Both the position numbers and the translations under genes were made by a program. Positions 1 through 64,000 of a stretch of 64,000 nucleotides of DNA are shown here, one piece after another (positions within the stretch are counted from its first letter, which is position 1; the number at the start of each line of letters is the position of its first letter). The stretch is taken from positions 124,001 through 188,000 of the forward strand of contig JBBDXD010000018.1 of the NCBI GenBank assembly GCA_040902535.1. Direction: 5' to 3'. The DNA is from Dehalococcoidia bacterium (GTDB lineage: Bacteria > Chloroflexota > Dehalococcoidia > DSTF01 > JACRBR01). Under the pieces are notes generated by a model. That model was not told the origin of the DNA. It ran no database searches and was given only the letters and a program-made list of their open reading frames with translations.

Positions 1-2
1 TT

Positions 3-1265
<1,263 letters not shown>

Positions 1266-1269
1266 CCGG

Positions 1270-1407
1270 AAGGACAACAGACGACAGACAACAGACAACA
1301 GAAGGGCGCCTGCGGGCGCCTTTTCTGTACCGAGGGAATGGACAGCAAACGGCAAACAGCAAAACGTGGTTCATCGATCCTTTGCTGTTTGCTCTTTGCT
1401 GTTTGCT
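1270..1407. repeat. Heptad arrays and 20-bp hairpin
   Basis: Two short arrays with 7-base period flank the groEL terminator. The first (1271-1301) is four copies of GACAACA-like units. The second is an inverted pair: GCAAACG/GCAAACA units (about 1344-1363) face TTTGCTG units (1381-1400) across a 17-base loop, with 18 of 20 positions able to pair. This belongs to the recurring family of degenerate heptamer repeats in this window. Confidence 0.75.
1302..1325 (+). terminator. Intrinsic terminator after groEL
   Basis: An AAGG(G)CGCC arm pairs with GGCGCCTT around a TGCG loop (8 pairs, one bulged G), followed by TTTTCT. Position and shape fit a Rho-independent terminator for groEL. Confidence 0.7.
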
Positions 1408-1465
1408 GTGTAACGTCTCCCCCGCACCCTCCCGCTCGCGCCGCCGACGCCTTACGCTTATCGCC

Positions 1466-2191
1466 ATGAAGTCCGTCGACCTCGTGATCCCCTGCTACAA
1501 CGAGGAGCGCGTGCTGGCGCAGAGCGTCGAGGCGCTGCGCGCTTGGTGCATCGAGCATCTCGCGGCGTACCGCTGGCGGATCGTCGTCGCCGACAACGCC
1601 TCGCGCGACGGCACCCTGGACGTCGCGAAGCGGCTGGCGGCCGAGGATCCCGACGGCATTGGCTACATCCACCTCGACCGGAAGGGGCGCGGGCGCGCAC
1701 TCACGCGCGCCTGGCTCGAAAGCAGCGCCGACGCCATGTGCTACATGGACGTCGACCTTTCCACTGACCTGTCGATGATCTTGCCGCTGCTCGGCGGCGT
1801 GCTCGAAGAAGGCTACGACGTCGCGTACGGATCGCGCGTCTCGCGCCGCTCGGACATCGAGCGGTCGATCAAGCGCGAGGTCAATTCGCGTGCCTTCATC
1901 CTGCTGATCAAGGCGCTGTTCTGGACGAAGTTCTCCGACGCCCAGTGCGGCTTCAAGGCGATCAGGCGTGAAGCGGCGCAGGCGCTGCTGCCGCACGTGC
2001 GCGACGGCGAGTGGTTCTGGGACACGGAACTGCTGGTGCTCGCCGAGAAGAACGGCTACCGGCTGAAGGAAGTGCCGGTGAAGTGGGTCGAAGATCCGGA
2101 CACGCGCGTGAAGTTCCCGGACGACATCATCAAGATGGTGAGCGGGCTCGTGCGGCTGCGGTTTCGCGATCTGCGGGTGAGGAAGTCATGA
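1466..2191 (+). CDS. Family 2 glycosyltransferase (dolichol-phosphate-mannose-synthase type)
   Basis: A 241-residue GT-A fold glycosyltransferase of the DPM1/polyprenyl-phosphate glucosyl transferase kind, which moves a sugar from a nucleotide sugar to a lipid phosphate on the cytosolic membrane face. It begins with VDLVIPCYNEE, then DNASRDGT (residues 43-50) and the metal-binding DVDLSTD (95-101). CGFKAI near residue 156 is also typical. There is no C-terminal membrane domain, so it is the short DPM1-like form. The ATG at 1466 is chosen because it starts the fold directly and a TACGCT box ends 7 bases before it, which suggests a leaderless mRNA. The sugar and acceptor cannot be read from the sequence. 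Neighbours do not form an obvious operon with it. Confidence 0.88.
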   Translation: MKSVDLVIPCYNEERVLAQSVEALRAWCIEHLAAYRWRIVVADNASRDGTLDVAKRLAAEDPDGIGYIHLDRKGRGRALTRAWLESSADAMCYMDVDLSTDLSMILPLLGGVLEEGYDVAYGSRVSRRSDIERSIKREVNSRAFILLIKALFWTKFSDAQCGFKAIRREAAQALLPHVRDGEWFWDTELLVLAEKNGYRLKEVPVKWVEDPDTRVKFPDDIIKMVSGLVRLRFRDLRVRKS

Positions 2192-2455
2192 GTAGTAAGT
2201 ATTAAGCTGTAAGTAGGAAGTTATCAGTGGCGGAATCAGAGATCGCTGTATTCCATGATTGGTTCATGACGTAGGCCCAACCGTATGCCTTACCGTCGAC
2301 CTGGGTGCCTTGCGATGTTATGCGGGAGTTTGCCCGCTGGGTACAACGAAATCGACTCGCGCACGATCGCGGGCTGAAAGCCCGCGCTCTCTACTGACAA
2401 CTTCAGAGTTACAACTGACAACTTAAGACTTAACACTTACAACTCAACATACACG
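2192..2455. repeat. Inverted heptad arrays around a GC hairpin repeat
   Basis: This stretch between two convergent genes holds no gene. A left array (GTAAGTA, TTAAGCT, GTAAGTA, GGAAGTT; 2195-2228) and a right array (ACAACTT, ACAACTG, ACAACTT, AAGACTT, AACACTT, ACAACTC; about 2393-2450) have a 7-base period and are roughly reverse complements. Between them, at 2369-2389, is GCGGGCTGAAAGCCCGC plus GCTC, a perfect hairpin whose core recurs twice near 50 kb. Confidence 0.75.
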
Positions 2456-2796
2456 TCATCCCCTTCGACGCGCGTCGGGTACGACGGCAGGCTGCGCTTG
2501 AGAAAGCCGGGGAACGTGGCATCCATCAGCATCCTGTACCAGGCGGGATGCGTCACCCAGCCGCAGACGCCGCCATCGGTGACGTCGAAGCGGGAACCGT
2601 GCCCCTGGCAGGTGACGACCGTGCCGTCGAGCGTGCCATTGTGCAGCCGGTAGCGGAGGTGCGTGCAGCGGTCGCCCACGGCATAGGCTTCGCCGTCGAT
2701 GTTGGCGACGAGCACTTCCTTGCCGCGCGCCTTGACGCCTTTCATGGTCCCCGCCGGGATATCCGACAGCCTCGCGACGCGCACGAATTCGGCCAC
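2437..2796 (-). CDS. Rieske-type [2Fe-2S] ferredoxin
   Basis: A 119-residue protein made of one Rieske domain, a soluble electron carrier like those serving ring-hydroxylating oxygenases and nitrite reductases. The cluster ligands are visible as C44-T-H46 and C63-Q-G-H66 followed by GSRFDV. The first ligand loop (CTHLRYRL) is less typical than the usual C-P-H-x-G. The GTG at 2796 is chosen because a strong GGGAGGAG ribosome-binding site precedes it; the longer frame upstream runs into repeat DNA and has no homology signature. No oxygenase partner is adjacent, so its redox partner is unknown. Confidence 0.88.
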   Translation of the reverse strand: MAEFVRVARLSDIPAGTMKGVKARGKEVLVANIDGEAYAVGDRCTHLRYRLHNGTLDGTVVTCQGHGSRFDVTDGGVCGWVTHPAWYRMLMDATFPGFLKRSLPSYPTRVEGDDVYVEL

Positions 2797-2864
2797 ATGC
2801 TCCTCCCTGCGTAGATTCGGGCGCGATTGTAACCGACGGTGTACGCAGGCGCTACGCACACGGG

Positions 2865-2935
2865 AAGAACCTGGAAACCTGGAACCTGGAACCAGTTCTA
2901 AAAGTTCCAGGTTCTGGGTTCTCACAACGGCGCTC
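2865..2935. repeat. Heptad array GGAACCT / AGGTTCC hairpin
   Basis: Four copies of a GGAACCT-type heptamer are followed, after a short loop, by GTTCCAG/GTTCTGG-type complements, so the array can fold on itself. It lies in the divergent region between the Rieske gene and the next plus-strand gene. The same GTTCCAG heptamer recurs near 41.12 kb. Confidence 0.75.
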
Positions 2936-2982
2936 CTTACCGAAAACGCAGGCAACCACTAGCCCGCCACACCGGCCGCCCG

Positions 2983-2990
2983 ATATATGA
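2983..2990 (+). promoter_or_regulatory. -10 box TATATGAT
   Basis: A TATATGAT sequence lies 19 bases before an SD-led ATG at 3009. It would give a short leader containing GGAGG. Confidence 0.5.
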
Positions 2991-3008
2991 TCTTCTTGGA
3001 GGTGCGCC

Positions 3009-3419
3009 ATGACGCGCGACCGCGACGAGTTCGAGGGCATCGACATCAGCGGCCCGTGGGGCGGCATCCGGCTCGGCTCCGGCGGCTTCCGCCGCGACGA
3101 ATGGGACGACGACGCCGAGGTGCGCGCCGTCCGCAGGCGCGTGCGCCAGCGCCTCGACTTCCTGAAGAACCTGGCGTTCTTCGGGCTGATCGTCGGCGGG
3201 CTGGCGCTGCTCGATTGGGCGACGGGCGGCGGCTGGTGGGTGCAGTGGGTGGCGATCATCTGGGGCGCCTTCCTCGCCATGCAGTTCCTGACGACGTTCA
3301 TGGCGCCCGTGCTCTGGGGCCGCGAGGCGGAGGAGCGGATGGTCCAGCGCGAGCTGGAGCGGCGGCGCGGGAGCGCGCGCGTCCAACACCCGCCGCGTGG
3401 CGACGGCCCGGACGCGTAG
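3009..3419 (+). CDS. Small 2TM membrane protein
   Basis: A 136-residue protein with an acidic, Gly-rich N-terminus, an Arg-rich stretch (residues ~39-50), then two hydrophobic helices (about 56-72 and 76-98) with a Gly/Trp-rich turn between them, and a basic C-terminal tail. The layout resembles the 2TM domain found alone or next to sensor proteins, but there is no catalytic motif. The start is set by GGAGGTGCGCC before ATG. Function unknown. Confidence 0.75.
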   Translation: MTRDRDEFEGIDISGPWGGIRLGSGGFRRDEWDDDAEVRAVRRRVRQRLDFLKNLAFFGLIVGGLALLDWATGGGWWVQWVAIIWGAFLAMQFLTTFMAPVLWGREAEERMVQRELERRRGSARVQHPPRGDGPDA

Positions 3420-3646
3420 TGGGTGCTGCGTTCGCGGCGGGGGCGGACCGGGCAGTCTTCGTTCTGTGTCGTCGCCAAGGGCGCGAGAGATCGCGAGCGG
3501 ATCGGCGTTTGAGCGCCGCGAGCGGGATTGCTCCGGCTCGATCTTTTGATCGCGCGACGCCTTGATTTTGTAATGCGATTTGGGCGGGATCGCGCCTCCA
3601 ACAGGTCCCGATCCGGAGCCGGGTCTGATATCGTTTCGTACACGTC

Positions 3647-4591
3647 ATGGCGGACAATCGCACTACTTCCGAAACCCCCCTGAATCCATACGGCGGCCAG
3701 GCCCTCATCGAGGGCGTGATGATCCGCGGGATGCGCGCTATGGCGATGGCCGTGCGCGCTCCCGACGGGCGCATCATCACGCGCTCCGAGGTCACGGAGA
3801 CGCCGGCCGGCGCCGCGTACCGGAAGGTCCCGTTCGTCCGCGGCGTGCTGACGCTGTACGACACCTTCACGCTCGGCATCAAGTCGCTGTACTGGTCGGC
3901 GCGCGTCGCCGCCGGTCGCGAGAACGAACCGGCGTCGAAGGCTGAGTTCGCGATCGCCGGCGTCACGCTGACCGCCGCCGCGGCCGTATTCATCGCGGGG
4001 CCGGTGTTGATGACGGGCTGGATCGAGCGGGCGGGTGGCAACGCCTGGCTGGAGGTGCTCACCGAGGGTCTGCTGCGGATCGCGATGCTGCTCGGCTACA
4101 TCTGGTTCATCGGCCGGCTGCCGGAGGTGCGGCGCGTGTTCGCCTACCACGGCGCCGAGCACCGCACGATCCACGCGTACGAGCACGGCCGGCCGTTGAC
4201 GGTAGAGGCGGTGCGTGAGTTCGCGAACGCGCACCCGCGCTGCGGCACCGCGTTCTTGCTGACCGTCGGCGTCATGTCGTTCGGCGTGTTCACGATGCTT
4301 GGGACGCCGCCGCTGACCGAGCGCATCCTCGAGCGCATCCTGCTGACGCCGATCATCGCGGCGGCGGCGTACGAATTCATCCGCATCAGCCACGCGTACG
4401 AATCGCACCCGGTGCTGCACGTGCTGCAGGCGCCGAACCTCTGGTTGCAGCGCATGACGACGCGCGACCCCGGCGACGACCAGATCGAAGTCGCGATCGC
4501 CGCGATGAAGACGGTGCTGGCGGCAGAGGCCGCGGTACCGCGGCCAGAGGGCATGCCGGCTCCGGTGCAAGTCCCCTTCGACGAGTCTTAG
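3647..4591 (+). CDS. DUF1385 family membrane protein
   Basis: A 314-residue member of DUF1385, a conserved bacterial membrane family without an assigned reaction. Hallmarks are the N-terminal YGGQALIEGVMIRG (residues ~15-29), YHGAEHRTIHAYE (about 166-178) and HPRCGTAF (about 195-202). His, Glu and Cys in these motifs look like metal ligands. Hydrophobic segments lie near residues 105-125, 145-160, 200-220 and 235-250. In many Firmicutes and Chloroflexi the gene sits beside prfA/prmC, but here it does not. ATG 3647 begins directly at the family's usual N-terminus; no clear ribosome-binding site precedes it. Confidence 0.9.
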   Translation: MADNRTTSETPLNPYGGQALIEGVMIRGMRAMAMAVRAPDGRIITRSEVTETPAGAAYRKVPFVRGVLTLYDTFTLGIKSLYWSARVAAGRENEPASKAEFAIAGVTLTAAAAVFIAGPVLMTGWIERAGGNAWLEVLTEGLLRIAMLLGYIWFIGRLPEVRRVFAYHGAEHRTIHAYEHGRPLTVEAVREFANAHPRCGTAFLLTVGVMSFGVFTMLGTPPLTERILERILLTPIIAAAAYEFIRISHAYESHPVLHVLQAPNLWLQRMTTRDPGDDQIEVAIAAMKTVLAAEAAVPRPEGMPAPVQVPFDES

Positions 4592-4671
4592 CAGCGCGAC
4601 TCCCGTTCTTCACGCACCCGGCGGCCCCGGGCGCGCGATCTTGACCGCGCCGCAATATTGCGAGTGCGACC

Positions 4672-5016
4672 ATGGACGCGGAGGCGAAGGTGTTGGCCGC
4701 ACACGTCAGCCGTGATGCACGTGACGGACTCATCGAGGGCGCGGTCGGGCCGTTTTACGTCGCGATCAACCGCGCGACGTTCCTTCTCGTCACGGCAATC
4801 TTCCTCGCGATCATTCCCGTCGTCGTCTACCTGCTTCGCGATGCGTCCGTACCCCTCATCTGGGTGGTTGCCGGCGGCATCTCGCTGGAGGCGGGCGCGG
4901 TCGCGCACATCGCCGTGGAGCGCGTGCTGCGCAAGCCCGTACGCCAGGCGTGGATGGCGCACGGCGCCGTTTCGGGCCTGCTGGTGGTGACGCTGCTGGC
5001 GATCCTGCTCGGCTGA
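4672..5016 (+). CDS. Small hydrophobic membrane protein
   Basis: A 114-residue protein with a charged first 25 residues, then three predicted membrane helices (about 33-53, 60-77 and 95-113). No recognised family. It lies 80 bases after DUF1385 and 37 bases before a glycosyltransferase, all on the same strand, but a promoter-like box separates it from the latter. Function unknown. Confidence 0.7.
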   Translation: MDAEAKVLAAHVSRDARDGLIEGAVGPFYVAINRATFLLVTAIFLAIIPVVVYLLRDASVPLIWVVAGGISLEAGAVAHIAVERVLRKPVRQAWMAHGAVSGLLVVTLLAILLG

Positions 5017-5053
5017 TTCCGTCCGCTCCGCCCGAACGCGTACAATCCCGCCG

Positions 5054-6355
5054 ATGCACATCCTGATGATCTGCGCGCTCGACGTATGGTCCCTCGACCA
5101 GGGGAAGGGCGCGCCGACGCTCGAGCGCACACTGCGCGCGTATGGCGAGGCGGGCCACAGCGTCGATGCTGTGCTGCCGACGATCGGCGCCAATCACTTT
5201 TATCGGCGTCGCGGCGAACGCGGCGAATCGCGGGAGTCACGGCCGCAGATCCCGAATGTCCGCTTCCACACGTTTCACGTGCCGAGCATCCGCGACCTGC
5301 CGTTGCCGCGCTTGCCGGAGCCGGTCGCGGCGGTCGACCAGAAGCTGCGCTTCGCGCTGGCGTTCCCGTGGCTGGCGGCGCGGCGCGCCGAGCACGTGCT
5401 GCGTCACGCGCCCACCCAGTTCGAGGTGCTGTACGGCTACGAAGTGCACGGTGTGCTGGCAGCGCGCCTGTTTCGCCGTAAGGGGTATCGGCTGCCGCTC
5501 GTGACGCGCTTCCAGGGGACAGTGATGCGGCCCGCGCTCAAGGACCGCGTGATGTACTACCGCCGGTTCGAGGAGGCGCTGGCGCTGAAGACGCGCGCCG
5601 ACCTCGTGATCATGACCGACGACGGCACGCAGGGCGATGACGTGCTCGCGCGACTTCAGCCGGCGGCCGGAGACCGCGTGAAGTTCTGGCGCAACGGCCT
5701 CGACCTCGACCGGCTGCGGCCGGCGACCGCGGACGGGCGGCGGGCTGAGCGGGAAGCGCTCGGCATCGCGCCGGACGCGTTCGTGATGATGACCGCGTCG
5801 CGGCTGGCGGCGTGGAAGCGCATCGACCGCGCGGTGCGGGCGTTGCCGAAGGTGCGTGCGTGGGTGCCCGGCGCGACGCTGCTCGTCGTCGGCGACGGCG
5901 AAGAACGGCCGCGCCTCGAAGCGCTGGCGCGAGAACTGCGCGTCGCGGACGCCGTGCGATTCGCCGGGGCGGTGCCGCAACGGGACGTCGTGCGCTACAT
6001 GCACGCATCGGACGTGTTCCTTGCGACGGCGGACCTCTCGAACGTCGGCAACCCGCTGCTGGAAGCGATGGCCTGCGGCATGTGCATCGTCGCGGTGGAC
6101 GCCGGCGATACGCGCGATCTGATCGTCGACAACCGCACAGGCAGGCTCGTCGATAATTCGCAGCGCTCCGGGTTCGTGAAACCGCTGGAGGAGCGTCTGA
6201 GCGACCTGATCGTTGCGCTTGCCGGCGCCCCGGCGATCAGAGATCGCCTCGGTGCCGGCGCGGCAGCGTTCGCGCGCGAACACTTTTGGACGTGGGAGCA
6301 GCGTATGGAGGCGGAACTCTCGGCGGTCGCGGGGGTGGCGCGCCGCCCGTCATAG
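5054..6355 (+). CDS. Family 4 glycosyltransferase
   Basis: A 433-residue GT-B glycosyltransferase that opens a surface-polysaccharide cluster (transferase, flippase, transferase). The C-terminal donor domain shows MMTASRLAAWKRID (about residues 239-252), where R and K normally contact the donor phosphates, LLVVGDGEERPRLEALA, and SNVGNPLLEAMACG. In that last motif the usual first Glu of E-x7-E is Ser, a variant I recall from some GT4 enzymes. ATG 5054 is preceded by TACAAT ending 7 bases upstream, so the message is probably leaderless. Donor sugar and acceptor are unknown. Confidence 0.88.
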   Translation: MHILMICALDVWSLDQGKGAPTLERTLRAYGEAGHSVDAVLPTIGANHFYRRRGERGESRESRPQIPNVRFHTFHVPSIRDLPLPRLPEPVAAVDQKLRFALAFPWLAARRAEHVLRHAPTQFEVLYGYEVHGVLAARLFRRKGYRLPLVTRFQGTVMRPALKDRVMYYRRFEEALALKTRADLVIMTDDGTQGDDVLARLQPAAGDRVKFWRNGLDLDRLRPATADGRRAEREALGIAPDAFVMMTASRLAAWKRIDRAVRALPKVRAWVPGATLLVVGDGEERPRLEALARELRVADAVRFAGAVPQRDVVRYMHASDVFLATADLSNVGNPLLEAMACGMCIVAVDAGDTRDLIVDNRTGRLVDNSQRSGFVKPLEERLSDLIVALAGAPAIRDRLGAGAAAFAREHFWTWEQRMEAELSAVAGVARRPS

Positions 6356-6395
6356 TCCGCATCGCGGGTGCGCCTCGCCCGCTACAATCACGCCT

Positions 6396-7814
6396 GTGAC
6401 CACAGAACCGGCGCGCGAGCGATCGTTCCTGGGCAACGTCAACATCGTGATGCTGACGTACGCCGCCGACGGCTTGCTGGCGCTGGCGACGGGAGCGCTG
6501 GTTGCGCGCGCGCTCGGCGCCGACGGGCGCGGCGCCTACGCGCTGTTCGTAGTGTCGGCGGCATTCGGACAGTTGTTGCTGGGACTGGGCATCGGCAACG
6601 CGGCGCTCTATTACCTGAACAAGCGCGAACTCAGCGTGAAGGACGTGCTCGGCGTCGTGCACTTCGTCGTGCTGGCGTCCGTGGCGATCACCGCCGCCGT
6701 GGTCGCCGTCATCGCGCCGATCGACACGAACTTCGGCTCGATCGGCGGCCACGAGATCGGATTTACGGGCGAGTCGATCTTCGGCGCCGGCATCTCGCCG
6801 TGGTTGCTGGTGGCGTCGGTGCCGGTGCTGCTCTACATGAGCCTGCTCAGGCTCGTGCTGCAGGCTCAGAGCCGCTTCGTCGATCTGGGCGTTGCGACGG
6901 TCGGGCAGCAGTCGGCGCTGCTCGCACTCGTCGCGTTCGCGTTCGCGACCGGCGATCCCGATGGTACCGACGTAGTGCTCTTCCTGCTCGCGGGGAGCGG
7001 TGCGGCGGCGATCTACGCCCTGGCGCGCATCGGCTTTTCGCAGGTCGACCTGGCGTGGCTCGTACGGCCGCGCTTCGGCGTCATCAGGCGGCTCGCGCGG
7101 TGGGGCGTGCAGGGCGAGATCGGCAACGTGCTGCAGCTTGCCAACTATCGTCTCGACCAGTACATCGTGCGCGACTTCGTGTCCCTGACGGCGGTCGGCG
7201 TCTACGCCGTCGGCACGTCGATGACGGAAGCAGTCTTCATCCTGTCGAACGCCGTCGCGCTGGTGCTGCTGCCGCGGCTCACGTCCGCGGACCCGGAGGA
7301 GGCGGCGCGGCTGGCGCCCGTCGCGTCGCGCAACACGATGCTCATCGCGACGTGCGGCGCGCTGGCGCTTGCGGCGGTGGCGCCGCTGCTCATCCCGGCC
7401 GTCTTCGGTGATGCGTTCGAAGACAGCGTGCAGGCGTTGTGGCTGTTGCTGCCGGGGACCGTCGCGCTGGCCGGCTCCAAGGTGCTCACGAGTTACATCT
7501 TCAGCCAGGGGCGGCCGCTCGTGAACACCGGCATCACCGTCGTATCGCTGGTCGTGACGGTGGTCGCGGACCTGGCGCTGATCCCGCGCTTCGGCGTCAA
7601 CGGCGCCGCGACGGCCTCGTCACTGGCGTACGTTGCGCACTTCGCGGCGGCGCTGTTCGCGTACAACCGCCTGTCCGGGCGGCCCGCCCTCGCCGCCGTC
7701 CTGCCGCGACGGGAGGACGCCGCGCTCTATACCGGCGCCGTGCGTGCGTTGATAGCCCGGAGATCGTCTTCAGGGCGTGTCGGCGCGGGCAGCGAGACCG
7801 GCGCCCGTCCGTGA
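6396..7814 (+). CDS. Polysaccharide flippase (Wzx/PST type)
   Basis: A 472-residue integral membrane protein with about 12-14 hydrophobic helices and the family start (NVNIVMLTYAADGLLALATG...LGADGRGAYAL). Such proteins flip lipid-linked glycan units across the cytoplasmic membrane. Its place between two GT4 genes supports a role in exporting their product. The GTG at 6396 is chosen because the first helix follows directly and TACAAT ends 7 bases before it. Its stop overlaps the GTG of the next gene in GTGA, so the two are translationally coupled. Confidence 0.9.
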   Translation: MTTEPARERSFLGNVNIVMLTYAADGLLALATGALVARALGADGRGAYALFVVSAAFGQLLLGLGIGNAALYYLNKRELSVKDVLGVVHFVVLASVAITAAVVAVIAPIDTNFGSIGGHEIGFTGESIFGAGISPWLLVASVPVLLYMSLLRLVLQAQSRFVDLGVATVGQQSALLALVAFAFATGDPDGTDVVLFLLAGSGAAAIYALARIGFSQVDLAWLVRPRFGVIRRLARWGVQGEIGNVLQLANYRLDQYIVRDFVSLTAVGVYAVGTSMTEAVFILSNAVALVLLPRLTSADPEEAARLAPVASRNTMLIATCGALALAAVAPLLIPAVFGDAFEDSVQALWLLLPGTVALAGSKVLTSYIFSQGRPLVNTGITVVSLVVTVVADLALIPRFGVNGAATASSLAYVAHFAAALFAYNRLSGRPALAAVLPRREDAALYTGAVRALIARRSSSGRVGAGSETGARP

Positions 7815-8995
7815 GCGACGTGGAGCGCGTCGAAGCAGCCGACCGGCTTTCGATCGCGGTGCTCGGCGATTTCGATGGCGTACACACGCGGGCGTGGCTG
7901 CGCTGGTTCATCGACCGCGGACACGCCGTGCACGCGATCAGCTTCTATCGGCCGCGCGTGCCAGTGGAGGGCGCGACGCTGCACGAACTGCGCCAGCGAC
8001 GTGGATCCGCGACGAGCGATGAGGGCGGCAAACGCGGCGACGGCGCATCACACGTGCCGCGCGGCGTGATGCGCATCGTGCATGCGCTGCGCTATCGTGC
8101 GGCCGGCCTTTCGCGCGTGCTGCGCGAGATCGATCCCGACGTGTTTCACGCGCACTATCTCGTCGAGCACGGATTGTATGGCGCGACAGCCGGGTTTCAC
8201 CCCTACGTCGTGAGCGCGTGGGGTTCCGACGTGCTCGTGGAGCCGCGGCGCGACGCGCTCTCGAAGAGGATCGCGAGGTGGACGTTGGGTCGCGCGGACC
8301 TCGTGACCTCGAACAACGCGCACATGGCGGCGCAGATCGTCGCGCTGGGCGCCGATCCCGCGAAGGTTGAGGTCGTGACGCTGGGCGCCGACCGCTACGA
8401 CCTGGGGCGCTCCCAAGAGTCCGTGAACCTGCGCGGGGACGACGCCTCGCGGGCGCCCGTCGTGATCAGCACGCGCGCGCACGAGCCGTTGTACAACATC
8501 GATGAGATCATCGCGGCGTACGGCACGCTTGCGCGCCGCCGGCCAGACGTCCGGCTGGTGGTCGTGCATCGCGGGTCGCTCTCGGAGCGGCTCCAGCGAG
8601 ACGCGACAGGCGGGGCGGGGCGCGTCGAGTTCATGGGGTTCCTGGACCGCGCGCGTTTTCGCGATGCGCTCGCGGACGCCCACGTCTTCGTCTCGATCCC
8701 GTCATCCGATGCGACGTCGGTGGCCCTGCTGCAGGCGATGGCCGCCGGATGCTTTCCGATCGTCTCTGACCTGCCATCGCAGCACGAGATGATCGACGAC
8801 GGCGTCAACGGCTACCGGGTGCCGCTGCACCGGCCCGATGTGCTGGCCGAGCGCATCGCGCAGGCGCTCGACGACGGCGCATTGCGGCGGCGGGCGGCCG
8901 CGATCAATCGCGGCATCGTCGAAGAGCGCGGGCTCAACGAAGTGCAGATGGCGAAGCTCGAGCGCCTGTACTTGCGGCTGGCTCGCGGACGTTAG
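7811..8995 (+). CDS. Family 4 glycosyltransferase, coupled to flippase
   Basis: A 394-residue GT-B transferase. The N-terminal domain begins LSIAVLGDFDGVHTRAW and carries HAHYLVEHG and VSAWGSDVL; the donor domain ends with SSDATSVALLQAMAAGCFPI, where the second Glu of the E-x7-E motif is Gln and the first is Ser. Enzymes with SDGTSV in this place exist, so activity is likely but not certain. GTG 7811 overlaps the flippase stop by 4 bases, which fixes the start and points to one transcript. It probably adds a sugar to the same glycan. Confidence 0.87.
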   Translation: MSDVERVEAADRLSIAVLGDFDGVHTRAWLRWFIDRGHAVHAISFYRPRVPVEGATLHELRQRRGSATSDEGGKRGDGASHVPRGVMRIVHALRYRAAGLSRVLREIDPDVFHAHYLVEHGLYGATAGFHPYVVSAWGSDVLVEPRRDALSKRIARWTLGRADLVTSNNAHMAAQIVALGADPAKVEVVTLGADRYDLGRSQESVNLRGDDASRAPVVISTRAHEPLYNIDEIIAAYGTLARRRPDVRLVVVHRGSLSERLQRDATGGAGRVEFMGFLDRARFRDALADAHVFVSIPSSDATSVALLQAMAAGCFPIVSDLPSQHEMIDDGVNGYRVPLHRPDVLAERIAQALDDGALRRRAAAINRGIVEERGLNEVQMAKLERLYLRLARGR

Positions 8996-9055
8996 CGCGA
9001 GCTCGGGAGGCGGCCCGCCGCCGGTGACAATCCGGCTTCGCGATATGCTGCCGCC

Positions 9056-10147
9056 ATGATCTCGGAATACATGCGGCGCGCGGTCGAACTGGGCTACGAC
9101 GGACTCGGGACGACGAGTCCGAACCCGAGCGTCGGCTGCGTGCTCGTGCGCGACGGCGTCATCGCCGGTGAGGGATACTCGGCGCCCGCCGGCGGACCGC
9201 ACGCCGAGGTGCGCGCGCTCCAGGCGGCCGGCGACGCGGCGCGCGGCGCCACAGTCTACGTCACGCTCGAGCCGTGCTCGCACTTCGGGCGGACGCCGCC
9301 CTGTGCCGACGCGCTGATTGCTGCGGGCGTGGCGGCGGTGCGCGTGGCGCTGCTCGATCCCGATCCGAAGGTCTCCGGGTCCGGCATCGAGAAACTGCGG
9401 GCAGCGGGCATCGACGTGGAGATCGGCGATGGTGAAGCGGAGGCGCGCCGTAGCCTGGAGTGGCATATCAAGCACCGCACGACGGGCCTGCCGTTCGTCA
9501 TCGCGAAGTTCGCGGCGACGCTCGACGGCAAGATCGCCGCGACGAGCGGCGACTCGCGCTGGGTGGCCGGCGAGGAGGCGCGCGCCTGGGCACACGGACT
9601 CCGCACGAAGATCGACGCGATCATGTGCGGCATCAACAACGTGCTCCTCGACGATCCGCAACTGACGGCGCGGCCTGGCGGCTCGCCTTCGGAGCGACAA
9701 CCGTTGCGGATTGTCGCGGACTCGCGCGGCCGGACGCCGCTCGACGCGCGCGTGCTGGGGCCCGGCGGCAAGACGCTGATCGCCACGACGGATGCTTCTT
9801 CCAAAGATTGGCGTGCCGCAGTGTCATCGCTGGGCGCGGAGGTGCTGGTGCTCGAGGCGGATGCCAGCGGCCGCGTCGAAATGCGTGAGTTGGTGCGCAC
9901 GCTCGGCGCGCGGGACGTGGTGTCCTTACTCGTCGAGGGAGGGGGCGTCCTGCACGCGAGCATGTTCGCGGCGGGGCTCGTCGACAAGGTGCACGCGATC
10001 ATCGCGCCGAAGATCGTCGGCGGCACGATGTATCCGGCCGTAGCGGGCGAGGGAGCGGCGCACATGTCGGAGGCGCTGCGGCTTCGGGAGGTCGAGGTGG
10101 TGCGGCTCGGCGACGACGTGGCGTTCCTGGGCTACGTCGGCGGTTGA
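9056..10147 (+). CDS. ribD: Riboflavin biosynthesis deaminase/reductase
   Basis: A 363-residue bifunctional enzyme that deaminates the pyrimidine formed by GTP cyclohydrolase II and then reduces its ribosyl side chain. The N-terminal deaminase domain has the zinc site H49-A-E51, C74 and C83 (PCSHFGRTPPC) and NPSVGCVLV. The reductase half begins near residue 150 with KFAATLDGKIA and contains DSRWVAGEEA and LLVEGGGVLH. Length is normal. A TATGCT box ends 6 bases before the ATG, so it probably has its own leaderless promoter. It heads the rib cluster. Confidence 0.97.
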   Translation: MISEYMRRAVELGYDGLGTTSPNPSVGCVLVRDGVIAGEGYSAPAGGPHAEVRALQAAGDAARGATVYVTLEPCSHFGRTPPCADALIAAGVAAVRVALLDPDPKVSGSGIEKLRAAGIDVEIGDGEAEARRSLEWHIKHRTTGLPFVIAKFAATLDGKIAATSGDSRWVAGEEARAWAHGLRTKIDAIMCGINNVLLDDPQLTARPGGSPSERQPLRIVADSRGRTPLDARVLGPGGKTLIATTDASSKDWRAAVSSLGAEVLVLEADASGRVEMRELVRTLGARDVVSLLVEGGGVLHASMFAAGLVDKVHAIIAPKIVGGTMYPAVAGEGAAHMSEALRLREVEVVRLGDDVAFLGYVGG

Positions 10148-10260
10148 GGCCGTGCGCTGCTGGTACAATTTCCAGCGGGTTTGGGGACGGGACCGCCGAC
10201 TTCGGGCGGAGTTTCGATATTCGCAGCTCGTAAGGCACGATAGTCCCGTATTTCGCAATC

Positions 10261-10302
10261 GATTGACGCTGGATTGACGCAATCAGGACTTAGCGTTAAT
10301 CT
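10261..10302 (+). promoter_or_regulatory. Promoter of ribE-ribBA-ribH
   Basis: TTGACG (10274-10279), 17 bases and TAATCT (10297-10302) form a good sigma-70 promoter ending 22 bases before ribE. GATTGACGC is repeated 11 bases apart (10261 and 10272), so a regulator could bind over the -35. I see no FMN riboswitch in this leader. Confidence 0.6.
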
Positions 10303-10324
10303 GACACTAACTCCGGAGGTCGAC

Positions 10325-10921
10325 GTGTTTACCGGCATCATCGAAGAGGTCGGCACCGTACGCAGCAACCACGAAGGCGAGATCGTGATCTCGGCGAAGA
10401 GGGTGCTGTGGGGCACGAACCTGGGCGACAGCATCTCCGTGAACGGCGTCGACCTGACGGCGAAGCACTTCGATGAGGAGGGCTTCTCGGCAAATATCAT
10501 GCCCGAGACGTATCGCCGGAGTAACCTGAGCGACCTGCGCGCCGGCGACGTGGTGAACCTGGAACGCTCGCTGCAACTCGCCGGCCGCGTCAGCGGCCAC
10601 CTCGTGCGCGGCGTCGTCGAGGCGACCGGCGCGCTGCACTCCTTCACGCCGGAGGGCGAAGCGATCATCGCGCGCTTCAACGCGCCGCCTGAGATCCTCC
10701 GCTACGTCATCGTCAAGGGGCCCGTCGCGATCGACGGCATCAGTCTCACGGTGGTAGCAAAGGACGCGGAAACGTTCTCGGTATCACTGGTGCAGTACAC
10801 GCAGGAGCACACGAACCTGCACACGCGGAAGCCCGGCGACCGCATAAACTTCGAGACGGACATCATCGCGCGATACGTCGACCAGCTGCTGGAGGAGCGC
10901 CGGGAAGCCGGCGCGGTCTAA
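10325..10921 (+). CDS. ribE: Riboflavin synthase alpha chain
   Basis: A 198-residue enzyme that dismutates two 6,7-dimethyl-8-ribityllumazine molecules to riboflavin. It starts with the classic MFTGIIEEVGTV and has two homologous lumazine-binding barrels, the second beginning near residue 97 and containing KGPVAIDGISLTV. The GTG at 10325 is fixed by this N-terminus and by CCGGAGG five bases upstream. It is followed after 22 bases by ribBA, so the last three rib genes form an operon. Confidence 0.96.
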   Translation: MFTGIIEEVGTVRSNHEGEIVISAKRVLWGTNLGDSISVNGVDLTAKHFDEEGFSANIMPETYRRSNLSDLRAGDVVNLERSLQLAGRVSGHLVRGVVEATGALHSFTPEGEAIIARFNAPPEILRYVIVKGPVAIDGISLTVVAKDAETFSVSLVQYTQEHTNLHTRKPGDRINFETDIIARYVDQLLEERREAGAV

Positions 10922-10943
10922 CCCCGTGGAACGAGAGGCGACA

Positions 10944-12188
10944 GTGGACGAAGCGGCGCCCAAGATCAGCGACAGAGAGGTCGTGCGCGCCAAGGGGCTC
11001 GCCACGATCGAAGAAGCGATCGACGAGTTCCGCAACGGCCGCTTCGTCATCATCATCGATGACGAGGACCGTGAGAACGAAGGCGACCTCACGATCCCTG
11101 CGCAGTTCGCGACGCCGGAAGCGATCAACTTCATGGCGCGCTTCGGGCGGGGGCTGGTCTGCGTGCCCCTGACCGCCGAGCGTCTTGACGAGCTGCACGT
11201 GCCGATGATGGCGCCCAACAACAGCTCGCACTTCGGTACGCCGTTTGCGATGGGCGTGGAAGCGCGCGCCGGCGTGACGACGGGTATCTCCGCGGCGGAT
11301 CGCGCGCGGACGGTTCAGGTGCTGATCGATCCCAAGTCGAAGCCAGAGGACCTGGTGATGCCCGGGCACATCTTCCCGCTGCGCGCCCGCGACGGCGGCG
11401 TGCTGGTGCGCGCCGGCCAGACCGAGGCGACGGTCGACCTCTGCAAACTCGCCGGCCTTTACCCGGGCGGCGTGCTCTGCGAGATCATGAACAACGACGG
11501 CACGATGTCGCGGCTGCCGCAACTGCGGCGCTTCGCGAAACGCCACAACCTGAAGATCATCAGCGTCACGCAGCTCATTCAGTACCGCATGCACAAGGAG
11601 AAGCTCGTGCGGCGGGTGGCCGAGACCAAGCTGCCGACCGAGTACGGGGAGTGGCGCTGCGTGGCATACCGCGCGCTCACCGACCCGGACGAGCACGTCG
11701 CGCTGGTGTACGGCGAGGTCGAGGGCGACGACCCGACGCTCGTCCGCGTACACAGTCAGTGCGTGACAGGCGACGTGTTCGGCTCGCAGCGCTGCGACTG
11801 CGGCGAGCAACTGCACATGGCGATGAAGATGATCTCGGAGGCCGGCAAGGGCGTCATCGTGTACATGCGCCAGGAGGGACGCGGGATCGGTCTGCACAAC
11901 AAGATCCGCGCCTATCATTTGCAAGATGGCGGCATGGACACGGTCGAGGCGAACGAGGCGCTGGGTTTCCCTGCTGACCGTCGCGACTATGGCATCGGGA
12001 TGCAGATCCTGGTGGACTTGGGGCTGAAGCACCTGCGGCTGCTGACGAACAATCCGTCGAAGCGCGCCGGCCTCGAAGGGTACGGGCTCGAAGTGGTCGA
12101 GCGCCTGCCGATCATGTCGCAGCCGAACGAGCACAACGTGCGTTACCTGGAGACCAAGCGGAAGAAGATGGGGCATCTGCTGCCCTGA
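10944..12188 (+). CDS. ribBA: 3,4-DHBP synthase / GTP cyclohydrolase II
   Basis: A ~414-residue fusion that makes both precursors of the riboflavin pathway. The N-terminal half is the 3,4-dihydroxy-2-butanone-4-phosphate synthase (DDEDRENEGD, PGHIFPLRA, GGVLCEIMN). The second half, from about residue 205, is GTP cyclohydrolase II with the zinc cysteines in CVTGDVFGSQRCDCGEQL and RQEGRGIGL. I prefer GTG 10944, which has GAGAGG just upstream; GTG 10926, six codons earlier, has none. It sits between ribE and ribH. Confidence 0.96.
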   Translation: MDEAAPKISDREVVRAKGLATIEEAIDEFRNGRFVIIIDDEDRENEGDLTIPAQFATPEAINFMARFGRGLVCVPLTAERLDELHVPMMAPNNSSHFGTPFAMGVEARAGVTTGISAADRARTVQVLIDPKSKPEDLVMPGHIFPLRARDGGVLVRAGQTEATVDLCKLAGLYPGGVLCEIMNNDGTMSRLPQLRRFAKRHNLKIISVTQLIQYRMHKEKLVRRVAETKLPTEYGEWRCVAYRALTDPDEHVALVYGEVEGDDPTLVRVHSQCVTGDVFGSQRCDCGEQLHMAMKMISEAGKGVIVYMRQEGRGIGLHNKIRAYHLQDGGMDTVEANEALGFPADRRDYGIGMQILVDLGLKHLRLLTNNPSKRAGLEGYGLEVVERLPIMSQPNEHNVRYLETKRKKMGHLLP

Positions 12189-12272
12189 CCGCCGGCATCG
12201 GTTACACCTACGCAACAAACCGCGCGATCCCGAACATAACGCCATTTTGTAACACGATTGCATCGCCGAAAT

Positions 12273-12286
12273 GGTACGTTCGTACC
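12273..12286. promoter_or_regulatory. Palindrome GGTACG-TT-CGTACC
   Basis: A perfect 6-2-6 inverted repeat lies in the 167-base gap between ribBA and ribH. It could be a small hairpin or an operator; nothing else in the gap was recognised. Confidence 0.35.
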
Positions 12287-12355
12287 GTGACGCAGAAGCG
12301 CAGCCGGGCGATGATCTGAACGTCGTGCGATGCGGTACGTGTGTCCGGAGTGTAG

Positions 12356-12856
12356 ATGCCGAAGGGTGGGTTCAGCTACGAAGGTGGCCTTGACGCGAAG
12401 GGACTGCGGTTCGGCGTCATCGTCGCTCGCTTCAACGCCCATGTGACAGGCCCTCTCCACGACGGCTGCCGCTCCGAGCTGGAAGCGCACGGCGCCGACG
12501 AGGCAGCGGTAACATCGATCGAAGTGCCGGGGTGCTTCGAACTGCCGCTTGTCGCACGCACGCTCGCGCAGAGCGGCCGTTTCGACGCGATCATCTGCCT
12601 GGGCGCGATCATCAGGGGGGATACGCCGCACTTCGACTACGTGTCGTCGGAGACGGCGAGCGGCATCCAACGTGCATCTCTCGACACCGGTGTACCGGTG
12701 GTGTTCGGGGTGCTGACGACCGACAACGAGGAGCAGGCGCTCGAACGCATCGGCGGCGCCGAGGGCCACAAGGGCCGCGAGGCAGCGCTGACGGCGATCG
12801 AGATGGCGCACACCATGCGGCGCGTCGGGCACGAGTTCGGAAGCCGGGAGAAGTAG
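12356..12856 (+). CDS. ribH: 6,7-dimethyl-8-ribityllumazine synthase
   Basis: A 166-residue lumazine synthase, which condenses DHBP with the ribitylaminopyrimidine and usually forms a 60-mer shell. Signatures include FGVIVARFNAHV (about residues 18-29), VPGCFELPL, CLGAIIRGDTPHFDYV with the catalytic His, and GVLTTDNEEQA. A GGAG lies five bases before the ATG. It is the last gene of the riboflavin group; the 167-base gap leaves open whether it has its own promoter. Confidence 0.96.
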   Translation: MPKGGFSYEGGLDAKGLRFGVIVARFNAHVTGPLHDGCRSELEAHGADEAAVTSIEVPGCFELPLVARTLAQSGRFDAIICLGAIIRGDTPHFDYVSSETASGIQRASLDTGVPVVFGVLTTDNEEQALERIGGAEGHKGREAALTAIEMAHTMRRVGHEFGSREK

Positions 12857-12925
12857 CCAGCATCAACCGTAGAGTGCGGCCTCGTTCCGCCAAAGGCGGG
12901 CACCCGCAACTGGAGGCAAAGCACC

Positions 12926-13327
12926 GTGGCAGTGAAGGCAGACGAAGTACGGCATCCCGACCAGATCGAAGACGACTTCGACTGGGAGGCGGTCGCCGAG
13001 GGTGAGCGTCCCGACGAATCGACGCACAAGACGCTGAACGTCGCGCACCGGGCGCTGGCCAAGTTTCCCGAGATGCGCGGCCGCTACAAGGCGTACGCGG
13101 GCGCGGCCGCCGTCGTTTCAAGCGCGGCGACGCTCATGGCGGGCATTGCGATCGCGCGCAAGATGAAGCGCGGCGTCAGCGCCGACCGCGCGCTGGCGAT
13201 GCTGACGGCGGCGGACATAGAGAACGCCGTGCACGTGGCGTCACGTGATCAGCGATACAAGCGGCTCCTCCGCAAACTCAAGCTTCGCCGGCGCAGGAAT
13301 GGCGGCACGGCGGGACCCTCCGGGTAA
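12926..13327 (+). CDS. Hypothetical protein with one membrane helix
   Basis: A 133-residue protein: an acidic N-terminus, a helical middle, one hydrophobic segment (about residues 52-72, AGAAAVVSSAATLMAGIAIA) and a very basic C-terminus (LLRKLKLRRRRNGG). No known family recognised. GTG 12926 has GGAGG ten bases upstream. Its end overlaps the next gene, so the two are probably made together. Function unknown. Confidence 0.65.
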   Translation: MAVKADEVRHPDQIEDDFDWEAVAEGERPDESTHKTLNVAHRALAKFPEMRGRYKAYAGAAAVVSSAATLMAGIAIARKMKRGVSADRALAMLTAADIENAVHVASRDQRYKRLLRKLKLRRRRNGGTAGPSG

Positions 13328-13790
13328 AGCGCGTGTGAGGCGCGACAACAGCTCCTTCTACTGGGAGTGGCGACGCCCGGCACCGCAGGACTTCGGCTTC
13401 ATCGGGCTGCTCGTCCGGTTTGCCGTGAACGTCGCCGCATTGTGGGTCGCGCAGTGGCTCGTGCGCGGCTTTGACATCGATAGCGCGGGCGCGCTTGTCT
13501 TCGGCGCCATTATCTTCGGCGTTATCAACGCGATCATCCGGCCGGTGCTGGCCTTCGTGACGTGTTTGCTTACGATCATCACGCTGGGCCTGTTCACGCT
13601 GATCCTGAACACGCTGATGCTCGGTCTTACGGCGTGGACCGCGGGGTTATTCGACCTCGCGTTCAAGGTCGACGGCTTCATCGCGGCGTTCCTCGGGGCG
13701 CTTGTCATCTCGCTCGTGAGCACGCTGCTGAACTGGTGGGCGACGCGAAACGTCCTCGCGCCGATGCGGAATCGCGACGAAGCATGGTAA
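13299..13790 (+). CDS. Phage-holin-family-IV-like membrane protein
   Basis: A ~163-residue protein of the small four-helix membrane family (Pfam phage_holin_4_2 type), common in chromosomes and not evidence of a prophage. Signs are the four hydrophobic segments and the conserved GAIIFGVINAIIRPVL and LTIITLGLFTLILN. ATG 13299 overlaps the previous gene by 29 bases; GTG 13335 is another possible start and leaves the membrane part intact. Role in envelope is unknown. Confidence 0.82.
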   Translation: MAARRDPPGKARVRRDNSSFYWEWRRPAPQDFGFIGLLVRFAVNVAALWVAQWLVRGFDIDSAGALVFGAIIFGVINAIIRPVLAFVTCLLTIITLGLFTLILNTLMLGLTAWTAGLFDLAFKVDGFIAAFLGALVISLVSTLLNWWATRNVLAPMRNRDEAW

Positions 13791-13821
13791 GCGCCGGCTT
13801 CGTCGTGCGCGGTACATAAGA

Positions 13822-13850
13822 TTGCCCAGAATCGGAAGCTGTGATATTCT
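13822..13850 (+). promoter_or_regulatory. Extended -10 promoter
   Basis: TTGCCC, a 17-base spacer and TGA-TATTCT form a plausible promoter ahead of the HesB-like gene and rpsU. CGGAAG and CTTCCG form an inverted repeat over the -10 (13833-13854), a possible operator. Confidence 0.5.
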
Positions 13851-13995
13851 TCCGATCCCGTAGAGTTCCCACGCGGAGCCGGCCGCCCGACTCCGCTCCC
13901 CAGGAACGTCACGGTGGATGCAGAGCCGGCGCCGCGCAGAGCGGGGCCGTCGCACGGCGCGCGAAGCGGGCCGGCGGAGAGAGAGGTTCGTCGGG

Positions 13996-14532
13996 GTGCA
14001 CGTAACGGAAGCTGCTTGCCAGGCACTCAACGATCTGCTTGGCCGGAGGGGAGGCGAACGGTGCCTCCGTCTCAGTACGACCCAGGGCAACTACCGCTTC
14101 ATCCTCGACGAACCGATCGAGCAAGACATCACGTTCGTGCACGAAGAGCGCGTCGTCCTTGTCGTGTCGGAGACGGTCTCCCGCGACCTTTGGGGCATTA
14201 CCGTCGACTGCTCGCTGGAGACCGGCAAGAAGAAGCTGATCTTCCGCAAGGCGAAGCAGGGCGAGCCATTCGACACGACGCGCGACGAAGGCGACCTGGT
14301 GCCGCCGGAATGGCGCGCTTCCGAGCACGAGCGTCTGCTGCAAGAGATCGCGGAAATCGGCAAGCAGATCGCATCGCTGCGCGGCGCGACGAAGCACTCG
14401 CTACGCGAGCAGTTGCACGGGCTCGAGGCGCAGAAGCAAGAAAAGTGGGACGCCATCCGGGCGCTCTGGGCCGGCGACGGCGGCTGGCACCGCCGTCAGG
14501 GTGGCAACGGCGTAGCGGCGAAGGCAGACTGA
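13996..14532 (+). CDS. HesB-like domain protein with coiled coil, no cluster cysteines
   Basis: A ~178-residue protein. The first ~80 residues follow the A-type Fe-S carrier pattern: VTEAACQALNDLL, YRFILDEPIEQDITFVHEERVVLVV, then VSRDLWGITVDC. The conserved Cys of the IscA/HesB motif is missing (the place reads RLSTTQGNYRF), so it should not carry a cluster in the usual way. The C-terminal third is a charged coiled coil. GTG 13996 has GGAGAGAGAGG upstream; an in-frame ATG at 13918 would add 26 mostly Arg residues. It sits 34 bases before rpsU, so a link to translation is possible. The domain call is moderate, the function unknown. Confidence 0.6.
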   Translation: MHVTEAACQALNDLLGRRGGERCLRLSTTQGNYRFILDEPIEQDITFVHEERVVLVVSETVSRDLWGITVDCSLETGKKKLIFRKAKQGEPFDTTRDEGDLVPPEWRASEHERLLQEIAEIGKQIASLRGATKHSLREQLHGLEAQKQEKWDAIRALWAGDGGWHRRQGGNGVAAKAD

Positions 14533-14566
14533 TCGACACCGCCGCGGCGGATCGGAAGGAGCACAT

Positions 14567-14761
14567 GTGGCGCAAGTAGAACTACGCGAGGGTGAATCGG
14601 GCGAGCACCTGATCACGCGGTTTCGCCAGTCGATCCAGCGCGACGGCATCTTGCGGGAGATCAAGCAGCGGCGTCACTTCATCCCGAAGAGCGAACGCCG
14701 CCGCATCGCACGGGCGAAGGCCGCACGCCGTCGCCGCCGGGCGAAGAAGGTCACGGTGTAG
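14567..14761 (+). CDS. rpsU: 30S ribosomal protein bS21
   Basis: A 64-residue, strongly basic protein with the bS21 pattern (VELREGESGEHLITRFRQSI, then RDGILREIKQRRHFIPKSERRR). It joins the small subunit near the mRNA exit and helps SD-led initiation. The GTG at 14567 is fixed by GGAAGGAG just upstream; the overlapping ATG four bases earlier leads to a stop. A hairpin with a T-run follows the stop. Confidence 0.93.
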   Translation: MAQVELREGESGEHLITRFRQSIQRDGILREIKQRRHFIPKSERRRIARAKAARRRRRAKKVTV

Positions 14762-14787
14762 CCTGCCTGCGCAGCAGCGCGCCAAAC

Positions 14788-14820
14788 GAGTCCGCCCATG
14801 GCGGATTCGTCCTGCTTTTC
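14788..14820 (+). terminator. Intrinsic terminator after rpsU
   Basis: GAGTCCGCC and GGCGGATTC pair (9 pairs with one G-T) around a CAT loop, followed by GTCCTGCTTTT. Confidence 0.7.
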
Positions 14821-14852
14821 GGCCGTCCCTTACCTCTGACGCGAAGCGTGGA

Positions 14853-14874
14853 GAACAGCCGCCCCCGGCTGTTC
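14853..14874. terminator. Hairpin between convergent genes
   Basis: GAACAGCC and GGCTGTTC form a perfect 8-bp stem with a six-base loop downstream of the minus-strand ATPase. There is no T-run, so a terminator role is only likely. Confidence 0.4.
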
Positions 14875-14943
14875 ACGTCACCACCCACGCACGACAGATA
14901 GGCGCACCGAGCGAAATGCCCCGGGATGTGCCGCGCATCACGC

Positions 14944-15768
14944 CTACTCGACCAGGTCGTAGCCGCTGAACTGCAGCACCCTGCGCTGGACGTCCTCAAT
15001 GTCCGTCACCGAATCGCGCAGCAGCCCTTCGAGGAACTGCTGGCGCGTGCTGACCGCCTGCAGCAAGTCTTCCTCCTCCATGCCCAGGCGACGCGCGCCC
15101 GCGTTGATCTGCGCCGGCGTCGTGAGCACGTCGAATGTGTCGCCGGCGGCGTCCCATCGCACGACCGCATGACGATCGTAGGAAGCGCCAAGCGGCTCCA
15201 GCACGGAGATCTCATGGACGCGACGGATGCGCTCGCCGCCCCGCACGCCCACGAACAGCAGCACGACGAAGGCCAGGTGGCCGACGATAGACGCGGGAAC
15301 GTCGTTTTCGTCGGTGAGTTGTTCGATCACGCCTTCGACGGTGTCGGCGTGCATGGTCGAGAGCAGTGAGTAACCGTCGGCCATGAGCTCGAACGCGCGC
15401 CGCACGTACGGCCCCCAGGAGTAGACCGGGAGATGGTCAGAGATCTCGTTGATCATCAGGTAGGTCGGCGCATCGCCGTTCTGAGGCGGCGGCGGCAACC
15501 GAAACGTCTCGCCCCAGCCGCGGGTGAAGTAGACGGATGCCTCGGGCCGTGTGAAGGCGAGCAAGGCCGTAAGGATCGTCGTCTTGCCGGCGCCGGGGGG
15601 ATCGGCGGCGAGCACCATCGAAGCGCCGCGCTCCATCGCGAGCCAGAGCAGCGCCGCGACGCGTGGCGTCATCGTGCCCGCCTGCATGATCTCGATGATC
15701 GAGAGCGGCTGCGGGTGGCTGTATCCGTGCCACCCCCACCAACTCTCCGGTTGATTCAGGGCTTTCAC
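14944..15768 (-). CDS. Stand-alone PilT/VirB11-like secretion ATPase
   Basis: A 274-residue P-loop ATPase of the type II/IV secretion superfamily. Walker A is [10 protein letters not shown] (residues 55-64) and [13 protein letters not shown] matches the conserved His-box region. It lacks the ~150-residue N-terminal domain normal for PilT, GspE or VirB11. No pilin, platform or secretion gene is adjacent. The GTG at 15768 is preceded by TATGAT ending 6 bases upstream, so it is probably leaderless and divergent from the dehydrogenase gene. It may act in a motor built elsewhere or do something else. Confidence 0.75.
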
Positions 15769-15826
15769 TGACCCATCATAACGTGGCCTCTCGATCGGGG
15801 CGCATCGCGACGAGTGAGGGTGACCG

Positions 15827-16849
15827 ATGAGAGCAGCGCTGTACGCGGGGCCGCGCACGTTCGAGCTGCAGGAGATCGAGCGCCCGCAGCCGGGGCACGG
15901 GGAAGCGCTGATCCGCGTGCGAAGCGTCGGCGTGTGCGGCAGCGACCTCCACTTCTTCCGCGGTGAATTCCCCGTGCCGAAGGGGTTCATCCTGGGGCAT
16001 GAGTGCGCGGGCGAGATCGAAGCGCTCGGCGACGGCGTGACGGGGTTTGCGCGGGGCGACCGCGTCGCGCTCGAGCTGTTCACCGTCTGCCTGACGTGCG
16101 TGCAGTGCCGGATGGGCAACTACCACCTCTGCCCGTCGCGGAAGGCCAGCGGGTTGAACGCGCCCGGCGGCCTTCGCGAGTACATGACCGTGCCGGCCTA
16201 TGCGATGTACAAACTGCCGCCGGAGGTGGACTGCGAACTGGGCGCGCTCGTCGAGCCGCTCGCCGTGGACGTGCACGGACTGCGGCTCGTCGACGTCCGG
16301 TTCGGCGATACTGTCGCCATCCTCGGCGCGGGCACGATCGGCCTGCTGACCATCGCCGCGGCAAAGGCGATGGGCGCGACGCACGTGGCGATCACGGCGC
16401 GTCATGCGCACCAGCGCGCGATGGCGGTGGCGATCGGCGCCGACGCCGTCTACGACGCAACGGACGAGGGCATCGCACGGATGGCGGCGGACCTGGGCGG
16501 CGCCGACGTCGTGGTGGAGACCGTGGGCGGCCATGCCGACACGCTTGGCCACGCGATGACGATCGCGGGGCCGAGCGCGCGGATCAGCGTGCTGGGGGCG
16601 TTCACGCAGCCCGTGCAGCTCCATCCGATCTTCTTCTTTCTCAAGGAACTGCGGCTCGTCGGCTCCAACTGCTACGGGCGGGGCGGCCGCCGGTCCGACT
16701 ACGAACTGGCGATCGAGATCATGCGCCGTAATGCTGACAAACTGCGCGCGCTGATCACGCACCGCTTCCCGCTCGACCGCATCGATGATGCGTACGCCAC
16801 CGCCGACGACAAGAGCAGCGGCGCCATCAAGGTGCACATCACGCCGTAG
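15827..16849 (+). CDS. Zinc-dependent alcohol/polyol dehydrogenase (MDR family)
   Basis: A 340-residue medium-chain dehydrogenase. Catalytic zinc ligands are C37, H58 and E59 (CGSDLH, GHE), structural zinc uses C88, C91, C94 and C102, and the NAD(P) site is [10 protein letters not shown] near residue 166. The closest relatives by pattern are sorbitol, threonine and galactitol dehydrogenases, so the substrate is probably a polyol or similar; it cannot be fixed from the sequence. It is transcribed away from the ATPase gene through a 58-base divergent gap. Confidence 0.87.
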
Positions 16850-17124
16850 CGCACGTCGCGACGGCGTCAGGCGTCGTTCGGCCGGAACACGGCGATTTCG
16901 ATCGGTTTGAACGAGCCGTTGTTCGATTGCTCGGCGGCGCAGGCTGTTGCGGGGGTCCTCCGGATAACGTGAACGGCGGTCCCATTGCGGATCCCGCCGT
17001 TCCAAAGAGGGCGATGCCCTCTTGAATCACAACCATTATCTCGCATCGACCCGCCGCCGGCGTCAAGGTGGCTGCGCGTCTTGTATCGGAAGCGTTACGA
17101 CACGGCGCGCTGGCTTACATTACG
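16850..17124. other. Non-coding stretch with two strong hairpins
   Basis: No gene is seen here. GAACGGCGG and CCGCCGTTC (about 16971-17003) form a 9-bp stem, and AGAGGGC-GAT-GCCCTCT (about 17006-17022) a 7-bp stem with a tight loop. They lie between convergent transcripts and may act as terminators for both, though neither has a T-run. Confidence 0.45.
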
Positions 17125-17286
17125 TCAAACGGGAGCGAGCAGGCGCTCGATCACGGCTGCGACGCCGTCAGCGTCGTTGGAGGGCGCGATCTCGTCGGCG
17201 CACGCGAGCACGTCAGCGTGGGCGTTGGCGACGGCGATGCGGCGGCCGGCGCTCTGCACGTCACGCGGACCCAGGATGCGCGAAGA
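17125..17286 (-). pseudogene. C-terminal remnant of a Cof-type HAD hydrolase
   Basis: Directly behind the stop of the large minus-strand gene, in the same frame, 53 codons read SSRILGPRDVQSAGRR, then IAVANAHADVLACADEIAP, SNDADGVAAVIERLL and a stop. This is the typical end of HAD-IIB (Cof/SPP-like) phosphatases, where the Asn-Ala and SND-x-DGVA segments close the Rossmann core. All catalytic Asp motifs are absent. It has no ribosome-binding site. It is best read as the tail of a deleted hydrolase gene. Translation by readthrough of the TGA cannot be excluded but is unsupported. Confidence 0.7.
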
Positions 17287-19512
17287 TCAAAGACCCCCGA
17301 ACTCGCGCGCGCCTTCGAGTTCGGATGTGCGGAGAGCAGCGGTGACGTCGGCGCCGTTGACGATTAGCCTGGTCTTCGGGGCTGCGCGGAGGCGGATCGG
17401 CGCGATGTCGCCGTCGGCCTCGATGCTGATGATCGCGGCGCGTTCGTCGATCTCGATGCGTCCGAACGCAAACTCGTCGCACTCGACGATCGTCGCGTCC
17501 GTCTCGAGCCAGACCGGAACGGGATCGTCGCTGGGGTTGACGAAGACGTAGCGAGCGCGGTCCGGGTCGGCGAACAGCCACTTTGGCGTGCGCCCGGCCA
17601 TGAGCTTTACGCCGGCAAGCTCGATCAGCGCGTCGCGGGACTGCAGCCACTGCGGTCCGCCGCCGTCCAATGCGCCGGCACGGCCCATCGGAGGCACGCG
17701 CGTCGCGCCGTCGTACTTGCGTTCGATGACGCTCATGTCCCAGAGACTGTAGCGGAGCGAGATCGTCGAACCGCCGGACGCATAGACGATCTCACGCGCG
17801 AAGTCTTCATCGACGCTGTCAGCGACGCTCGCCGCGGCGACGTGGCGGCGAAACGCTTCGGCGCTGTCGAAACTCGCGCTGTCGGCCACCTCGATGATCG
17901 CGGCGCTGCGCACGTTCCCCTTGTAGAACGGGCCGCCCTGCGACCGATGCTCCCAGAACGACTTCGCGGGGCCGCGATAGTTGTAGATGTCGAGCGCCAG
18001 CTCGTCGCCGCTCAGGCGCAGTTCGATGGACGCGCCGGAGCCCATGTCCGACGGCTCCAGCGGGATCATCGCGACGTAGACGCTGCCCGCATCGACGACG
18101 ATCGGGTCGCCGGGCTCGATCGTCGCTGGATACGCATCTGCCTTGCGGTCGCCGACCCAGACATCGTTCGATGCGGCGCCGAGCATGCGCAACGACAGCT
18201 TGTAACTCTCGGTCGGGCGCACGCGCGGCAGCAGGCCGTACGCGATGATCGCGCGACCCGCGTGCTGAGCGCCGACGAAGCGACCTTCGTCCCACACGTC
18301 CTCTGCCGTGCGGTTCGACTCGTGCATCGAGGCGCCCGGCCCCTTGTCGTCGATCACGTAGCGCGCGTAGAGCACGCCGTAGGGCGGGTCGCCGTCACGG
18401 CGGAAGTAGAGGAGCGACGAGTTCGGCTGCAACCAGCGCTCCCGCGGCTCTCCGACGCCGTACGACTGCGTCGCGGTACCGAACGCGAACGCGTCGGTCA
18501 TGTACGACGTCAGGTCATTGCCGTGCGCCGCATCCGCGACTTCGTCCGTCGCGAACGGATAGCGCTTGTCGCGCAGCGAATCGAGCACGTAGGCCGGGCA
18601 GTGAAACTCGTGGTGCGCGACGCCCAGGAAGCCTTCCTCGCGCCCCTTTGCGTAGTAAGAGGTCGGGCGGCGGAGCGCGTCATCGCCGAGGAGCTTCCAG
18701 AGGATGAGCTTGAGGTAGCCGCCGGCCCCTGTCCAGCCGTCCCGGTACGAGCGGGAGTGCGGCCCGCTGAGCTGGGCGAGCCCGGGATGATAATGCGCTG
18801 CGACGTGCAGCCACAGGCGCTCCTCGGCGACGCGCGCCTTCAGCGCGATGCGCGGATCGCGCGTCTGCGCGGCGAGCACCGCCATGCGGGCGATATCGAC
18901 GGAGAGGTACGTCGGGCTGTTGTACTCGTGCGGCGCGCCCGAGCGGTTCGTGAACTCAAACCACTCATCGAGGCGACGGGCGCCGCGCTCGACGTAGTAG
19001 GGTTCGTCGATCGCCTCGCCGCCGAGCACGCTGTTGCAGATGTCGCTCAGCGCGATGTTGGTATAGGACGGATGCACGTCGAGGCGGTCGATCTCGTCGA
19101 GCCCGAGTCGGATCATCTCGACGATGACGTCGCGCGATGCGCTGAGCGCACCGCCGGCACGGACCAGGTGATTCAGCCCATCGAGCACGAACTCGACGGC
19201 GTTGAGGTCCGTGACACCGGCGTCCTCGTAGAACCAGCGGAAGTTGCCGTAGTGCGCGTCATCGGGCCGGCGTTCCTGCATGGACGCGACGTTACGGATG
19301 ATGCGATCGGCGCGCTCGACGTTGGCATCGCCGCCTTCGGCGAGCAGCGCGCCGGCGTACGCGAGCGAGGCGCGGCCGTCGTGGAAGACGCCGAACTGCG
19401 TCTCGTATCGCACGAGGCCGATGTCATCGTCCCAGGCGTCGGCGAGCGTGCGGACGCCTTCGTCGTGGAGTTGTGCGGCACGTTCCTCGATGGTGGATAC
19501 CGTCAGGCGCAT
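17287..19512 (-). CDS. Large protein, possibly glycoside-hydrolase-like
   Basis: A ~741-residue soluble protein I do not recognise. The first ~330 residues are helical with many Trp, Tyr and paired acidic residues (YGNFRWFYEDAG, HEYNSPTYLSVDIAR, GPHSRSYRDGWTGAGGYLKL), which suggests an alpha/alpha-toroid as in several polysaccharide-active families. The rest looks beta-rich with short repeats ending in small residues. No signal peptide. ATG 19512 has GAGGAGG very close; GTG 19554 would add 14 residues. It is followed by a hydrolase remnant in frame. A role in carbohydrate breakdown is only a guess from composition and from the nearby GH57 cluster. Confidence 0.7.
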   Translation of the reverse strand: MRLTVSTIEERAAQLHDEGVRTLADAWDDDIGLVRYETQFGVFHDGRASLAYAGALLAEGGDANVERADRIIRNVASMQERRPDDAHYGNFRWFYEDAGVTDLNAVEFVLDGLNHLVRAGGALSASRDVIVEMIRLGLDEIDRLDVHPSYTNIALSDICNSVLGGEAIDEPYYVERGARRLDEWFEFTNRSGAPHEYNSPTYLSVDIARMAVLAAQTRDPRIALKARVAEERLWLHVAAHYHPGLAQLSGPHSRSYRDGWTGAGGYLKLILWKLLGDDALRRPTSYYAKGREEGFLGVAHHEFHCPAYVLDSLRDKRYPFATDEVADAAHGNDLTSYMTDAFAFGTATQSYGVGEPRERWLQPNSSLLYFRRDGDPPYGVLYARYVIDDKGPGASMHESNRTAEDVWDEGRFVGAQHAGRAIIAYGLLPRVRPTESYKLSLRMLGAASNDVWVGDRKADAYPATIEPGDPIVVDAGSVYVAMIPLEPSDMGSGASIELRLSGDELALDIYNYRGPAKSFWEHRSQGGPFYKGNVRSAAIIEVADSASFDSAEAFRRHVAAASVADSVDEDFAREIVYASGGSTISLRYSLWDMSVIERKYDGATRVPPMGRAGALDGGGPQWLQSRDALIELAGVKLMAGRTPKWLFADPDRARYVFVNPSDDPVPVWLETDATIVECDEFAFGRIEIDERAAIISIEADGDIAPIRLRAAPKTRLIVNGADVTAALRTSELEGAREFGGL

Positions 19513-19611
19513 ACCTCCTCGGGTTTCACCTGCCCGCTGCGGCATTAACATCACTCATCTGCAGGAGCCGCCGGGCGGCACGATGTGTGGTGCAATGCTA
19601 CCCTGCCGCAC

Positions 19612-20088
19612 ATGACCGGCGAGACCACCGCGCGACTCGACATCGTACCCGTCTGGCGAAAACTGAATGACATGCTCATCGAGCTTGTCGATATCGTTCC
19701 GGACGACAAGATGGATTGGTCGCCGAAGCCCGAACTCTGGAGCTTCGACCACATCTTCCGGCATCTCGCCGACGCCCGCGAAGAGTGGATGAACCGCGCG
19801 ATCAACGACGGCGAGCCCGACCTGCGCGTCTTCGAGAACGCCCACAGCAATCGCGACATCAAGGCTGCCTTCCAGCGTACCTGGGAACGCGTCGAGCGCA
19901 CCGTCACCGATCAGGAAAGGCTCGATGCCACGTACCGAGACCGCTGGTGGGCGGGCGCTCCGCTCCGGACGGGCCACTGGGTCGCCTTTCACCTCCTCGA
20001 ACACGACATCCACCATCGCGCCGATCTGCTGCTGTACCTTTCGCTGCTCGGCGTCGAAACGCGCCCGGGTCTCGACATGGTAGGTTAA
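19612..20088 (+). CDS. DinB/YfiT-like metal-binding protein
   Basis: A 158-residue four-helix DinB-superfamily protein. The three metal-binding histidines are visible in FDHIFRHLAD and in HLLEHDIHHRADLL. Members act as thiol-dependent S-transferases or have unknown roles. The ATG at 19612 follows TACCCT by 7 bases, so it may be leaderless. Its stop overlaps tail-to-tail with the thioredoxin gene on the other strand (shared TTAA). Confidence 0.85.
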   Translation: MTGETTARLDIVPVWRKLNDMLIELVDIVPDDKMDWSPKPELWSFDHIFRHLADAREEWMNRAINDGEPDLRVFENAHSNRDIKAAFQRTWERVERTVTDQERLDATYRDRWWAGAPLRTGHWVAFHLLEHDIHHRADLLLYLSLLGVETRPGLDMVG

Positions 20089-21098
20089 CCGGCACCCTCC
20101 GGCACCACGCACGACGTGAACGTGAAGGCATACAGCGCGACGCCGTCGGACATCGTCTCAAGCGTTAGTTCGTGGAGGTCGATCTCGCGGTTGTTAACGA
20201 TACGGTACAGACGGGGCACGTCGATCGCCATGATCGACGTCGCGCCCGGTTGCACGTCGGCGGCGGCGTCTTCGGCCGCCAGCGGCTTGCCATCTTGCAG
20301 CACGCTGAAGACGGCCTGGCCACCGTACGCCGGCGGATGGATGACGCAATTCACTTCCTTCGCCATGTACGGGACGACGAGGCGGCTGGTGCCGCTGGCA
20401 TTCGCCGGGCGCGCGAGGAACTCGCCGGACAGCAGCCAGTCGCCGTCCAAATACGCATGGCCCGCGACATGCTTGCCGGGATCGCGATACGTCGCCGGGG
20501 CATCGGGCGTGAGGTTCGCCATGTTGCCGATGCTGCCGCGCGCGAATCCCAGGTACAGCTCCGGCGAGACGCGATAGCAGACCGCTCCGGGCTTGTCCTC
20601 GTCGCGGACGGGCTCCATCTTGCCGGGGAGCAGCACGTCAAGCGTCGCTTCACGCAGGAGAAACTGGATCGCCTCCTCGGTCTCGCCGTAGGCGCCTTCG
20701 CCGAAGTGGTAGTAACGCAGGTAGCCCTTGCCGTCGACGAGGTACTTCGCGGGCCAGTAACGGTTCGCCCAGGCCCGCCAGATCGCATAATCGTTATCGA
20801 GCACGACCGGATAATCGATGCCATGCTCGCGGACGGCGCGCTGCACGTTGCCGCCGTCGCGCGCGAACGAGAACTCGGGCGCGTGCACGCCGATGACGGT
20901 CAGGCCGTGCTCGCGGTAGCGCCGTCGCCACTCCTTGACGTAGGGCAGCGTGCGGATGCAGTTGACGCACGTGTAATCCCAGAAGTCGATGAGCACGGGC
21001 TTGCCGCGGAGGTCCGCCATGCGAAGCGGGCCGCCCTGGAGCCACGTGGCGTCGGGCGGGAACTCGGGTGCGCGGACGGGGCCCTGCTCTTCCTGCAT
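20085..21098 (-). CDS. TlpA-like thioredoxin domain protein
   Basis: A 337-residue protein whose first ~150 residues are a redoxin domain with the active site WDYTCVNCIRTLP (C44, C47) and FSFARDGGNVQRAV, as in the C-terminal parts of DipZ-type proteins. The remaining ~180 residues are beta-rich and match the extra domain often joined to this redoxin type. No signal peptide, so it appears cytosolic. ATG 21098 has AAGGAG seven bases upstream. It likely handles thiol-disulfide exchange; partners are unknown. Confidence 0.87.
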   Translation of the reverse strand: MQEEQGPVRAPEFPPDATWLQGGPLRMADLRGKPVLIDFWDYTCVNCIRTLPYVKEWRRRYREHGLTVIGVHAPEFSFARDGGNVQRAVREHGIDYPVVLDNDYAIWRAWANRYWPAKYLVDGKGYLRYYHFGEGAYGETEEAIQFLLREATLDVLLPGKMEPVRDEDKPGAVCYRVSPELYLGFARGSIGNMANLTPDAPATYRDPGKHVAGHAYLDGDWLLSGEFLARPANASGTSRLVVPYMAKEVNCVIHPPAYGGQAVFSVLQDGKPLAAEDAAADVQPGATSIMAIDVPRLYRIVNNREIDLHELTLETMSDGVALYAFTFTSCVVPEGAG

Positions 21099-21264
21099 CG
21101 ACGTCTCCTTAGGGCATTCTAGCGCGGCGCTGGCGGGGAGCCGTTGCACGCGACGCCGCGCGAGCTGAACGCCGGTCGACGGTGACGGGCGTGCGGGCTG
21201 AGACCCTCTGTGCTGGTAGGATGGATGTGACACACGCCTCGCCCCCGTAGAAAGCGCAGCCCGC

Positions 21265-22398
21265 TTGTTCATTCGCAACTACCGCATCTTCTCGCTGTTC
21301 GGCATTCCGATCGAGGTCAATCCGACGTGGCTCTTCACGCTCGCCTTTTTCGTGTACGTGCTCGGCGGCCAGCTCTATCCGGAAGCGCTCGAAGACGAGC
21401 CAGCCTGGTTCTTGTGGGCGCTGGCGCTCGTAAGCGGACTGCTCTTCTTTGCCTCGATCATCGTGCACGAATTGGCGCACAGCCTGGTGGCGCAGCGAAA
21501 CGGCATCCCGGTGCGGGCGATCACGCTGTTCATGCTCGGCGGCGTCTCGCAGATCACGAAAGAGGCGAAGCGCCCGCTCGTCGAGTTCGTGACCGCGATC
21601 GTCGGGCCGTTGACGAGCTTTGCGCTGGCGGCGATTTTCCTGGGGCTCGCGTTTACGCCGGGCATCGCCGGCGGTCGGGCCGGGATCATGTTCGAGTTCC
21701 TGTTCGTGATGAACCTGTCGCTCGGCGTCGTGAACATGGCGCCGGGATTCCCCCTCGATGGCGGCCGCGTGCTGCGCGCCGCGATCTGGGGGATCACGGG
21801 CAACTTCAAGCGCGCGACCTTCCTGGCTTCGATCTGCGGCCGGGTGCTGGGCTTCGCGTTGATGGCGCTTGGGCTGCTGGTGTTCTTGCGTGTGTTCACG
21901 TGGTTCGACCAGTTCAGCGGCGCCTGGTTCGTGCTGGTCGGGCTCTTCCTGGACAATGCGGCGCGTCAGGCGTGGACGCAGGTCGAAGTGCTCGAGACGC
22001 TGCGCAAGTACCGCGCATCGAACGTGATGCGCACGATGCTGCCGACGGTGCCCGAGACGACGACGGTGCTGGAGACGGTAGGACGCTACTTCGACCCGCA
22101 CTTCGGGCTCTGCGCGTTCATCGTCGATCGGGACGAGCGCGTGCTGGGCATGCTGAGCGACGCTGAGGCGGCGCGCGTGCCAAAGGACCGCTGGGCGACG
22201 ACATACGCGCCGCAGGCGATGACGCCGACCTCCGACGTGCAGACCATCGGCCCCGAAGCCGACCTGGCGACGGCGCTCGAACAGCTCGAGTCGGCGAGAC
22301 AGCTGCAACTGCCGGTCGTCGACGCGGGACGGATTGTCGGATACGTGAGCCGGATGCGGATCATGAACGTGCTGGCTTCGGAGCGGGCCGGGGCGTAG
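21265..22398 (+). CDS. Site-2 protease (M50) with CBS domains
   Basis: A 377-residue intramembrane metalloprotease. The zinc site is H68-E-L-A-H72 in the second helix and the third ligand lies in NMAPGFPLDGGRVLRA (about residues 156-171). About six membrane helices come first, then two CBS motifs after residue 250 (ASNVMRTMLPTV and PQAMTPTSDVQTIG), which sense adenylate-type ligands. Such enzymes cut membrane-bound regulators. The start is TTG 21265; it gives the conserved IRNYRIFSLFGIPI beginning, but no clear ribosome-binding site is seen. Confidence 0.9.
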   Translation: MFIRNYRIFSLFGIPIEVNPTWLFTLAFFVYVLGGQLYPEALEDEPAWFLWALALVSGLLFFASIIVHELAHSLVAQRNGIPVRAITLFMLGGVSQITKEAKRPLVEFVTAIVGPLTSFALAAIFLGLAFTPGIAGGRAGIMFEFLFVMNLSLGVVNMAPGFPLDGGRVLRAAIWGITGNFKRATFLASICGRVLGFALMALGLLVFLRVFTWFDQFSGAWFVLVGLFLDNAARQAWTQVEVLETLRKYRASNVMRTMLPTVPETTTVLETVGRYFDPHFGLCAFIVDRDERVLGMLSDAEAARVPKDRWATTYAPQAMTPTSDVQTIGPEADLATALEQLESARQLQLPVVDAGRIVGYVSRMRIMNVLASERAGA

Positions 22399-22458
22399 CG
22401 GTGGGTTCCGGGCTTCACTGCGCCGCACCGGGCTGATGCCAACCTCGAAAAATGAACA

Positions 22459-22490
22459 GCGCCGCGACCGGGGGAGCGTGGTCGCGGCGC
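22459..22490 (+). terminator. Perfect 11-bp hairpin after the site-2 protease gene
   Basis: GCGCCGCGACC and GGTCGCGGCGC pair perfectly around a 10-base loop, 60 bases after the stop. It lacks a T-run but is the strongest simple hairpin in the window. Confidence 0.55.
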
Positions 22491-22528
22491 CATCCATTGC
22501 TTGGTACAGAAGCTAGTATCCGCGGACG

Positions 22529-22568
22529 CTGTTAAGGACGATCGCGGAAACTGTTAAACGGAGCCTAA
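22529..22568 (+). promoter_or_regulatory. Pho-box-like direct repeats
   Basis: CTGTTAA occurs at 22529 and 22551, and a weaker AGCCTAA at 22562. The TAA elements keep 11-base multiples, like PhoB/PhoP direct repeats (CTGTCAT in enterics). The repeats lie about 210-245 bases upstream of the PhoD-like gene. The rest of this 374-base gap shows only the hairpin at 22459-22490. Confidence 0.45.
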
Positions 22569-22772
22569 ACGTATCCGAGTACGAAGCTGGCGATGGTACT
22601 TCTGGCACTGACGCCGGCATGCTGCGGGTCTGCTGCGGCCCAGGCATATGCGAATTGACCGGGGTCGGACGGCGCGTTACCGATTGTTCTCCTTCGTACC
22701 ATGGCGATGCTATCGTACGTCTTGCGGGCGGGGCGCATGCTCCGCGTGGCGCACATACACCACGGAGTTCCT

Positions 22773-24287
22773 GTGACCCGCTTCGCCATGGTCGTCGCGC
22801 TCCTTGCGCTGGTCGCCACAGCCTGCGACGACGGCACACCGGACTCAGACTCCGATGCCGCGCAAGACGTCACGTTCGAGCTTGGCATCGCGAGCGGTGA
22901 CGTGACGAGCGAGAGCGCGGTCTTGTGGACGCGCGCGGAAGGCGCGGCCGCGCTGAGCGTCGAGGTAACGACGAGCGCCCGATTCGACGGCGACGTCCGT
23001 GAGATCGATGCGGAGACCTCGGAGGAGCGCGATTTCACCGTCAAGGCACATGTCGATGGCCTGCTGCCCGATACGCGCTACCACTTCCGCTTCCGGTCGG
23101 GGGACGCGCTGAGCGACGCGGGGACGTTCGTGACGGCGCCGGACGCATCGACGTCGCAGGCGCTGCGGTTCGTGTTCAGCGGCGACTCCGACGGCTCGCG
23201 CCAGGAGGATGGCACGCCGGTGTGGAACGAGTTCGAAGTGCTCGACGCCGCCGCCGCGGATGATCCGGCGTTCTTCCTGTACTTCGGCGACACGATCTAT
23301 GCAGACAGGACGCCGTCGGCAGAGGACCTGACCGGCTTTCGCGGCAAGTACGCGCAGAACCGCGGTTACGAAGCCCTGCGTCGCATATTTGCTGCCACAT
23401 CGACGTACAACACGTGGGACGACCACGAGGTGCACAACGATTACGCGGGCACAGAGGTCGATCCGGGTCTGTTCGACGACGCGCAGCAGGCGTTTCGAGA
23501 GTACTTGCCGATCGATGACAGCGGCGATCCCGAGATCCTCTATCGCACGTTCCGGTGGGGGGCCGACGTGGAGATGATCCTGCTCGACGAACGCAGCTTC
23601 CGCGACGACTCGGCCGCAGAGGAATGCAGTTCGGGCGAGGAATCCACTGCCGATCCGCTGCCTGCCGCCGCCTTTGACAATGCGGCCGATGCGCTGCGCG
23701 GCATCCGCGGCTTTGTCGGCCTGGCGGACGAATTGCCGGAGGGATGCGAGGACGCCATCAAGGACGCCGGCCGGACGCTCCTGGGCACAGAACAGAAGGA
23801 GTACTTCCTCGACTGGTTGTCGTCGACCGACGCGACCTGGAAGATCGTCGTGAACCCTGTGGCGATCCAGCACCTGTTGGTGTCGCCGTATGATCGGTGG
23901 GAGGGATTCGCGGCCGAGCGTCGCGAGGTGCTTGAGTACATCCGCGACGAAGGGATCGAGAACGTCGTCTTCCTGACGACGGACTTTCACGCGAACATCT
24001 TCGGCGGCGTGCGCCTGGAGCCGTTCGATGACGAGCAGATCGCGTACGAGGCGATCGCCGGGCCGATCGCGACCGCGCAGTTCCGGCAGGAGATCGTGGA
24101 TGTCGTCGGAGAGGCGGCGGCGGGCGGAGTCGAAGGTTTTCTCACCGGCCTGCTGAAGGTCGACTGCGCGGAGTTGCACTCGTACGCATACGCGCTCGTC
24201 GAAGTCACGCCGGATGTGCTGACGATCACCGCGAAGGACGACACAGGCGGCGAGATGTGCAGCGTGACGCTGGAGTCGCAGCCATGA
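22773..24287 (+). CDS. PhoD-like phosphatase lipoprotein
   Basis: A 504-residue metallophosphatase of the PhoD family (phosphodi/monoesterase, metal-dependent, outside the membrane). The N-terminus is a lipoprotein signal (VVALLALVATAC, Cys ~20). A fibronectin-like PhoD_N domain with ASGDVTSESAVLWTR follows. The catalytic domain has GDSDG, YFGDTIYAD, NTWDDHEVHNDY and LTTDFHANIFGG, supplying the expected Asp and His ligands. GTG 22773 has GGAG seven bases upstream and gives the signal peptide directly. Pho-box-like repeats upstream suggest induction by phosphate starvation. The stop overlaps the RidA start in ATGA. Confidence 0.93.
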   Translation: MTRFAMVVALLALVATACDDGTPDSDSDAAQDVTFELGIASGDVTSESAVLWTRAEGAAALSVEVTTSARFDGDVREIDAETSEERDFTVKAHVDGLLPDTRYHFRFRSGDALSDAGTFVTAPDASTSQALRFVFSGDSDGSRQEDGTPVWNEFEVLDAAAADDPAFFLYFGDTIYADRTPSAEDLTGFRGKYAQNRGYEALRRIFAATSTYNTWDDHEVHNDYAGTEVDPGLFDDAQQAFREYLPIDDSGDPEILYRTFRWGADVEMILLDERSFRDDSAAEECSSGEESTADPLPAAAFDNAADALRGIRGFVGLADELPEGCEDAIKDAGRTLLGTEQKEYFLDWLSSTDATWKIVVNPVAIQHLLVSPYDRWEGFAAERREVLEYIRDEGIENVVFLTTDFHANIFGGVRLEPFDDEQIAYEAIAGPIATAQFRQEIVDVVGEAAAGGVEGFLTGLLKVDCAELHSYAYALVEVTPDVLTITAKDDTGGEMCSVTLESQP

Positions 24288-24745
24288 GCGCGGAAGCACG
24301 ACTGGGCGAACTCGGCCTGACGCTGCCGGAGGTCGCGGCGCCGCGATGGGCGTACGTGCCATGCGTGCGGACGGGCAACCTGCTCTTCGTGTCGGGGCAG
24401 ATCGCCGTGCAGGACGGGCGCGTGTTGCACCCGGGAAAGCTCGGGCGCGAAGTCGACGTCGAACGCGGAAGCGAAGCGGCGCGAGGGTGCGCGATCTCGG
24501 CGCTGGCGATCGTGCGGCAGGCGGCGGGATCGCTCGACCGAGTGACGCGCGTCGTCAAGAGCACCGTGTTCGTGGCATCGGCGGCAGGATTCACGGATCA
24601 GCCGTCGGTTGCGAACGGGGCTTCGGAGCTGCTGCGCGATGTCTTTGGCGACGCGGGCTTGGGCGCGCGATCGGCGATCGGCATGTTCGAACTGCCGCTG
24701 GGCGCGAGCGTGGAAGCGGAGTTCATTTTCGAGATCCAGCCGTAG
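24284..24745 (+). CDS. RidA-family protein
   Basis: A 153-residue YjgF/YER057c/UK114-family protein of the longer, LPEVAAP-starting subgroup. The family hydrolyses reactive enamine/imine intermediates as trimers. FVSGQIAVQDG and the C-terminal GASVEAEFIFEIQP match. The Arg that defines true RidA (in a GxxR) is not evident, so substrate and activity may differ. The ATG overlaps the phosphatase stop, so both are co-translated; a functional link is unclear. Confidence 0.87.
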   Translation: MSAEARLGELGLTLPEVAAPRWAYVPCVRTGNLLFVSGQIAVQDGRVLHPGKLGREVDVERGSEAARGCAISALAIVRQAAGSLDRVTRVVKSTVFVASAAGFTDQPSVANGASELLRDVFGDAGLGARSAIGMFELPLGASVEAEFIFEIQP

Positions 24746-24795
24746 CTGGACGACTGACGGCCGTCGCTTGCAGCTCTAACGCTCGTTCCGGCAGC

Positions 24796-25590
24796 CTAAC
24801 CCGGCACCTTCCAGTAGTCGCGCTTGATCGCGACCGGACGGAATCCCATCGCGGCGTACATGTGCTTCGGCGTGTCGGTGGGGTCGGCGACGATCACGAT
24901 GGGCCCGGCGCCCGCTTCGCGGCACTTGCGCACGCAATGGTGGATGAGCGCGCTCGCCAGCCCGCGATGCCGGTGAGCCGGGTCGACGAAGAGGTCCTCG
25001 ACCTGCGCCATGCCATCCACGCCGGGCAGCGTCGAAAAGTAGCCGCGGGGCGCGCCGTCAATCAAACCAAGATAGTAACGCGATGGCGGGCACTTGAGCC
25101 GCCGCGTACGCGCCATGCGCACGCCCGCATCGGCGACTTCTTCCTGCCCCAGGCGCTCGCGCGTCTCCTTCCAGTCGAGCGCGTGCAGGCCCTCGAACTG
25201 GCGCCAGTCGTCCTCATGCTCGACGGCGCGGATCTCAAACGGCGCGGCTTCCCCAATCAGTTCGCCTTCGAGGACTGAGACCAGGTTGCTCCGCATCGTG
25301 AAGTTTTCGAGCGTGAGGCGCGCCTCGAACGCCGGCGGCGTCGTGAAGTCACAGTGGTAGGCGCGCGCAGGAGCGTGCGCGTACTCCAGATCGACGCGCT
25401 CGAGCAGCCGGTCGATCCCGGCAGGCGCGGCGGCGGTCACGTACGCGACGTGGTTCGCATCGCGGATGTCCGGCGTATCGCGATTGCGGATGAAGCGGCC
25501 GCCGTCCGCTTCGAAGCTTTCGTTGCCGAGCGCGAACTGCGCTTCGTTGACGGCGAGCGCCAGGCGCGCGAGATCCTCCGCTGATCGCAT
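24796..25590 (-). CDS. GNAT-family acetyltransferase
   Basis: A 264-residue protein with a C-terminal GNAT fold: VEDLFVDPAHRHRGLASALIHH (about residues 195-216) contains the R/Q-x-x-G-x-A acetyl-CoA loop, followed by MYAAMGFRPV. The N-terminal half looks like a degenerate second GNAT domain. The ATG follows TACCAT by 7 bases (leaderless type). It lies 71 bases past the end of the GH57 operon on the same strand but seems to have its own promoter. Substrate unknown. Confidence 0.85.
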   Translation of the reverse strand: MRSAEDLARLALAVNEAQFALGNESFEADGGRFIRNRDTPDIRDANHVAYVTAAAPAGIDRLLERVDLEYAHAPARAYHCDFTTPPAFEARLTLENFTMRSNLVSVLEGELIGEAAPFEIRAVEHEDDWRQFEGLHALDWKETRERLGQEEVADAGVRMARTRRLKCPPSRYYLGLIDGAPRGYFSTLPGVDGMAQVEDLFVDPAHRHRGLASALIHHCVRKCREAGAGPIVIVADPTDTPKHMYAAMGFRPVAIKRDYWKVPG

Positions 25591-25661
25591 GGGGTGGATG
25601 GTAGCGCCCGCTGGACGTCCGGCATAGCGGCCGGAGTGGCGTCATCGTCGGCCGGGCGGGC

Positions 25662-27584
25662 TTATGCCAGGGCGGGTTCGTCGATCTCGGCAAGCTCTTG
25701 TTCGCTGAGCAGTTCGCGCAGGATCTGCGGGAAGCGCGGCGGGTAGACCTCGTACAGGTATTCGTACATCTGCTCGATCATCCCCGCCGTGTCGTCGATG
25801 CACATCCATGCGCGCTGGATCTCGTTGATGCCGAGGAACGTTTCGCGCGCGTGCTCTTGCATCAGCGCGAGGATGCGCTGAATGCCCCGATCATCGATCG
25901 CGCAGCTCGTGATGAACTTGCCGTTCTCCGCGCGCACCTGGCGGATGAGCGCCGAAGCCCGAGAGCGGCGCTGCTCCGCGTTGCGCAGATGCTGCTCGGA
26001 CTCGGCGCGCTTCTCGTCGCTCCCGGCACGGTCACCGAGACGCGCGATGCCCCTGCGGAGGTACGCGATACGCGTATCGATGAAGATCTCCAGCACGCGG
26101 TCGAGCCCTTCGAGGGCGCGCTGGGGCAGCGGGCGAAACGAATGCGAGACCCGCTCGGCGACCGCGGGGCGCTTCAACTCCGCCCTGAGGATCTCGGTGA
26201 TGCCGATCGCGTGCATGTACGGCCACTTGTGGCGGTCTTCGTCCGGCTGCCAGCCGAAGTTACACGCCCGCTGCATGATGCGGACGTGCATGGCGAGCTT
26301 CGTGGCGTCGTCGAGGTCGTCGTCAAACTCGTAGCCGCGCGCATCGAGTTCGGCGCCGCTGAGCGGAATCGCAAGGTCGTGGCCGAAGCTCGTGAGCAGC
26401 GACTTGAACGCATCGGCGATGAAGCGCCCGGGCTCCCAGAAGATGAACGGCCAGCGGCGAAACACCTCTAGGTCGTTGTCGACGCCGCGGAACTCGCCCG
26501 CGTGCAGCGGCGGGTAGTGCCCGTCGCTGCGCAGCACGAGCCGGATCTCGGGCGCCCACGACACCTGGTGGAACTTCATGTGGGGCAGCGCGCGGCCGGA
26601 ATCACGCAGCTCATCGAGATAGTCGTCGGGCGTCACGAAGCGAATGTCGGCGTGGTGCTCGGCGCGGACGGCTTCCCACGCATCGCCCATGATGTCGAGC
26701 GCTTCCTCGCCGAAGTCCATGAGTTCGAGATCCTGGATGTAGAGCAGGAGCGCATCATCCGGCGCCGCTTGGACGGCATCGCGGAGGACTTGCGCGTACT
26801 GCTCGACGGCGGCGGGACGATCGATGGGAAACTCGACGAACTTGCGCTCACGGTACTCCTCATCGAGCACCCAGTACTTGCCGAGGATGTAACCTTGTGC
26901 CTTGAGGCGCTCCGGTTGCCACTTTGTGATCGGCCGCCAGATCTCCTGCGAGATCGGAAAGTGGCGTGGCAGCGCGAGGAGGCCGTCGCCGATCGTGAAC
27001 GGCCCGTAGACCGGATCGGCGCCCTCGGGCAAGCCTTCGAACGCAAAACGCGCTTTGCGCTCGCTGAGGTTCGGGAAGATGACGTATTCCATGCCAGCCC
27101 GCGTGAAGCCGGCGAGCTTGTGCGCGTCGATCGACCCTTCCATCGGGAATGCGCCGGCGTGGCGCGGTTCCGGCGCGCCGAGCACGTCGTGCAGGAACTC
27201 GCGGTTCATGCGCAGCTCATCGGTCAACTCGTCATCGGTGAGCATGGCGATGTGCGTGTGGAAAGCGTTGCCGTACACGGGGTAGATGGCGCCGGAACGA
27301 TAGGCCTCGCCGAGGCGGCTGAACGTATCCGGCATGAAGCGCTTGATCTGCATGAGGACTTCGTTCGTCGCTTCGAGGCACACCGTTGCGCCGAGCCGCG
27401 CCCCCATCTCGACGAGACCGCGGTAGATATCGCGGTTGGCCTCCGCGCGCCGGCGCACCCAGTTGTCGTTGCCGACGGCTTCGCGCTTCACATCTTCGTC
27501 GGCCAGCCCGTCGAGCACCTTGCGGGGCAGGTCCCACAGCGGTTCCTGAGCGTGGAACGCCAGGATTACGTTGACTCGCTTCAT
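25662..27584 (-). CDS. GH57-like glycosidase, divergent
   Basis: A 640-residue protein of the GH57/38 (beta/alpha)7-barrel type. It begins VNVILAFHAQEPLWD, where the conserved substrate His sits, and has AFPMEGSID (candidate nucleophile Glu) and LLYIQDLELMDFG (candidate acid). The last ~200 residues are helical. The motifs are weaker than in its two neighbours, so the substrate may differ. ATG 27584 lies right behind GGGTGAGG. It is the last member of the run of alpha-glucan genes. Confidence 0.75.
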   Translation of the reverse strand: MKRVNVILAFHAQEPLWDLPRKVLDGLADEDVKREAVGNDNWVRRRAEANRDIYRGLVEMGARLGATVCLEATNEVLMQIKRFMPDTFSRLGEAYRSGAIYPVYGNAFHTHIAMLTDDELTDELRMNREFLHDVLGAPEPRHAGAFPMEGSIDAHKLAGFTRAGMEYVIFPNLSERKARFAFEGLPEGADPVYGPFTIGDGLLALPRHFPISQEIWRPITKWQPERLKAQGYILGKYWVLDEEYRERKFVEFPIDRPAAVEQYAQVLRDAVQAAPDDALLLYIQDLELMDFGEEALDIMGDAWEAVRAEHHADIRFVTPDDYLDELRDSGRALPHMKFHQVSWAPEIRLVLRSDGHYPPLHAGEFRGVDNDLEVFRRWPFIFWEPGRFIADAFKSLLTSFGHDLAIPLSGAELDARGYEFDDDLDDATKLAMHVRIMQRACNFGWQPDEDRHKWPYMHAIGITEILRAELKRPAVAERVSHSFRPLPQRALEGLDRVLEIFIDTRIAYLRRGIARLGDRAGSDEKRAESEQHLRNAEQRRSRASALIRQVRAENGKFITSCAIDDRGIQRILALMQEHARETFLGINEIQRAWMCIDDTAGMIEQMYEYLYEVYPPRFPQILRELLSEQELAEIDEPALA

Positions 27585-27671
27585 CCTCACCCTTCCCCTG
27601 GACGCACGCTGTCTGAGACGACCTCTCTCACGCTACGATATCGGCCATGAGATTCGCGGCCGTGCGGCGTA

Positions 27672-28979
27672 TCAGTCCCAGAACAACTGGTCGTGGATCT
27701 TGTGCTGGATGTCTCGCGCGGCGACGACCTTGTAGTACGCGTCGCGCTTCACGTGTTCGGCAGCGCCGCTCAGATTGATGGAGCGGAACGCGTTTACGAT
27801 GACATCGGCCTGCTGATCGAGACCGCGTGCGATCATGTTAACGTCCCAGTGCGGTCTGCGGCTCGCCCACCAGAACTGGCAGGAGTGGAGCGCCGGATCC
27901 ATGAGCCCGCGCGCGATCTCGGCGTGACGCTGGCTGACGGCGCCATCGGCGGACTCCTGCGCAAGCTGCACGAGCGCCAGCGCGACATCGACGTGTTCCC
28001 ACTGCAGCTTATGGATGTAGTTGCCCGGCGCCTGCCACAGCGGGTACGGCACGCCCGCGGCGATGTCTTCGTGGGAAGTGCTCCATGATGCGGGCTTCGG
28101 CTCGATGACGTCGCCGCGCGGGAACTGCTCCATGATCTCGCTGATCGTCGATGACGCGATGCGGTCGACATCTTCAACGGGCGGTGCTTCCGTCATGGTG
28201 AGCAGCGCCCGCGTGCTCTGCGCGAGGGGGCGGGCCTGCACGACAGCCTCGTAAGGGTGGACCGCCTCGTAGGCCTCGGCGAGGAACAACTGGTCCCAGT
28301 TCTCGATGTGGTGGCCGAACGTCTCGGCGTCCATCGCCGTAACGATGTACATATCGCCCTCGTTGCCGTGCGCCTCACGCAAGTGCTCGACGAAGCCCTT
28401 GCCATCGATGTCCTGGAATGAGATGCGGTTGCTCAGCACGTCGTCGCGGAAGATGACCGCCAGATCGACGCCATCGGCGGACTTCGCCTGATAGACGACG
28501 TTTGTGGGCCATGGTGCGGGGCACGCGACGCCGCTCATGATCACCCACTCGTGCCCGAAGTCCGCGATAGGGTCGAGGATGGCGCGGTCGTAGCACATTT
28601 CCGGCGGGAAGAAGCCTTTCGGGTTGTACGCGTCGCCGAAGAAGTGCTTGTTGGTCAGGTGGTTGCGCCGGATCTGGCGCCGCTGTTCCTGGGCGTCGAT
28701 GAGCGGCAGGATCGCGTGGTACTTCGCCGAACCGACGAACTCCACCTGCCCGTTCTCGGCGAGTTCGCGCAGCCCATCGATGACATCGCCGTAGCCGCTC
28801 TCGTAGAGCATTTCCGTGAGGACGCCGTTGATGTTGACGTTGACCTTGGCATGCGGCTGCTGCTTGAACACGTCGATCAACGGCCGGTAGGACTCATCGA
28901 CGACCTTGCGGAGCACCTCCGGGATCTGGATTGGCGGCTGATAGAAGTGGAGCAGCGAGGCCCAATAGATCGTTGACAT
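27672..28979 (-). CDS. GH57 family glycoside hydrolase
   Basis: A 435-residue protein close to the catalytic unit of GH57 amylases and glucanotransferases. LLHFYQPP opens the barrel, GFFPPEMCYD holds the likely nucleophile Glu (about residue 126), and TAMDAETFGHH the acid Asp (about residue 218). It acts on alpha-1,4-glucans in the cytosol, probably in breakdown or chain rearrangement. The start ATG 28979 gives the family N-terminus. A 138-base gap with a CAGGCC-TTAC-GGCCTG hairpin (29033-29048) separates it from the branching enzyme. Confidence 0.87.
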   Translation of the reverse strand: MSTIYWASLLHFYQPPIQIPEVLRKVVDESYRPLIDVFKQQPHAKVNVNINGVLTEMLYESGYGDVIDGLRELAENGQVEFVGSAKYHAILPLIDAQEQRRQIRRNHLTNKHFFGDAYNPKGFFPPEMCYDRAILDPIADFGHEWVIMSGVACPAPWPTNVVYQAKSADGVDLAVIFRDDVLSNRISFQDIDGKGFVEHLREAHGNEGDMYIVTAMDAETFGHHIENWDQLFLAEAYEAVHPYEAVVQARPLAQSTRALLTMTEAPPVEDVDRIASSTISEIMEQFPRGDVIEPKPASWSTSHEDIAAGVPYPLWQAPGNYIHKLQWEHVDVALALVQLAQESADGAVSQRHAEIARGLMDPALHSCQFWWASRRPHWDVNMIARGLDQQADVIVNAFRSINLSGAAEHVKRDAYYKVVAARDIQHKIHDQLFWD

Positions 28980-29117
28980 GTGTTGGCCGCGCGGCGGCCG
29001 CGTCCCTTTCCGCTATGTCCGGGATAGCGGGACAGGCCTTACGGCCTGACCTGCCATCGCACCGAATCGGCTCCCGGGGCCGTCGTTGCGCCCCTTCTAT
29101 TGTTGATCATCTGCTCG

Positions 29118-30812
29118 TCATCGCCCGCGGGTGGCGTCGGCGGGGCGGCCCGTCCTGCCCTCGCGCGCTTCGAAATCGCGCGGATCGGCATCCGGGAAGA
29201 GCTTGTCGCGCTCGTAGAGCGCCCTGACGGACGCCATGTCCACCTGCCCCTGCTCGATCTGCATGGCGACGCTGTTGAAGCGCTCGACGTGGCTGGTGAA
29301 GCGCAATTCGGCGTATTGCCGGGCCTGGCCGGTGGTGACGAGAAACGGCCAATCGCTCGACTCAAGCAGCAAGAGTTCCCGCGCAAGCTGTGCGAGCGCC
29401 TCAGCCGGCGCGCCGGGGCGCTGGGCGACGATCTCCTCCATGCGGCGTTGGGCGCCGTTGATGATCGGCCACATCCACGACGTGTCGGCGTTGTACCAGG
29501 TGAAGTGCGTGCCCTGCTGTCCCCACGAACCTTCGGGCAGGGACACGACGTCTTCGGCCGGGTGCTCGCGCACGTACTGCGCGGCGCCCGTCAGGTCGAC
29601 AACCTCGCTCCGCGAAAGATTGCGCAGGACTTCCTTCAGCCAGGCGACACCCTCGAACCACCAGTGACCGAAGAGTTCGGTGTCGTACGCCGCGCTGACG
29701 ATGCCGTACTTGCCACTGGTCGTCGCGTACGACGCGATCTGCTGCTCGACAAGATCGCTGAAGTGCCGCGCGTGGTCCTTCGTGCGCTCGAAAGCGGCGT
29801 GCGGTTCGTAGAAGTCCTTGTCGCCAAGCTCGACGCGGGCGCCCGTCGTGCGCCAGTAGTGGAGCCCCGACTCGCCGTCTTTCTTGTGGAACTCGCGGTA
29901 GACGAAGTCGCCGGGGTAGCCGTGGTCGGCCGACCATACCTGCAATCCGGTCTCGACGTTCCGTCCGATGGCGGCTACGCGCGGATCCGCAACCCAGTAC
30001 GGCTGGAAGGTCGTGCGTTCATTTGGTGCGGGATAGTCAGGCTGTGGCACGGTGTAGCGCTTGGGCACCTGGCCGTAAGGGCCGACGGCGTCGCCGGCCG
30101 CCTTGCCGACGGGCTTGCCGCCCAGGATGGCGTTGGTCTCGACGAAGAAGACGAGCAGGCCCTGGTCGGCGAGGAACGCCTCGAGCCCCGGCTTGTGCTG
30201 CCCGTCCTCGCGCAGGTAGCCCGCCCGATAGGCGCACTCCGGCAGCCAGAAGGACTCCGGCTTGCGTCCGAAGTGCCGTTCGTATGTGCGTACGCCCTGC
30301 CGTATCTGCGCGTAGATCGACGAGTCGCGCTCGAACAGCGGCAGATAGCCGTGCGTCGCGGCGCTCGTGGCGAGTTCGACGTAGCCCTGGTCCTGCAGCC
30401 TGCGAAACGCGCCCAGCAGATCGCGGCCGAAGCGATCGCGGAATTCGTGCAGCAGGCCGGCGAACCGATCGCGATAGAACGTGGCGACGTACGCGCGGTG
30501 CGGCTCGCCCTCGCGCTCGAATCGGCTGATGTCGCTCACGGCTCGCGCGAGTTGGTCTTCGATGTAGTCGTCGAGGTTGCGCAGGATATCGCCGTCGGCG
30601 AGTTGCTCGGCGAGCACCGGCGTAATGCTGATCGTCAGACGATACGGCACGCCTTCGGCGGCGAGATCGTGAAGCGCGGAGAGCAGCGGTATATACGTGT
30701 CGGCGGCGCCTTCGTGGATCCACTCTTCACCGTGAGGCCAGCGACCCGCCATGCGGGCATACGGCAAGTGGGAGTGGAGGACGAATGTGAACGCGCCTTG
30801 CTTCTTGCTCAT
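29118..30812 (-). CDS. GH57 1,4-alpha-glucan branching enzyme
   Basis: A 564-residue GH57 branching enzyme, which moves alpha-1,4 chains to alpha-1,6 positions in glycogen. Signatures are FVLHSHLPYAR (residues ~10-20), FWLPECAYRAGY with the nucleophile Glu, VSAAYDTELFGHWWFEG with the acid Asp, and a helical C-terminal part (GTHFTWYNADTSWMWP). Length matches characterised archaeal and Thermus enzymes. It follows glgC by 36 bases in which GGCTCCG-TGG-CGGAGCC (30818-30834) forms a hairpin, so expression could be tuned between them. Confidence 0.92.
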   Translation of the reverse strand: MSKKQGAFTFVLHSHLPYARMAGRWPHGEEWIHEGAADTYIPLLSALHDLAAEGVPYRLTISITPVLAEQLADGDILRNLDDYIEDQLARAVSDISRFEREGEPHRAYVATFYRDRFAGLLHEFRDRFGRDLLGAFRRLQDQGYVELATSAATHGYLPLFERDSSIYAQIRQGVRTYERHFGRKPESFWLPECAYRAGYLREDGQHKPGLEAFLADQGLLVFFVETNAILGGKPVGKAAGDAVGPYGQVPKRYTVPQPDYPAPNERTTFQPYWVADPRVAAIGRNVETGLQVWSADHGYPGDFVYREFHKKDGESGLHYWRTTGARVELGDKDFYEPHAAFERTKDHARHFSDLVEQQIASYATTSGKYGIVSAAYDTELFGHWWFEGVAWLKEVLRNLSRSEVVDLTGAAQYVREHPAEDVVSLPEGSWGQQGTHFTWYNADTSWMWPIINGAQRRMEEIVAQRPGAPAEALAQLARELLLLESSDWPFLVTTGQARQYAELRFTSHVERFNSVAMQIEQGQVDMASVRALYERDKLFPDADPRDFEAREGRTGRPADATRGR

Positions 30813-30848
30813 GCTGCGGCTCCGTGGCGGAGCCCGCCGGTCCTTTCG

Positions 30849-32138
30849 CTATACGGTGTATGGGAAGTGCTTTTCCGGCGAGCGCATGGTCGTGCCGCTG
30901 GGGATGGTGCCGTCCTGGACACCCTCCGCGACGACGTTAGGGCCGATGACCACGTTGCGCCCGACGCGCACGTAAGGCTCGACACGCGCACGCTTCCCGA
31001 TGATGGTAATACCGCAATTCACGATATCCGGACGCTCGCGGTTGATCGTCCAGTCATCGCCATAGCCAACATAGGCGTTCTTGCCGACGACCGTCTGCTT
31101 GTCGACGATCGAGCGCTCCACGATGGCGCCGGATTCGATCCGGCAGTCGTCGAAGATGATCGAATCGCGCACGACCGCGCCCTCCTCGACGAAGACGCCC
31201 GGCGACAACACCGAATGCTCGACGTGGCCGTTGATGATGCTGCCGAGGTCGAGCAACGACCGCGAGATGTACGCGCGATGGCCGATCTTCGCGGGCGGGT
31301 AGCCCGTCACGCGCGAGCGGATGCGCGTATCGGGGTCGTACATGTTCAGTTCGGGCAGGTCTTCGAGCAGATCCATGTTGCCGTCGTAGTAGGACTCGAT
31401 CGTGCCGACGTCACGCCAGTAGCCTTCGAACTGAAAACCGTAGACGTTCTGGGTCGGATCTTCGACCATCGCCGGGACAATGTCGCGACCGAAGTCGTGC
31501 GTGGTGTCGAGCCGGGCATCGGCGACGAGCTGCTCAATGAGCGCGCGTCGGTTAAAGACGTAAATGCCCATGGAGATCAGGTTCGACTGCGGCTGTTCCG
31601 GCTTCTCGTCGAACTCGACGATGCGGCTGTCTTCGCCGAGTGTGAGCACGCCGAAGCGGTGGGCCTGATCCATCGGGACGCGGTACAGCGGCACCGTGAC
31701 ATCGGCGCCCTTCGCGACGTGGTACGAGATCAGTTCGTCGTAGTTCATCTTGTAGACGTGGTCGCCGGCGAGGATCAGCACGACATCGGCGCGCGACTCT
31801 TCGAGGTAGTAGATGTTTTGGAACACGGCGTCTGCCGTGCCGCGGTACCAATCCGAACTCTCGCGTCCGAGGTACGGCTGGAGCAGCGTCACGCCGCCGC
31901 CGGCGCGGTCCAGGTCCCACGGACGGCCGATGCCGATGTGGTCGTTGAGCGAGCGCGGCCGATACTGCGTCAGTACGCCGACGCGGGTGACGCCTGAGTT
32001 GACGATGTTGCTGAGCGCGAAGTCGATGATCCGGTAGCGTCCGCCGAAGATGACGGCGGGCTTTGCACGCTCTTCGCTGAGGACGCTGAGGCGATCGCCC
32101 TGGCCTCCAGCCAGGATGAGCGCCACGACGCGTTTCAT
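30849..32138 (-). CDS. glgC: Glucose-1-phosphate adenylyltransferase
   Basis: A 429-residue nucleotidyltransferase making ADP-glucose for glycogen (or as donor for TreT). The N-terminal domain has ALILAGGQGDRLSVLSEERAKPAV, RIIDFALSNIVNSG, GTADAVFQN and AGDHVYKMNY; the C-terminal left-handed beta-helix has repeated isoleucine/valine rungs. ATG 32138 is used; GTG two codons before is possible. It follows treT by 14 bases and clearly belongs to the same operon. Confidence 0.94.
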   Translation of the reverse strand: MKRVVALILAGGQGDRLSVLSEERAKPAVIFGGRYRIIDFALSNIVNSGVTRVGVLTQYRPRSLNDHIGIGRPWDLDRAGGGVTLLQPYLGRESSDWYRGTADAVFQNIYYLEESRADVVLILAGDHVYKMNYDELISYHVAKGADVTVPLYRVPMDQAHRFGVLTLGEDSRIVEFDEKPEQPQSNLISMGIYVFNRRALIEQLVADARLDTTHDFGRDIVPAMVEDPTQNVYGFQFEGYWRDVGTIESYYDGNMDLLEDLPELNMYDPDTRIRSRVTGYPPAKIGHRAYISRSLLDLGSIINGHVEHSVLSPGVFVEEGAVVRDSIIFDDCRIESGAIVERSIVDKQTVVGKNAYVGYGDDWTINRERPDIVNCGITIIGKRARVEPYVRVGRNVVIGPNVVAEGVQDGTIPSGTTMRSPEKHFPYTV

Positions 32139-32152
32139 CGACACCCCATGAT

Positions 32153-33448
32153 CTAGTGCCGCACGCGCTGTGCGGAGCGCGGGCGCTGAGCCTGCGTGGA
32201 CAGTCCGGCCAGGTCGCGAAAGATGTTGAGGTAGTCCCGCAGGTAGCGCGTAGTCAGGAACTTGTCCCGTACGTACTCGACTCCTTCCGCGCCCATCTGG
32301 TCCGCCGCTTCGCGGTTGTGGAGGAGCGAGAGAAGCCTCTCCGAACATTCCTCGGCTGTGTTGACCAGGTATCCCGTCTTCCCGCTCACGATCTGCAGTG
32401 GAATGCCACCCACGTTCCCCGCGACTACTGGACGTCCCTTCCATAGCGCCTCCGAGACTACGAGCCCGAATCCTTCGCGGACCGACTTCTGGATGACCAC
32501 GCGCGCCGCGCGCTGGAACGCGTTGACCTCGATACTGCCGACGCCGTTGAGGTTCGAAAGGATGTGGATGTCGAAGTCCTCGCCGGCGCGGCGCACCGTG
32601 CGCTCGTACCAGTCCCAGCCTTCCGGGTCGTCGCTGGCCATCGACGCGATCATGACGAGCTGGAGTTCGGGGAACTCGATCTTGGCGTTGCGATAGACAT
32701 CGATCACGCCGAGCGGGTCCTTCCAGGGATCGAAGCGCGAGATCTGCGTGACCATCGGCCGGTCGGGGTCGACGCCGTAGCGCTGGAGGATGCCATTGAC
32801 CGTGTCGATCGGGAGGTCGACGTTCTTCGGACTGAGCGGATCGATGGCGGGCGGCACAGAGTAAATGTGCGGGCCGGTGAGGTCGTCCTTGACGTAGTCG
32901 GGAAGCGTGAAGATCGCTGCGTCGTACCGCTCAATGTGCGGGCGCAGAAAGTCCCAGACCTGCACCTGAGCTTCGGTGAGGTCGATATGGCAGCGCCACA
33001 CCCATTTGCCCCGATGTGAGCCCGTCGCCTCATCGAGGAACGAGAGCATGGCGGCCGGCTGCGGGTCATGAATGACCACGAAGTCGTAGGAGTCATCGAA
33101 CAGGTCGGCGTTGAGCTTGTTGTAGTTGAGCCAGATCTCGCGGGCGCCGGGGGTCCAGTCGTAGTACATCCCCTGCAGACTGTTGTGCATCGCCTTGGTG
33201 ATGTTGAAGAACTCTTCGGCGCCCTTGATCACCTGCCAGTCGGCGTGGAGACCCACGTCGTTGAACAGCGGCACCATCGTTGCGAGGATCTCGGCGACGC
33301 CGCCGCCGAACGCGGTCGCGTTGACGTGCAGGACGCGCGCGTCCTTCAGGGAGTCGGCAAGGGCGAGAATCTCCTCGGTCCGTTCGTCGCCGATGATCTG
33401 CCGGTAGTCCTCGAGGGATTTCGGCGTCGTGGGGACGGAACCGAGCAC
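32153..33448 (-). CDS. treT: Trehalose synthase TreT (GT4)
   Basis: A 431-residue GT-B enzyme that couples NDP-glucose to glucose, giving trehalose. Typical segments are NATAFGGGVAEIL (about residues 43-55), VIHDPQPAAML, VSRFDPWKD-like ISRFDPWKDPLG with the phosphate-binding Arg and Lys, and EGFGLVVSE, the E-x7-E motif. All catalytic features are intact. The GTG overlaps the previous stop by one base (TAGTG) and has AGGAG upstream, so translation is coupled to the paralog. ADP-glucose from glgC next door is a likely donor. Confidence 0.92.
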   Translation of the reverse strand: MLGSVPTTPKSLEDYRQIIGDERTEEILALADSLKDARVLHVNATAFGGGVAEILATMVPLFNDVGLHADWQVIKGAEEFFNITKAMHNSLQGMYYDWTPGAREIWLNYNKLNADLFDDSYDFVVIHDPQPAAMLSFLDEATGSHRGKWVWRCHIDLTEAQVQVWDFLRPHIERYDAAIFTLPDYVKDDLTGPHIYSVPPAIDPLSPKNVDLPIDTVNGILQRYGVDPDRPMVTQISRFDPWKDPLGVIDVYRNAKIEFPELQLVMIASMASDDPEGWDWYERTVRRAGEDFDIHILSNLNGVGSIEVNAFQRAARVVIQKSVREGFGLVVSEALWKGRPVVAGNVGGIPLQIVSGKTGYLVNTAEECSERLLSLLHNREAADQMGAEGVEYVRDKFLTTRYLRDYLNIFRDLAGLSTQAQRPRSAQRVRH

Positions 33449-34689
33449 TAGCTTCTCCTGTGGAGCGCGTTCAATACCTGAAGGTAGTCACGTAGATATC
33501 GGGTGATCAGAAATCGCCGTGCAACGTGGCGGCGGCCGTTTTCCCCATATCGCGCGGCCAACTCCCGATTTTTCAGCAACAGTTCGATGCCTGCGGCGAA
33601 TTCCTCGTTCGTGTGCGCGACGATCCCCGTCTGGCCGTCGATCACCTGCTCCTGCAGGCCGCCCACCGGCGCCACGACGCAGGGGCGCTCCTTCCAGAGC
33701 GCGTCGGACACCCACATGCCGAAGCCCTTGCGGAGTCCCTTCTGGATGATCACGTCGGCGGCGCGCTGGAAGACGTTGACCTCTACGTTGCCCACCTCGT
33801 TGCCCATGTTGAGCACGAAGATCTGGTGGTCCTCGCCGCAACGGCGTGCGAGGTCGTCGTAGCACTGGCGTCCCTGCGGATCCTGCGGCTCGGTCGTGAG
33901 AATCACGGCGAGTTGGAGGCCCGGGAACTTCTCGTAGAGCGTGCTGCACGCATCGGCGGCGCCCATGAGGTCACTGGCAGCATCGCACGGCGACACCTGC
34001 ACGACCAGCGGCTGCTCGGGGTCGATACCGTAACGCTCCAGCACGGTGCGGACGACATCATCCGGGAGAGGCATGTTGCGCGGGCTATTCGGATCGATCG
34101 CGGGCGGCACGATGTACGTCTTGATGTTGCCGTTGTCTTCCCGCTTGAAGCGCTCCGTTTCGAAAATAGCCGCATCGAACTGGCCGATGTGTTGGCGCAG
34201 CTGCATCCAGACATCGTCCTGGGCGGACGACAGATCGAGATGCGAGTGGTACAGCCACTTCGCGCCGCCGTCGGCAACGTAGGACCGAATCGCGGCCGGC
34301 TGCGGATCGTGCATGATGACGACGTCGAACGGTTCGGTCAGGAGGCCGGCGTTCATCGCGGCATAACTGAGCCACGTATCCGTCATTTCCTGCGTCCACG
34401 ACACGTACACTCCGCCAAGCGCCTGATACATGGCGCGCGTCACGTGCGAGAACTCCTCGGAGGTGCGGACGACCTGCCACGAACAGTCGAGGCCCAGATC
34501 GGTCATCAGCGGGACGGACGAATTGAGCAATTCTGCGGTGCCCGTGCCGAAGCCCGTGACACTCAGATTGAGGACGCGTAAGCCTTCGATGGGTCGGGCG
34601 AGCGAACGTAGCTCATCGATGGCATCACGACCCGCCGAGTCGGCAAGGTCGTCCAACGCACGATGCGACAGCGCCAGAGTGCCGTACAT
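33448..34689 (-). CDS. TreT paralog, probable pseudo-glycosyltransferase
   Basis: A 413-residue protein clearly homologous to the following treT over its whole length (FGTGTAELL, VIMHDPQPAAIR, SHLDLS, YIVPPAIDPNSPRN). The donor-binding motifs are lost: ISRFDPWKD is replaced by VSPCDAASD, removing both Arg and Lys, and EGFGLVVSE by KGFGMWVSD, removing both Glu. It is thus unlikely to transfer sugar and may be a regulatory or structural partner of TreT. It is first in the operon, 46 bases past the mapped riboswitch, with GGAGG seven bases before the ATG. Confidence 0.88.
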   Translation of the reverse strand: MYGTLALSHRALDDLADSAGRDAIDELRSLARPIEGLRVLNLSVTGFGTGTAELLNSSVPLMTDLGLDCSWQVVRTSEEFSHVTRAMYQALGGVYVSWTQEMTDTWLSYAAMNAGLLTEPFDVVIMHDPQPAAIRSYVADGGAKWLYHSHLDLSSAQDDVWMQLRQHIGQFDAAIFETERFKREDNGNIKTYIVPPAIDPNSPRNMPLPDDVVRTVLERYGIDPEQPLVVQVSPCDAASDLMGAADACSTLYEKFPGLQLAVILTTEPQDPQGRQCYDDLARRCGEDHQIFVLNMGNEVGNVEVNVFQRAADVIIQKGLRKGFGMWVSDALWKERPCVVAPVGGLQEQVIDGQTGIVAHTNEEFAAGIELLLKNRELAARYGENGRRHVARRFLITRYLRDYLQVLNALHRRS

Positions 34690-34754
34690 ACGGTTTCCTC
34701 CATGGCATGCACAGGGTTGAAAGGGACGCCCGTTTAGGGTTGCCCGGGCACCTG

Positions 34755-34965
34755 CGCCTGCATCTCTGGTTCCTACGGGGTTAGCTGACGGATTCGGGCT
34801 CGAGACGTGCCCTACTCGCCGCCATCGGCGAGATTCACCCCACCCGCTACGAAGCTAACAGACCCGCGATTGCGAAAGCATTGCGACATCGCGGATGGAA
34901 GCATCGTGGCGGTATCTGGTTCCCCCGTTCCGCGCTCGCGACGGGGGCGCGGATTCGGCCAGGCT
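34755..34965 (-). ncRNA. c-di-AMP riboswitch (ydaO-yuaA type)
   Basis: Read on the minus strand, the leader has the conserved blocks of the ydaO class in order: GGGGGAACC near 34918-34927, GGGGTGAATC, a CTCGCC...GGCGAG stem, TAGGGC, and CCGAATCCGTCAGCTAACC followed by CCGTAGG (about 34773-34797). These are the family's ligand-binding junctions. It lies directly upstream of the TreT-paralog/treT/glgC/GH57 operon. In the known class c-di-AMP binding switches genes off, often for osmolyte, potassium and wall functions. The exact ends of the element are estimated; no clear terminator was identified behind it. Confidence 0.9.
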
Positions 34966-35288
34966 CGTTATGAAACATCCTAATCTTGCAGGTGAGACGC
35001 TGTCAATTTCCATAATGCGCGGACATCACGCAGCAACGGAGTTGCAAACCGCGACCGAAGCTACAGCGCGACGTAACGCCGCATCAAGCATCGAAAAAAT
35101 GAATAGCAGCTACGATGACGTATCATCGCTCACGGCTGCACGCTCGTCGGTCGGCAGAGGATTCGTATGTTGTCATCCGTCGCCCCCTCGCGTCACACAC
35201 TGCTTACAGCTGACGGCGGGGGTGGGGGTTAGGACACTGTGGGGTCAGATCCACGACGGAACGACGTGTCAACGGAGTACTGATAGAC
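34966..35288. other. Non-coding stretch upstream of the riboswitch
   Basis: Base composition is lower in GC than the coding DNA on both sides. Open frames here lack codon bias and start signals. It presumably holds the promoter for the riboswitch operon on the minus strand, but I cannot pick a convincing -35/-10 pair. Confidence 0.4.
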
Positions 35289-36191
35289 TCACTTAGTGGA
35301 TCCGACGAATGAAACCAGCGAGCCCAGATCCGCTTCCCAAAATAAATAGATGCCGTTCGTCTGCGCACTGGCGAGGTTCTCAAGGCTGAAAGCACCGGCC
35401 AGTACGGCTCCAGTGACGGCTTGATTGCCAAACTCATTTCTCCACACTGTCTCCTTGCGTCCAACTTCGGCATTCAATCGCTTGTAGCTATTGACCTCAG
35501 AATTCGACACCTTGCATTCCAGCAAGAGAAGGCGACCATCCCAGAGGCCCACCGATAGGTCTGCGCGCGTGCTTGAGACCATTGACTGACGACAGTACGT
35601 ACCCGTCTCTAGATCCCGAATGGACCGGATGGCTCGGGCGGACTCCTTCTTGAATCCGATGCTGCTGAGAACGGCATCGACAGCGGCCTCCTGGCGCTTG
35701 GATGACTCGCCCCTTCTCTCTGTTGATGCCTTCTGCGCTGCGAGCAGGCCCGCAGTCCAAGCGACGGCCAGTCGCCGTTCCTCCGCTAAGGGCGCACGGG
35801 GTGGTGTCTCGAATAGCCATGGAAACCTCAGCGGATCTCGCGCGCTAACAATGACATCAACCAGATCTTGTAATCGGTCCGGCTCCCATAATCTTTTCAT
35901 TCGTGCGAGAATCTTTAGATCGTCGCTACTCAGTGGTGGTCCGGCGACGTAACGCGCGGCCTCGCGAATCGACTTCTCGCCACGAAGCAGCGTGTCCTTC
36001 GAGAGGTTCCGGAGATCGTTCGAGATCGAAAGCAGCCGCTCGACTGACTCAACTGCCGTCGCGTAGTGATTACGATGGGAAGTGTTGCCCTTTTCCTGAA
36101 ACCACGAAATGAAGGCGTCTATAGAGCGATCGGGTATAAGGGTGAGTTGGTCGCGCGTCCACGTTTGAGGCAGGGCGCGCCGATCAGCCAT
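35289..36191 (-). CDS. XamI-like type II restriction endonuclease
   Basis: A 300-residue protein matching the XamI family, whose prototype cuts GTCGAC. The nuclease core near the C-terminus has ADLSVGLWDGRLLLLECKVSNSEVNSYKRLN, here cited in parts: the Asp of ADL and the E-C-K pair are the likely PD-(D/E)xK residues. Then GAFSLENLASAQ and LFWEADL follow the family pattern. It is intact in length. Its ATG overlaps the stop of the methyltransferase frame by 8 bases, the usual R-M arrangement. The methyltransferase is frameshifted, which makes an active nuclease surprising. Confidence 0.85.
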   Translation of the reverse strand: MADRRALPQTWTRDQLTLIPDRSIDAFISWFQEKGNTSHRNHYATAVESVERLLSISNDLRNLSKDTLLRGEKSIREAARYVAGPPLSSDDLKILARMKRLWEPDRLQDLVDVIVSARDPLRFPWLFETPPRAPLAEERRLAVAWTAGLLAAQKASTERRGESSKRQEAAVDAVLSSIGFKKESARAIRSIRDLETGTYCRQSMVSSTRADLSVGLWDGRLLLLECKVSNSEVNSYKRLNAEVGRKETVWRNEFGNQAVTGAVLAGAFSLENLASAQTNGIYLFWEADLGSLVSFVGSTK

Positions 36192-37790
36192 CAGTCACCC
36201 ATTTGAACCGAAGCGCCTCCATCTCTCGCGGCTCAAATTTCTCGAGCCCGCCTTGATAGGTTCGACCCATCCCTGTGAACGAGGCGCGTGAGCCGTTTAG
36301 GGATCTGACCAGCAATTGCAGGCGCTCTTGAGGCAAGTCCTCTCCGGGGTAAAGCCCATGGGCGACATTTATGATTCCAAGTCGATCAGGATTCAGCGCG
36401 AAGCGAGGCGGCTGTCTGGCCATATACGACGCCACGATTGGTGGTCGACGAATGGTTCCTAGATTCCACCACGATCGCCGATGTGTGCAAAGATATCGCT
36501 GGCTGATGGGAAGGCCATCAAGAATCTCTTCCTCGCCCATGCGCAAGTACTGGTCGACTTCCGGATGCGATGCACGATCCACGTCGCGGGGAAAGACAAC
36601 CAGCACTTTCCTCTCCTCGCCGTCGCGGATCTCAAAGTTAGACTGAAGAATCTCTCGTCCGTCGGAGACTACTGGCACACACCAGCGTTCGATGCCGAAG
36701 AGCTTGGCTTCCTGCCGGCTAATGACGAAGAAGCCGTTGGCGCCAGTCGCAATGCCGCGGTGCACGCGGGCGATCTCCCCCAGGGATTGGAGGCCCTCCG
36801 CATGGGGTGTACGGTCTAAGAGAGCTGGCGTCCACCGCTCTGCGTGAATGAGCGAGTCCAACGCAATGGTGCGACCTGAGCCGATTTGGGGGCCAGCCAC
36901 CTTTCGCGATCCAAGCGACACGGAAACGCCACCACGATCAGAGGTCACCTCGAAACACACGATAGCACCGGTGGTTTGCGCGTCTTCGAATGGCATGGTG
37001 TGGCGATCGATCAAATGGATGGCCTGAAGTCCGAGTCCATTCGTGAGAAGGTTGCGTACCACTTTGCCGTAGGCCACATCGAGCCATTCAGAGCTCGTGA
37101 TGAAACACCCGAGGTCGCAAGGCTGTGCTTGTAACGCAGTTGCGACGAAGAAATATACGTGCAGCCCGGCGAGACGCGAGGCGATGTGCCCCGTCTTGGC
37201 TGCCGCTTCGCTCAACCACGTTTGTTCTGCTGATCGATCTGATGGTGGCGCACGTATGGCGGGTTCCCAACCCACGCGGTGCGCCCGTCGATTCGAGGAA
37301 TGGTGGTAGTGGTGAAGTCCGAATTGAAAACGCGTGCGCGACGAGCTCCCAACGTTTTAAGGTTCGCTCTCGTGACAAGCGTAGAAAACGGATCGAGATC
37401 AACCGCGATGACGTCAACGTTTGCGTCTCGGCGTACCACGCTACTGGCGAAGCGCCCCGAGCCGCATCCCGCGTCCACGACGCGTTGAGGCTGCGCGATC
37501 CATCACCCAGTCAACCATCGGCTCAACGATCGTCGAAGGCGTGAAAATGGCTCCTAGGGATCGCTTCTCAACGGCAGACCGCATGTCCGAGAGAATCCTT
37601 CCAAGTGGATCATCTCCGCCGCCGATCAAGTGACGGAATTGTTCGATCTGGCTTCGCGGTGTGGGCGGGCAACTGGCTGCCTCTTCGATGACAGCTGACT
37701 CTGCCGCGGATAGGCCCCCCCGAATTCCCCCGCGCCCAAATCCGCTGCAAGACGTGCGAGCACCCACTCCAGAGCTGTCACAGTCGCCAT
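36184..37790 (-). pseudogene. N6-adenine DNA methyltransferase, frameshifted three times
   Basis: The pieces of one ~535-residue methyltransferase lie in alternating frames. From the start: MATVTALEWVLARLAADL, then a switch at a run of seven G (near 37715-37721); LSAAESAVIEEAAS to GAIFTPSTIVEPMVDWVMD; a switch near 37490; VVDAGCGSGRF (motif I) to WVGNPPYVRHH (motif IV); a switch near 37222; and TWLSEAAAKTGHIASR to the end. The partner is the XamI-like nuclease. A TATAAT box on the minus strand (37818-37823) lies 28 bases before the ATG. Either the gene is dead or the assembly has indels; one G added to the G-run would restore the first join. Confidence 0.8.
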
Positions 37791-37817
37791 CACCTTGAGA
37801 AATAGGAATTTTGTTCT

Positions 37818-37823
37818 ATTATA
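37818..37823 (-). promoter_or_regulatory. -10 box TATAAT of the R-M genes
   Basis: A perfect TATAAT on the minus strand, 27 bases before the methyltransferase ATG at 37790, which has AAGGTG just upstream. No good -35 is seen. The rest of the gap up to 38059 shows no gene. Confidence 0.5.
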
Positions 37824-38059
37824 GGGCTTAGCCGTCCCTAGATCGGCATTCCTTATGTTGCTTAGGGAAAAAGGGGGCGACACGTCGGGCCTGCTGCGCT
37901 GCCCGTGAGCAGCCCAGAGCGATAAGAAGATGTGCGATGTTTCACTTACTAATCACAGAGCCGACGGGGCGTAGCCGGTCCTCTGGCGCCTGTTGTAATC
38001 CGGCCCTCCCCGGCCTGCACTCCGCGCTAACGCACGATCAGCGAAGGGGAGCAGCCACC

Positions 38060-38494
38060 ATGATTAACCGCCTGCGCGACTTCTTCCGCAACGAGCTCAT
38101 CGGCATCACGATCCCCGTCGGCGTCGTCGCCGGACTCGCGCTCTCAGAGCTGTTGCGTACTGCCTTCCTTTATATGCTCACGCCATTGCTCTCCCAGACA
38201 CCGCTGGGCGATGAGGAGGAGGGGTTCAGCAACTTCGGATTCACGGACCTCGACTTCAACATCGGCGATGCAAGCATTTCGTATGGCATTCCGCTCGTCG
38301 ATCTTCTTACGTTGGCGTTCGCTGCACTCATTGCCTGGTGGCTCTTCGTCCGCCCAACTGCCGCCGAACTCGCGGCAGCCGGCGACGACGACGGCATGCG
38401 CGAATGCCTCGAGTGCAAATCATCGATCGTCGCAGACGCCACCCGTTGCGCCTTCTGCACGGCGCGAGTTGTTCCCGTCAGCGCTGAGAGCTGA
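38060..38494 (+). CDS. MscL-like mechanosensitive channel with zinc ribbon
   Basis: A 144-residue protein. The first ~105 residues resemble MscL: an amphipathic start (LRDFFRNELIG), a first helix (ITIPVGVVAGLALSELL), a loop, and a second helix (IPLVDLLTLAFAALIAWWLF). The C-terminus ends with C-x2-C...C-x2-C (ECLECKSSIVADATRCAFC), a ribbon also seen on some actinobacterial MscL proteins. Such channels release solutes on hypo-osmotic shock. ATG 38060 has AAGGGGAG eight bases upstream. The match to MscL is moderate. Confidence 0.72.
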   Translation: MINRLRDFFRNELIGITIPVGVVAGLALSELLRTAFLYMLTPLLSQTPLGDEEEGFSNFGFTDLDFNIGDASISYGIPLVDLLTLAFAALIAWWLFVRPTAAELAAAGDDDGMRECLECKSSIVADATRCAFCTARVVPVSAES

Positions 38495-38548
38495 CTGCTG
38501 ACTGCTGACAGCTAACCGCTGACCGCTGATCGCGGACGGCCGACCGCT
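38484..38548. repeat. Heptad array GCTGACT between convergent genes
   Basis: About nine 7-base units (GCTGAGA, GCTGACT, GCTGACT, GCTGACA, GCTAACC, GCTGACC, GCTGATC, GCGGACG, GCCGACC) fill the whole gap between the mscL-like and arlI stops. The first unit supplies the mscL-like stop codon and the array runs up to the arlI stop. Confidence 0.8.
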
Positions 38549-40319
38549 AAAACAGCCCCTGCTTCTGCGCCTTCGACAGGAGCTTGAACAACTCGTAGAA
38601 GTTGTTGACGCCGGACTCGGCGAGCTTTTGCAGCAGCGCGCCGCGGCGGTCGACTTCTTTGTAGATCTCGCGCCGGCGCTTCTCCGAGAGGCCGCGCGAC
38701 GGGGCGATGCGCTGCTCCAGCAGGTAGCTGTTGTTCAGCCCGACGAACTCGAACTCGTCCTTCACCGGGTCCCAGCGGAAAATCTCGACGAACGAAAACG
38801 ATCCCTGCACCGGGTCGTAGCCGATGATCTCGCTGATGCTGATCAGCCGGCGCCCCGACTTGCCGCTCGGCAGCCGCACGGCGCTCGCGATCACCACGAC
38901 GTTCAGGTTATCGACGTACGTCCGCGGCACGCTGATCGGCGCGCCGGTGATGCGCTGGATCAGCTTCTCGACGGTCGCCGCGTGGAACGTCGCGCTGACG
39001 GCGTGGCCGGTCATCATCGCCTGGAATGCGATGTTGCCCTCTTCGCCGCGGATCTCGCCGATGATGATCATGTTTGGGCGCTGCCGAAGCGCCGCCTTGA
39101 GGAGCGCGAACATATCGACGCCCGTCCCCTGCGACGACGCGCCGCGCACCACTTCGCGCGTCCAGTTCGGGTGCGGCACGACGACTTCGGGCGTGTCTTC
39201 GATGCTGACGATCTTGGCGTGCGGCGGCACGAACGTCATCAGCGCGTTCATCAGCGTCGTCTTGCCAGATGCGGTCTCGCCGGACACGAAGAAGTTCAGC
39301 CCCTCCTCGACGACGAGCGACAGGTAACCGCACATCTGGTACGTCATCATCCCCGACTCGCAGATGTCGATGACGCTGAGCGGGATGCCCATGAACTTTC
39401 TGATCGTGAAGTTCGAGCCGTTCTTCGAAACGTCGCCGCCGTAGACGATGTTGATGCGCGAGCCATCGGGCAGCGTCGCATCGACGATCGGCGCCCGGAA
39501 CGTCACGGGCTTCTTCATCTTCTCGGCGAGCTTCAGCACGAAGTCATCCAGCTCTTCGTGCGAGTCGAAGTTGATGCTGCTCTTCAGCCCCTTGAACACC
39601 TTGTGCTCGATATACACCGGCCCGATGCCGCTGCACGAGATGTCTTCGATCCAGTTGTCGCTGATCAGCGGCTCCAGCGGCCCCATGCCGACTTTGTCGC
39701 GGATCACCATGTAGCGCAGGCTGTTGTAGTCCGTCGCCGTCACGCGCAGCCTCGAACCGCCGCCGCCGCTCTTCGACGCGAACGGCAACTTCAAGAAGCC
39801 GCCCTCGCCCGCATCGACGTTCGGCATCGTCGATGCCAGCGCCGGCTTCTCGCCGTCGATGACGTCGCACGAGTCATCGATCGCCTTCAGCAGCACCGCC
39901 GTCTTCTCTTCGGGCGTGTGCGCCTCCGCCAGGATCTCGACGAAGTCCAGCAGCCGGAACTCCATCTGCTCCAGCAAGTCGACGATCTTGTCCGACCCCG
40001 GCTCGATCGCGACGTACCAGTTACGGTCGCCCGCCGACTCCGGGTAGATGTGGATGAACGTGTTCTTGCCGACGGGGTAGATGAGGTTCGGCTCCTTGAG
40101 GTCGCCCATCTTGCGGCTGATCTCCGGGAAGTACTCCGGCACGCCGAACTCCGCCATCGGCACGCGGTGCAGGTACGCCATCAGGTGCGGGTTCGCGTCG
40201 GCCTGCTCGCGTAGCTCCGTCGCCAGGATGCCGTGGATCGGGCACGACGCCGCGACTGCGCCCGAATGACCATCGGGCAGCGCGTCCGGTGCGACGTCGA
40301 ACGGCAGTCGTGCCGGCAT
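38547..40319 (-). CDS. arlI: Archaellum/type IV pilus motor ATPase ArlI (FlaI)
   Basis: A 590-residue secretion ATPase of the archaeal FlaI kind. Walker A is SGETASGKTTLM (about residues 344-355), followed by SIEDTPEVVVPHPNWTREV, LKAALRQRPNMIIIGEIRGEE (Asp/His-box and Walker B region) and MTGHAVSATFHA. The long N-terminal domain (~220 residues) and the ending around FVEIFRWDPVKDEFEFVG are FlaI traits rather than PilB or GspE. It follows arlH by 9 bases, the order found in archaellum operons. ArlI drives assembly and rotation there. arlJ, which normally comes next, is absent here. Confidence 0.9.
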   Translation of the reverse strand: MPARLPFDVAPDALPDGHSGAVAASCPIHGILATELREQADANPHLMAYLHRVPMAEFGVPEYFPEISRKMGDLKEPNLIYPVGKNTFIHIYPESAGDRNWYVAIEPGSDKIVDLLEQMEFRLLDFVEILAEAHTPEEKTAVLLKAIDDSCDVIDGEKPALASTMPNVDAGEGGFLKLPFASKSGGGGSRLRVTATDYNSLRYMVIRDKVGMGPLEPLISDNWIEDISCSGIGPVYIEHKVFKGLKSSINFDSHEELDDFVLKLAEKMKKPVTFRAPIVDATLPDGSRINIVYGGDVSKNGSNFTIRKFMGIPLSVIDICESGMMTYQMCGYLSLVVEEGLNFFVSGETASGKTTLMNALMTFVPPHAKIVSIEDTPEVVVPHPNWTREVVRGASSQGTGVDMFALLKAALRQRPNMIIIGEIRGEEGNIAFQAMMTGHAVSATFHAATVEKLIQRITGAPISVPRTYVDNLNVVVIASAVRLPSGKSGRRLISISEIIGYDPVQGSFSFVEIFRWDPVKDEFEFVGLNNSYLLEQRIAPSRGLSEKRRREIYKEVDRRGALLQKLAESGVNNFYELFKLLSKAQKQGLF

Positions 40320-40328
40320 GCCCCGCCC

Positions 40329-41054
40329 CTACGCCTTCGCGCTCGATACCGGGATGATCTTCATCCCCAGCCCCGGCTCGACGTCGAAGTTGATGATGTT
40401 GCCCGTCGTCTTCTCGGCGCCGCGCACCTTCGCCACTTCGAGCACCTTCATGAGTTGATCGCGCATCTCCTCCGTCCGCAGCCGCAGGTGCGCATCGCAC
40501 AGCGAGCGGATGCGCATGAACATCGCCTCTTCAAACGCGTGCGAGTGCATGGTGAAGAAGATGGTCATGTTCTGGTCGACCAGCTCCTTCACCGCCGACA
40601 AGAATTGCAGCGTGTGCGACTCCGGCACCTGCGACACGAACGACGTCAGCGAATCGATGAACACGCAGTCGTAGCGGCCGAGCAGCGTGTTCATGTGCAT
40701 GAGCAGCTTGTGGAACGCCTTGTCCGCCGACTCCTCGTCCATCGCCGCCGGCACCGGGTACACGTTGAGCGCGCCGAGCAGGTAGAAGTCCGTCACGTCG
40801 AGGCTCAGGCTCGCCATCTGCCGGAACAGGCTGCGCGCCGTGTTCTCCGTCGTGTACAGCGACGCCCGGAAGCCCGCGTTCAGCGCGCCGTGTACGAGCT
40901 GCTGCGTGATCACGCTCTTGCCGGCGTTCGACGACCCCTCGATGAGGATCAGCGACCCTTCCGGGATGCCGCCGCCCATCTTCTTATCGATCTCGCTGCT
41001 TCCGGTCGAGACCGTCCGCCGCGTCCCGTCCATCACCGCATCAGTAACAGCCAC
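40329..41054 (-). CDS. arlH: KaiC-like motor regulator ArlH (FlaH)
   Basis: A 241-residue RecA/KaiC-type ATP-binding protein. Walker A reads GSSNAGKS (about residues 39-46), followed by the FlaH pattern ASLYTTENTARSLFRQMASL and DFYLLGALNVYPVP, with Walker B in YDCVFIDSLTSF. In archaella, ArlH forms a ring under the ArlI hexamer and tunes it through ATP binding. The GTG at 41054 has AAGGAGG five bases upstream. The pair arlH-arlI is read from here. Bacterial archaella have been reported in some Chloroflexota, which fits. Confidence 0.88.
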   Translation of the reverse strand: MAVTDAVMDGTRRTVSTGSSEIDKKMGGGIPEGSLILIEGSSNAGKSVITQQLVHGALNAGFRASLYTTENTARSLFRQMASLSLDVTDFYLLGALNVYPVPAAMDEESADKAFHKLLMHMNTLLGRYDCVFIDSLTSFVSQVPESHTLQFLSAVKELVDQNMTIFFTMHSHAFEEAMFMRIRSLCDAHLRLRTEEMRDQLMKVLEVAKVRGAEKTTGNIINFDVEPGLGMKIIPVSSAKA

Positions 41055-41071
41055 CGTGGCCTCCTTGCGCG

Positions 41072-41150
41072 TGTCAGCTTTCAGCTATCAGCTATCAGCC
41101 GTCAGCGTTCAGCCCTCCCTCGTCCCCGGTTCCAAGTTCCAGGTTCGAGG
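41072..41150. repeat. Two adjacent heptad arrays (TCAGCTA and GTTCCAG)
   Basis: Six units of TCAGCTT/TCAGCTA/TCAGCCG type (about 41070-41112) are followed by GTTCCAA, GTTCCAG, GTTCGAG (41119-41142). Both have a strict 7-base period but different heptamers. They lie upstream of arlH in a 242-base gap without genes. Confidence 0.8.
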
Positions 41151-41296
41151 CTCTGCGACGGGCGCGCGCGAATGCGCGGCCCCGCATCGCTGGGCCTCCG
41201 CATCTGTTGTCGGCAGCGCGCGCCGCGGGGTAAGGGGGTGGCACCTAGCGGTGGGGAAGGTAGGGAAGACTCGTAAGGCGGGCGCGCTCGAGGAGC

Positions 41297-42160
41297 TTAG
41301 ATATTGAAGGCCATTTGCAAGCGCCGCCTCCGCGCGAGACGGAGCGTGGGCATCATCACCATGAGGATTTCTGAGACATCGGGCATTCGGACGGCATCCA
41401 CGAGGTAGCGTCCCAACACCCCTTCGATGCGCACGGTTTCCTCATCCCGCGCGGCACCTGCACAGAACGCTTCCGCGGCGGCACGACTGTGCAGCACGGT
41501 GCCAGGCGCAAAGCGATTAGGGATTGACCACGCGACAAATAGCCGGATCGTCTCCGGCTTGTCTTGTCGCCTCGTCGTAGCCTTTATTACAACCGTTCCC
41601 GGGTGCTCGCGCGTTAAGGCTTTGCTTGCTACGGCCGTGGAAACCTCGAACCGTTTCCTGCATTCAAGGACTTCCTGCACCGCGCTGATGCGCGCCGTCA
41701 CGCCAGGCGGCACTAGCAGCGCGGAGGCAAACAGATCGCAGAATCGCTCCTCTTGAGGACTGGGCGGAATAAGCCGGCGGGGTGGCGCCGAGGAGCGGTC
41801 ATAGAAGAAGCTATGACCGATTTCGTGCGCGATTCTGTATTGCGCGCGCTGCTCATCCGTGTCTCCTTCGCATTCAGCGAGTAGAGAGTCTGGAGGTGGC
41901 GGATCGTCGTCGACGAGAATGTCGAACGACCCGTCGAGACGCGGCACGAGGAGCGCTTCATGTCCTCCCGTGCCCGCCTCTAATGGCACGTAGCTGATAC
42001 GAAATCCGGCACGCTCGCACACCTGCTGGAAGTCACACGGGCCGCTCCAAGAGGCTGAACCAACCAGCGAAAACTCGCGTACTTCGAGTGCCAACTGCTC
42101 AGCCACACGATCACTTGGCACGGCTGCCAACTGCCACTGAGGCCAGCGATGTTTGTTCAT
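41297..42160 (-). CDS. ImmA/IrrE-type metallopeptidase
   Basis: A 287-residue protein with the zinc peptidase motif H112-E-I-G-H116 in QYRIAHEIGHSFFYD and the third-ligand helix ERFCDLFASALLVP, both hallmarks of the ImmA/IrrE (COG2856) family. Known members cut repressors to switch on mobile-element or stress genes, or act in toxin-antitoxin and defence loci. The C-terminal ~110 residues have no recognised domain. Its ATG shares one base with the stop of the HD gene (TGATG), so the two are translationally coupled. Confidence 0.85.
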   Translation of the reverse strand: MNKHRWPQWQLAAVPSDRVAEQLALEVREFSLVGSASWSGPCDFQQVCERAGFRISYVPLEAGTGGHEALLVPRLDGSFDILVDDDPPPPDSLLAECEGDTDEQRAQYRIAHEIGHSFFYDRSSAPPRRLIPPSPQEERFCDLFASALLVPPGVTARISAVQEVLECRKRFEVSTAVASKALTREHPGTVVIKATTRRQDKPETIRLFVAWSIPNRFAPGTVLHSRAAAEAFCAGAARDEETVRIEGVLGRYLVDAVRMPDVSEILMVMMPTLRLARRRRLQMAFNI

Positions 42161-44016
42161 CACATCAACCTCGGTTCGGCACCAAGTGACCCGTCTGAGG
42201 CGTCATCGTCCTCAGGGGCGCGGGTGAAATGTCGCCCGACGTCCTTCATCCGACTCATCACCCCCTCATATGTGTCTTCGCCGCCCCGGGCGGCGATGTC
42301 GGCGGCGCCGGCCATCAGTTCGTCTTCATACCGCCGCGGGAGGCTCAACTCTTTGAGCACCTGCCTGATCGCGAGATCAACCACCCTAGGCTTCTCGCGA
42401 GGAACGCCTTCCCATCTGATATTCAACCGCTCTGCGAGCCACGCAAGAATCACGGCTTGTTGTTCGTCCGTGACAGACCTATGCACGAAGACGCTTAAAG
42501 CCCAAAGTGCCTCATGGCTGGCATAGATCTCTCGGCCACGGTTGGCACCGCTCTTGTCCACCTGATCGAGAGGTGCCACTTGGGTGCCGTCGTCAACGAA
42601 CACCGAAGCCGCCTTCAACCGCATGTCCGGCGACGGAATCCACAGTACAACCTGCCACCGGTGCTCAAGTCCGGCGAAGCGTGCTACCTCCTGCTCTAGC
42701 GTCCGTCGTGAGTCGCGGCTGCCGTGCTTGTCATAGATTTGCGCGGCCATCGCAAGACTGGAGCAGCGCCCAACGAGCTGGAACAGCTTTCTATTGAGCA
42801 GAGCGCTCGCGAGGGCACTGACTGCGGCGCCACGTCTGCCGTTAGCGCTAGGAAGATCTACCGCCAAATGCTCAAGAAGACCGTCATCGCCTCGCGTGCG
42901 GAACGAGAGTTCCAATGCGTCTCGCACCTGTTCATCGATCGCCGCCAACTCGGCGCTGTGCGACTGACGGACCTTCGCTTTGATCTCGTCGATCTCCAGG
43001 TCTCGGTCTGCTGCCTTGATGACCTTCGGGAATCGGGTAGCGGCGGCATCGGCCCAAAGCAGATCTGCCCACATCTCTAGTGCCTTACCAACCATCGCAT
43101 CTGCGGCGAGCTTGGCGTGGTGCACTAGCGCGCGTTCACTGAGTTCGTAGCGGTATCGCAGGTACTTGAAGAGCTCCGAAACCACATCGGCCCGGGGGTG
43201 TCCATCACGGGCGATCTGGATCGCCATGCGCATGGGTAAGTAGGGATGGTCCTTGGGCGTTACATAGAAACCATCGATGAAGCGGTGCCCTAGTTTCGCT
43301 GGCAACCCGGTGAAGTGGTGATCGCGCGGGAGGTAATCGAGCAGGTCAGCACAGATCGTATTCCCGACTATGTCTTCCACGAACCTATAGCGCCGCGCAG
43401 GTTCGGGTAGATTCTCGCGATCCTCGATCTCCTTGGAGAGGATCAACGGTCGCAATGCAGCCTTCAGCTCCGGCGCGATCAATTCTCCGAGTTCGTCATG
43501 GTTCTCGATCTGCGCCCAGAAGTAGTCAAACCGGGCTACGTTCTTGTCGTGGGCATCCAGGATCTTGAGGTCGTCCTCGATAGAGTGTCCGAACGCGACA
43601 TGACCGAGGTCATGGAGCAACGCGCCTAACCGCGCGAGTACTGTCGCTTCCGCGAGCTTTAGCGCGTAGTCTGCAGGGTCCGCCTTCCATTGTTGGAACA
43701 GGTCACGTACAGGATGTAGACCGTCTCCTTGGGAGACGACGGCATCCAGAAGGTCTTGCGCGGCACGCAACGCGCCCACCGCGTGGAGAAATCGGCTGTG
43801 AGTCGCACCCGGATATACGAGGTGAGTCGTTCCGAGTTGCCGCACCCGCCTCAACCGCTGCATCGGCGGCGAGTCAAGGAACATTCGCTCGATTTCGTTG
43901 AGGTAGATATCGCCGTGTACCGGATCCGTGATGACTTTCTTCGGCACCAGCACTCTTGGGGGCAGGCTCCACGGGGCAAGTTCCCTCTGCTCTGGCGCTA
44001 ATCCCCACCTTGGCAT
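42160..44016 (-). CDS. HD-domain dNTPase-like protein (SAMHD1/dGTPase type)
   Basis: A 618-residue protein of the HD phosphohydrolase type. The metal ligands are visible: H73 in GATHSRFLHAVG, H135-D136 in LLHDLGHVAFGH, and Asp in ICADLLDYLPRDHHFTG. RVRQLGTTHLVYPGATHSRF is the SAMHD1-like entry. These enzymes remove triphosphate from dNTPs, and bacterial ones can block phage replication. A long C-terminal part (residues ~350-618) is family-specific. ATG 44016 with GGAGG six bases upstream is preferred over GTG 44028. Coupled to the ImmA gene. Confidence 0.87.
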   Translation of the reverse strand: MPRWGLAPEQRELAPWSLPPRVLVPKKVITDPVHGDIYLNEIERMFLDSPPMQRLRRVRQLGTTHLVYPGATHSRFLHAVGALRAAQDLLDAVVSQGDGLHPVRDLFQQWKADPADYALKLAEATVLARLGALLHDLGHVAFGHSIEDDLKILDAHDKNVARFDYFWAQIENHDELGELIAPELKAALRPLILSKEIEDRENLPEPARRYRFVEDIVGNTICADLLDYLPRDHHFTGLPAKLGHRFIDGFYVTPKDHPYLPMRMAIQIARDGHPRADVVSELFKYLRYRYELSERALVHHAKLAADAMVGKALEMWADLLWADAAATRFPKVIKAADRDLEIDEIKAKVRQSHSAELAAIDEQVRDALELSFRTRGDDGLLEHLAVDLPSANGRRGAAVSALASALLNRKLFQLVGRCSSLAMAAQIYDKHGSRDSRRTLEQEVARFAGLEHRWQVVLWIPSPDMRLKAASVFVDDGTQVAPLDQVDKSGANRGREIYASHEALWALSVFVHRSVTDEQQAVILAWLAERLNIRWEGVPREKPRVVDLAIRQVLKELSLPRRYEDELMAGAADIAARGGEDTYEGVMSRMKDVGRHFTRAPEDDDASDGSLGAEPRLM

Positions 44017-44340
44017 GGCTTCCTCCACAGGTTGTTGCTCGGTGCCGCCACGATTCTACCTCAGGATCCTCGGCATCTCGGTGCCGTTTATGTCACTCCT
44101 TGAGCCGCCGAAGCCGACACGCCGTGCTTCGGATCAGCGTTCGCGAGACTATCTTCAAATCACCCATCCCCCCAGTGACACAACCCCCTTAGCCCCACCC
44201 CACCCCCGCACTACACTAGCCCCCAACCAAACCCGCATCTGCGGCCATCTGTCCCCATCTGCGGACCACCCAAACAGGCTGACCGCTGACCGCCGCAACA
44301 CCCTGACTGACTGAACGACTGACTGAAGACTGAAAGACCG
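44017..44340. repeat. Decamer and heptad repeats between divergent genes
   Basis: No gene is seen. CATCTGCGGC-type units repeat three times with a 10-base period at about 44236-44266. Heptad-like GCTGACC units and then CTGACTG/GACTGAA units follow at 44278-44338, running up to the next ATG. The pyrimidine-rich run at 44180-44220 shows no further structure. Confidence 0.6.
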
Positions 44341-44910
44341 ATGGACTCACCCGCCACCTGGGGAGGCAAACGGCCCGGCGCCGGCGCCCCGCGAGGCAAC
44401 CTCAACGGCCTCAAGAACGGCCGCCGCTCGCCAAGGCTCCTCGCCTACCTGCGCGCCCTCGCCACCGACCCCGTCATGCAACGCTTCATCGTCGAAATGA
44501 TGCGCGTCGGCGCCCGCGGCGGCGATACCTCCGCGCTCGTCAAGCACGCCCTCAAGGGCGTCCCCATCACCGACGCGAAGCACGAGTACGCCCGCAGGCG
44601 CCTCCGCAGGCTCCGCAACGCCCGCGCCCGCCGCATCGAGCGCCTCGTCATGGCGCTCCCCCACGGCACGTGGATCGTCCCCCCGCCCGCCATCGAGCGA
44701 GACGCCGACGGCGGCCCCATCGTCTTCCTCCGCGAGACCGATGGCGCGCCCTACAACCCGCTCACCAACCGCTACGAGCCCGTGACGCCGGGCGTCTCCC
44801 GCACCATCACCGCCGCCCATCGACGCGTCCAGCGCGCCCTCCACCGCCGCTACTACGAAGACCTCCTCGAGTGGTGGGAAGAGGAATACAGCGACCCCCC
44901 GCTCGCATGA
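44341..44910 (+). CDS. Small basic protein with GAPRGNLNGLKNG motif
   Basis: A 189-residue protein. The N-terminus WGGKRPGAGAPRGNLNGLKNGRRS carries a motif common in phage and transposon-associated proteins of unknown role; it resembles the start of some small terminase-like proteins. The middle is Arg-rich and helical, and the end has many Tyr and Glu residues (RRYYEDLLEWWEEEYSD). No enzyme motif. It is adjacent to repeat DNA on both sides. Function unknown; the codon pattern supports a real gene. Confidence 0.6.
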   Translation: MDSPATWGGKRPGAGAPRGNLNGLKNGRRSPRLLAYLRALATDPVMQRFIVEMMRVGARGGDTSALVKHALKGVPITDAKHEYARRRLRRLRNARARRIERLVMALPHGTWIVPPPAIERDADGGPIVFLRETDGAPYNPLTNRYEPVTPGVSRTITAAHRRVQRALHRRYYEDLLEWWEEEYSDPPLA

Positions 44911-44940
44911 ACACCAGCACACTCGCCCCCACCCCCAAAC

Positions 44941-45295
44941 AACCTCTGTGCCTCTGCGCCTCGGCGGTTCCCGTCCCCGAAAAACCCAAACAACCTCTGG
45001 GTCTCCGCGACGCTGCGGTCCCCGTCCCCGAAAAACCCAAACAACCTCTGCGTCTCTGCGACTCTGCGGCCCCCGTCCTCGAAACATCCCCCAAGAAACC
45101 TCTGCGTCTCTGCGACTCTGCGGTTCCCGTCCCCGAAATGCCCAAACACCTCTGCTTCTTTGCGACTCTGCGGTTCCCGTCCCCGAAATGCCCAAACACA
45201 TCTGCTTCTCTGCGACTCTGCGGTTCCCGTCCCCGAAATGCCCAAACACTCTGTGCCTCTGTGCCTCTGTGGTTCCCGTCCCCCAAAGAGCGTGC
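44941..45295. repeat. Seven-unit ~51-bp tandem array built of 8-bp repeats
   Basis: Seven units begin near 44941, 44992, 45043, 45097, 45147, 45197 and 45247, so the spacing is 51, 51, 54, 50, 50 and 50. Each unit holds three octamers of the CCTCTGCG kind followed by GTTCCCGTCCCCGAAA and CCCAAACA. The octamer block resembles the CTCTGCGACTCTGCGG-like repeats scattered in many bacterial genomes. The spacing is not a multiple of three in the later units, so it is not a coding repeat. The rest up to 45432 shows nothing. Confidence 0.85.
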
Positions 45296-45432
45296 CCCTC
45301 CGCCGCCGCGGTTGCCCTCCCCCGCGCACTCAATCAAAACGGACAATCAAGATCAGCTTCGAACACGTGCGAAGCGCGCCCGGAAAGCGCAAGCAATCAA
45401 ATTTGCAGCAAGGCGAGGCGCCGGGACGACGG

Positions 45433-46863
45433 CTACGCGCCGTCTTCGCTGCGGGCGACATATCGCGCGAGCGCCGATGCTGCGCGGTCGACGGACGGGT
45501 ACACCGCCAGCCGCGCGTCCGTCAGCAACCGCCGGCCGCCCTCGACCGCGCGCCACTTCGTCTCGTCGGGCGAATCGGCGGTGCCCAGCACGAACGCCAG
45601 CGGCTTGCCCGCTTCGCGCGCCCGTTCGCCGATCTGCACGAAGCGCTGCACTAGGTGCGCCATGCGTTCGATGGCGTCCGGGCGGCCCAACACCCAGTCT
45701 TCGCCGACGTTCGCGATCAGCACGTCGAACGCCGGGTGCGCGAGCATCATCTCCAGCACGCGCGCGCCCGACACGCCCGACCCCGCCAGGATCGACTGGT
45801 CGACGGGATTGTCCACCCAGTCTGCCAGTTGCGGCGCCTTCTCTCGAAGCACCGCGCGGATCTCGTCGGGCAGCTTCGGCACGTGCAGGCCGGCCTCCTC
45901 GCAGACATCGGCCGACTGCACGGCGCGACCGCCGCCGCCCCCGACGACGCCCGCATTGCGGCCAGCCGCTCCGCTGAGGTTCGCGAACGCCACGAGCATG
46001 TCAATCAACTCGTCGAACGTCAGCACTTCGAGCGCGCCCGCCTGCCGGATCGCCGCGCTCCACACCTGCCGCTGCCCCGCCAGCGCCGCCGTGTGCGATG
46101 CGGCGGTCCGGGATCCGGCGCCCGTGCGGCCGCCTTTCAGGATGACGACGGGCTTCGCGGCGGCGCACGCGCGCAGCGCTTCGAACAGCCGCCGGCCGTC
46201 GCGCGTGCCTTCGATATACGCGCCGACGACGCGCGTGTGCGGGTCTTCGGCAAGGTGCAGCAGCAGGTCGGCCTCGGTGATGTCGAGCGCGTTGCCATAG
46301 CTGACGACTTTGCTGAAGCGCAGGCCGCGCGCGGCGCCATGAAGCATGAGCTCGACGCTGTTATTGCCGCTCTGGCTGATGAACGCCACGTCGCCGCGCT
46401 GCTGCGGGAGGTCGGGACGGAAGGAGAGCCCGCTCGTCGAGTCGAAGACGCCCATGCAGTTCGGCCCGAGGATGCGGATGCCCGCCTGCTGCGCCGCCGC
46501 CAGCACGCGCTGTTCGAGGTCCGCCGCCGCTGCGTCGCCGGTCTCGCTGAAGCGGCCGGTGAAGAGATGCAGCGTCGTGACGTGCTTCGCGCGGGCCTGA
46601 TCGATCAGTTCGAGCACGGCATCGGCGGGGATGCAGGAGATGACGAGGTCGACATCGCCGGGCACTTCGGCGAGCGACGGGTACGCGGGGAGGCCGGCGA
46701 CCTCCGTCGCGCGCGGGTTGATCGGATAGATCGCACCCGCGAAGCCGGCGCCGATGATGGCCTTCACGTAATCGTGGCCGGGGCTGTCGACATTCGAAGA
46801 AGCGCCGGCGATGGCGACAGAGCGCGGCGCGAAGAGGGTGCTGGGGACGGCGCTGGTGGGCAT
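45433..46863 (-). CDS. ADP-forming acyl-CoA synthetase, alpha-type subunit
   Basis: A 476-residue protein with the CoA-binding domain (LFAPRSVAIAGASSN, NPRATEVAGLPAYPSL) and the succinyl-CoA-synthetase-like ligase domain. GPNCMGVFD and the catalytic-His loop SRTAASHTAALAG (His ~265) are clear. It would make acetyl- or other acyl-CoA reversibly with ATP formation. The ATP-grasp beta part is missing from this protein and from the window, so a separate subunit must exist elsewhere. The ATG lies 8 bases after TACCCT. Confidence 0.87.
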   Translation of the reverse strand: MPTSAVPSTLFAPRSVAIAGASSNVDSPGHDYVKAIIGAGFAGAIYPINPRATEVAGLPAYPSLAEVPGDVDLVISCIPADAVLELIDQARAKHVTTLHLFTGRFSETGDAAAADLEQRVLAAAQQAGIRILGPNCMGVFDSTSGLSFRPDLPQQRGDVAFISQSGNNSVELMLHGAARGLRFSKVVSYGNALDITEADLLLHLAEDPHTRVVGAYIEGTRDGRRLFEALRACAAAKPVVILKGGRTGAGSRTAASHTAALAGQRQVWSAAIRQAGALEVLTFDELIDMLVAFANLSGAAGRNAGVVGGGGGRAVQSADVCEEAGLHVPKLPDEIRAVLREKAPQLADWVDNPVDQSILAGSGVSGARVLEMMLAHPAFDVLIANVGEDWVLGRPDAIERMAHLVQRFVQIGERAREAGKPLAFVLGTADSPDETKWRAVEGGRRLLTDARLAVYPSVDRAASALARYVARSEDGA

Positions 46864-46915
46864 CGTGGGTGAGGGTAGCGAGTGGGAGCGGGAAGCGGGA
46901 GCCGGAGTGCGGAGG

Positions 46916-47908
46916 TTACTGCTGCGCGAGCAGCCTTGCGGCGTCTTTGGCGTGGTAGGTGATGATGATGTCGGCGCCGGCGCGCTTGATCGAGGTGAGG
47001 ATCTCCATCATGACGCGCGGCCCATCGATCCAGCCGTTCGCTTCGGCGGCCTTCAACATCGCGTACTCGCCGCTGACGTTGTAGGCGGCGAGCGGCGTAT
47101 CGAACGCCTCGCGCGCCTGCGCAATGACGTCCAGGTACGAGAGAGCCGGCTTCACCATGACGATGTCTGCGCCCTCGTTGATGTCGTCTTCGATCTCGAG
47201 CAGCGCCTCGCGGGCATTCGGCGGGTCCATCTGGTAGCCGCGGCGGTCGCCGAACTGCGGCGTGCTGTCGGCGGCTTCGCGGAACGGGCCGTAGAAGGCA
47301 GACGCATACTTGGCGCTGTACGCCATGATCGGCGTCTGCACGTAGCCTGCCTCATCGAGTTCCTCGCGGATGACGGCGACGCGGCCATCCATCATGTCGC
47401 TCGGCGCGACCATGTCAGCGCCGGCACGCGCATGCGACACGGCCGTGCGCGCCAGCAAGTCGACAGAACGGTCGTTGTCGACGTCGCCATCGACGATGAC
47501 GCCGCAGTGACCGTGGCTGGTGTATTCGCAGAGGCAGACGTCGGTGATGACGACGAGGTGCGGCGCGACGGCTTTAAACGCGCGCACGGCCTCCTGGACG
47601 ATGCCGGCGTCGTGGTAGGCCTCGCTGCCCTCAGGGTCCTTCGAAGCCGGGAGCCCGAAGAGGAGCACCGCCGGGATGCGGAGCTGCTGCAGGTCGTCGG
47701 CCTCGTGGCGGACCATGTCCAGCGAGATCCGATACTGGCCGGGCATCGACGGGATCTCATCGCGGATGCCGGCGCCGTGGGTGACGAAGAGCGGATAGAC
47801 GAAATCGGAGGGCGAAAGGCGCGTCTCCGCGGTGAGCCGCCGCAGTCCCTCGGACTGCCGCAACCGGCGGTGCCGGGCAAAGTCGCCTCGCGTGGTCAGA
47901 TCGAGCAT
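46916..47908 (-). CDS. hemB: Porphobilinogen synthase
   Basis: A 330-residue delta-aminolevulinate dehydratase that joins two ALA molecules in tetrapyrrole synthesis. The Schiff-base lysines lie in [18 protein letters not shown] and [13 protein letters not shown]. The metal-site segment reads [14 protein letters not shown], with the Cys residues of the zinc form. TACAAT ends 6 bases before the ATG, a clean leaderless promoter. It lies between the acyl-CoA synthetase and a lipoprotein, without other hem genes. Confidence 0.96.
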
Positions 47909-47938
47909 GACCTCATTGTAGCGCGACGGCGCAGGGGC

Positions 47939-48916
47939 TCATTCCAGGGCCAGGAACCGCTTGTCGCCATCGTCGAACGAGAAGAAGGGCGCGGCGATGA
48001 GGATGAGGTTCGTCTCATCGGCCGGGACTTCGAAGCAGACCGCTCCTTCGAGCGAGCCGCCGGGGAACATTTCGCCGTTGATCTCGCCGGAGTAGAAGCC
48101 GCAGCCGTGTTCGAAGTTGTCATACACAAGGTCGCGCGATCCGGTCAGCGAGAAGTCGCTGCCTGAGACGGAACGCGTCTCCTCGCCCTCACCGGCGTGC
48201 TCGGCGCGGAGGCGTATCAGCACGTAGCGGTTGCCGGCGGACGGCGGGGCGACGAAGTCGTCCTCTGCGATGACCTCGGCGGCCGCGTCGGGGTTGACGT
48301 TGAGCACCGTCAACTGGAGATCGTTGGTGATGACCGACTCGCCGATGGCGACGGCTTCGCCGCGAGACCGGCCAGGGCCGGAGGGCGCGTCATCGTCATC
48401 GTCGTCCGTGCCGGCGGTGATGGTGGCCTCGCCGAACAGTCCATCGCCGAGATCGCAGGGGTCCTCTTCGTCGGTGTCGGCCTTCCACTCGCCGTCCTCG
48501 AGCACCCAGAAGTCTGAGAACGAGCCTTCGCCTTCGGCATCATCGAACTCCGTGCCTTCGACGTCGATCTTCGCCTGGACGAAGGCACGGTCGTCCTCGA
48601 ACCGCACGTCGGTGATGTCCACCGTGGCATCGCGGTCGCTCAGGTCGCCGATGAAGACCGTTGCAAACGCGAGGATGGCGCGAAAGTCGTTGCGTTCGCA
48701 GCGCGACTGGAAGTCCGAGCTGAAGTGTTCGTAGAAGCCCTCGACGTCGCCATCGAGGAACGTTTCGATGGCGTCTTCGAAGGTTCGGCGCAGGTCAGCG
48801 TCGCGGCGTTCGAGTTCGGCACGGTCGTTGACCACGACCCCGCCGTCGGAGCCACCGTCGCCGAGGCAGGCGGTGAACGTGAGCGCGAGCACAGTCGCCA
48901 AAACGACGAGACGCAT
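47939..48916 (-). CDS. Lipoprotein with DUF4352-like domain
   Basis: A 325-residue exported protein. The N-terminus is a lipoprotein signal (LVVLATVLALTFTAC, Cys 17). A SnoaL/DUF4878-like segment follows (residues ~35-145), then an Asp-rich linker (TDDDDDDAP) and a beta-sandwich from about residue 185 that follows the DUF4352 pattern (AIGESVITNDLQLTVLNV, NRYVLIRLRAEH, VCFEVPADETNLILI). GGAGGAAG lies before the ATG. It is probably on the outer face of the membrane; the role is unknown. Confidence 0.82.
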   Translation of the reverse strand: MRLVVLATVLALTFTACLGDGGSDGGVVVNDRAELERRDADLRRTFEDAIETFLDGDVEGFYEHFSSDFQSRCERNDFRAILAFATVFIGDLSDRDATVDITDVRFEDDRAFVQAKIDVEGTEFDDAEGEGSFSDFWVLEDGEWKADTDEEDPCDLGDGLFGEATITAGTDDDDDDAPSGPGRSRGEAVAIGESVITNDLQLTVLNVNPDAAAEVIAEDDFVAPPSAGNRYVLIRLRAEHAGEGEETRSVSGSDFSLTGSRDLVYDNFEHGCGFYSGEINGEMFPGGSLEGAVCFEVPADETNLILIAAPFFSFDDGDKRFLALE

Positions 48917-49089
48917 GACTTCCTCCTCGAAGGAGTATCGGCAGGGCCGCGGGAAGCCGCCATTCGGCCCGGGAACCGGGGCAATCTGCGAGGGGCATTA
49001 ATCGGCGCTAATGGTGCGTTAACAGGGCGAGCCTATGCTGCGTCCATCGGCGTGGGGGCGGACACAAAAACCCCAGCCGGTGCACCAGG

Positions 49090-49145
49090 ATCAGCGTATC
49101 GGCTGATCGGAGAAGCCGGGCGGTCGCGGGGACGTCCGGCTTCTC
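49090..49145. terminator. Paired hairpins after the flavin reductase gene
   Basis: GAGAAGCCGG and CCGGCTTCTC (49110-49145) form a perfect 10-bp stem; ATCAGC and GCTGAT (49090-49107) form a second. They lie downstream of the minus-strand gene ending at 49173; a TTTTT run on that strand comes further on, near 49065. Nothing else is seen between 48917 and 49172. Confidence 0.5.
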
Positions 49146-49172
49146 TCATTGATGCCTGGACGGGGCGCGCGA

Positions 49173-49844
49173 TCAACCGCGTTCCTTGCGCTCGGCATCG
49201 TGTTCCGCCTGCTCGCGCCGCTGCTCCACGTCTTCTTCATCGCCGAGCGTCGCGACGCCTTCTTCGACGTCGCGTTTAATGTCGGCGGACTCGGGGATGC
49301 GCGCTTCCAGGCGCTCGCCGAGGGTCGCGTAGAAGTTCATGCCGAGATAGTGAAGCGGCCGTTCTTCGGGATCGCCCAGGAGCCACGTCTCGCCGAACGC
49401 GTCCTTCTCCGCCTGCGCAGCAACGACTTTGCCGACGAACAGCGTGTGGTCGCCAATGGTGAACGCGTCGTGGACGCCGCACTCGATCCAGCCGACGCAA
49501 CCTTCGAGGAGCGGTGCATCGATCTTGCGCGCGGCGAAGGCCGGCAGGCGCGTGAGTTCCATCTTGTTGAGTTCCACACCGCTGACGCTGCCGACGTACT
49601 GGACGTGATGGAGGAGTTGGCGCGTGGGAACATTGAGCGCGAATTCTTCGCTGAACTTGATCATGTCGTGCGTGTGCCGGGCAGGGTGCACGGCAATCCC
49701 GATCAGCGGCGGGTCGATGCTCAGCGGCGACACGAAGACGGCCGGCATGATGTTCGGATTGCCTCGCCAGGACGTGGTTACCAGGACGACGGGGCCGCCG
49801 CTGAGTAACCGCCGTGCTTCTCGCTCGTCGATTTGATGTCGCAT
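49173..49844 (-). CDS. Flavin reductase-like FMN-binding protein
   Basis: A ~223-residue split-barrel flavoprotein of the DIM6/NTAB (flavin reductase) family. GGPVVLVTTSWRGNPNIMPAVFVSPLSIDPPLIGIAV is the typical FMN-binding part (cited here only as a region, residues ~15-50), and EFALNVP and GCVGWIECGVHD follow. The C-terminus is acidic and helical. ATG 49844 lies 6 bases behind TACGAT, which supports a leaderless start; GTG 49859 is less likely. Substrate unknown; it may supply reduced flavin. Confidence 0.87.
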   Translation of the reverse strand: MRHQIDEREARRLLSGGPVVLVTTSWRGNPNIMPAVFVSPLSIDPPLIGIAVHPARHTHDMIKFSEEFALNVPTRQLLHHVQYVGSVSGVELNKMELTRLPAFAARKIDAPLLEGCVGWIECGVHDAFTIGDHTLFVGKVVAAQAEKDAFGETWLLGDPEERPLHYLGMNFYATLGERLEARIPESADIKRDVEEGVATLGDEEDVEQRREQAEHDAERKERG

Positions 49845-49907
49845 CGGCCCATCGTACACCGCGGCGGGGAGTCAACGGCGCGTAAAGCGCGTCGGCGGGC
49901 GGGTCGA

Positions 49908-50106
49908 ATGCGTGTGCTGCTGTGCCGCGCGGGCTGAAAGCCCGCGCTCGATTAACCGCGGTGGGAACCCGCGGCGGAAGGGTCGGTTGGCAGGGAAAAG
50001 CGGAGCCGCCGGAGGCGCGCCCGATCCGACCGCGCGCCGATGGCGCTGCGTTTCCCCGGTCGATGCGTGTGCTGCTATGCCGCGCGGGCTGAAAGCCCGC
50101 GCTCGA
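49908..50106. repeat. Two 44-bp direct repeats with GC hairpin
   Basis: 49908-49951 and 50063-50106 are identical at 43 of 44 positions and lie 155 bases apart. Each holds GCGCGGGCTGAAAGCCCGCG, a strong hairpin with a GAAA-like loop. The same core is at 2369-2389. The 332-base gap between flavin reductase and larC contains no gene besides these. Confidence 0.85.
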
Positions 50107-50176
50107 ATCCGATCGCGTCAAGCTTGGGCGCGGACGATCTCATCGCGCGCGGTACGCTTGGGGCGCGGAGGCTGAC

Positions 50177-51358
50177 TTGACTCGTGCCGGCTATCTCGAT
50201 TGCTTCTCCGGCATCAGCGGCGACATGCTCCTCGGGGCGTTGCTCGACGCGGGCGTGCCGCTCGCGGAGCTAGACGCCGAGCTGGCGAGGCTCAACGTCG
50301 CCGGGTGGAGTCTGCGTGCCGAGCGCGTGACGCGCGCCGGGATCGCCGCCACACGGGCGCACGTCGACCTGGTGGAGTCGCCACAGCCCCACCGCCGGCT
50401 GCCGGACGTGCTCGCCCTTTTCGACGCGTCGTCGTTGCACGCGGACGATCGCGAGCGGGCGTCGAAGGTCTTCCGCCGCCTTGCGGACGCCGAAGCGCGC
50501 GTACACGGCATTGCGCCGGAAGAGGTCGATTTTCACGAAGTCGGTGCGCTCGATTCGATCGTCGATATCGTCGGCGGCGCGATCGGGCTCCGGCTGCTCG
50601 GCATCGACGCGCTGTACTGCTCGGCATTGCCGGCGGGCGGAGGCACGGTACGCGCGGCGCACGGCGTGTTGCCGGTGCCGGCGCCGGCAACACTCGAGTT
50701 GATCGCAATGGCAAAGGCGCCGGTCGCTGCGTCGAGCGGCGACCGGCCGATGGAGCTTGTGACGCCGACCGGTGCGGCGCTCGTGACGGAGCTTGCGACG
50801 TTCGAACGGCCGGCGATGCGGGTCGACGGCGTCGGCTACGGCGCAGGCGGGCGCGATCCGGAGGGCTGGCCGAACGTGCTCCGGCTCTGGGTCGGCGAGG
50901 TCGTCGAGGCGCCGTCCGGCGGCACGTTGCTGTTCGAAACGAACATCGACGACATGAACCCCGAGATTCTGGGCTACGTGCAGGAGAAGCTGTTCGAGGC
51001 AGGCGCCGCCGACGCATGGATCCAGCCCATACAGATGAAGAAGAACCGGCCCGGCATGTTGCTCTCGGTGATCTGTTCGGTCGAACGCGAAGATGCGATC
51101 GCGCGCATCATCCTGCGCGAGACTTCGACGCTGGGGATGCGTGTCACGCCGGTGCGGCGGCACGAGGCGCAGCGTGAGGTGCTCGAGTTCGACTCGACGC
51201 TTGGGCCGGCGGCGGTGAAGGTGAAGCGGCTGCCGGGCGAGCCACCTCGGGCCGCACCGGAGTACGAAGCGTGCCGCAGGCTCGCGGAGACGCACGCCAT
51301 GCCGCTCTCGGAGGTGTATCGCATCGTCGAGCGCGAGGCGCTCGAGCGGTTGTCGTAA
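50177..51358 (+). CDS. larC: LarC-type nickel insertion protein
   Basis: A 393-residue protein of the LarC family, which inserts nickel into the pincer cofactor (P2TMN) of lactate racemase and related enzymes. Start GYLDCFSGISGDMLLGALLDAG, the DFHEVGALDSIVDIVGGA motif, and the C-terminal ETNIDDMNPEILGYV and KKNRPGMLLSV are all present. In lactobacilli larC needs a frameshift; here it is one frame. The TTG at 50177 has GGAGG five bases upstream. larA, larB and larE are not in the window. Confidence 0.92.
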   Translation: MTRAGYLDCFSGISGDMLLGALLDAGVPLAELDAELARLNVAGWSLRAERVTRAGIAATRAHVDLVESPQPHRRLPDVLALFDASSLHADDRERASKVFRRLADAEARVHGIAPEEVDFHEVGALDSIVDIVGGAIGLRLLGIDALYCSALPAGGGTVRAAHGVLPVPAPATLELIAMAKAPVAASSGDRPMELVTPTGAALVTELATFERPAMRVDGVGYGAGGRDPEGWPNVLRLWVGEVVEAPSGGTLLFETNIDDMNPEILGYVQEKLFEAGAADAWIQPIQMKKNRPGMLLSVICSVEREDAIARIILRETSTLGMRVTPVRRHEAQREVLEFDSTLGPAAVKVKRLPGEPPRAAPEYEACRRLAETHAMPLSEVYRIVEREALERLS

Positions 51359-51390
51359 GCTGGAAGTTGGAGGTTAGAAGGCTGAGCGAG
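51359..51390. repeat. Short heptad array TGGAAGT
   Basis: TGGAAGT, TGGAGGT and TAGAAGG units fill the short gap between the convergent larC and MBL genes. Confidence 0.5.
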
Positions 51391-51397
51391 AACCGGT

Positions 51398-52318
51398 CTA
51401 CTTCGCGATGATCTTCGTCTCTGCGCCCTTGCCTTCGAGCGTGACCTTGCCTTCGGACTGGAGCTTGTGCAGGTGCGCGAGCACCTGGCCCTGCGCCATG
51501 CCCATGAGCCGCTTGTCGAGCTCCGGGTAGATCGACTTCAGTAGCGACTTCACGCTGTCCTTGCCGCTTGCGAGCAGGCCGACGATCTGGTCCTCGCGCT
51601 GCTGCCGGTGGTCGATCAACTCCTGGATCTTGCGATTCGGGTCTTTGACCGCCGGGCCGTGACCGGGCGCCAGCATCTGCGCATCGAGCGACTGCATCTT
51701 GCGAAGCGAGCGGATGTATTCGGCCATGTCGCCGTGCGGCGGCGGCGAGATCGCGGCGGTACCGACGCCGAGCACGTTATCGCCGGCAAACAGCACGTTG
51801 TCATCTTCGAGGAGGATGCAGAGATGACCGGCGGTGTGGCCCGGTGCGTGCACGCATCGCAGGCGCAGCGAGCCGACGTTCAGCACGTCATTGTCGTTCA
51901 CGCGGACGTCGGGCGTGGCCTTCGCGGCTTCGGCGCGCCATTTCTTCGCCTGTTCGCGCGCTTCCTTGTGTTCCTCCGGAATCTCGACATCGCCACTGCC
52001 TTCGTCGGGGTTGAGGAGGAGCGTCTCCTCGTCCTTGTGCACGACGATCTGCGCGCCCGTCGCGTCTCGCAGACGGTGGGCGCCGCTCGAGTGGTCGTAG
52101 TGGTGGTGCGTGATGATGATGTACTTGAGCTTCGCTTCGCCGAGGTTTCCGAGCACCTCCATGCGACTGTTGAACGACTCGTCGTCGCTGAATCCCGAGT
52201 CGATGATGGCGGCTGCGTTGCCGTCGCGGACGAGGAACACGTTGGGCGGGTACGGCTGCGGAAACCAGGACAGGTCGACGTGAAGGCTTGTGACGTGCGG
52301 TGTGATCTCGATCGCCAA
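51398..52318 (-). CDS. Metallo-beta-lactamase-fold hydrolase (LACTB2-like)
   Basis: A 306-residue MBL-fold protein. THHHYDHSSG (about residues 70-79) supplies the HxHxDH zinc site, APGHTAGH and APGHGPAV the later ligands. The C-terminal ~70 residues are a winged-helix extension as in LACTB2-like hydrolases and nucleases. The TTG at 52318 is chosen for GGAGGG five bases before it. Substrate is unknown; RNase, thioesterase or glyoxalase activity are all possible in this group. Confidence 0.88.
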   Translation of the reverse strand: MAIEITPHVTSLHVDLSWFPQPYPPNVFLVRDGNAAAIIDSGFSDDESFNSRMEVLGNLGEAKLKYIIITHHHYDHSSGAHRLRDATGAQIVVHKDEETLLLNPDEGSGDVEIPEEHKEAREQAKKWRAEAAKATPDVRVNDNDVLNVGSLRLRCVHAPGHTAGHLCILLEDDNVLFAGDNVLGVGTAAISPPPHGDMAEYIRSLRKMQSLDAQMLAPGHGPAVKDPNRKIQELIDHRQQREDQIVGLLASGKDSVKSLLKSIYPELDKRLMGMAQGQVLAHLHKLQSEGKVTLEGKGAETKIIAK

Positions 52319-52538
52319 GTATCACCCTCCGGGCGCGGCTCTGCTCGCAGCGCGACCACGGGGCGGAGACCTGTCCGCTGCGACGAGATCGTACGTTACA
52401 GGGCCATGTCGGTCGAGTCCGGTCGTTTTTTCACCCAGTTGCAACGTTACTCTGGCCGCGATGGATGGCGTCCTTATACACGGCGCGGCGTACGCTCAAG
52501 GTGATGCACCTCATTTCGGGGCGGTCAAGGAGGACGCG

Positions 52539-52916
52539 ATGGCGACGACGAATTTCCCGGACGTGATTCCAGGCGCTGAGGTCGTGACGTCGGACGGGGC
52601 GTCGCTGGGCATGGTCGCCGACGTGGCGGATGCTTCGTTCAAGGTAGATGTCCGCATGCAGCCGGACTACTGGCTGGGCCGCGCCTACGTGATCGGGACG
52701 TCAGAGCAACGCGTCGAGATGAGCTTCACGAAATCCGACCTGAAGGCGTACAAGCTCCCTCATCCGGGCGCAACGGCCGCGGCTGATCCGGCGCAGGAAG
52801 CGCTCGCCGATAACGTGCTGCCCGAAGACGAACAGATCGCGCAGCGTCGCCGGATGGAGGAACAGCTGGCGAGGCAGCGACGCGACCTGCCGCGTGACGA
52901 CGACGCCGGCGGATAG
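52539..52916 (+). CDS. DUF2171/PRC-barrel-like protein
   Basis: A 125-residue protein. Residues ~8-70 form a small beta domain of the DUF2171/PRC-barrel kind (GAEVVTSDGASLGMVADV, FKVDV, DYWLGRAYVI, VEMSFTKSDLKAYKL). The C-terminal third is a charged helix. ATG 52539 has AAGGAGG upstream. It is homologous to the next gene, which lies 131 bases on. Such proteins are often stress-induced; the exact role is unknown. Confidence 0.78.
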   Translation: MATTNFPDVIPGAEVVTSDGASLGMVADVADASFKVDVRMQPDYWLGRAYVIGTSEQRVEMSFTKSDLKAYKLPHPGATAAADPAQEALADNVLPEDEQIAQRRRMEEQLARQRRDLPRDDDAGG

Positions 52917-53047
52917 CGTCCCAGCTCACAACCGGCGCCTTCTCGGCGCAACCTGCATGAAACTGAAATCGTGGTCGGTGCAAGGTTGCCATCCGTACAC
53001 GCCATCCCACGTACGCTCTCGATGAGATCGGAGTTGGGAGGACTGGT

Positions 53048-53926
53048 ATGTTTCTCAGAAAGGATCCCCTGAAGCGGGCACGCCTGCCGGAGATCACGAG
53101 CGGGGCAAACGTGTTCACGGCCGATGACGCATCGATCGGCACCGTCGCGGAGGTCGGCGAGGTGTCGTTCAAGGTCGATGTGCCGCGCGCGCCGGACATC
53201 TGGCTGGGACGCGACTACGTCACGGACGCGACGGCGGAGCGCGTTTCGATGAGCTTCGAGCGCCGGGAGATCGACGCGTACAAGCTGGGGCAGCCCGGCC
53301 TGGATGCCGAGAAGGACACGACGCAGGAAGCGCTCGTGGATGCCGCCGTCCCGCGGGAGCAGCAGAGGGAGCAGCGCCTGCGCATGGAGCAGCAACTCGC
53401 GGAACAGCGTCAGCAATTGCCGCACACGCATCCTGAGGGCTCGCAGTACACACCGCCGGATACCGGCGGCACCGTGGGAGAACCGGTCGAAGAGGAACTG
53501 CGCAGCTACGGCGTGGACCCGATGCGTGACGCGGCACTGTCGGCGGAGCGCGGCCATGACGTCGAGGAACTCACGGACACCGGAAGCCTCGCCGACGAGG
53601 GACGCGCGTCCACGCAGCGGAGTGATCCGCCGGAGTTCCAGATGGCTGACTCACGATCCGGCGAATTCGAGTACTCGGTGCCAACACGGAGCGCCGACTA
53701 CGATCCGGCGGCGAAGCGCAGGCGGATCGCAGGCGGGACGGTGGGCGCTGTGGCGGCGGTGAGCCTTGCCGGACTGGGCTTTCTGTGGATGATGCGCCGT
53801 CGCCGGAACCACACGCTCGACCGGCGCGCGAAAGATGCGGCGAGCCAAGCGGCGGGCGTCGTGAAAGACGCCGCGCGTCGCGGCTATGATGGCGCCCGTG
53901 AAGCCTTCGAGTCGGCGCGGGACTAA
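53048..53926 (+). CDS. DUF2171-like protein with C-terminal membrane anchor
   Basis: A 292-residue paralog of the preceding protein. Residues ~17-80 repeat the domain (GANVFTADDASIGTVAEV, FKVDV, DIWLGRDYVT, VSMSFERREIDAYKL). A Gln/Glu-rich helix, a long acidic disordered part, one membrane helix (about residues 233-252, GAVAAVSLAGLGFLWMM) and a basic tail with Ala-rich amphipathic repeats follow. GGGAGGACTGGT precedes the ATG. It would display the domain at the membrane. Its stop is one base from the convergent copper-protein stop. Confidence 0.78.
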   Translation: MFLRKDPLKRARLPEITSGANVFTADDASIGTVAEVGEVSFKVDVPRAPDIWLGRDYVTDATAERVSMSFERREIDAYKLGQPGLDAEKDTTQEALVDAAVPREQQREQRLRMEQQLAEQRQQLPHTHPEGSQYTPPDTGGTVGEPVEEELRSYGVDPMRDAALSAERGHDVEELTDTGSLADEGRASTQRSDPPEFQMADSRSGEFEYSVPTRSADYDPAAKRRRIAGGTVGAVAAVSLAGLGFLWMMRRRRNHTLDRRAKDAASQAAGVVKDAARRGYDGAREAFESARD

Positions 53927-53927
53927 G

Positions 53928-54299
53928 TCACGCGGCCTTCGCGAGCCGGGCCATCTCCCTGCACGCCTCCGCGCAGCCGCGGCACGTCTCGGCACATGCC
54001 TGCATGATCTCGTCGCCCTCGAACCGCTCGCAGTCCTCTGCGCAGCGGTCGCAGACGGCTGCACACGCGGCGCACGTCGCTCCGTGCACGCTTGATTCGC
54101 GCAGCATGAAGTCGGCGCTCGTGCGGCAGATCTGCGCGCAGTCAAGCAGAAGGCGGATGTGGTCCTGCGATGCGTGCTCGCCACCCATGCCGAGACAGTA
54201 GTTGACTGTCTGGAGGCAGATATCGTGGCACCTCGCGCACCAGTCGATGCAATCGTCCATGGCCGTCGGCGTCTCGTCGTCGTCCGAAAACTCGTTCAT
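53928..54299 (-). CDS. Four-helix copper-storage-like protein (DUF326)
   Basis: A 123-residue protein with 17 or so cysteines arranged along four helices (CIDWCARCHDIC, CAQIC, CAACAAVCDRCAEDC, CAETCRGCAEAC). This is the pattern of DUF326/Csp proteins, which hold many Cu(I) ions in a helical bundle. There is no export signal, so it resembles cytosolic Csp3. ATG 54299 has AAGGAGG eight bases upstream. It may buffer copper; no copper exporter is adjacent. Confidence 0.88.
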   Translation of the reverse strand: MNEFSDDDETPTAMDDCIDWCARCHDICLQTVNYCLGMGGEHASQDHIRLLLDCAQICRTSADFMLRESSVHGATCAACAAVCDRCAEDCERFEGDEIMQACAETCRGCAEACREMARLAKAA

Positions 54300-54413
54300 C
54301 CGTATGCCTCCTTGATGTGGCGCTTCGATTGAGCCTAGATCGCGAGCGGTATCGCCCGCGTTCGCGGGGATCGCGGATAGGTGTCGATCGCGGAACAGCC
54401 CTATACTCCGCCC

Positions 54414-55328
54414 GTGACTCAGGCTGTGGCGAACCTGGCGGCTGTGCAGCGCGCGCTGCTCAAATGGCACGCGAAGCACGGGCTGCGCGCCCCCTGGCGC
54501 GAGACTCGCGACCCGTACGAGTGTCTGGTGGCGGCGGTGATGGCGCAACAGACGCAGATGAGCCGCGTCATGCCTTCGTACGAGCGTTTCGTCGCGGCGT
54601 TCCCCACGGTCGAAGCGCTCGCGGGCGCATCGACGGGCGAAGTGATACGCGTGTGGGCCGGCATGGGCTACAACCTGCGCGCCGTGCGGTTGCATCGCGC
54701 AGCCCGGCAGATCGCAACGAGCGGCTGGCCGCGGCGGCGAGCGGATCTCGCGGCGATCGACGGCATCGGCCCGTTCACGGCGGCGATCATCGCATCGTTT
54801 GCCTTCGGAGAAGCCGCGGGCTGCGTCGATACGAATGTGCGTCGCGTCCTCGGGCGCCTCAGCGGCGGCGAGGCGATCGACGGCAAGCCGCTGCAGACGC
54901 TGGCCGATGCGATGGTCGCGCGGAAGGACCCGGCGCGGTGGAACCAGGCGCTGATGGACTACGGGGCGCGCGTATGCGGCGTGCGCCCGAAATGCGGTGA
55001 GTGCGTCGTGGCGCAATGGTGTGCGTCACGCGAACGTTACGCTGGGACGTCGCGGCAGGTCGCCGAGCCGCGCCCGGTCTATCGCGCCGGCGTCGTGCGA
55101 AAGCACGAAGCGCCGTATGAACGCTCGACGCGCTACTACCGCGGCCGCATCATCGACGTATTGCGGGCGTTGCCGCCGGGCGATTCGATCAACGTGGCGC
55201 GCCTGCCGGCGCTGATCGCCGGCGGCGCAGCAGCGCCTACGATCGCGGATACGCAGGCGCTGGTAGCCGCGCTCGAGCGACATGGCCTCCTAACGGTGAG
55301 CCGGCGCCGTGTGTCGCTTCCCGGCTGA
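54414..55328 (+). CDS. MutY-like DNA glycosylase lacking the catalytic Glu
   Basis: A 304-residue HhH-GPD protein of the MutY branch. AIDGIGPFTAAIIASFAFG is the helix-hairpin-helix, followed by Asp in CVDTNVRRVLGR, and a Cys4 cluster (CGVRPKCGECVVAQWC, spacing 5-2-5 rather than 6-2-5). The motif that reads SEVMLQQTQ in E. coli MutY is here AAVMAQQTQ, so the catalytic Glu is Ala. The C-terminal NUDIX-like 8-oxoG domain is replaced by ~90 residues that look like a winged helix. GTG 54414 lies 6 bases after TATACT. Substrate and activity are open. Confidence 0.8.
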   Translation: MTQAVANLAAVQRALLKWHAKHGLRAPWRETRDPYECLVAAVMAQQTQMSRVMPSYERFVAAFPTVEALAGASTGEVIRVWAGMGYNLRAVRLHRAARQIATSGWPRRRADLAAIDGIGPFTAAIIASFAFGEAAGCVDTNVRRVLGRLSGGEAIDGKPLQTLADAMVARKDPARWNQALMDYGARVCGVRPKCGECVVAQWCASRERYAGTSRQVAEPRPVYRAGVVRKHEAPYERSTRYYRGRIIDVLRALPPGDSINVARLPALIAGGAAAPTIADTQALVAALERHGLLTVSRRRVSLPG

Positions 55329-55373
55329 GCCTGCGATACGATCGACGCAGGACTGCAGCACCGGAGGTACACG

Positions 55374-56006
55374 ATGCCTATCGAGGTGATCAAGATCGGG
55401 CCACTGGGGCCGTACGCCAACAACGCGTACATCCTCGCCGACGAGGGGACGAAGCAGGCGATCTTCGTCGATGCGCCGCTGGAGAGCGAAAAAGCTCTCG
55501 AAGCGGCGAAGGGCTACGACGTCCAGCGCATCATCGTCACGCACCGGCACGGCGACCACTGGGCGAATATCGACCTTGTGAAGCAACGCCTGGGCGTGCC
55601 GGTGTTCTGCCACGAAGCGGACCGGCAGCCATACGCGACCAAGGTCGATGGCACCGTCACGGACAACGAGGAGATCGCCCTCGGCGACACTGTGGTGCGC
55701 GTGCTGCACACGCCGGGCCACACGCCGGGCAGCATTTGCCTGCTCGCGCCGACGTCCGACCATGACGTGCTGATCAGCGGCGACACGCTCTTTCCCGGCG
55801 GCCCGGGTCGCTCCGACAGCAATGCCGCGCTCAGGGAGATGATCGCTTCGATCACGTCGCGGCTTCATCCGCTCCCGGACAACACGGACGTGCTGCCGGG
55901 CCACGGCGACAACACGACGATCGCCGACTCGAAGCGCGAGTACGCTGTCTTCGCATCGAAGCCACACGGCGACGATCTGCGGGGCGATGTGACGTGGGAG
56001 GCGTGA
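55374..56006 (+). CDS. MBL-fold hydrolase (glyoxalase II-like)
   Basis: A 210-residue MBL-fold protein. THRHGDHW gives the zinc site (about residues 60-67), then HTPGHTPGSICL, ISGDTLFPGGPGRSD and LPGHGDNT. This is the short glyoxalase II-like type that hydrolyses thioesters or similar. CCGGAGG precedes the ATG by seven bases. Its last codons lie within a 113-base duplicated segment. No pathway neighbour is evident. Confidence 0.88.
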   Translation: MPIEVIKIGPLGPYANNAYILADEGTKQAIFVDAPLESEKALEAAKGYDVQRIIVTHRHGDHWANIDLVKQRLGVPVFCHEADRQPYATKVDGTVTDNEEIALGDTVVRVLHTPGHTPGSICLLAPTSDHDVLISGDTLFPGGPGRSDSNAALREMIASITSRLHPLPDNTDVLPGHGDNTTIADSKREYAVFASKPHGDDLRGDVTWEA

Positions 56007-56206
56007 GTTCTCAGTTGTAAGTTGTCAGTAGGGGTTGCGCAATCACTTACGCCTGACGACTTATCACTTACCCCTCGCCTACTGCAACTCTGCACGGCGA
56101 TGTGACGCAGGAGTCGTAAGTCCTCAGTTGCAAGTAGAGCTTGCGCTCGGCCGCATACCACTTGCAACTGACCACTTATTACTTACGACTCGCCTACTGC
56201 AGCGGG
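55983..56206. repeat. Tandem duplication of heptad hairpin with gene ends
   Basis: Two similar ~113-base copies (55983-56095 and 56096-56206) each hold a GGCGATGTGACG block, a left heptad array (CTCAGTT, GTAAGTT...), a spacer, a right array (ACTTATC, ACTTACC..., or ACCACTT, ATTACTT...) and CGCCTACTGCA. Copy 1 starts in the last codons of the MBL gene; copy 2 ends in the last codons of cvpA. Each copy can form a long hairpin. Confidence 0.8.
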
Positions 56207-56711
56207 TCGATCTCGCGCTCCTCGAAGCGATCGAGGTTGGTCGTGAACTCGTCCGGCAGGATGCGCAACACCGGTCGCGCCGCGTCGAGCATGGCTGTCG
56301 CGAATTCAGAATCGTCGATCCGTTTTTCCATGTCGTAACGCGGGTACGTGATGAAGAGAATCAGGAGCGCTTCGATGATGACGAAGGCCTTGGCCGCACC
56401 GAATGCGGCGCCGAGCAGCTGATCGGCGATGCCGAGCTGCATGATCACCACCGCCGGATGGATGAGCATCGCCACCAACTGCCCTGCGAGGCCGATGCCG
56501 ATGAAAATCACCAGGAACCCGATCACCGCTGCCGTGGTCTCGTTATCGATGGGCGAGAGCACGGAATCCGCCACGTCATCGTAGAAGAGGCCTGCAAGCA
56601 CGACCCCCAGCACGACGCTCGTGATGCCGATGACTTCGCGAATGAGGCCGGCCTGGAACGCGGTGACGATGAAGAAGAGGAAGATAATGACGATAGCCGC
56701 GTCAATCCAGT

Positions 56712-56715
<4 letters not shown>
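56194..56715 (-). CDS. cvpA: CvpA family membrane protein
   Basis: A 173-residue protein with four hydrophobic helices in the first 120 residues ([18 protein letters not shown]...[20 protein letters not shown]) and the [20 protein letters not shown] segment of CvpA/colicin V production proteins. The family is linked to envelope integrity, without a known reaction. The ATG overlaps the lon stop by four bases (ATGA), so it is translated after lon. Its last codons share sequence with the adjacent duplication. Confidence 0.88.
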
Positions 56716-59078
<2,363 letters not shown>

Positions 59079-59203
59079 GCTCGCGGCCTCCCAAACGTGC
59101 GGGCTCGCACGGGTCCGGCAGAAACTGATCTGGCCCACGATCAGTATCGGCAGGGGCGAGTGTATCACGCGATCCGGCCTCAGCCGGGGCAGATTATGGC
59201 ATA

Positions 59204-59279
59204 TCGATCAGGAGATCGATCAGATCTGGGCGGAGGACACCGCTTGACACGATTTGGATTGATCGAGTAGATCGATCAA
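59204..59279 (+). promoter_or_regulatory. Promoter with two GATCGA operators
   Basis: TTGACA at 59244-59249 is followed after 17 bases by a weak -10. TTGATCGA-N5-TCGATCAA (59259-59279) is an 8-bp-arm palindrome lying over the -10 region. A second, shorter palindrome TCGATC-N4-GATCGA lies upstream at 59204-59219. The shared half-site suggests one repressor at both, probably the winged-helix-like protein encoded next. Confidence 0.65.
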
Positions 59280-59356
59280 TAGATCATTCGTTCGGACACT
59301 AAACAGCGCGTTGATCCGACAGACCGCGTCTCGCTTAAGCATGGGGAGTCTCGTCT

Positions 59357-59968
59357 ATGAGCGGTGGGCAGAAGCCTGACAAGTTGGACACCGTGCGCAA
59401 GGTCGCAGAAGCCTTGGCGGGGTTTGAAGCCGAAGACCAGGAGCTGATCCTTCGTTGGGCGCGCGAGTTGGTCGGCCTTTCAGAACCACCACCGCGACCC
59501 CGTACCGCGGCACATTCTCCACCTTCGCCCGATGAACCACCAACTCCGGCTCAGACTCCCGACATTCGAACGTTCCATGAAACAAAGAAGCCGTCGTCGG
59601 ATACGCAGTTCGCTGCGGTGGTGGCCTACTACTATCGCTTCGAAGCCGTCCCCGACGCTCAGAAGGACAGCATTACCAAGGAGGACCTGCAGGAAGCATG
59701 CCGACAGGTCGGGCGTAAGCGGCTCAAATATCCCGCACAGACGCTCGTGAACGCGCATCGCCAAGGGTTTCTCGATCGCGGCGAGCGCGGCGCGTACGCA
59801 ATCAACACGGTTGGCGAAAACCTCGTAGCCATGGCTCTGCCTTCGGATAACGCGGCAGCCCTCTCGGGACGAACCAGAAAGCGGAGCGGACGCGCTACAA
59901 CGGCCACGAAGACCAAAGGCAGCAAGCAGGTGAAACGGCGAACCGCCACCAAGAAGCGCGCACGATAA
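59357..59968 (+). CDS. Winged-helix-like protein, first gene of HEPN module
   Basis: A 203-residue protein. A helical segment (residues 1-45) is followed by a Pro-rich linker (50-75), a compact domain (about 80-160: FAAVVAYYYRFEAVPDAQ, ITKEDLQEACRQVGRKRL, TLVNAHRQGFLDRGERGAYAINTVGENLVAM) with the look of a winged helix, and a Lys/Arg/Thr-rich tail typical of nucleic-acid binding. I know no function for the family. GGGGAG lies seven bases before the ATG. It is 15 bases upstream of the HEPN gene and behind palindromic operators, so it may be the module's DNA-binding regulator. Confidence 0.7.
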   Translation: MSGGQKPDKLDTVRKVAEALAGFEAEDQELILRWARELVGLSEPPPRPRTAAHSPPSPDEPPTPAQTPDIRTFHETKKPSSDTQFAAVVAYYYRFEAVPDAQKDSITKEDLQEACRQVGRKRLKYPAQTLVNAHRQGFLDRGERGAYAINTVGENLVAMALPSDNAAALSGRTRKRSGRATTATKTKGSKQVKRRTATKKRAR

Positions 59969-59983
59969 GGCGCTGGTGCAGAC

Positions 59984-60793
59984 ATGCCGTCTCCTTCCGA
60001 TGTCATCGACAGCGCGATTGCCGAAGTAGACACACTCCGCAAGCTGCTCAAACGAGGAACCAACCGTCAGGTTAGATCCGGCGAAGAAAGGAGCACCGCC
60101 AAGGCGTACGCCCTCGCATGGTTCAACGGCCACAGTAAAGACCTTGCTCAGCTGGCGCAGATGGAGGCGTTCCAAGCGGCGGACGACTTCTACCGCCAGT
60201 TGTTGAGCAGTACTGATCGCGCCACTGGCCGCGCAAGCTATGACGAGACGCTCAAAGAGATACGCGGCGCATTAGCGAAACTTCGGGTCGCCGGCGTCGC
60301 GGCGCGCTCCAGTGGGTCAACTCCCACCGCTGACGACCCCCCGTCGTTCTCGCCGCTCATCGCAGACCCAGAGATGCGGAATATCCTCGTCGACCGGTGG
60401 CGAGAATGCGTTGCGTGCCTTGATGCCGGAGCCTCTTTGGCCGCGACGGTTATGATGGGCGGGCTCATTGAAGGGCTTTTACTAGCCCGCATCACGCGCG
60501 AATCAAATCAAGCACCCATCTTTAAGGCGAAGGCGGCTCCGCTGGACCATCAGCGTAAGACGTTACCGCTGTCAGCTTGGGGGCTCAAGGACTATATCAA
60601 CGTCGTCCACGAATTGGGGTGGATATCTGAATCCGCGAAAGACGTCGGCGAAGTACTGCGCGATTATCGCAACTACATCCACCCGTCCAAACAGCTGCGC
60701 CATGCGAAACGCTTGACGATTGATGACGCCCGCATGTTCTGGGAGGTGAGCAAGGCGGTAGCGCGGGAGGTTGTTCAGAGCGCTGCGAAATGA
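59984..60793 (+). CDS. HEPN-like domain protein
   Basis: A 269-residue protein. The C-terminal part (from about residue 135) is helical and carries LRDYRNYIHP, which gives R226-x6-H233, the catalytic R-x4-6-H pattern of HEPN ribonucleases; ECVACLDAGASLAATVMMGGLIEGLLLARI resembles the helix before it in DUF4145-like HEPN proteins. The N-terminal ~120 residues are helical and unrecognised. HEPN proteins often act as RNA-cutting toxins in defence. It is 15 bases behind the winged-helix-like gene. Activity is inferred only from the motif. Confidence 0.72.
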   Translation: MPSPSDVIDSAIAEVDTLRKLLKRGTNRQVRSGEERSTAKAYALAWFNGHSKDLAQLAQMEAFQAADDFYRQLLSSTDRATGRASYDETLKEIRGALAKLRVAGVAARSSGSTPTADDPPSFSPLIADPEMRNILVDRWRECVACLDAGASLAATVMMGGLIEGLLLARITRESNQAPIFKAKAAPLDHQRKTLPLSAWGLKDYINVVHELGWISESAKDVGEVLRDYRNYIHPSKQLRHAKRLTIDDARMFWEVSKAVAREVVQSAAK

Positions 60794-60832
60794 GTAGCCG
60801 TGTCTCTCTGCCCGCCATCACGGAGACTGCCT

Positions 60833-62086
60833 TCATCCCCGCCACCGCCGCAGCACGAGCGTGGCATTCTGGCCGCCCATGCCGAAGGAGCTGCTGAGGA
60901 CGGTGTCGACCAGGGCTTCGCGCATGACGTTGGGCACGTAGTCGAGGTCGCATTCGGGGTCGGGGAACTCGTAGTTGATCGTGGGCGGGATCTTGTTGTC
61001 GCGGATCGCCATGATCGACGCCACGGCCTCGACGGCGCCGGCGGCGGCGGCGGAGTGCCCGGTCATCGACTTGATGGAGCTGATCGGCAGCTTATACGCG
61101 ACGTCGCCGAACGCGAGCTTGATGGCGGCGGTCTCCGTCTTGTCGTTGTACGGCGTTCCGGTGCCGTGGGCGTTGATCCACGACACGTCGGCGGGGTCGA
61201 TGGCCGCCGACTTCAACGCGCGGATCATCGCCAGCGACTGGCCCTCGGCGTCGGGTGCGGCGTCATCGGCGGCGTCGAACGACCAACCTTGGCCGATGTA
61301 CTCGGCGAGGATCGTGGCGCCGCGGGACGCCGCGTGCTCCTCCGATTCGAGGACGAGCACGGCGGCGGCTTCGCCCAGCACGAAGCCGTCACGCTTCGCG
61401 TCGAACGGCCGCGACGCCTTCTCCGGCGTAGCGTTGTAGCCCTTCGAGAGGGCGCCCATCAGCCCCATGGTGGCGACGGCCACGGGCGTGATAATCGCTT
61501 CGGTGCCGCCTGCGAGCAGGATGTCGGCCGAACCCGTGCGGATCATGTTGAACGCGTGCCCGAGCGCGTCCGTCGCGGAGGCGCAGGCGCTGTTAATCGA
61601 CGAGTTGGGACCACGGAAGCCGAGCTGGCGACCGACGCGGCCGGCCGACATGTGCGGCCCCCACTTCGGGATGATCAGGGGGTCGACGCGCTGCGGGCCG
61701 CGCTCTTCGATGATGGTCTCCTGGCGGCCCATCTCGAAGACGCCGCCGGTGCTGGCGAGGATGACGCCCATCTCGGTCGCGAGCGCGGCATCGGGCTCGA
61801 GTTTCGCCGAAACGAGCGCCTCTTTCGCCGCTTTCAGCGCGATCTGCGCGAAGCGGCCGGAGCGCCGGGCGGTCTTGTGGTCCATGACCTCGGCGGGGTC
61901 GAAGCCCTTGATCTCGCCGGCGACCTGGACGGCGTGCTTCGAAGCGTCGAAGTGGGTGATCGGGCCGATGCCGCTCTTGCCAGCGAGCAGGTTCGCCCAG
62001 AACGTCTCGACGTCGTTGCCGACGGGCGTGATGGCGCCGACGCCCGTGATGACGACGCGCCGCATCTGCCTGCTGGTATCGGTCAC
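60833..62086 (-). CDS. fabF: 3-oxoacyl-ACP synthase II
   Basis: A 417-residue condensing enzyme that extends acyl-ACP with malonyl-ACP in fatty-acid synthesis. RRVVITGVGAITPVGND opens the fold; the triad is Cys in NSACASATDALG, His in NAHGTGTPYND and His in SMTGHSAAAAG. Length is normal. GTG 62086 has GGGAGA six bases upstream; ATG 62098 and 62065 are in-frame alternatives. No other fab genes are present. It is divergent from the sigma-factor gene. Confidence 0.95.
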   Translation of the reverse strand: MTDTSRQMRRVVITGVGAITPVGNDVETFWANLLAGKSGIGPITHFDASKHAVQVAGEIKGFDPAEVMDHKTARRSGRFAQIALKAAKEALVSAKLEPDAALATEMGVILASTGGVFEMGRQETIIEERGPQRVDPLIIPKWGPHMSAGRVGRQLGFRGPNSSINSACASATDALGHAFNMIRTGSADILLAGGTEAIITPVAVATMGLMGALSKGYNATPEKASRPFDAKRDGFVLGEAAAVLVLESEEHAASRGATILAEYIGQGWSFDAADDAAPDAEGQSLAMIRALKSAAIDPADVSWINAHGTGTPYNDKTETAAIKLAFGDVAYKLPISSIKSMTGHSAAAAGAVEAVASIMAIRDNKIPPTINYEFPDPECDLDYVPNVMREALVDTVLSSSFGMGGQNATLVLRRWRG

Positions 62087-62278
62087 GGGGTCTCCCATTG
62101 CGGTAGCTATGTCGATTGTGCCTACACAGTACCGCGAACCGGCCGTCGAGCGCCGGACGAAGGCAACCTGGGCAGTGGGAGGCGGTGCTTCGGCAAACGA
62201 GGAGCGCCTGCCACGACCAGGCGACGGTGGGGCAGACCGCGCGTAAACTGCAGCGGAGTGCGATGCCTGCAAGGAACC

Positions 62279-62887
62279 TTGCCGCACAGGGAGCGTGATC
62301 TGGAACGGCAGCGCGAGCGAAACACTACTGAAGAACGGGACGATGCCGCCCTCTTGCGTTGCGTCCAATCGGGCGACGACGGTGCGCTGGCGGCCCTGTA
62401 CGACCGCTACGGAGGCATCGCGTACGGGCTGGCGTACCGGATCGCCGGTGACGCGGGTATGGCGGAAGACGCCGTGCAAGAAGCGTTCGTCTCGATGTGG
62501 AGGCAGGCGCCCCGGTTCGATCCGGAGCGCGGGCAAGTACGTTCCTGGCTGCTTACGATCGTCCATCACAAGGCGATCGACCTCGTGCGGCGACGCAGTA
62601 ACCGTCCGGAGCGCCAGATGCCCGAAGGCGCCGAAGAGTTCATGATCGGCACAGAGGGACAGCCAGAAGCGCTGGCGGAGTGGGCATTGGAGGCAGAAGC
62701 AGTGCGTGAGGCGGTGCGTCAGATCCCGGAGGACCAGCGCCTGACCGTCGAAGCGGCGTACTTTCGCGGGCTGACGCACGTCGAGATCGCGGAGGAGATG
62801 GGCGTCCCGCTGGGCACGGTGAAGAGCAGGCTGCGCATCGCGATGGAGAAGATGCGCGACCACCTGCGACCGAGGGTGTTGGATTGA
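62279..62887 (+). CDS. ECF RNA polymerase sigma factor
   Basis: A ~202-residue sigma-70 family ECF factor. Region 2 shows ALYDRYGGIAYGLAYRI and DAVQEAFVSMWRQAPRFDP (core binding and -10 recognition), and region 4 shows LTHVEIAEEMGVPLGTVKSRLR (-35 helix-turn-helix). It is of the SigK-like kind. The start is probably TTG 62279, behind AAGGAA; a GTG at 62258 is possible. It is coupled to its anti-sigma factor through a TTGA overlap. Confidence 0.92.
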   Translation: MPHRERDLERQRERNTTEERDDAALLRCVQSGDDGALAALYDRYGGIAYGLAYRIAGDAGMAEDAVQEAFVSMWRQAPRFDPERGQVRSWLLTIVHHKAIDLVRRRSNRPERQMPEGAEEFMIGTEGQPEALAEWALEAEAVREAVRQIPEDQRLTVEAAYFRGLTHVEIAEEMGVPLGTVKSRLRIAMEKMRDHLRPRVLD

Positions 62888-63639
62888 ACTGCCAGCAGGC
62901 CGACGAGCTGATCGGCGCGTACGCGCTGGACGCGCTTCCCGATGCGGAGGCGGCGGAGTTGCGCGCGCACATCGCGACGTGTGCGAATCACGCGGCGCAA
63001 GCCGTCGAGATGCGGGCGCTCGCGGCGCGCATGCCGGCGCTCGTCGAACCGATGCAGCCGCCTGAGGGCTTGCGTGCGCGCATCCTCGAGGCGGTGCGCG
63101 AAGCACCGCAAGCACAAACGAGGAACGCAGCGGCGCCGCGGTCGATCGTGCGCGGACCGCGTCGTGCCGTGCGCGCGGCACGGGATACGTCGCGCGGCTG
63201 GCGCTATGCCTGGGGCGCGGTGGCTGCGGTGCTGGTGGCGGCGATCGGAGGGCTGCTCGCCTGGAACGTCGTGCTGATGAACAGGTTGGACGACGACGGC
63301 GTTAGCGAGTTCGCCTCGGCGATCACGACGTGGGCGCCGTTGCAGTCGGCCAACGGCGAGAACTCCGGCATGGTCGTCTACTTCGGCGAGACGGACGAAG
63401 CCGTTGTGATAGCGCACGGCATCAGCCCGCTCGACGCGTCGCGGCAGGCGTATCAACTGTGGTCCATGCGCGATGGGCAAGCGGTGAGCCTGGGGCTGAT
63501 GAACATCGACGAGTCCGGCCGCGCATCGATGGCGATCCCGTACGACGCACTGGCTGCCGATGCGCTCGCGATCACGATCGAGCCACGCGACGGCAGCGCG
63601 CAACCGACGAGCGACCCGGTGTTTATCGCGGAACTCTAG
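62884..63639 (+). CDS. Anti-sigma factor (RskA-like)
   Basis: A 251-residue membrane protein. The N-terminal anti-sigma domain has NCQQADELIGAYALDALPDAEA and HIATCANH (zinc-finger-like, with one Cys replaced by Asn/His). One membrane helix (about residues 103-125, WGAVAAVLVAAIGGLLAW) and an extracellular RskA domain (YFGETDEAVVIAHGISPLDASRQAYQLW) follow. It holds the sigma factor at the membrane until cleaved. The TTG start overlaps the sigma stop by four bases. The site-2 protease at 21.3 kb could act on such proteins. Confidence 0.9.
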   Translation: MNCQQADELIGAYALDALPDAEAAELRAHIATCANHAAQAVEMRALAARMPALVEPMQPPEGLRARILEAVREAPQAQTRNAAAPRSIVRGPRRAVRAARDTSRGWRYAWGAVAAVLVAAIGGLLAWNVVLMNRLDDDGVSEFASAITTWAPLQSANGENSGMVVYFGETDEAVVIAHGISPLDASRQAYQLWSMRDGQAVSLGLMNIDESGRASMAIPYDALAADALAITIEPRDGSAQPTSDPVFIAEL

Positions 63640-63931
63640 CCGTCGATCCTTGATGTCCGCTGCCGTGCTCCGACGCCACAGCTCCTTGATGTTGGTGGTT
63701 TTGATCGTCGCACTCGTCCGGCGTTGCCATTTCCTTCCTGTTTCGCACTCCGCTTGAACGTGAACGTAGGGTGATCACGTACGCAGATCCTCCCGCCTCA
63801 ATGCTCCTGCGTACCGCCAGCGCCTGAGGGTTTCGTTCGATTACCGAGCCCGCGCCACGAAGTCATGATCAGCACGTTGCCGCTCCGGTCTGCGAGGCCG
63901 TTCGTTGGGACCGTGTTGTTAGGAGAAGCGG

Positions 63932-64000
63932 GTGCCGGGCGCAAACAACATCACCTCGATCTGGAAGCTTGCGATCCTCATGTCGATCTCGGCGATGTGC
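63932..64000 (+). CDS. Start of a membrane or exported protein (partial)
   Basis: GTG 63932 has AGGAG six bases upstream and begins an open frame to the window end: MPGANNITSIWKLAILMS and so on, with a hydrophobic stretch like a signal or membrane helix. Only 23 codons are visible. The preceding gap (63640-63931) shows no gene. It could belong to the sigma-factor regulon, but that is a guess. An opposite-strand frame also reaches the edge. Confidence 0.4.
   Translation, partial: MPGANNITSIWKLAILMSISAMC

Follow-up and report, generated by a model that had tools for sequence, protein, structure and literature searches.

The question raised by the locus described here is whether c-di-AMP governs the making of a protective sugar in addition to the movement of ions and solutes. 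The searchable literature presents c-di-AMP chiefly as controlling the transport of K+ and osmolytes, along with wall enzymes, and PMC10117811 names wall enzymes and the transport of K+ and amino acids as functions under c-di-AMP riboswitches. Within the window, i.e., the whole 64-kb stretch of DNA that was analysed, a leader on the minus strand had been predicted to be a ydaO-class riboswitch heading an operon for trehalose and glycogen metabolism. The window belongs to a 3.18-Mb genome (G000; 96% complete) of a Dehalococcoidia-like member of the Chloroflexota, and the closest named relatives of its trehalose synthase, TreT, are found in metagenome-assembled genomes of Dehalococcoidia/Chloroflexota.

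The leader and its aptamer

The leader contains the following features, all of which lie on the minus strand:

34977-35006, minus strand: sigma-70-like promoter TTGACA-18-TAGGAT (consensus scan and alignment with the sister leader)
34757-34970, minus strand: c-di-AMP (ydaO/yuaA) riboswitch aptamer, 214 nt (RF00379 match)
34709-34757, minus strand: larger alternative hairpin GCGCAGG...CCTGTGC, ΔG -18.9 kcal/mol, with 7 nt between its end and the Shine-Dalgarno sequence (folding)
34728-34749, minus strand: hairpin GCCCG-12nt-CGGGC, followed by GTCCCTTTC (sequence and folding)
34697-34701, minus strand: Shine-Dalgarno-like GGAGG, 7 nt ahead of the ATG at 34689-34687 (sequence)

In a covariance-model search (cmscan), the leader matches RF00379 (c-di-AMP/ydaO) over 34970-34757 of the minus strand with 68.1 bits (gathering score, 38; E-value, 1.2e-13), and RF00379 is the sole family above threshold in the whole window. 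The match covers model positions 1-134 completely. All of the ordered blocks named in the original prediction are present; the conserved core consists of GGGGGAACC, GGGGTGAATC, TAGGG, CCGAA and CCGTCAGCTAACC, with a long insertion between GGGGGAACC and GGGGTGAATC. A copy of the aptamer from a sister genus (genome G001) scores 89.3 bits, and a chance match is ruled out by the Rfam E-value together with this sister copy. By sequence, the leader is confirmed as a true c-di-AMP riboswitch of the ydaO class and was correctly named.

The closing helix (P1) is perfect in the sister aptamer, whereas for the window copy the Rfam alignment shows two non-standard pairs there, the result of an AA insertion; a bulged alternative of six pairs is possible by eye. 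The promoter-like site (one found by the consensus scan, 0.3 expected) ends 7 nt ahead of the aptamer. It is conserved in the sister leader (L125), and alignment of the two leaders reveals a common block, AATTGACAG...GATTAG[GC]ATG. From the end of the aptamer to the ATG at 34689, the distance is 67 nt; the leader had correctly been placed ahead of the first gene, with a predicted spacing of 46-66 bases that was slightly short. The window leader shares with the known ydaO/yuaA leaders (RF00379) a full-model match in sequence and structure, the 5' leader position and a promoter ahead. It differs from them in its length (214 nt vs. 134 model positions) and in its position before treT, glgC and GH57 genes; a terminator behind the aptamer is shared by the sister genome, whereas the terminator and P1 of the window are imperfect.

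The operon behind the leader

The genes behind the leader are collinear from the TreT-like gene to the GNAT gene:

33448-34689, minus strand: TreT-like paralog, 413 aa (PF21269, E 4e-32; best PDB match 6zj4, E 1.6e-80)
32153-33448, minus strand: TreT, trehalose glycosyl-transferring synthase, 431 aa (PF21269, E 2.7e-53; PDB 2x6q, E 6e-132)
30849-32141, minus strand: glgC, glucose-1-phosphate adenylyltransferase, 430 aa (NF003670, 484.5 bits, cut-off 470)
29118-30812, minus strand: GH57 1,4-alpha-glucan branching-enzyme-like protein with a BE_C domain, 564 aa (PF03065 and PF09210)
27672-28979, minus strand: GH57 protein, 435 aa (PF03065, E 6.6e-35; PDB 1k1w, 4-alpha-glucanotransferase, E 3e-11)
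25662-27584, minus strand: 640-aa protein, GH57 membership unproven
24796-25590, minus strand: GNAT acetyltransferase (PF00583)

The genes for the TreT-like protein and TreT overlap by 1 nt, and the GNAT gene, whose membership in the operon is uncertain, starts 71 nt behind the gene for the 640-aa protein. Of the six collinear genes originally proposed, the TreT paralog, treT, glgC and two GH57 genes hold, whereas the third GH57 protein lacks a profile match: for the 640-aa protein, neither Pfam nor the PDB gave a match at E < 0.01, and profile similarity to the neighbouring GH57 protein is weak (E 0.078). The structural model of the 640-aa protein (pLDDT 48.5) is too poor to judge the fold; the protein also occurs in the sister operon, with 75% identity.

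Both TreT and its paralog combine an N-terminal TreT_GT1 domain (PF21269) with a C-terminal GT4 domain (PF00534). TreT aligns almost from end to end with its archaeal counterpart (PDB 2x6q, 6zj4) and keeps the same E-x7-E motif of GT4 (EGFGLVVSE); it differs in being paired with an upstream, motif-altered paralog, and it falls below the cut-off of the Thermococcales-specific NCBIfam TreT equivalog (487.6 vs. 775 bits). In the paralog, the motif reads KGFGMWVSD, i.e., E-x7-E is replaced by K-x7-D. A motif comparison showed the first Glu replaced by K or R in each of 11 TreT-like paralogs, and both Glu residues kept in all 13 TreTs. Because this motif is lost, the paralog is probably not a catalytic TreT; it is possibly a partner or regulatory subunit. 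Judging from the enzyme families, GlgC could provide ADP-glucose for TreT.

The operon contains the sole recognisable trehalose-making genes of the genome. Neither OtsA nor OtsB was found in the window genome or in that of the sister genus (the latter has only an unspecific, sub-threshold OtsA match), and neither genome has a TreY above the cut-off. TreZ (malto-oligosyltrehalose trehalohydrolase, 678 bits) is nevertheless present in the window genome, at L217 (G000:C14:110887), although no TreY passes. The gene for glycogen synthase (glgA) lies outside the operon, approx. 75 kb away on the same contig, and glycogen may therefore be a second product. As to the messenger, the genome has one gene for a c-di-AMP synthase (DAC; E 9.6e-42), which attests gene presence only; it falls outside the window, in line with the original statement that no further c-di-AMP gene is visible there.

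A separate observation concerns window positions 35289-37767 on the minus strand, where a gene for an XamI-like type II restriction endonuclease stands beside a methyltransferase ORF. The latter matches no more than the C-terminal half of the profile, and it looks broken because N-terminal-like sequence lies in another frame.

The riboswitch and trehalose genes in Chloroflexota

A first survey, of 60 relatives, gave 95 RF00379 sites in 33 genomes of the class, whose positions were crossed with matches to TreT_GT1 and Glyco_transf_20 (at most 1 kb upstream, same strand). Fifteen of the 95 sites are located directly ahead of trehalose-6-phosphate-synthase-type (otsA) genes, in 12 genomes, and two are located ahead of treT, in the window genome and its sister; in each case approx. 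0.03 would be expected by chance. None of the 95 sites lies near an otsA- or treT-type gene in another orientation. In a second survey, based on a draw of 151 Chloroflexota genomes from which G000 and G049 were left out, seven of 54 further sites, in 21 further genomes, precede otsA. With regard to the products, the fused OtsAB of G003 reaches 939 bits against the model for the bifunctional trehalose-phosphate synthase/phosphatase (cut-off 634), whereas the OtsA match of the unfused type (G008) stays under the equivalog cut-off, and the exact product of this type is therefore less certain.

On the treT side the link is rare. Among 70 scanned TreT loci (the 80 closest from named genomes, with L115-L124 left out), RF00379 was found at one, L045, which is that of the sister genome, and a riboswitch before treT is accordingly rejected as a general feature. 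A search at E <= 1 of 18 genomes of the order found no weaker copy ahead of treT. Since six genomes of family f4 possess treT with no riboswitch there, the link is not universal. The survey of related genomes suggested in the original prediction thus has a mixed outcome: a riboswitch before treT is kept by the sister genus alone, whereas in the other members of the family it precedes otsAB. At the level of the pathway, the original proposal of a tie between c-di-AMP and trehalose gains strong and independent support from relatives in which the same riboswitch class stands before otsA or otsAB. Because the same sensor precedes two unrelated trehalose-making enzymes, these data suggest that c-di-AMP controls protective-sugar production in Chloroflexota, beyond ion or solute transport.

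Origin of the riboswitch-treT arrangement

The two arrangements are complementary. Five genomes of the window's own family, f1 (G003-G007), have otsAB behind a riboswitch together with a treT operon that lacks one, and in G003 and G005 otsAB is convergent with, and right behind, the riboswitch-free treT operon. The window and sister genomes, devoid of OtsA and OtsB, have the riboswitch on treT; a further genome (G002; 84% complete) lacks both otsA and treT. The fused OtsA-OtsB of the relatives (NCBIfam NF011071) yields the same product, trehalose, and is preceded by the same riboswitch class in G003-G007, but it uses an unrelated route via trehalose-6-phosphate and is not encoded in the window genome.

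In a tree of the TreT paralog, TreT and GlgC, the window and sister genomes are sisters (ultrafast bootstrap 93), and the riboswitch-treT arrangement therefore probably arose in one evolutionary event, not two. The window genome has six RF00379 sites, i.e., the window site and five more. Two of these aptamers, L146 (G000:C19:81037) and L148 (G000:C28:70490), are nested in the otsAB-aptamer clade (support 97); one is located ahead of a gene for a PRC-barrel protein and the other, orphaned, has no clear gene. They are probable traces of lost otsAB control. That the otsAB riboswitch itself moved onto treT is not supported, as this genome has otsAB-type aptamers distinct from the one before treT (C19 and C28, in the same well-supported clade). 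The placement of the treT aptamer varies, being nearest to zinc-ribbon aptamers in one tree and to otsAB aptamers (support 34) in another. On balance, we favour the view that the c-di-AMP riboswitches of Chloroflexota constitute a standing regulon for de novo trehalose synthesis and that, after the loss of otsAB in the window lineage, control was restored through the non-homologous TreT operon, with selection acting on the link between messenger and pathway and not on a particular gene.

Mode of control

The sister leader possesses an intrinsic terminator between the aptamer and the start codon (-13.8 kcal/mol; the 8-nt tail contains six T), whereas a terminator scan detected none in the window leader. 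To judge from its sequence, the GCCCG/CGGGC hairpin of the window is a degenerate counterpart of the sister terminator that has lost the T-run, and it would be a poor terminator. Terminator-like hairpins also occur behind many otsA leaders and behind most GT2 and Cys4 leaders. In both leaders, folding allows base pairs between the 3' core of the aptamer, CCCCGUAGG(CC), and the hairpin's left arm (-11.9 and -14.3 kcal/mol); since 10-14% of shuffled sequences pair likewise, this antiterminator pairing is not statistically distinctive.

The same type of pairing, between the aptamer 3' core and the hairpin left arm, is described for a c-di-AMP switch of Dehalobacter (PMC9337991). There, a tandem Na+/c-di-AMP riboswitch precedes the gene for lysine aminomutase, an osmolyte-synthesis gene, and the c-di-AMP riboswitch terminates transcription when bound (PMC9337991). 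As in the window, c-di-AMP sensing is placed on the synthesis of an osmolyte and not on its uptake; however, the Dehalobacter osmolyte is N-acetyl-beta-lysine and a second sensor responds to Na+, whereas the window has one aptamer and trehalose.

It is therefore considered probable that the c-di-AMP riboswitch governs an operon for trehalose synthesis (TreT, with donor supply by GlgC) and alpha-glucan handling, and that c-di-AMP switches it off. In the proposed mechanism, binding of c-di-AMP would stabilise the aptamer, the downstream hairpin would then form and terminate transcription, and the operon would be silent. Under hyperosmotic stress or at low K+, c-di-AMP would fall, the 3' strand of the aptamer would anneal to the left arm of the terminator, and trehalose would be made. 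By analogy with Dehalobacter, an OFF switch acting through termination is likely in the sister. In the window genome, switching is uncertain because the hairpin is degenerate and P1 is bulged; with its terminator weakened, this switch may be leaky, retuned or decaying.

Decay would be the outcome if the riboswitch were intact in the sister genus and eroding in the window genome at both P1 and the terminator, so that the operon is effectively constitutive. The AA insertion in the 3' strand of P1, the lower score (68 vs. 89 bits) and the missing T-run all fit this reading, and the otsAB-type aptamers without otsAB show that riboswitch remnants do persist in this genome. However, the promoter, the whole core and the stems are kept, the stems show paired changes relative to the sister, and with the AA bulged out P1 can still be built from CUGG+CC and GG+CCAG; we regard decay as a minority reading, rather unlikely. 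Control in the window genome might instead be translational or of the ON type, with the terminator replaced by the hairpin at 34757-34709 or by pairing between the aptamer 3' strand and the region of the start codon. In minimum-energy folds, CGUAGG is indeed paired to CCGUAUG at the start codon, and the -18.9 kcal/mol hairpin forms just ahead of the Shine-Dalgarno sequence. Yet this hairpin is no more stable than shuffled sequences (z 0.8), and the fold energy of the leader as a whole is ordinary for its base composition (z 0.5 to 0.8). The terminator of the sister leader is of the standard kind, and a c-di-AMP switch already described ahead of an osmolyte gene is of the OFF type, by termination (PMC9337991), which leaves translational or ON-type control improbable.

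The output of the operon could also be read differently, with glycogen turnover as the chief regulated process and trehalose as incidental, given that glgC, the branching-enzyme-like GH57 gene and a second GH57 gene are in the operon and that the genome encodes a glycogen synthase. This appears doubtful: what the riboswitch targets of the different genomes have in common is trehalose synthesis, by otsA/otsAB or treT, and glgA itself is remote from the operon.

Other probable targets of the riboswitch

The survey met several further genes behind RF00379 aptamers. In most of the order, these aptamers precede a conserved zinc-ribbon protein of approx. 70 aa (consensus LPRxCPRCRGSMIxERDWYGxYSTCLxCGYVHEAV...RQRRRQPSHGKLRL), whose gene is likely controlled by c-di-AMP; the leaders are L149 (G000:C3:58972), L155, L159, L169, L173, L176, L180, L188, L189, L191, L194, L199 and L200. 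A second family of small four-cysteine proteins (approx. 100 aa, no Pfam match) is encoded behind strong aptamers, most with textbook terminators (L145 (G000:C5:10522), L150, L161, L167, L170 and L203). The second commonest target is a membrane GT2 glycosyltransferase of approx. 619 aa (PF13632), with no PDB relative by sequence, which is encoded shortly behind L147 (G000:C18:90942) and 12 relatives. In family f4, three leaders (L190, L192 and L197) precede a gene for a protein of approx. 150 aa that resembles a response-regulator receiver by eye and has no Pfam match.

Concluding remarks

The RNA class itself was already known. No account of the trehalose regulon came to light in the searchable literature, where work dealing with c-di-AMP riboswitches and trehalose, or with c-di-AMP and otsA, reports no such link; an earlier mention of otsA in surveys of the class is possible. 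To our knowledge, the second-messenger biology of Chloroflexota has been little studied. Further probable targets of c-di-AMP emerge from the survey, namely a membrane glycosyltransferase and zinc-binding proteins of small size. A direct prediction is that trehalose rises when c-di-AMP falls. The repeated link between riboswitch and trehalose, kept through the replacement of the enzyme, would extend the reach of c-di-AMP to osmolyte production in Chloroflexota.

What the first reader, a model, noticed from the sequence alone, without database searches (positions are those of the whole stretch)
41297..44016. HD dNTPase-like gene coupled to an ImmA-type peptidase
A SAMHD1-like HD protein (all metal ligands visible) and a HEIGH peptidase share a TGATG stop/start. 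dNTP depletion is a known anti-phage strategy and ImmA-type peptidases are common regulators of such loci. Their coupling in an accessory-looking region (R-M remnant, repeats) makes a two-gene defence or stress module plausible. I do not know this exact pairing as a described system.
Basis: inference. Interest (0 to 1): 0.6.

Follow-up and report, generated by a model that had tools for sequence, protein, structure and literature searches.

The report
SAMHD1-like dNTPase coupled to sensor protease
A bacterial relative of the human antiviral enzyme SAMHD1 is made together with a stress-sensing protease, and this gene pair recurs in distant bacteria, mostly beside known anti-virus genes, so it is probably an undescribed two-gene defence module.

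Summary
In detail: a 618-aa SAMHD1-fold HD protein (42160-44016, minus strand) and a 287-aa M78 peptidase (41297-42160) overlap by one base in TGATG. Both keep their metal-binding residues. The peptidase has the whole IrrE/PprI/CapP fold, sensor-like domain included.

The pairing is conserved. The 7 paired HD proteins form one group in a tree, apart from 23 unpaired relatives, and carry a C-terminal extension that those lack. HD and peptidase identities are correlated (r 0.88, exact p 0.003, no species-tree control). Five of 7 paired loci have strong defence-gene hits within 6 kb, against 1 of 15 control loci. In the window the pair has foreign codon usage and is absent from the 3 nearest genomes searched.

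Best reading: an anti-phage or anti-mobile-element module in which the protease senses damage or infection and controls a dNTP-depleting enzyme. Defence is supported by context. dNTPase activity rests on fold and residues. Direct proteolytic control is inference. The parts are known kinds. I found no description of the pairing in the papers searched.

The parts
42160..44016 (-). HD (SAMHD1-like) phosphohydrolase gene, 618 aa, ATG at 44016, stop TGA 42162-42160
   Evidence: AlphaFold2 model pLDDT 87.8; SAMHD1 fold Z 27.5 over 368 residues
41297..42160 (-). M78 (IrrE/PprI/CapP-like) zinc peptidase gene, 287 aa
   Evidence: model pLDDT 81; PprI 8sln Z 17.5 over 215 residues, CapP 7t5t Z 15.1
42158..42162 (-). 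TGATG: HD stop codon and peptidase start codon share one base
   Evidence: the same TGATG in L039, TAGTG in L037
43783..43800 (-). HSRFLH (residues 73-78): Arg and first metal-ligand His
   Evidence: R75 and H78 invariant in 7 of 7 paired and 23 of 23 unpaired relatives
43573..43614 (-). HDLGHVAFGHSIED (residues 135-148): HD metal ligands and catalytic His/Glu
   Evidence: H135, D136, H139, H144, E147, D148 invariant in 7 of 7 and 23 of 23
43321..43362 (-). NTICADLLDYLPRD (residues 219-232): last metal-ligand Asp (D224) and ribose-contact motif
   Evidence: D224, Y228, D232 invariant in 7 of 7 and 23 of 23; role of the motif recalled from SAMHD1
42163..42387 (-). C-terminal extension of the HD protein (about residues 544-618), specific to paired members
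   Evidence: 103-143 residues after the LW motif in 7 of 7 paired; 31-46 in 20 of 23 unpaired, 73 in one, motif not found in two
41813..41827 (-). HEIGH zinc-peptidase motif (residues 112-116)
   Evidence: H112, E113, H116 and E138 invariant in 10 of 10 M78 proteins
41348..41593 (-). C-terminal sensor-like (GAF/PAS/Cache-like) domain of the peptidase, about residues 190-271
   Evidence: DSSP of the model; the match to PprI runs through this domain (model 13-272) and many sensor domains match residues 156-283
35289..36191 (-). XamI-type restriction endonuclease, context of the pair
   Evidence: Pfam RE_XamI 2.4e-27, PADLOC REase_II 3.5e-33
36184..37767 (-). broken type II DNA methyltransferase (36184-37275, 37212-37478, 37441-37767 in different frames), context of the pair
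   Evidence: pieces match model positions 245-579, 160-245 and 70-157 of one PADLOC model

Best explanation
The two genes form a mobile two-protein defence module. The HD protein is the effector: a SAMHD1-type enzyme that most likely hydrolyses dNTPs and so starves replication of an invading phage or element. The peptidase is the controller: an IrrE/PprI/CapP-type zinc protease whose sensor-like C-terminal domain detects a sign of infection or DNA damage (single-stranded DNA in its studied relatives). It then switches the co-translated HD protein by cutting or binding it, most likely in or near the C-terminal extension that only paired HD proteins carry. Shown: genes, folds, intact active sites, conserved pairing, overlap, defence context, horizontal acquisition. 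Inferred: dNTP as substrate, ssDNA or damage as signal, direct protease-to-HD control and its direction.
For: Pairing: 7 of 7 full-length members (window, L037, L038, L039, L126, L136, L145) have an M78 neighbour, HD first in 5 and peptidase first in 2. Genomes carry only 1-3 M78 genes each (4 genomes), so chance adjacency is negligible. Overlaps of 1, 1, 1, 8, 8 and 31 nt in 6 of 7 loci. Paired HDs form one group (1 label change; support 89/68, or 98/90 for six without L136; 0 of 500 shuffles as low). HD and peptidase identities correlate, r 0.885, exact p 0.0028. Defence genes within 6 kb in 5 of 7 against 1 of 15 control loci, Fisher p 0.0043. SAMHD1 fold Z 27.5 and PprI/CapP fold Z 17.5/15.1. 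Low GC3 (0.65-0.68 against 0.81-0.93 in flaHI, TreT, HemB and other flanking genes). PprI is activated by ssDNA through its GAF-like domain (PMC10904395, passages), and CapP cleaves repressor CapH on ssDNA to switch on immune operons (PMC13373217, passages).
Against: No activity or phage test exists. L038 has no defence gene in 13.8 kb, a truncated peptidase ORF and an HD reading frame broken at its 5' end. L126 has only integrase genes. L126 also has a divergent XRE-type HTH gene beside the peptidase, which fits transcriptional control instead. The Arg that aligns with SAMHD1's allosteric-site Arg is lost in 3 of 7. The SAMHD1 fold also serves housekeeping dNTPases (recalled). Window relatives were found in no plasmid or phage at full length.
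Confidence: 0.5

Rival explanations
1. CapP-like transcriptional controller: the peptidase does not touch the HD protein but cleaves an HTH repressor, inducing the pair (and perhaps neighbouring defence genes) after DNA damage. The HD protein is still a dNTPase effector.
For: Closest functional relatives, PprI and CapP, cleave repressors. L126 has a 97-aa HTH_31 gene divergent to the peptidase (7.9e-11). PADLOC capP is the best model for the window peptidase (1e-9).
Against: In the other 6 loci no clear HTH gene was found among the ORFs of 45-400 aa within 1 kb (118 of 125 ORFs over all 7 loci scanned; one weak HTH_17 hit in L038). Conserved 1-nt translational overlap, and two gene orders, suggest a protein-level link.
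Confidence: 0.2
2. Antitoxin-like control: the peptidase keeps a toxic HD enzyme off (by binding or by degrading it), and phage interference with the peptidase releases it, as loss of CloB activity releases CloA toxicity in Clover.
For: Co-translation gives fixed stoichiometry. In Clover, inactivating the partner of an HD dNTPase is toxic (PMC12265719, passages).
Against: CloB acts by a nucleotide signal, not by proteolysis. The paired peptidases keep all catalytic residues, so mere binding is not the whole story.
Confidence: 0.15
3. Not defence: a DNA-damage or replication-stress module of mobile or accessory regions, tuning dNTP pools or repair, as IrrE/PprI and SAMHD1 also do.
For: PprI controls a DNA-damage response. 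SAMHD1 also has repair roles (recalled). L038 has no defence genes recognised around it.
Against: Sparse, horizontally acquired distribution and strong defence-gene association (5 of 7 against 1 of 15).
Confidence: 0.15

Closest known systems
SAMHD1 and bacterial SAMHD1-like dNTPases (e.g. Enterococcus faecalis HD protein 2o6i/4lrl; Rhizophagus SAMHD1 9mr6)
   Same: Whole catalytic fold (Z 25-27.5), metal and catalytic residues, dNTP-type motifs
   Different: No SAM domain, an extra C-terminal extension, a co-translated protease, about 20-23% identity; allosteric Arg lost in 3 of 7 members
Clover (CloA dGTPase + CloB nucleotidyltransferase) and anti-phage dGTPases
   Same: HD dNTPase with a two-gene regulator logic and a His/Glu catalytic pair (PMC12265719, passages)
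   Different: The partner here is a zinc protease, not a nucleotidyltransferase. The HD protein fails the dGTPase models (17.6 bits against cut-off 152 in NCBIfam; partial 0.0011 in PADLOC)
CapH+CapP damage-responsive controller of CBASS and other immune operons
   Same: CapP-like peptidase fold with a sensor-like C-terminal domain, next to an immune-type effector
   Different: No CapH repressor found beside the pair in 6 of 7 loci. The peptidase is translationally coupled to the effector itself
PprI/IrrE-DdrO of Deinococcus
   Same: Best fold match of the peptidase, Z 17.5
   Different: No DdrO-type repressor gene found beside the pair in the window; neighbour is a nucleotide hydrolase

Membership tests
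SAMHD1-like HD phosphohydrolases (fold and active site) | HD metal ligands, catalytic residues and SAMHD1 fold | tested here: met
   Residues invariant in 7 of 7 and 23 of 23; Z 27.5, 368 residues, rmsd 3.1
SAMHD1-like HD phosphohydrolases (fold and active site) | dNTP triphosphohydrolase activity and dNTP/GTP allostery | not testable with these tools
   Needs enzyme assay. The window keeps D48/Q53/R56, which align with the SAMHD1 site (site residues recalled), but R56 is lost in 3 of 7 members
dGTPase family (anti-phage dGTPase / dGTP_triPase models) | Full-length match over model cut-off | tested here: not met
   TIGR01353 17.6 bits against 152.35; PADLOC dGTPase E 0.0011 over 32 residues
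Clover | CloB nucleotidyltransferase partner beside the HD dNTPase | tested here: not met
   None among the window neighbours scanned with Pfam (REase, methyltransferase piece, FlaI, FlaH, ORFs at 44341 and 45433); direct neighbour is the M78 peptidase
Peptidase M78 (ImmA/IrrE) | Pfam match over gathering score, HExxH and downstream Glu | tested here: met
   23.0 bits against 22; residues invariant in 10 of 10
CapH+CapP controllers | CapP-like peptidase fold | tested here: met
   7t5t Z 15.1, 224 aligned; PADLOC capP 1e-9, over the catalytic part only
CapH+CapP controllers | CapH (HTH repressor) gene beside the peptidase | tested here: not met
   No HTH hit among the small ORFs within 1 kb in the window; one clear HTH_31 gene in 1 of 7 loci, L126
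CapH+CapP / PprI-type sensors | Activation by ssDNA | not testable with these tools
   An Arg 7 residues before the HExxH His, as in PprI Arg85 (paper passages), is seen in window, L037, L136 and L145 but not in L038, L039 or L126 (read); weak evidence
Anti-phage defence system | Enrichment in defence islands | tested here: met
   5 of 7 against 1 of 15 loci, Fisher p 0.0043; small sample
Anti-phage defence system | Protection in a phage challenge | not testable with these tools

The most novel reading that the evidence does not exclude
A damage- or infection-sensing protease directly switches a SAMHD1-type dNTPase by limited proteolysis of its C-terminal extension: a zymogen-like nucleotide-depletion immune system, where the described dNTPase defence Clover is switched by nucleotides and the described immune proteases of this type cut repressors.
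Probability: 0.3. Interest if true: 0.8.

Novelty: new variant of a known kind. Interest (0 to 1): 0.6.

Why it matters
dNTP depletion is an antiviral strategy shared by animals (SAMHD1) and bacteria (dGTPases, Clover), and how such a dangerous enzyme is kept off until needed is a live question. A protease of the DNA-damage-sensing IrrE/CapP type, co-translated with a SAMHD1-fold enzyme and conserved with it, would be a different switch from the nucleotide signals described for Clover. It gives a compact, testable two-protein system. It would also explain why the full-length HD subfamily carries an extra C-terminal part.

Tried and rejected
Looked for the pair in phages and plasmids: HD matches only over about half of the query at most (38 plasmid and 11 phage records, none covering 80%), no peptidase match in plasmids, and one distant HD in viral contigs (searches gave no locus). 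Rejected as members: the short 'unpaired' HD subfamily (e.g. L002, between a Der-like GTPase gene and a PurF-like gene as I read its ORFs) and the Desulfosarcina plasmid HD protein beside nucleotidyltransferase, ThiF-family and Mov34 genes. An early guess that 9mr6 was CloA was wrong: it is SAMHD1 from Rhizophagus irregularis.

Limits. Adjacency was checked only in loci held: 30 of the 167 Chloroflexota-sample genomes with HD hits (tested by motif), 80 of the 82 relatives in genome contigs (two not kept by the tool), and the loci; many flanks are only about 1.5 kb and some contigs end nearby. The 23 'unpaired' tree rows are a chosen subset of those 80 plus L002 (L002 and L058 are identical). 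The control set is 15 of those loci, chosen for full flanks, and is of other phyla. The 1e-40 threshold for a 'strong' defence hit was set after seeing the hits. At 1e-10 the control also shows mad2 matches in 4 genes and a MTase_II match in at least one. My gene caller missed the window's R-M genes, so the window was counted. The PD-Lambda-3_B hit was not traced to its gene.

The peptidase tree is weak: 53/87 for HD-linked peptidases as one group. The 'other' M78 sequences of L032, L159, L160 and L161 were dropped by the script's motif filter. The mirror-tree has no species-tree control, and the L038 peptidase is truncated. Full-text searches for a prior description were made; I saw listings and abstract starts only, and none listed a paper that I recognised as describing this pair. 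Subscription papers and supplements were not searched.

Full report
What is there. On the minus strand of the window an HD gene (42160-44016, 618 aa) and an M78 peptidase gene (41297-42160, 287 aa) overlap by one base in TGATG. Pfam supports both. Nothing else lies between them. FlaH- and FlaI-like ATPase genes follow about 240 bases downstream on the same strand, and a broken XamI-type restriction-modification system lies 4-7 kb away.

The HD protein. AlphaFold2 on a 35-sequence alignment of window and locus proteins gave pLDDT 87.8. The best structural matches are SAMHD1 (5ao4, Z 27.5, 368 residues, rmsd 3.1, 23% identity) and bacterial SAMHD1-like enzymes (2hek Z 26.5, 2o6i Z 25.6). R75, H78, H135, D136, H139, H144, E147, D224, Y228 and D232 are unchanged in 7 of 7 paired and 23 of 23 unpaired close relatives. 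It is not a member of the dGTPase models. By fold and residues it should hydrolyse dNTPs; that is inference.

The peptidase. The model (pLDDT 81, 10-sequence alignment) matches PprI with ssDNA (8sln, Z 17.5, 215 residues), IrrE (3dte, Z 17.2) and CapP (7t5t, Z 15.1), across the peptidase, middle and C-terminal parts. The C-terminal part also matches many sensor domains. The sequence profile finds the same three families. HExxH and the downstream Glu are invariant in 10 of 10. In PprI the GAF-like C-terminal domain is needed for activation by ssDNA, and CapP is activated by ssDNA to cleave repressor CapH (PMC10904395, passages; PMC13373217, passages).

Conservation of the pair. A scan of genome contigs with an alignment of the window HD and its nearest Chloroflexota relative returned 80 loci (82 found). 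Three were full length (43-46% identity: L037, L038, L039) and all three have an M78 gene next door, while none of the other 77 does. A search of 396 genomes of the phylum around L039 gave 8 genomes with a match at E <= 1e-20, one of them L039's own; two of the other seven, G660 (L126) and G641 (L136), are paired. A search of 249 genomes of the class around L037 gave 11 genomes with a match, including the known L037, L039 and G641 and one new paired member, G1103 (L145). A search of 299 genomes of the phylum around L051 gave 6 genomes with a match, none paired. Of 400 Chloroflexota genomes, 167 have an HD hit at E <= 1e-5; 30 loci were fetched and only the window's own has the neighbour. The peptidase query found only weak M78 hits in the four other genomes that matched, of 400. 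The gene order is HD then peptidase in window, L037, L039, L136 and L145, and reversed in L038 and L126. Overlaps are 1 nt (window TGATG, L039 TGATG, L037 TAGTG), 8 nt (L136, L145) and 31 nt (L126). Four of these genomes hold 1-3 M78 genes each, so chance adjacency is not a realistic explanation.

One lineage, one extra part. In a 50-row tree the 7 paired HD proteins are one group (89/68; the six without the long-branched L136 98/90), beside 23 unpaired close relatives and apart from 20 distant ones; 0 of 500 shuffles need as few changes. After the conserved LW motif the paired proteins have 103-143 residues (7 of 7); the unpaired have 31-46 in 20 of 23, 73 in one, and no motif in two. HD and peptidase pairwise identities over the 7 loci correlate (r 0.885; exact permutation p 0.0028), as expected if the genes travel together, though shared host ancestry is not controlled and the peptidase tree itself is weak.

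Context. L037: a type ISP/IIG restriction-methylase gene ends 17 bases from the peptidase, with an MmeI-type one about 8 kb on. L039: an Mrr-type gene (PDC-S02, 2.7e-114), an ArdC-like gene and two integrase genes. L136: a cytosine methylase, a restriction enzyme, DUF6119, and a recombinase farther out. L145: directly downstream of HmaB/HmaC-type genes and a DUF3644 (PDC-S19) gene. L126: an integrase gene beside the peptidase and an integrase-like fragment on the other side. L038: nothing recognised in 13.8 kb. Window: XamI-type R-M, methylase E 1.3e-78. With the same gene caller and PADLOC scan, 15 control loci around unpaired HD genes (109 genes) gave one strong hit (AbiEi, 2e-58). So 5 of 7 against 1 of 15 at E <= 1e-40, Fisher p 0.0043, or 4 of 6 against 1 of 15, p 0.011, without the window.

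Acquisition. GC3 of HD and peptidase is 0.68 and 0.65, of the R-M genes 0.62, while the flanking genes I take as native are at 0.81-0.93 (an MscL-like ORF beside the R-M remnant is 0.73). The two same-family and one same-order genomes searched have no match to either gene; their FlaH genes are there, and in the two same-family genomes no relative of HD or peptidase was found in the 10-11 kb around flaH. By the company its relatives keep the window genome is a chloroflexote (inference).

How it most likely works. A mobile defence module: a SAMHD1-type effector that depletes dNTPs, under a co-translated IrrE/CapP-type sensor protease. Because 6 of 7 loci show no clear HTH repressor gene within 1 kb, the HD protein itself is the best candidate substrate or binding partner of the protease, and the extension found only in paired HD proteins is the best candidate contact or cleavage region. 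This step is inference. L126, with a divergent XRE-type gene, keeps the CapP-like alternative open.

Relation to known systems. It works like a meeting of Clover/dGTPase (HD dNTPase effectors; PMC12265719, passages) and CapH+CapP (ssDNA-sensing protease control). It is a member of neither on the tested features: no CloB-type partner, no dGTPase model match, no CapH in 6 of 7 loci. The ten full-text searches named in Tried and rejected listed no paper that I recognised as describing this pair.

Noticed in passing
window 38547-41054 (-): T2SSE-family (FlaI-like) and KaiC-family (FlaH-like) ATPase genes side by side, i.e. archaellum-type motor genes in a bacterium; orthologues at 74-82% identity sit together in two same-family genomes. 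The names FlaI/FlaH are mine, from family and order.
   Followed up: partly
window 34757-34970 (-): c-di-AMP (ydaO/yuaA) riboswitch, 68 bits, upstream of two trehalose-synthase-like glycosyltransferase genes (for the genes).
   Followed up: no
window 44934-45287: Tandem array of a 50-bp unit, 7 copies, 86% matches, beside the pair.
   Followed up: no
window 38482-38548, 41074-41114 and about 44280-44335: Degenerate CTGAC/TCAGC-rich short repeats at the borders of the FlaHI block and of the HD-peptidase pair (for the first two, sequence for the third); possible module borders.
   Followed up: no
L039 5419-5904 (-): Nucleoside 2-deoxyribosyltransferase-like gene (Pfam 1.4e-20) divergent from the HD gene, about 100 bases away: another deoxynucleotide enzyme beside the pair.
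   Followed up: no
L126 7166-7456 (+): 97-aa HTH_31 (XRE-type) gene divergent from the peptidase gene, a possible CapH-like repressor in one of seven loci.
   Followed up: partly
L136 2494-3255 (-): A third gene (UPF0489-like, 254 aa, 1.5e-5) directly downstream of the peptidase gene on the same strand.
   Followed up: no
L036 7860-10280 (+): 806-aa HD protein with a long C-terminal part on a Desulfosarcina plasmid, a few kb from annotated nucleotidyltransferase, ThiF-family and Mov34 genes that look like a CBASS operon.
   Followed up: no
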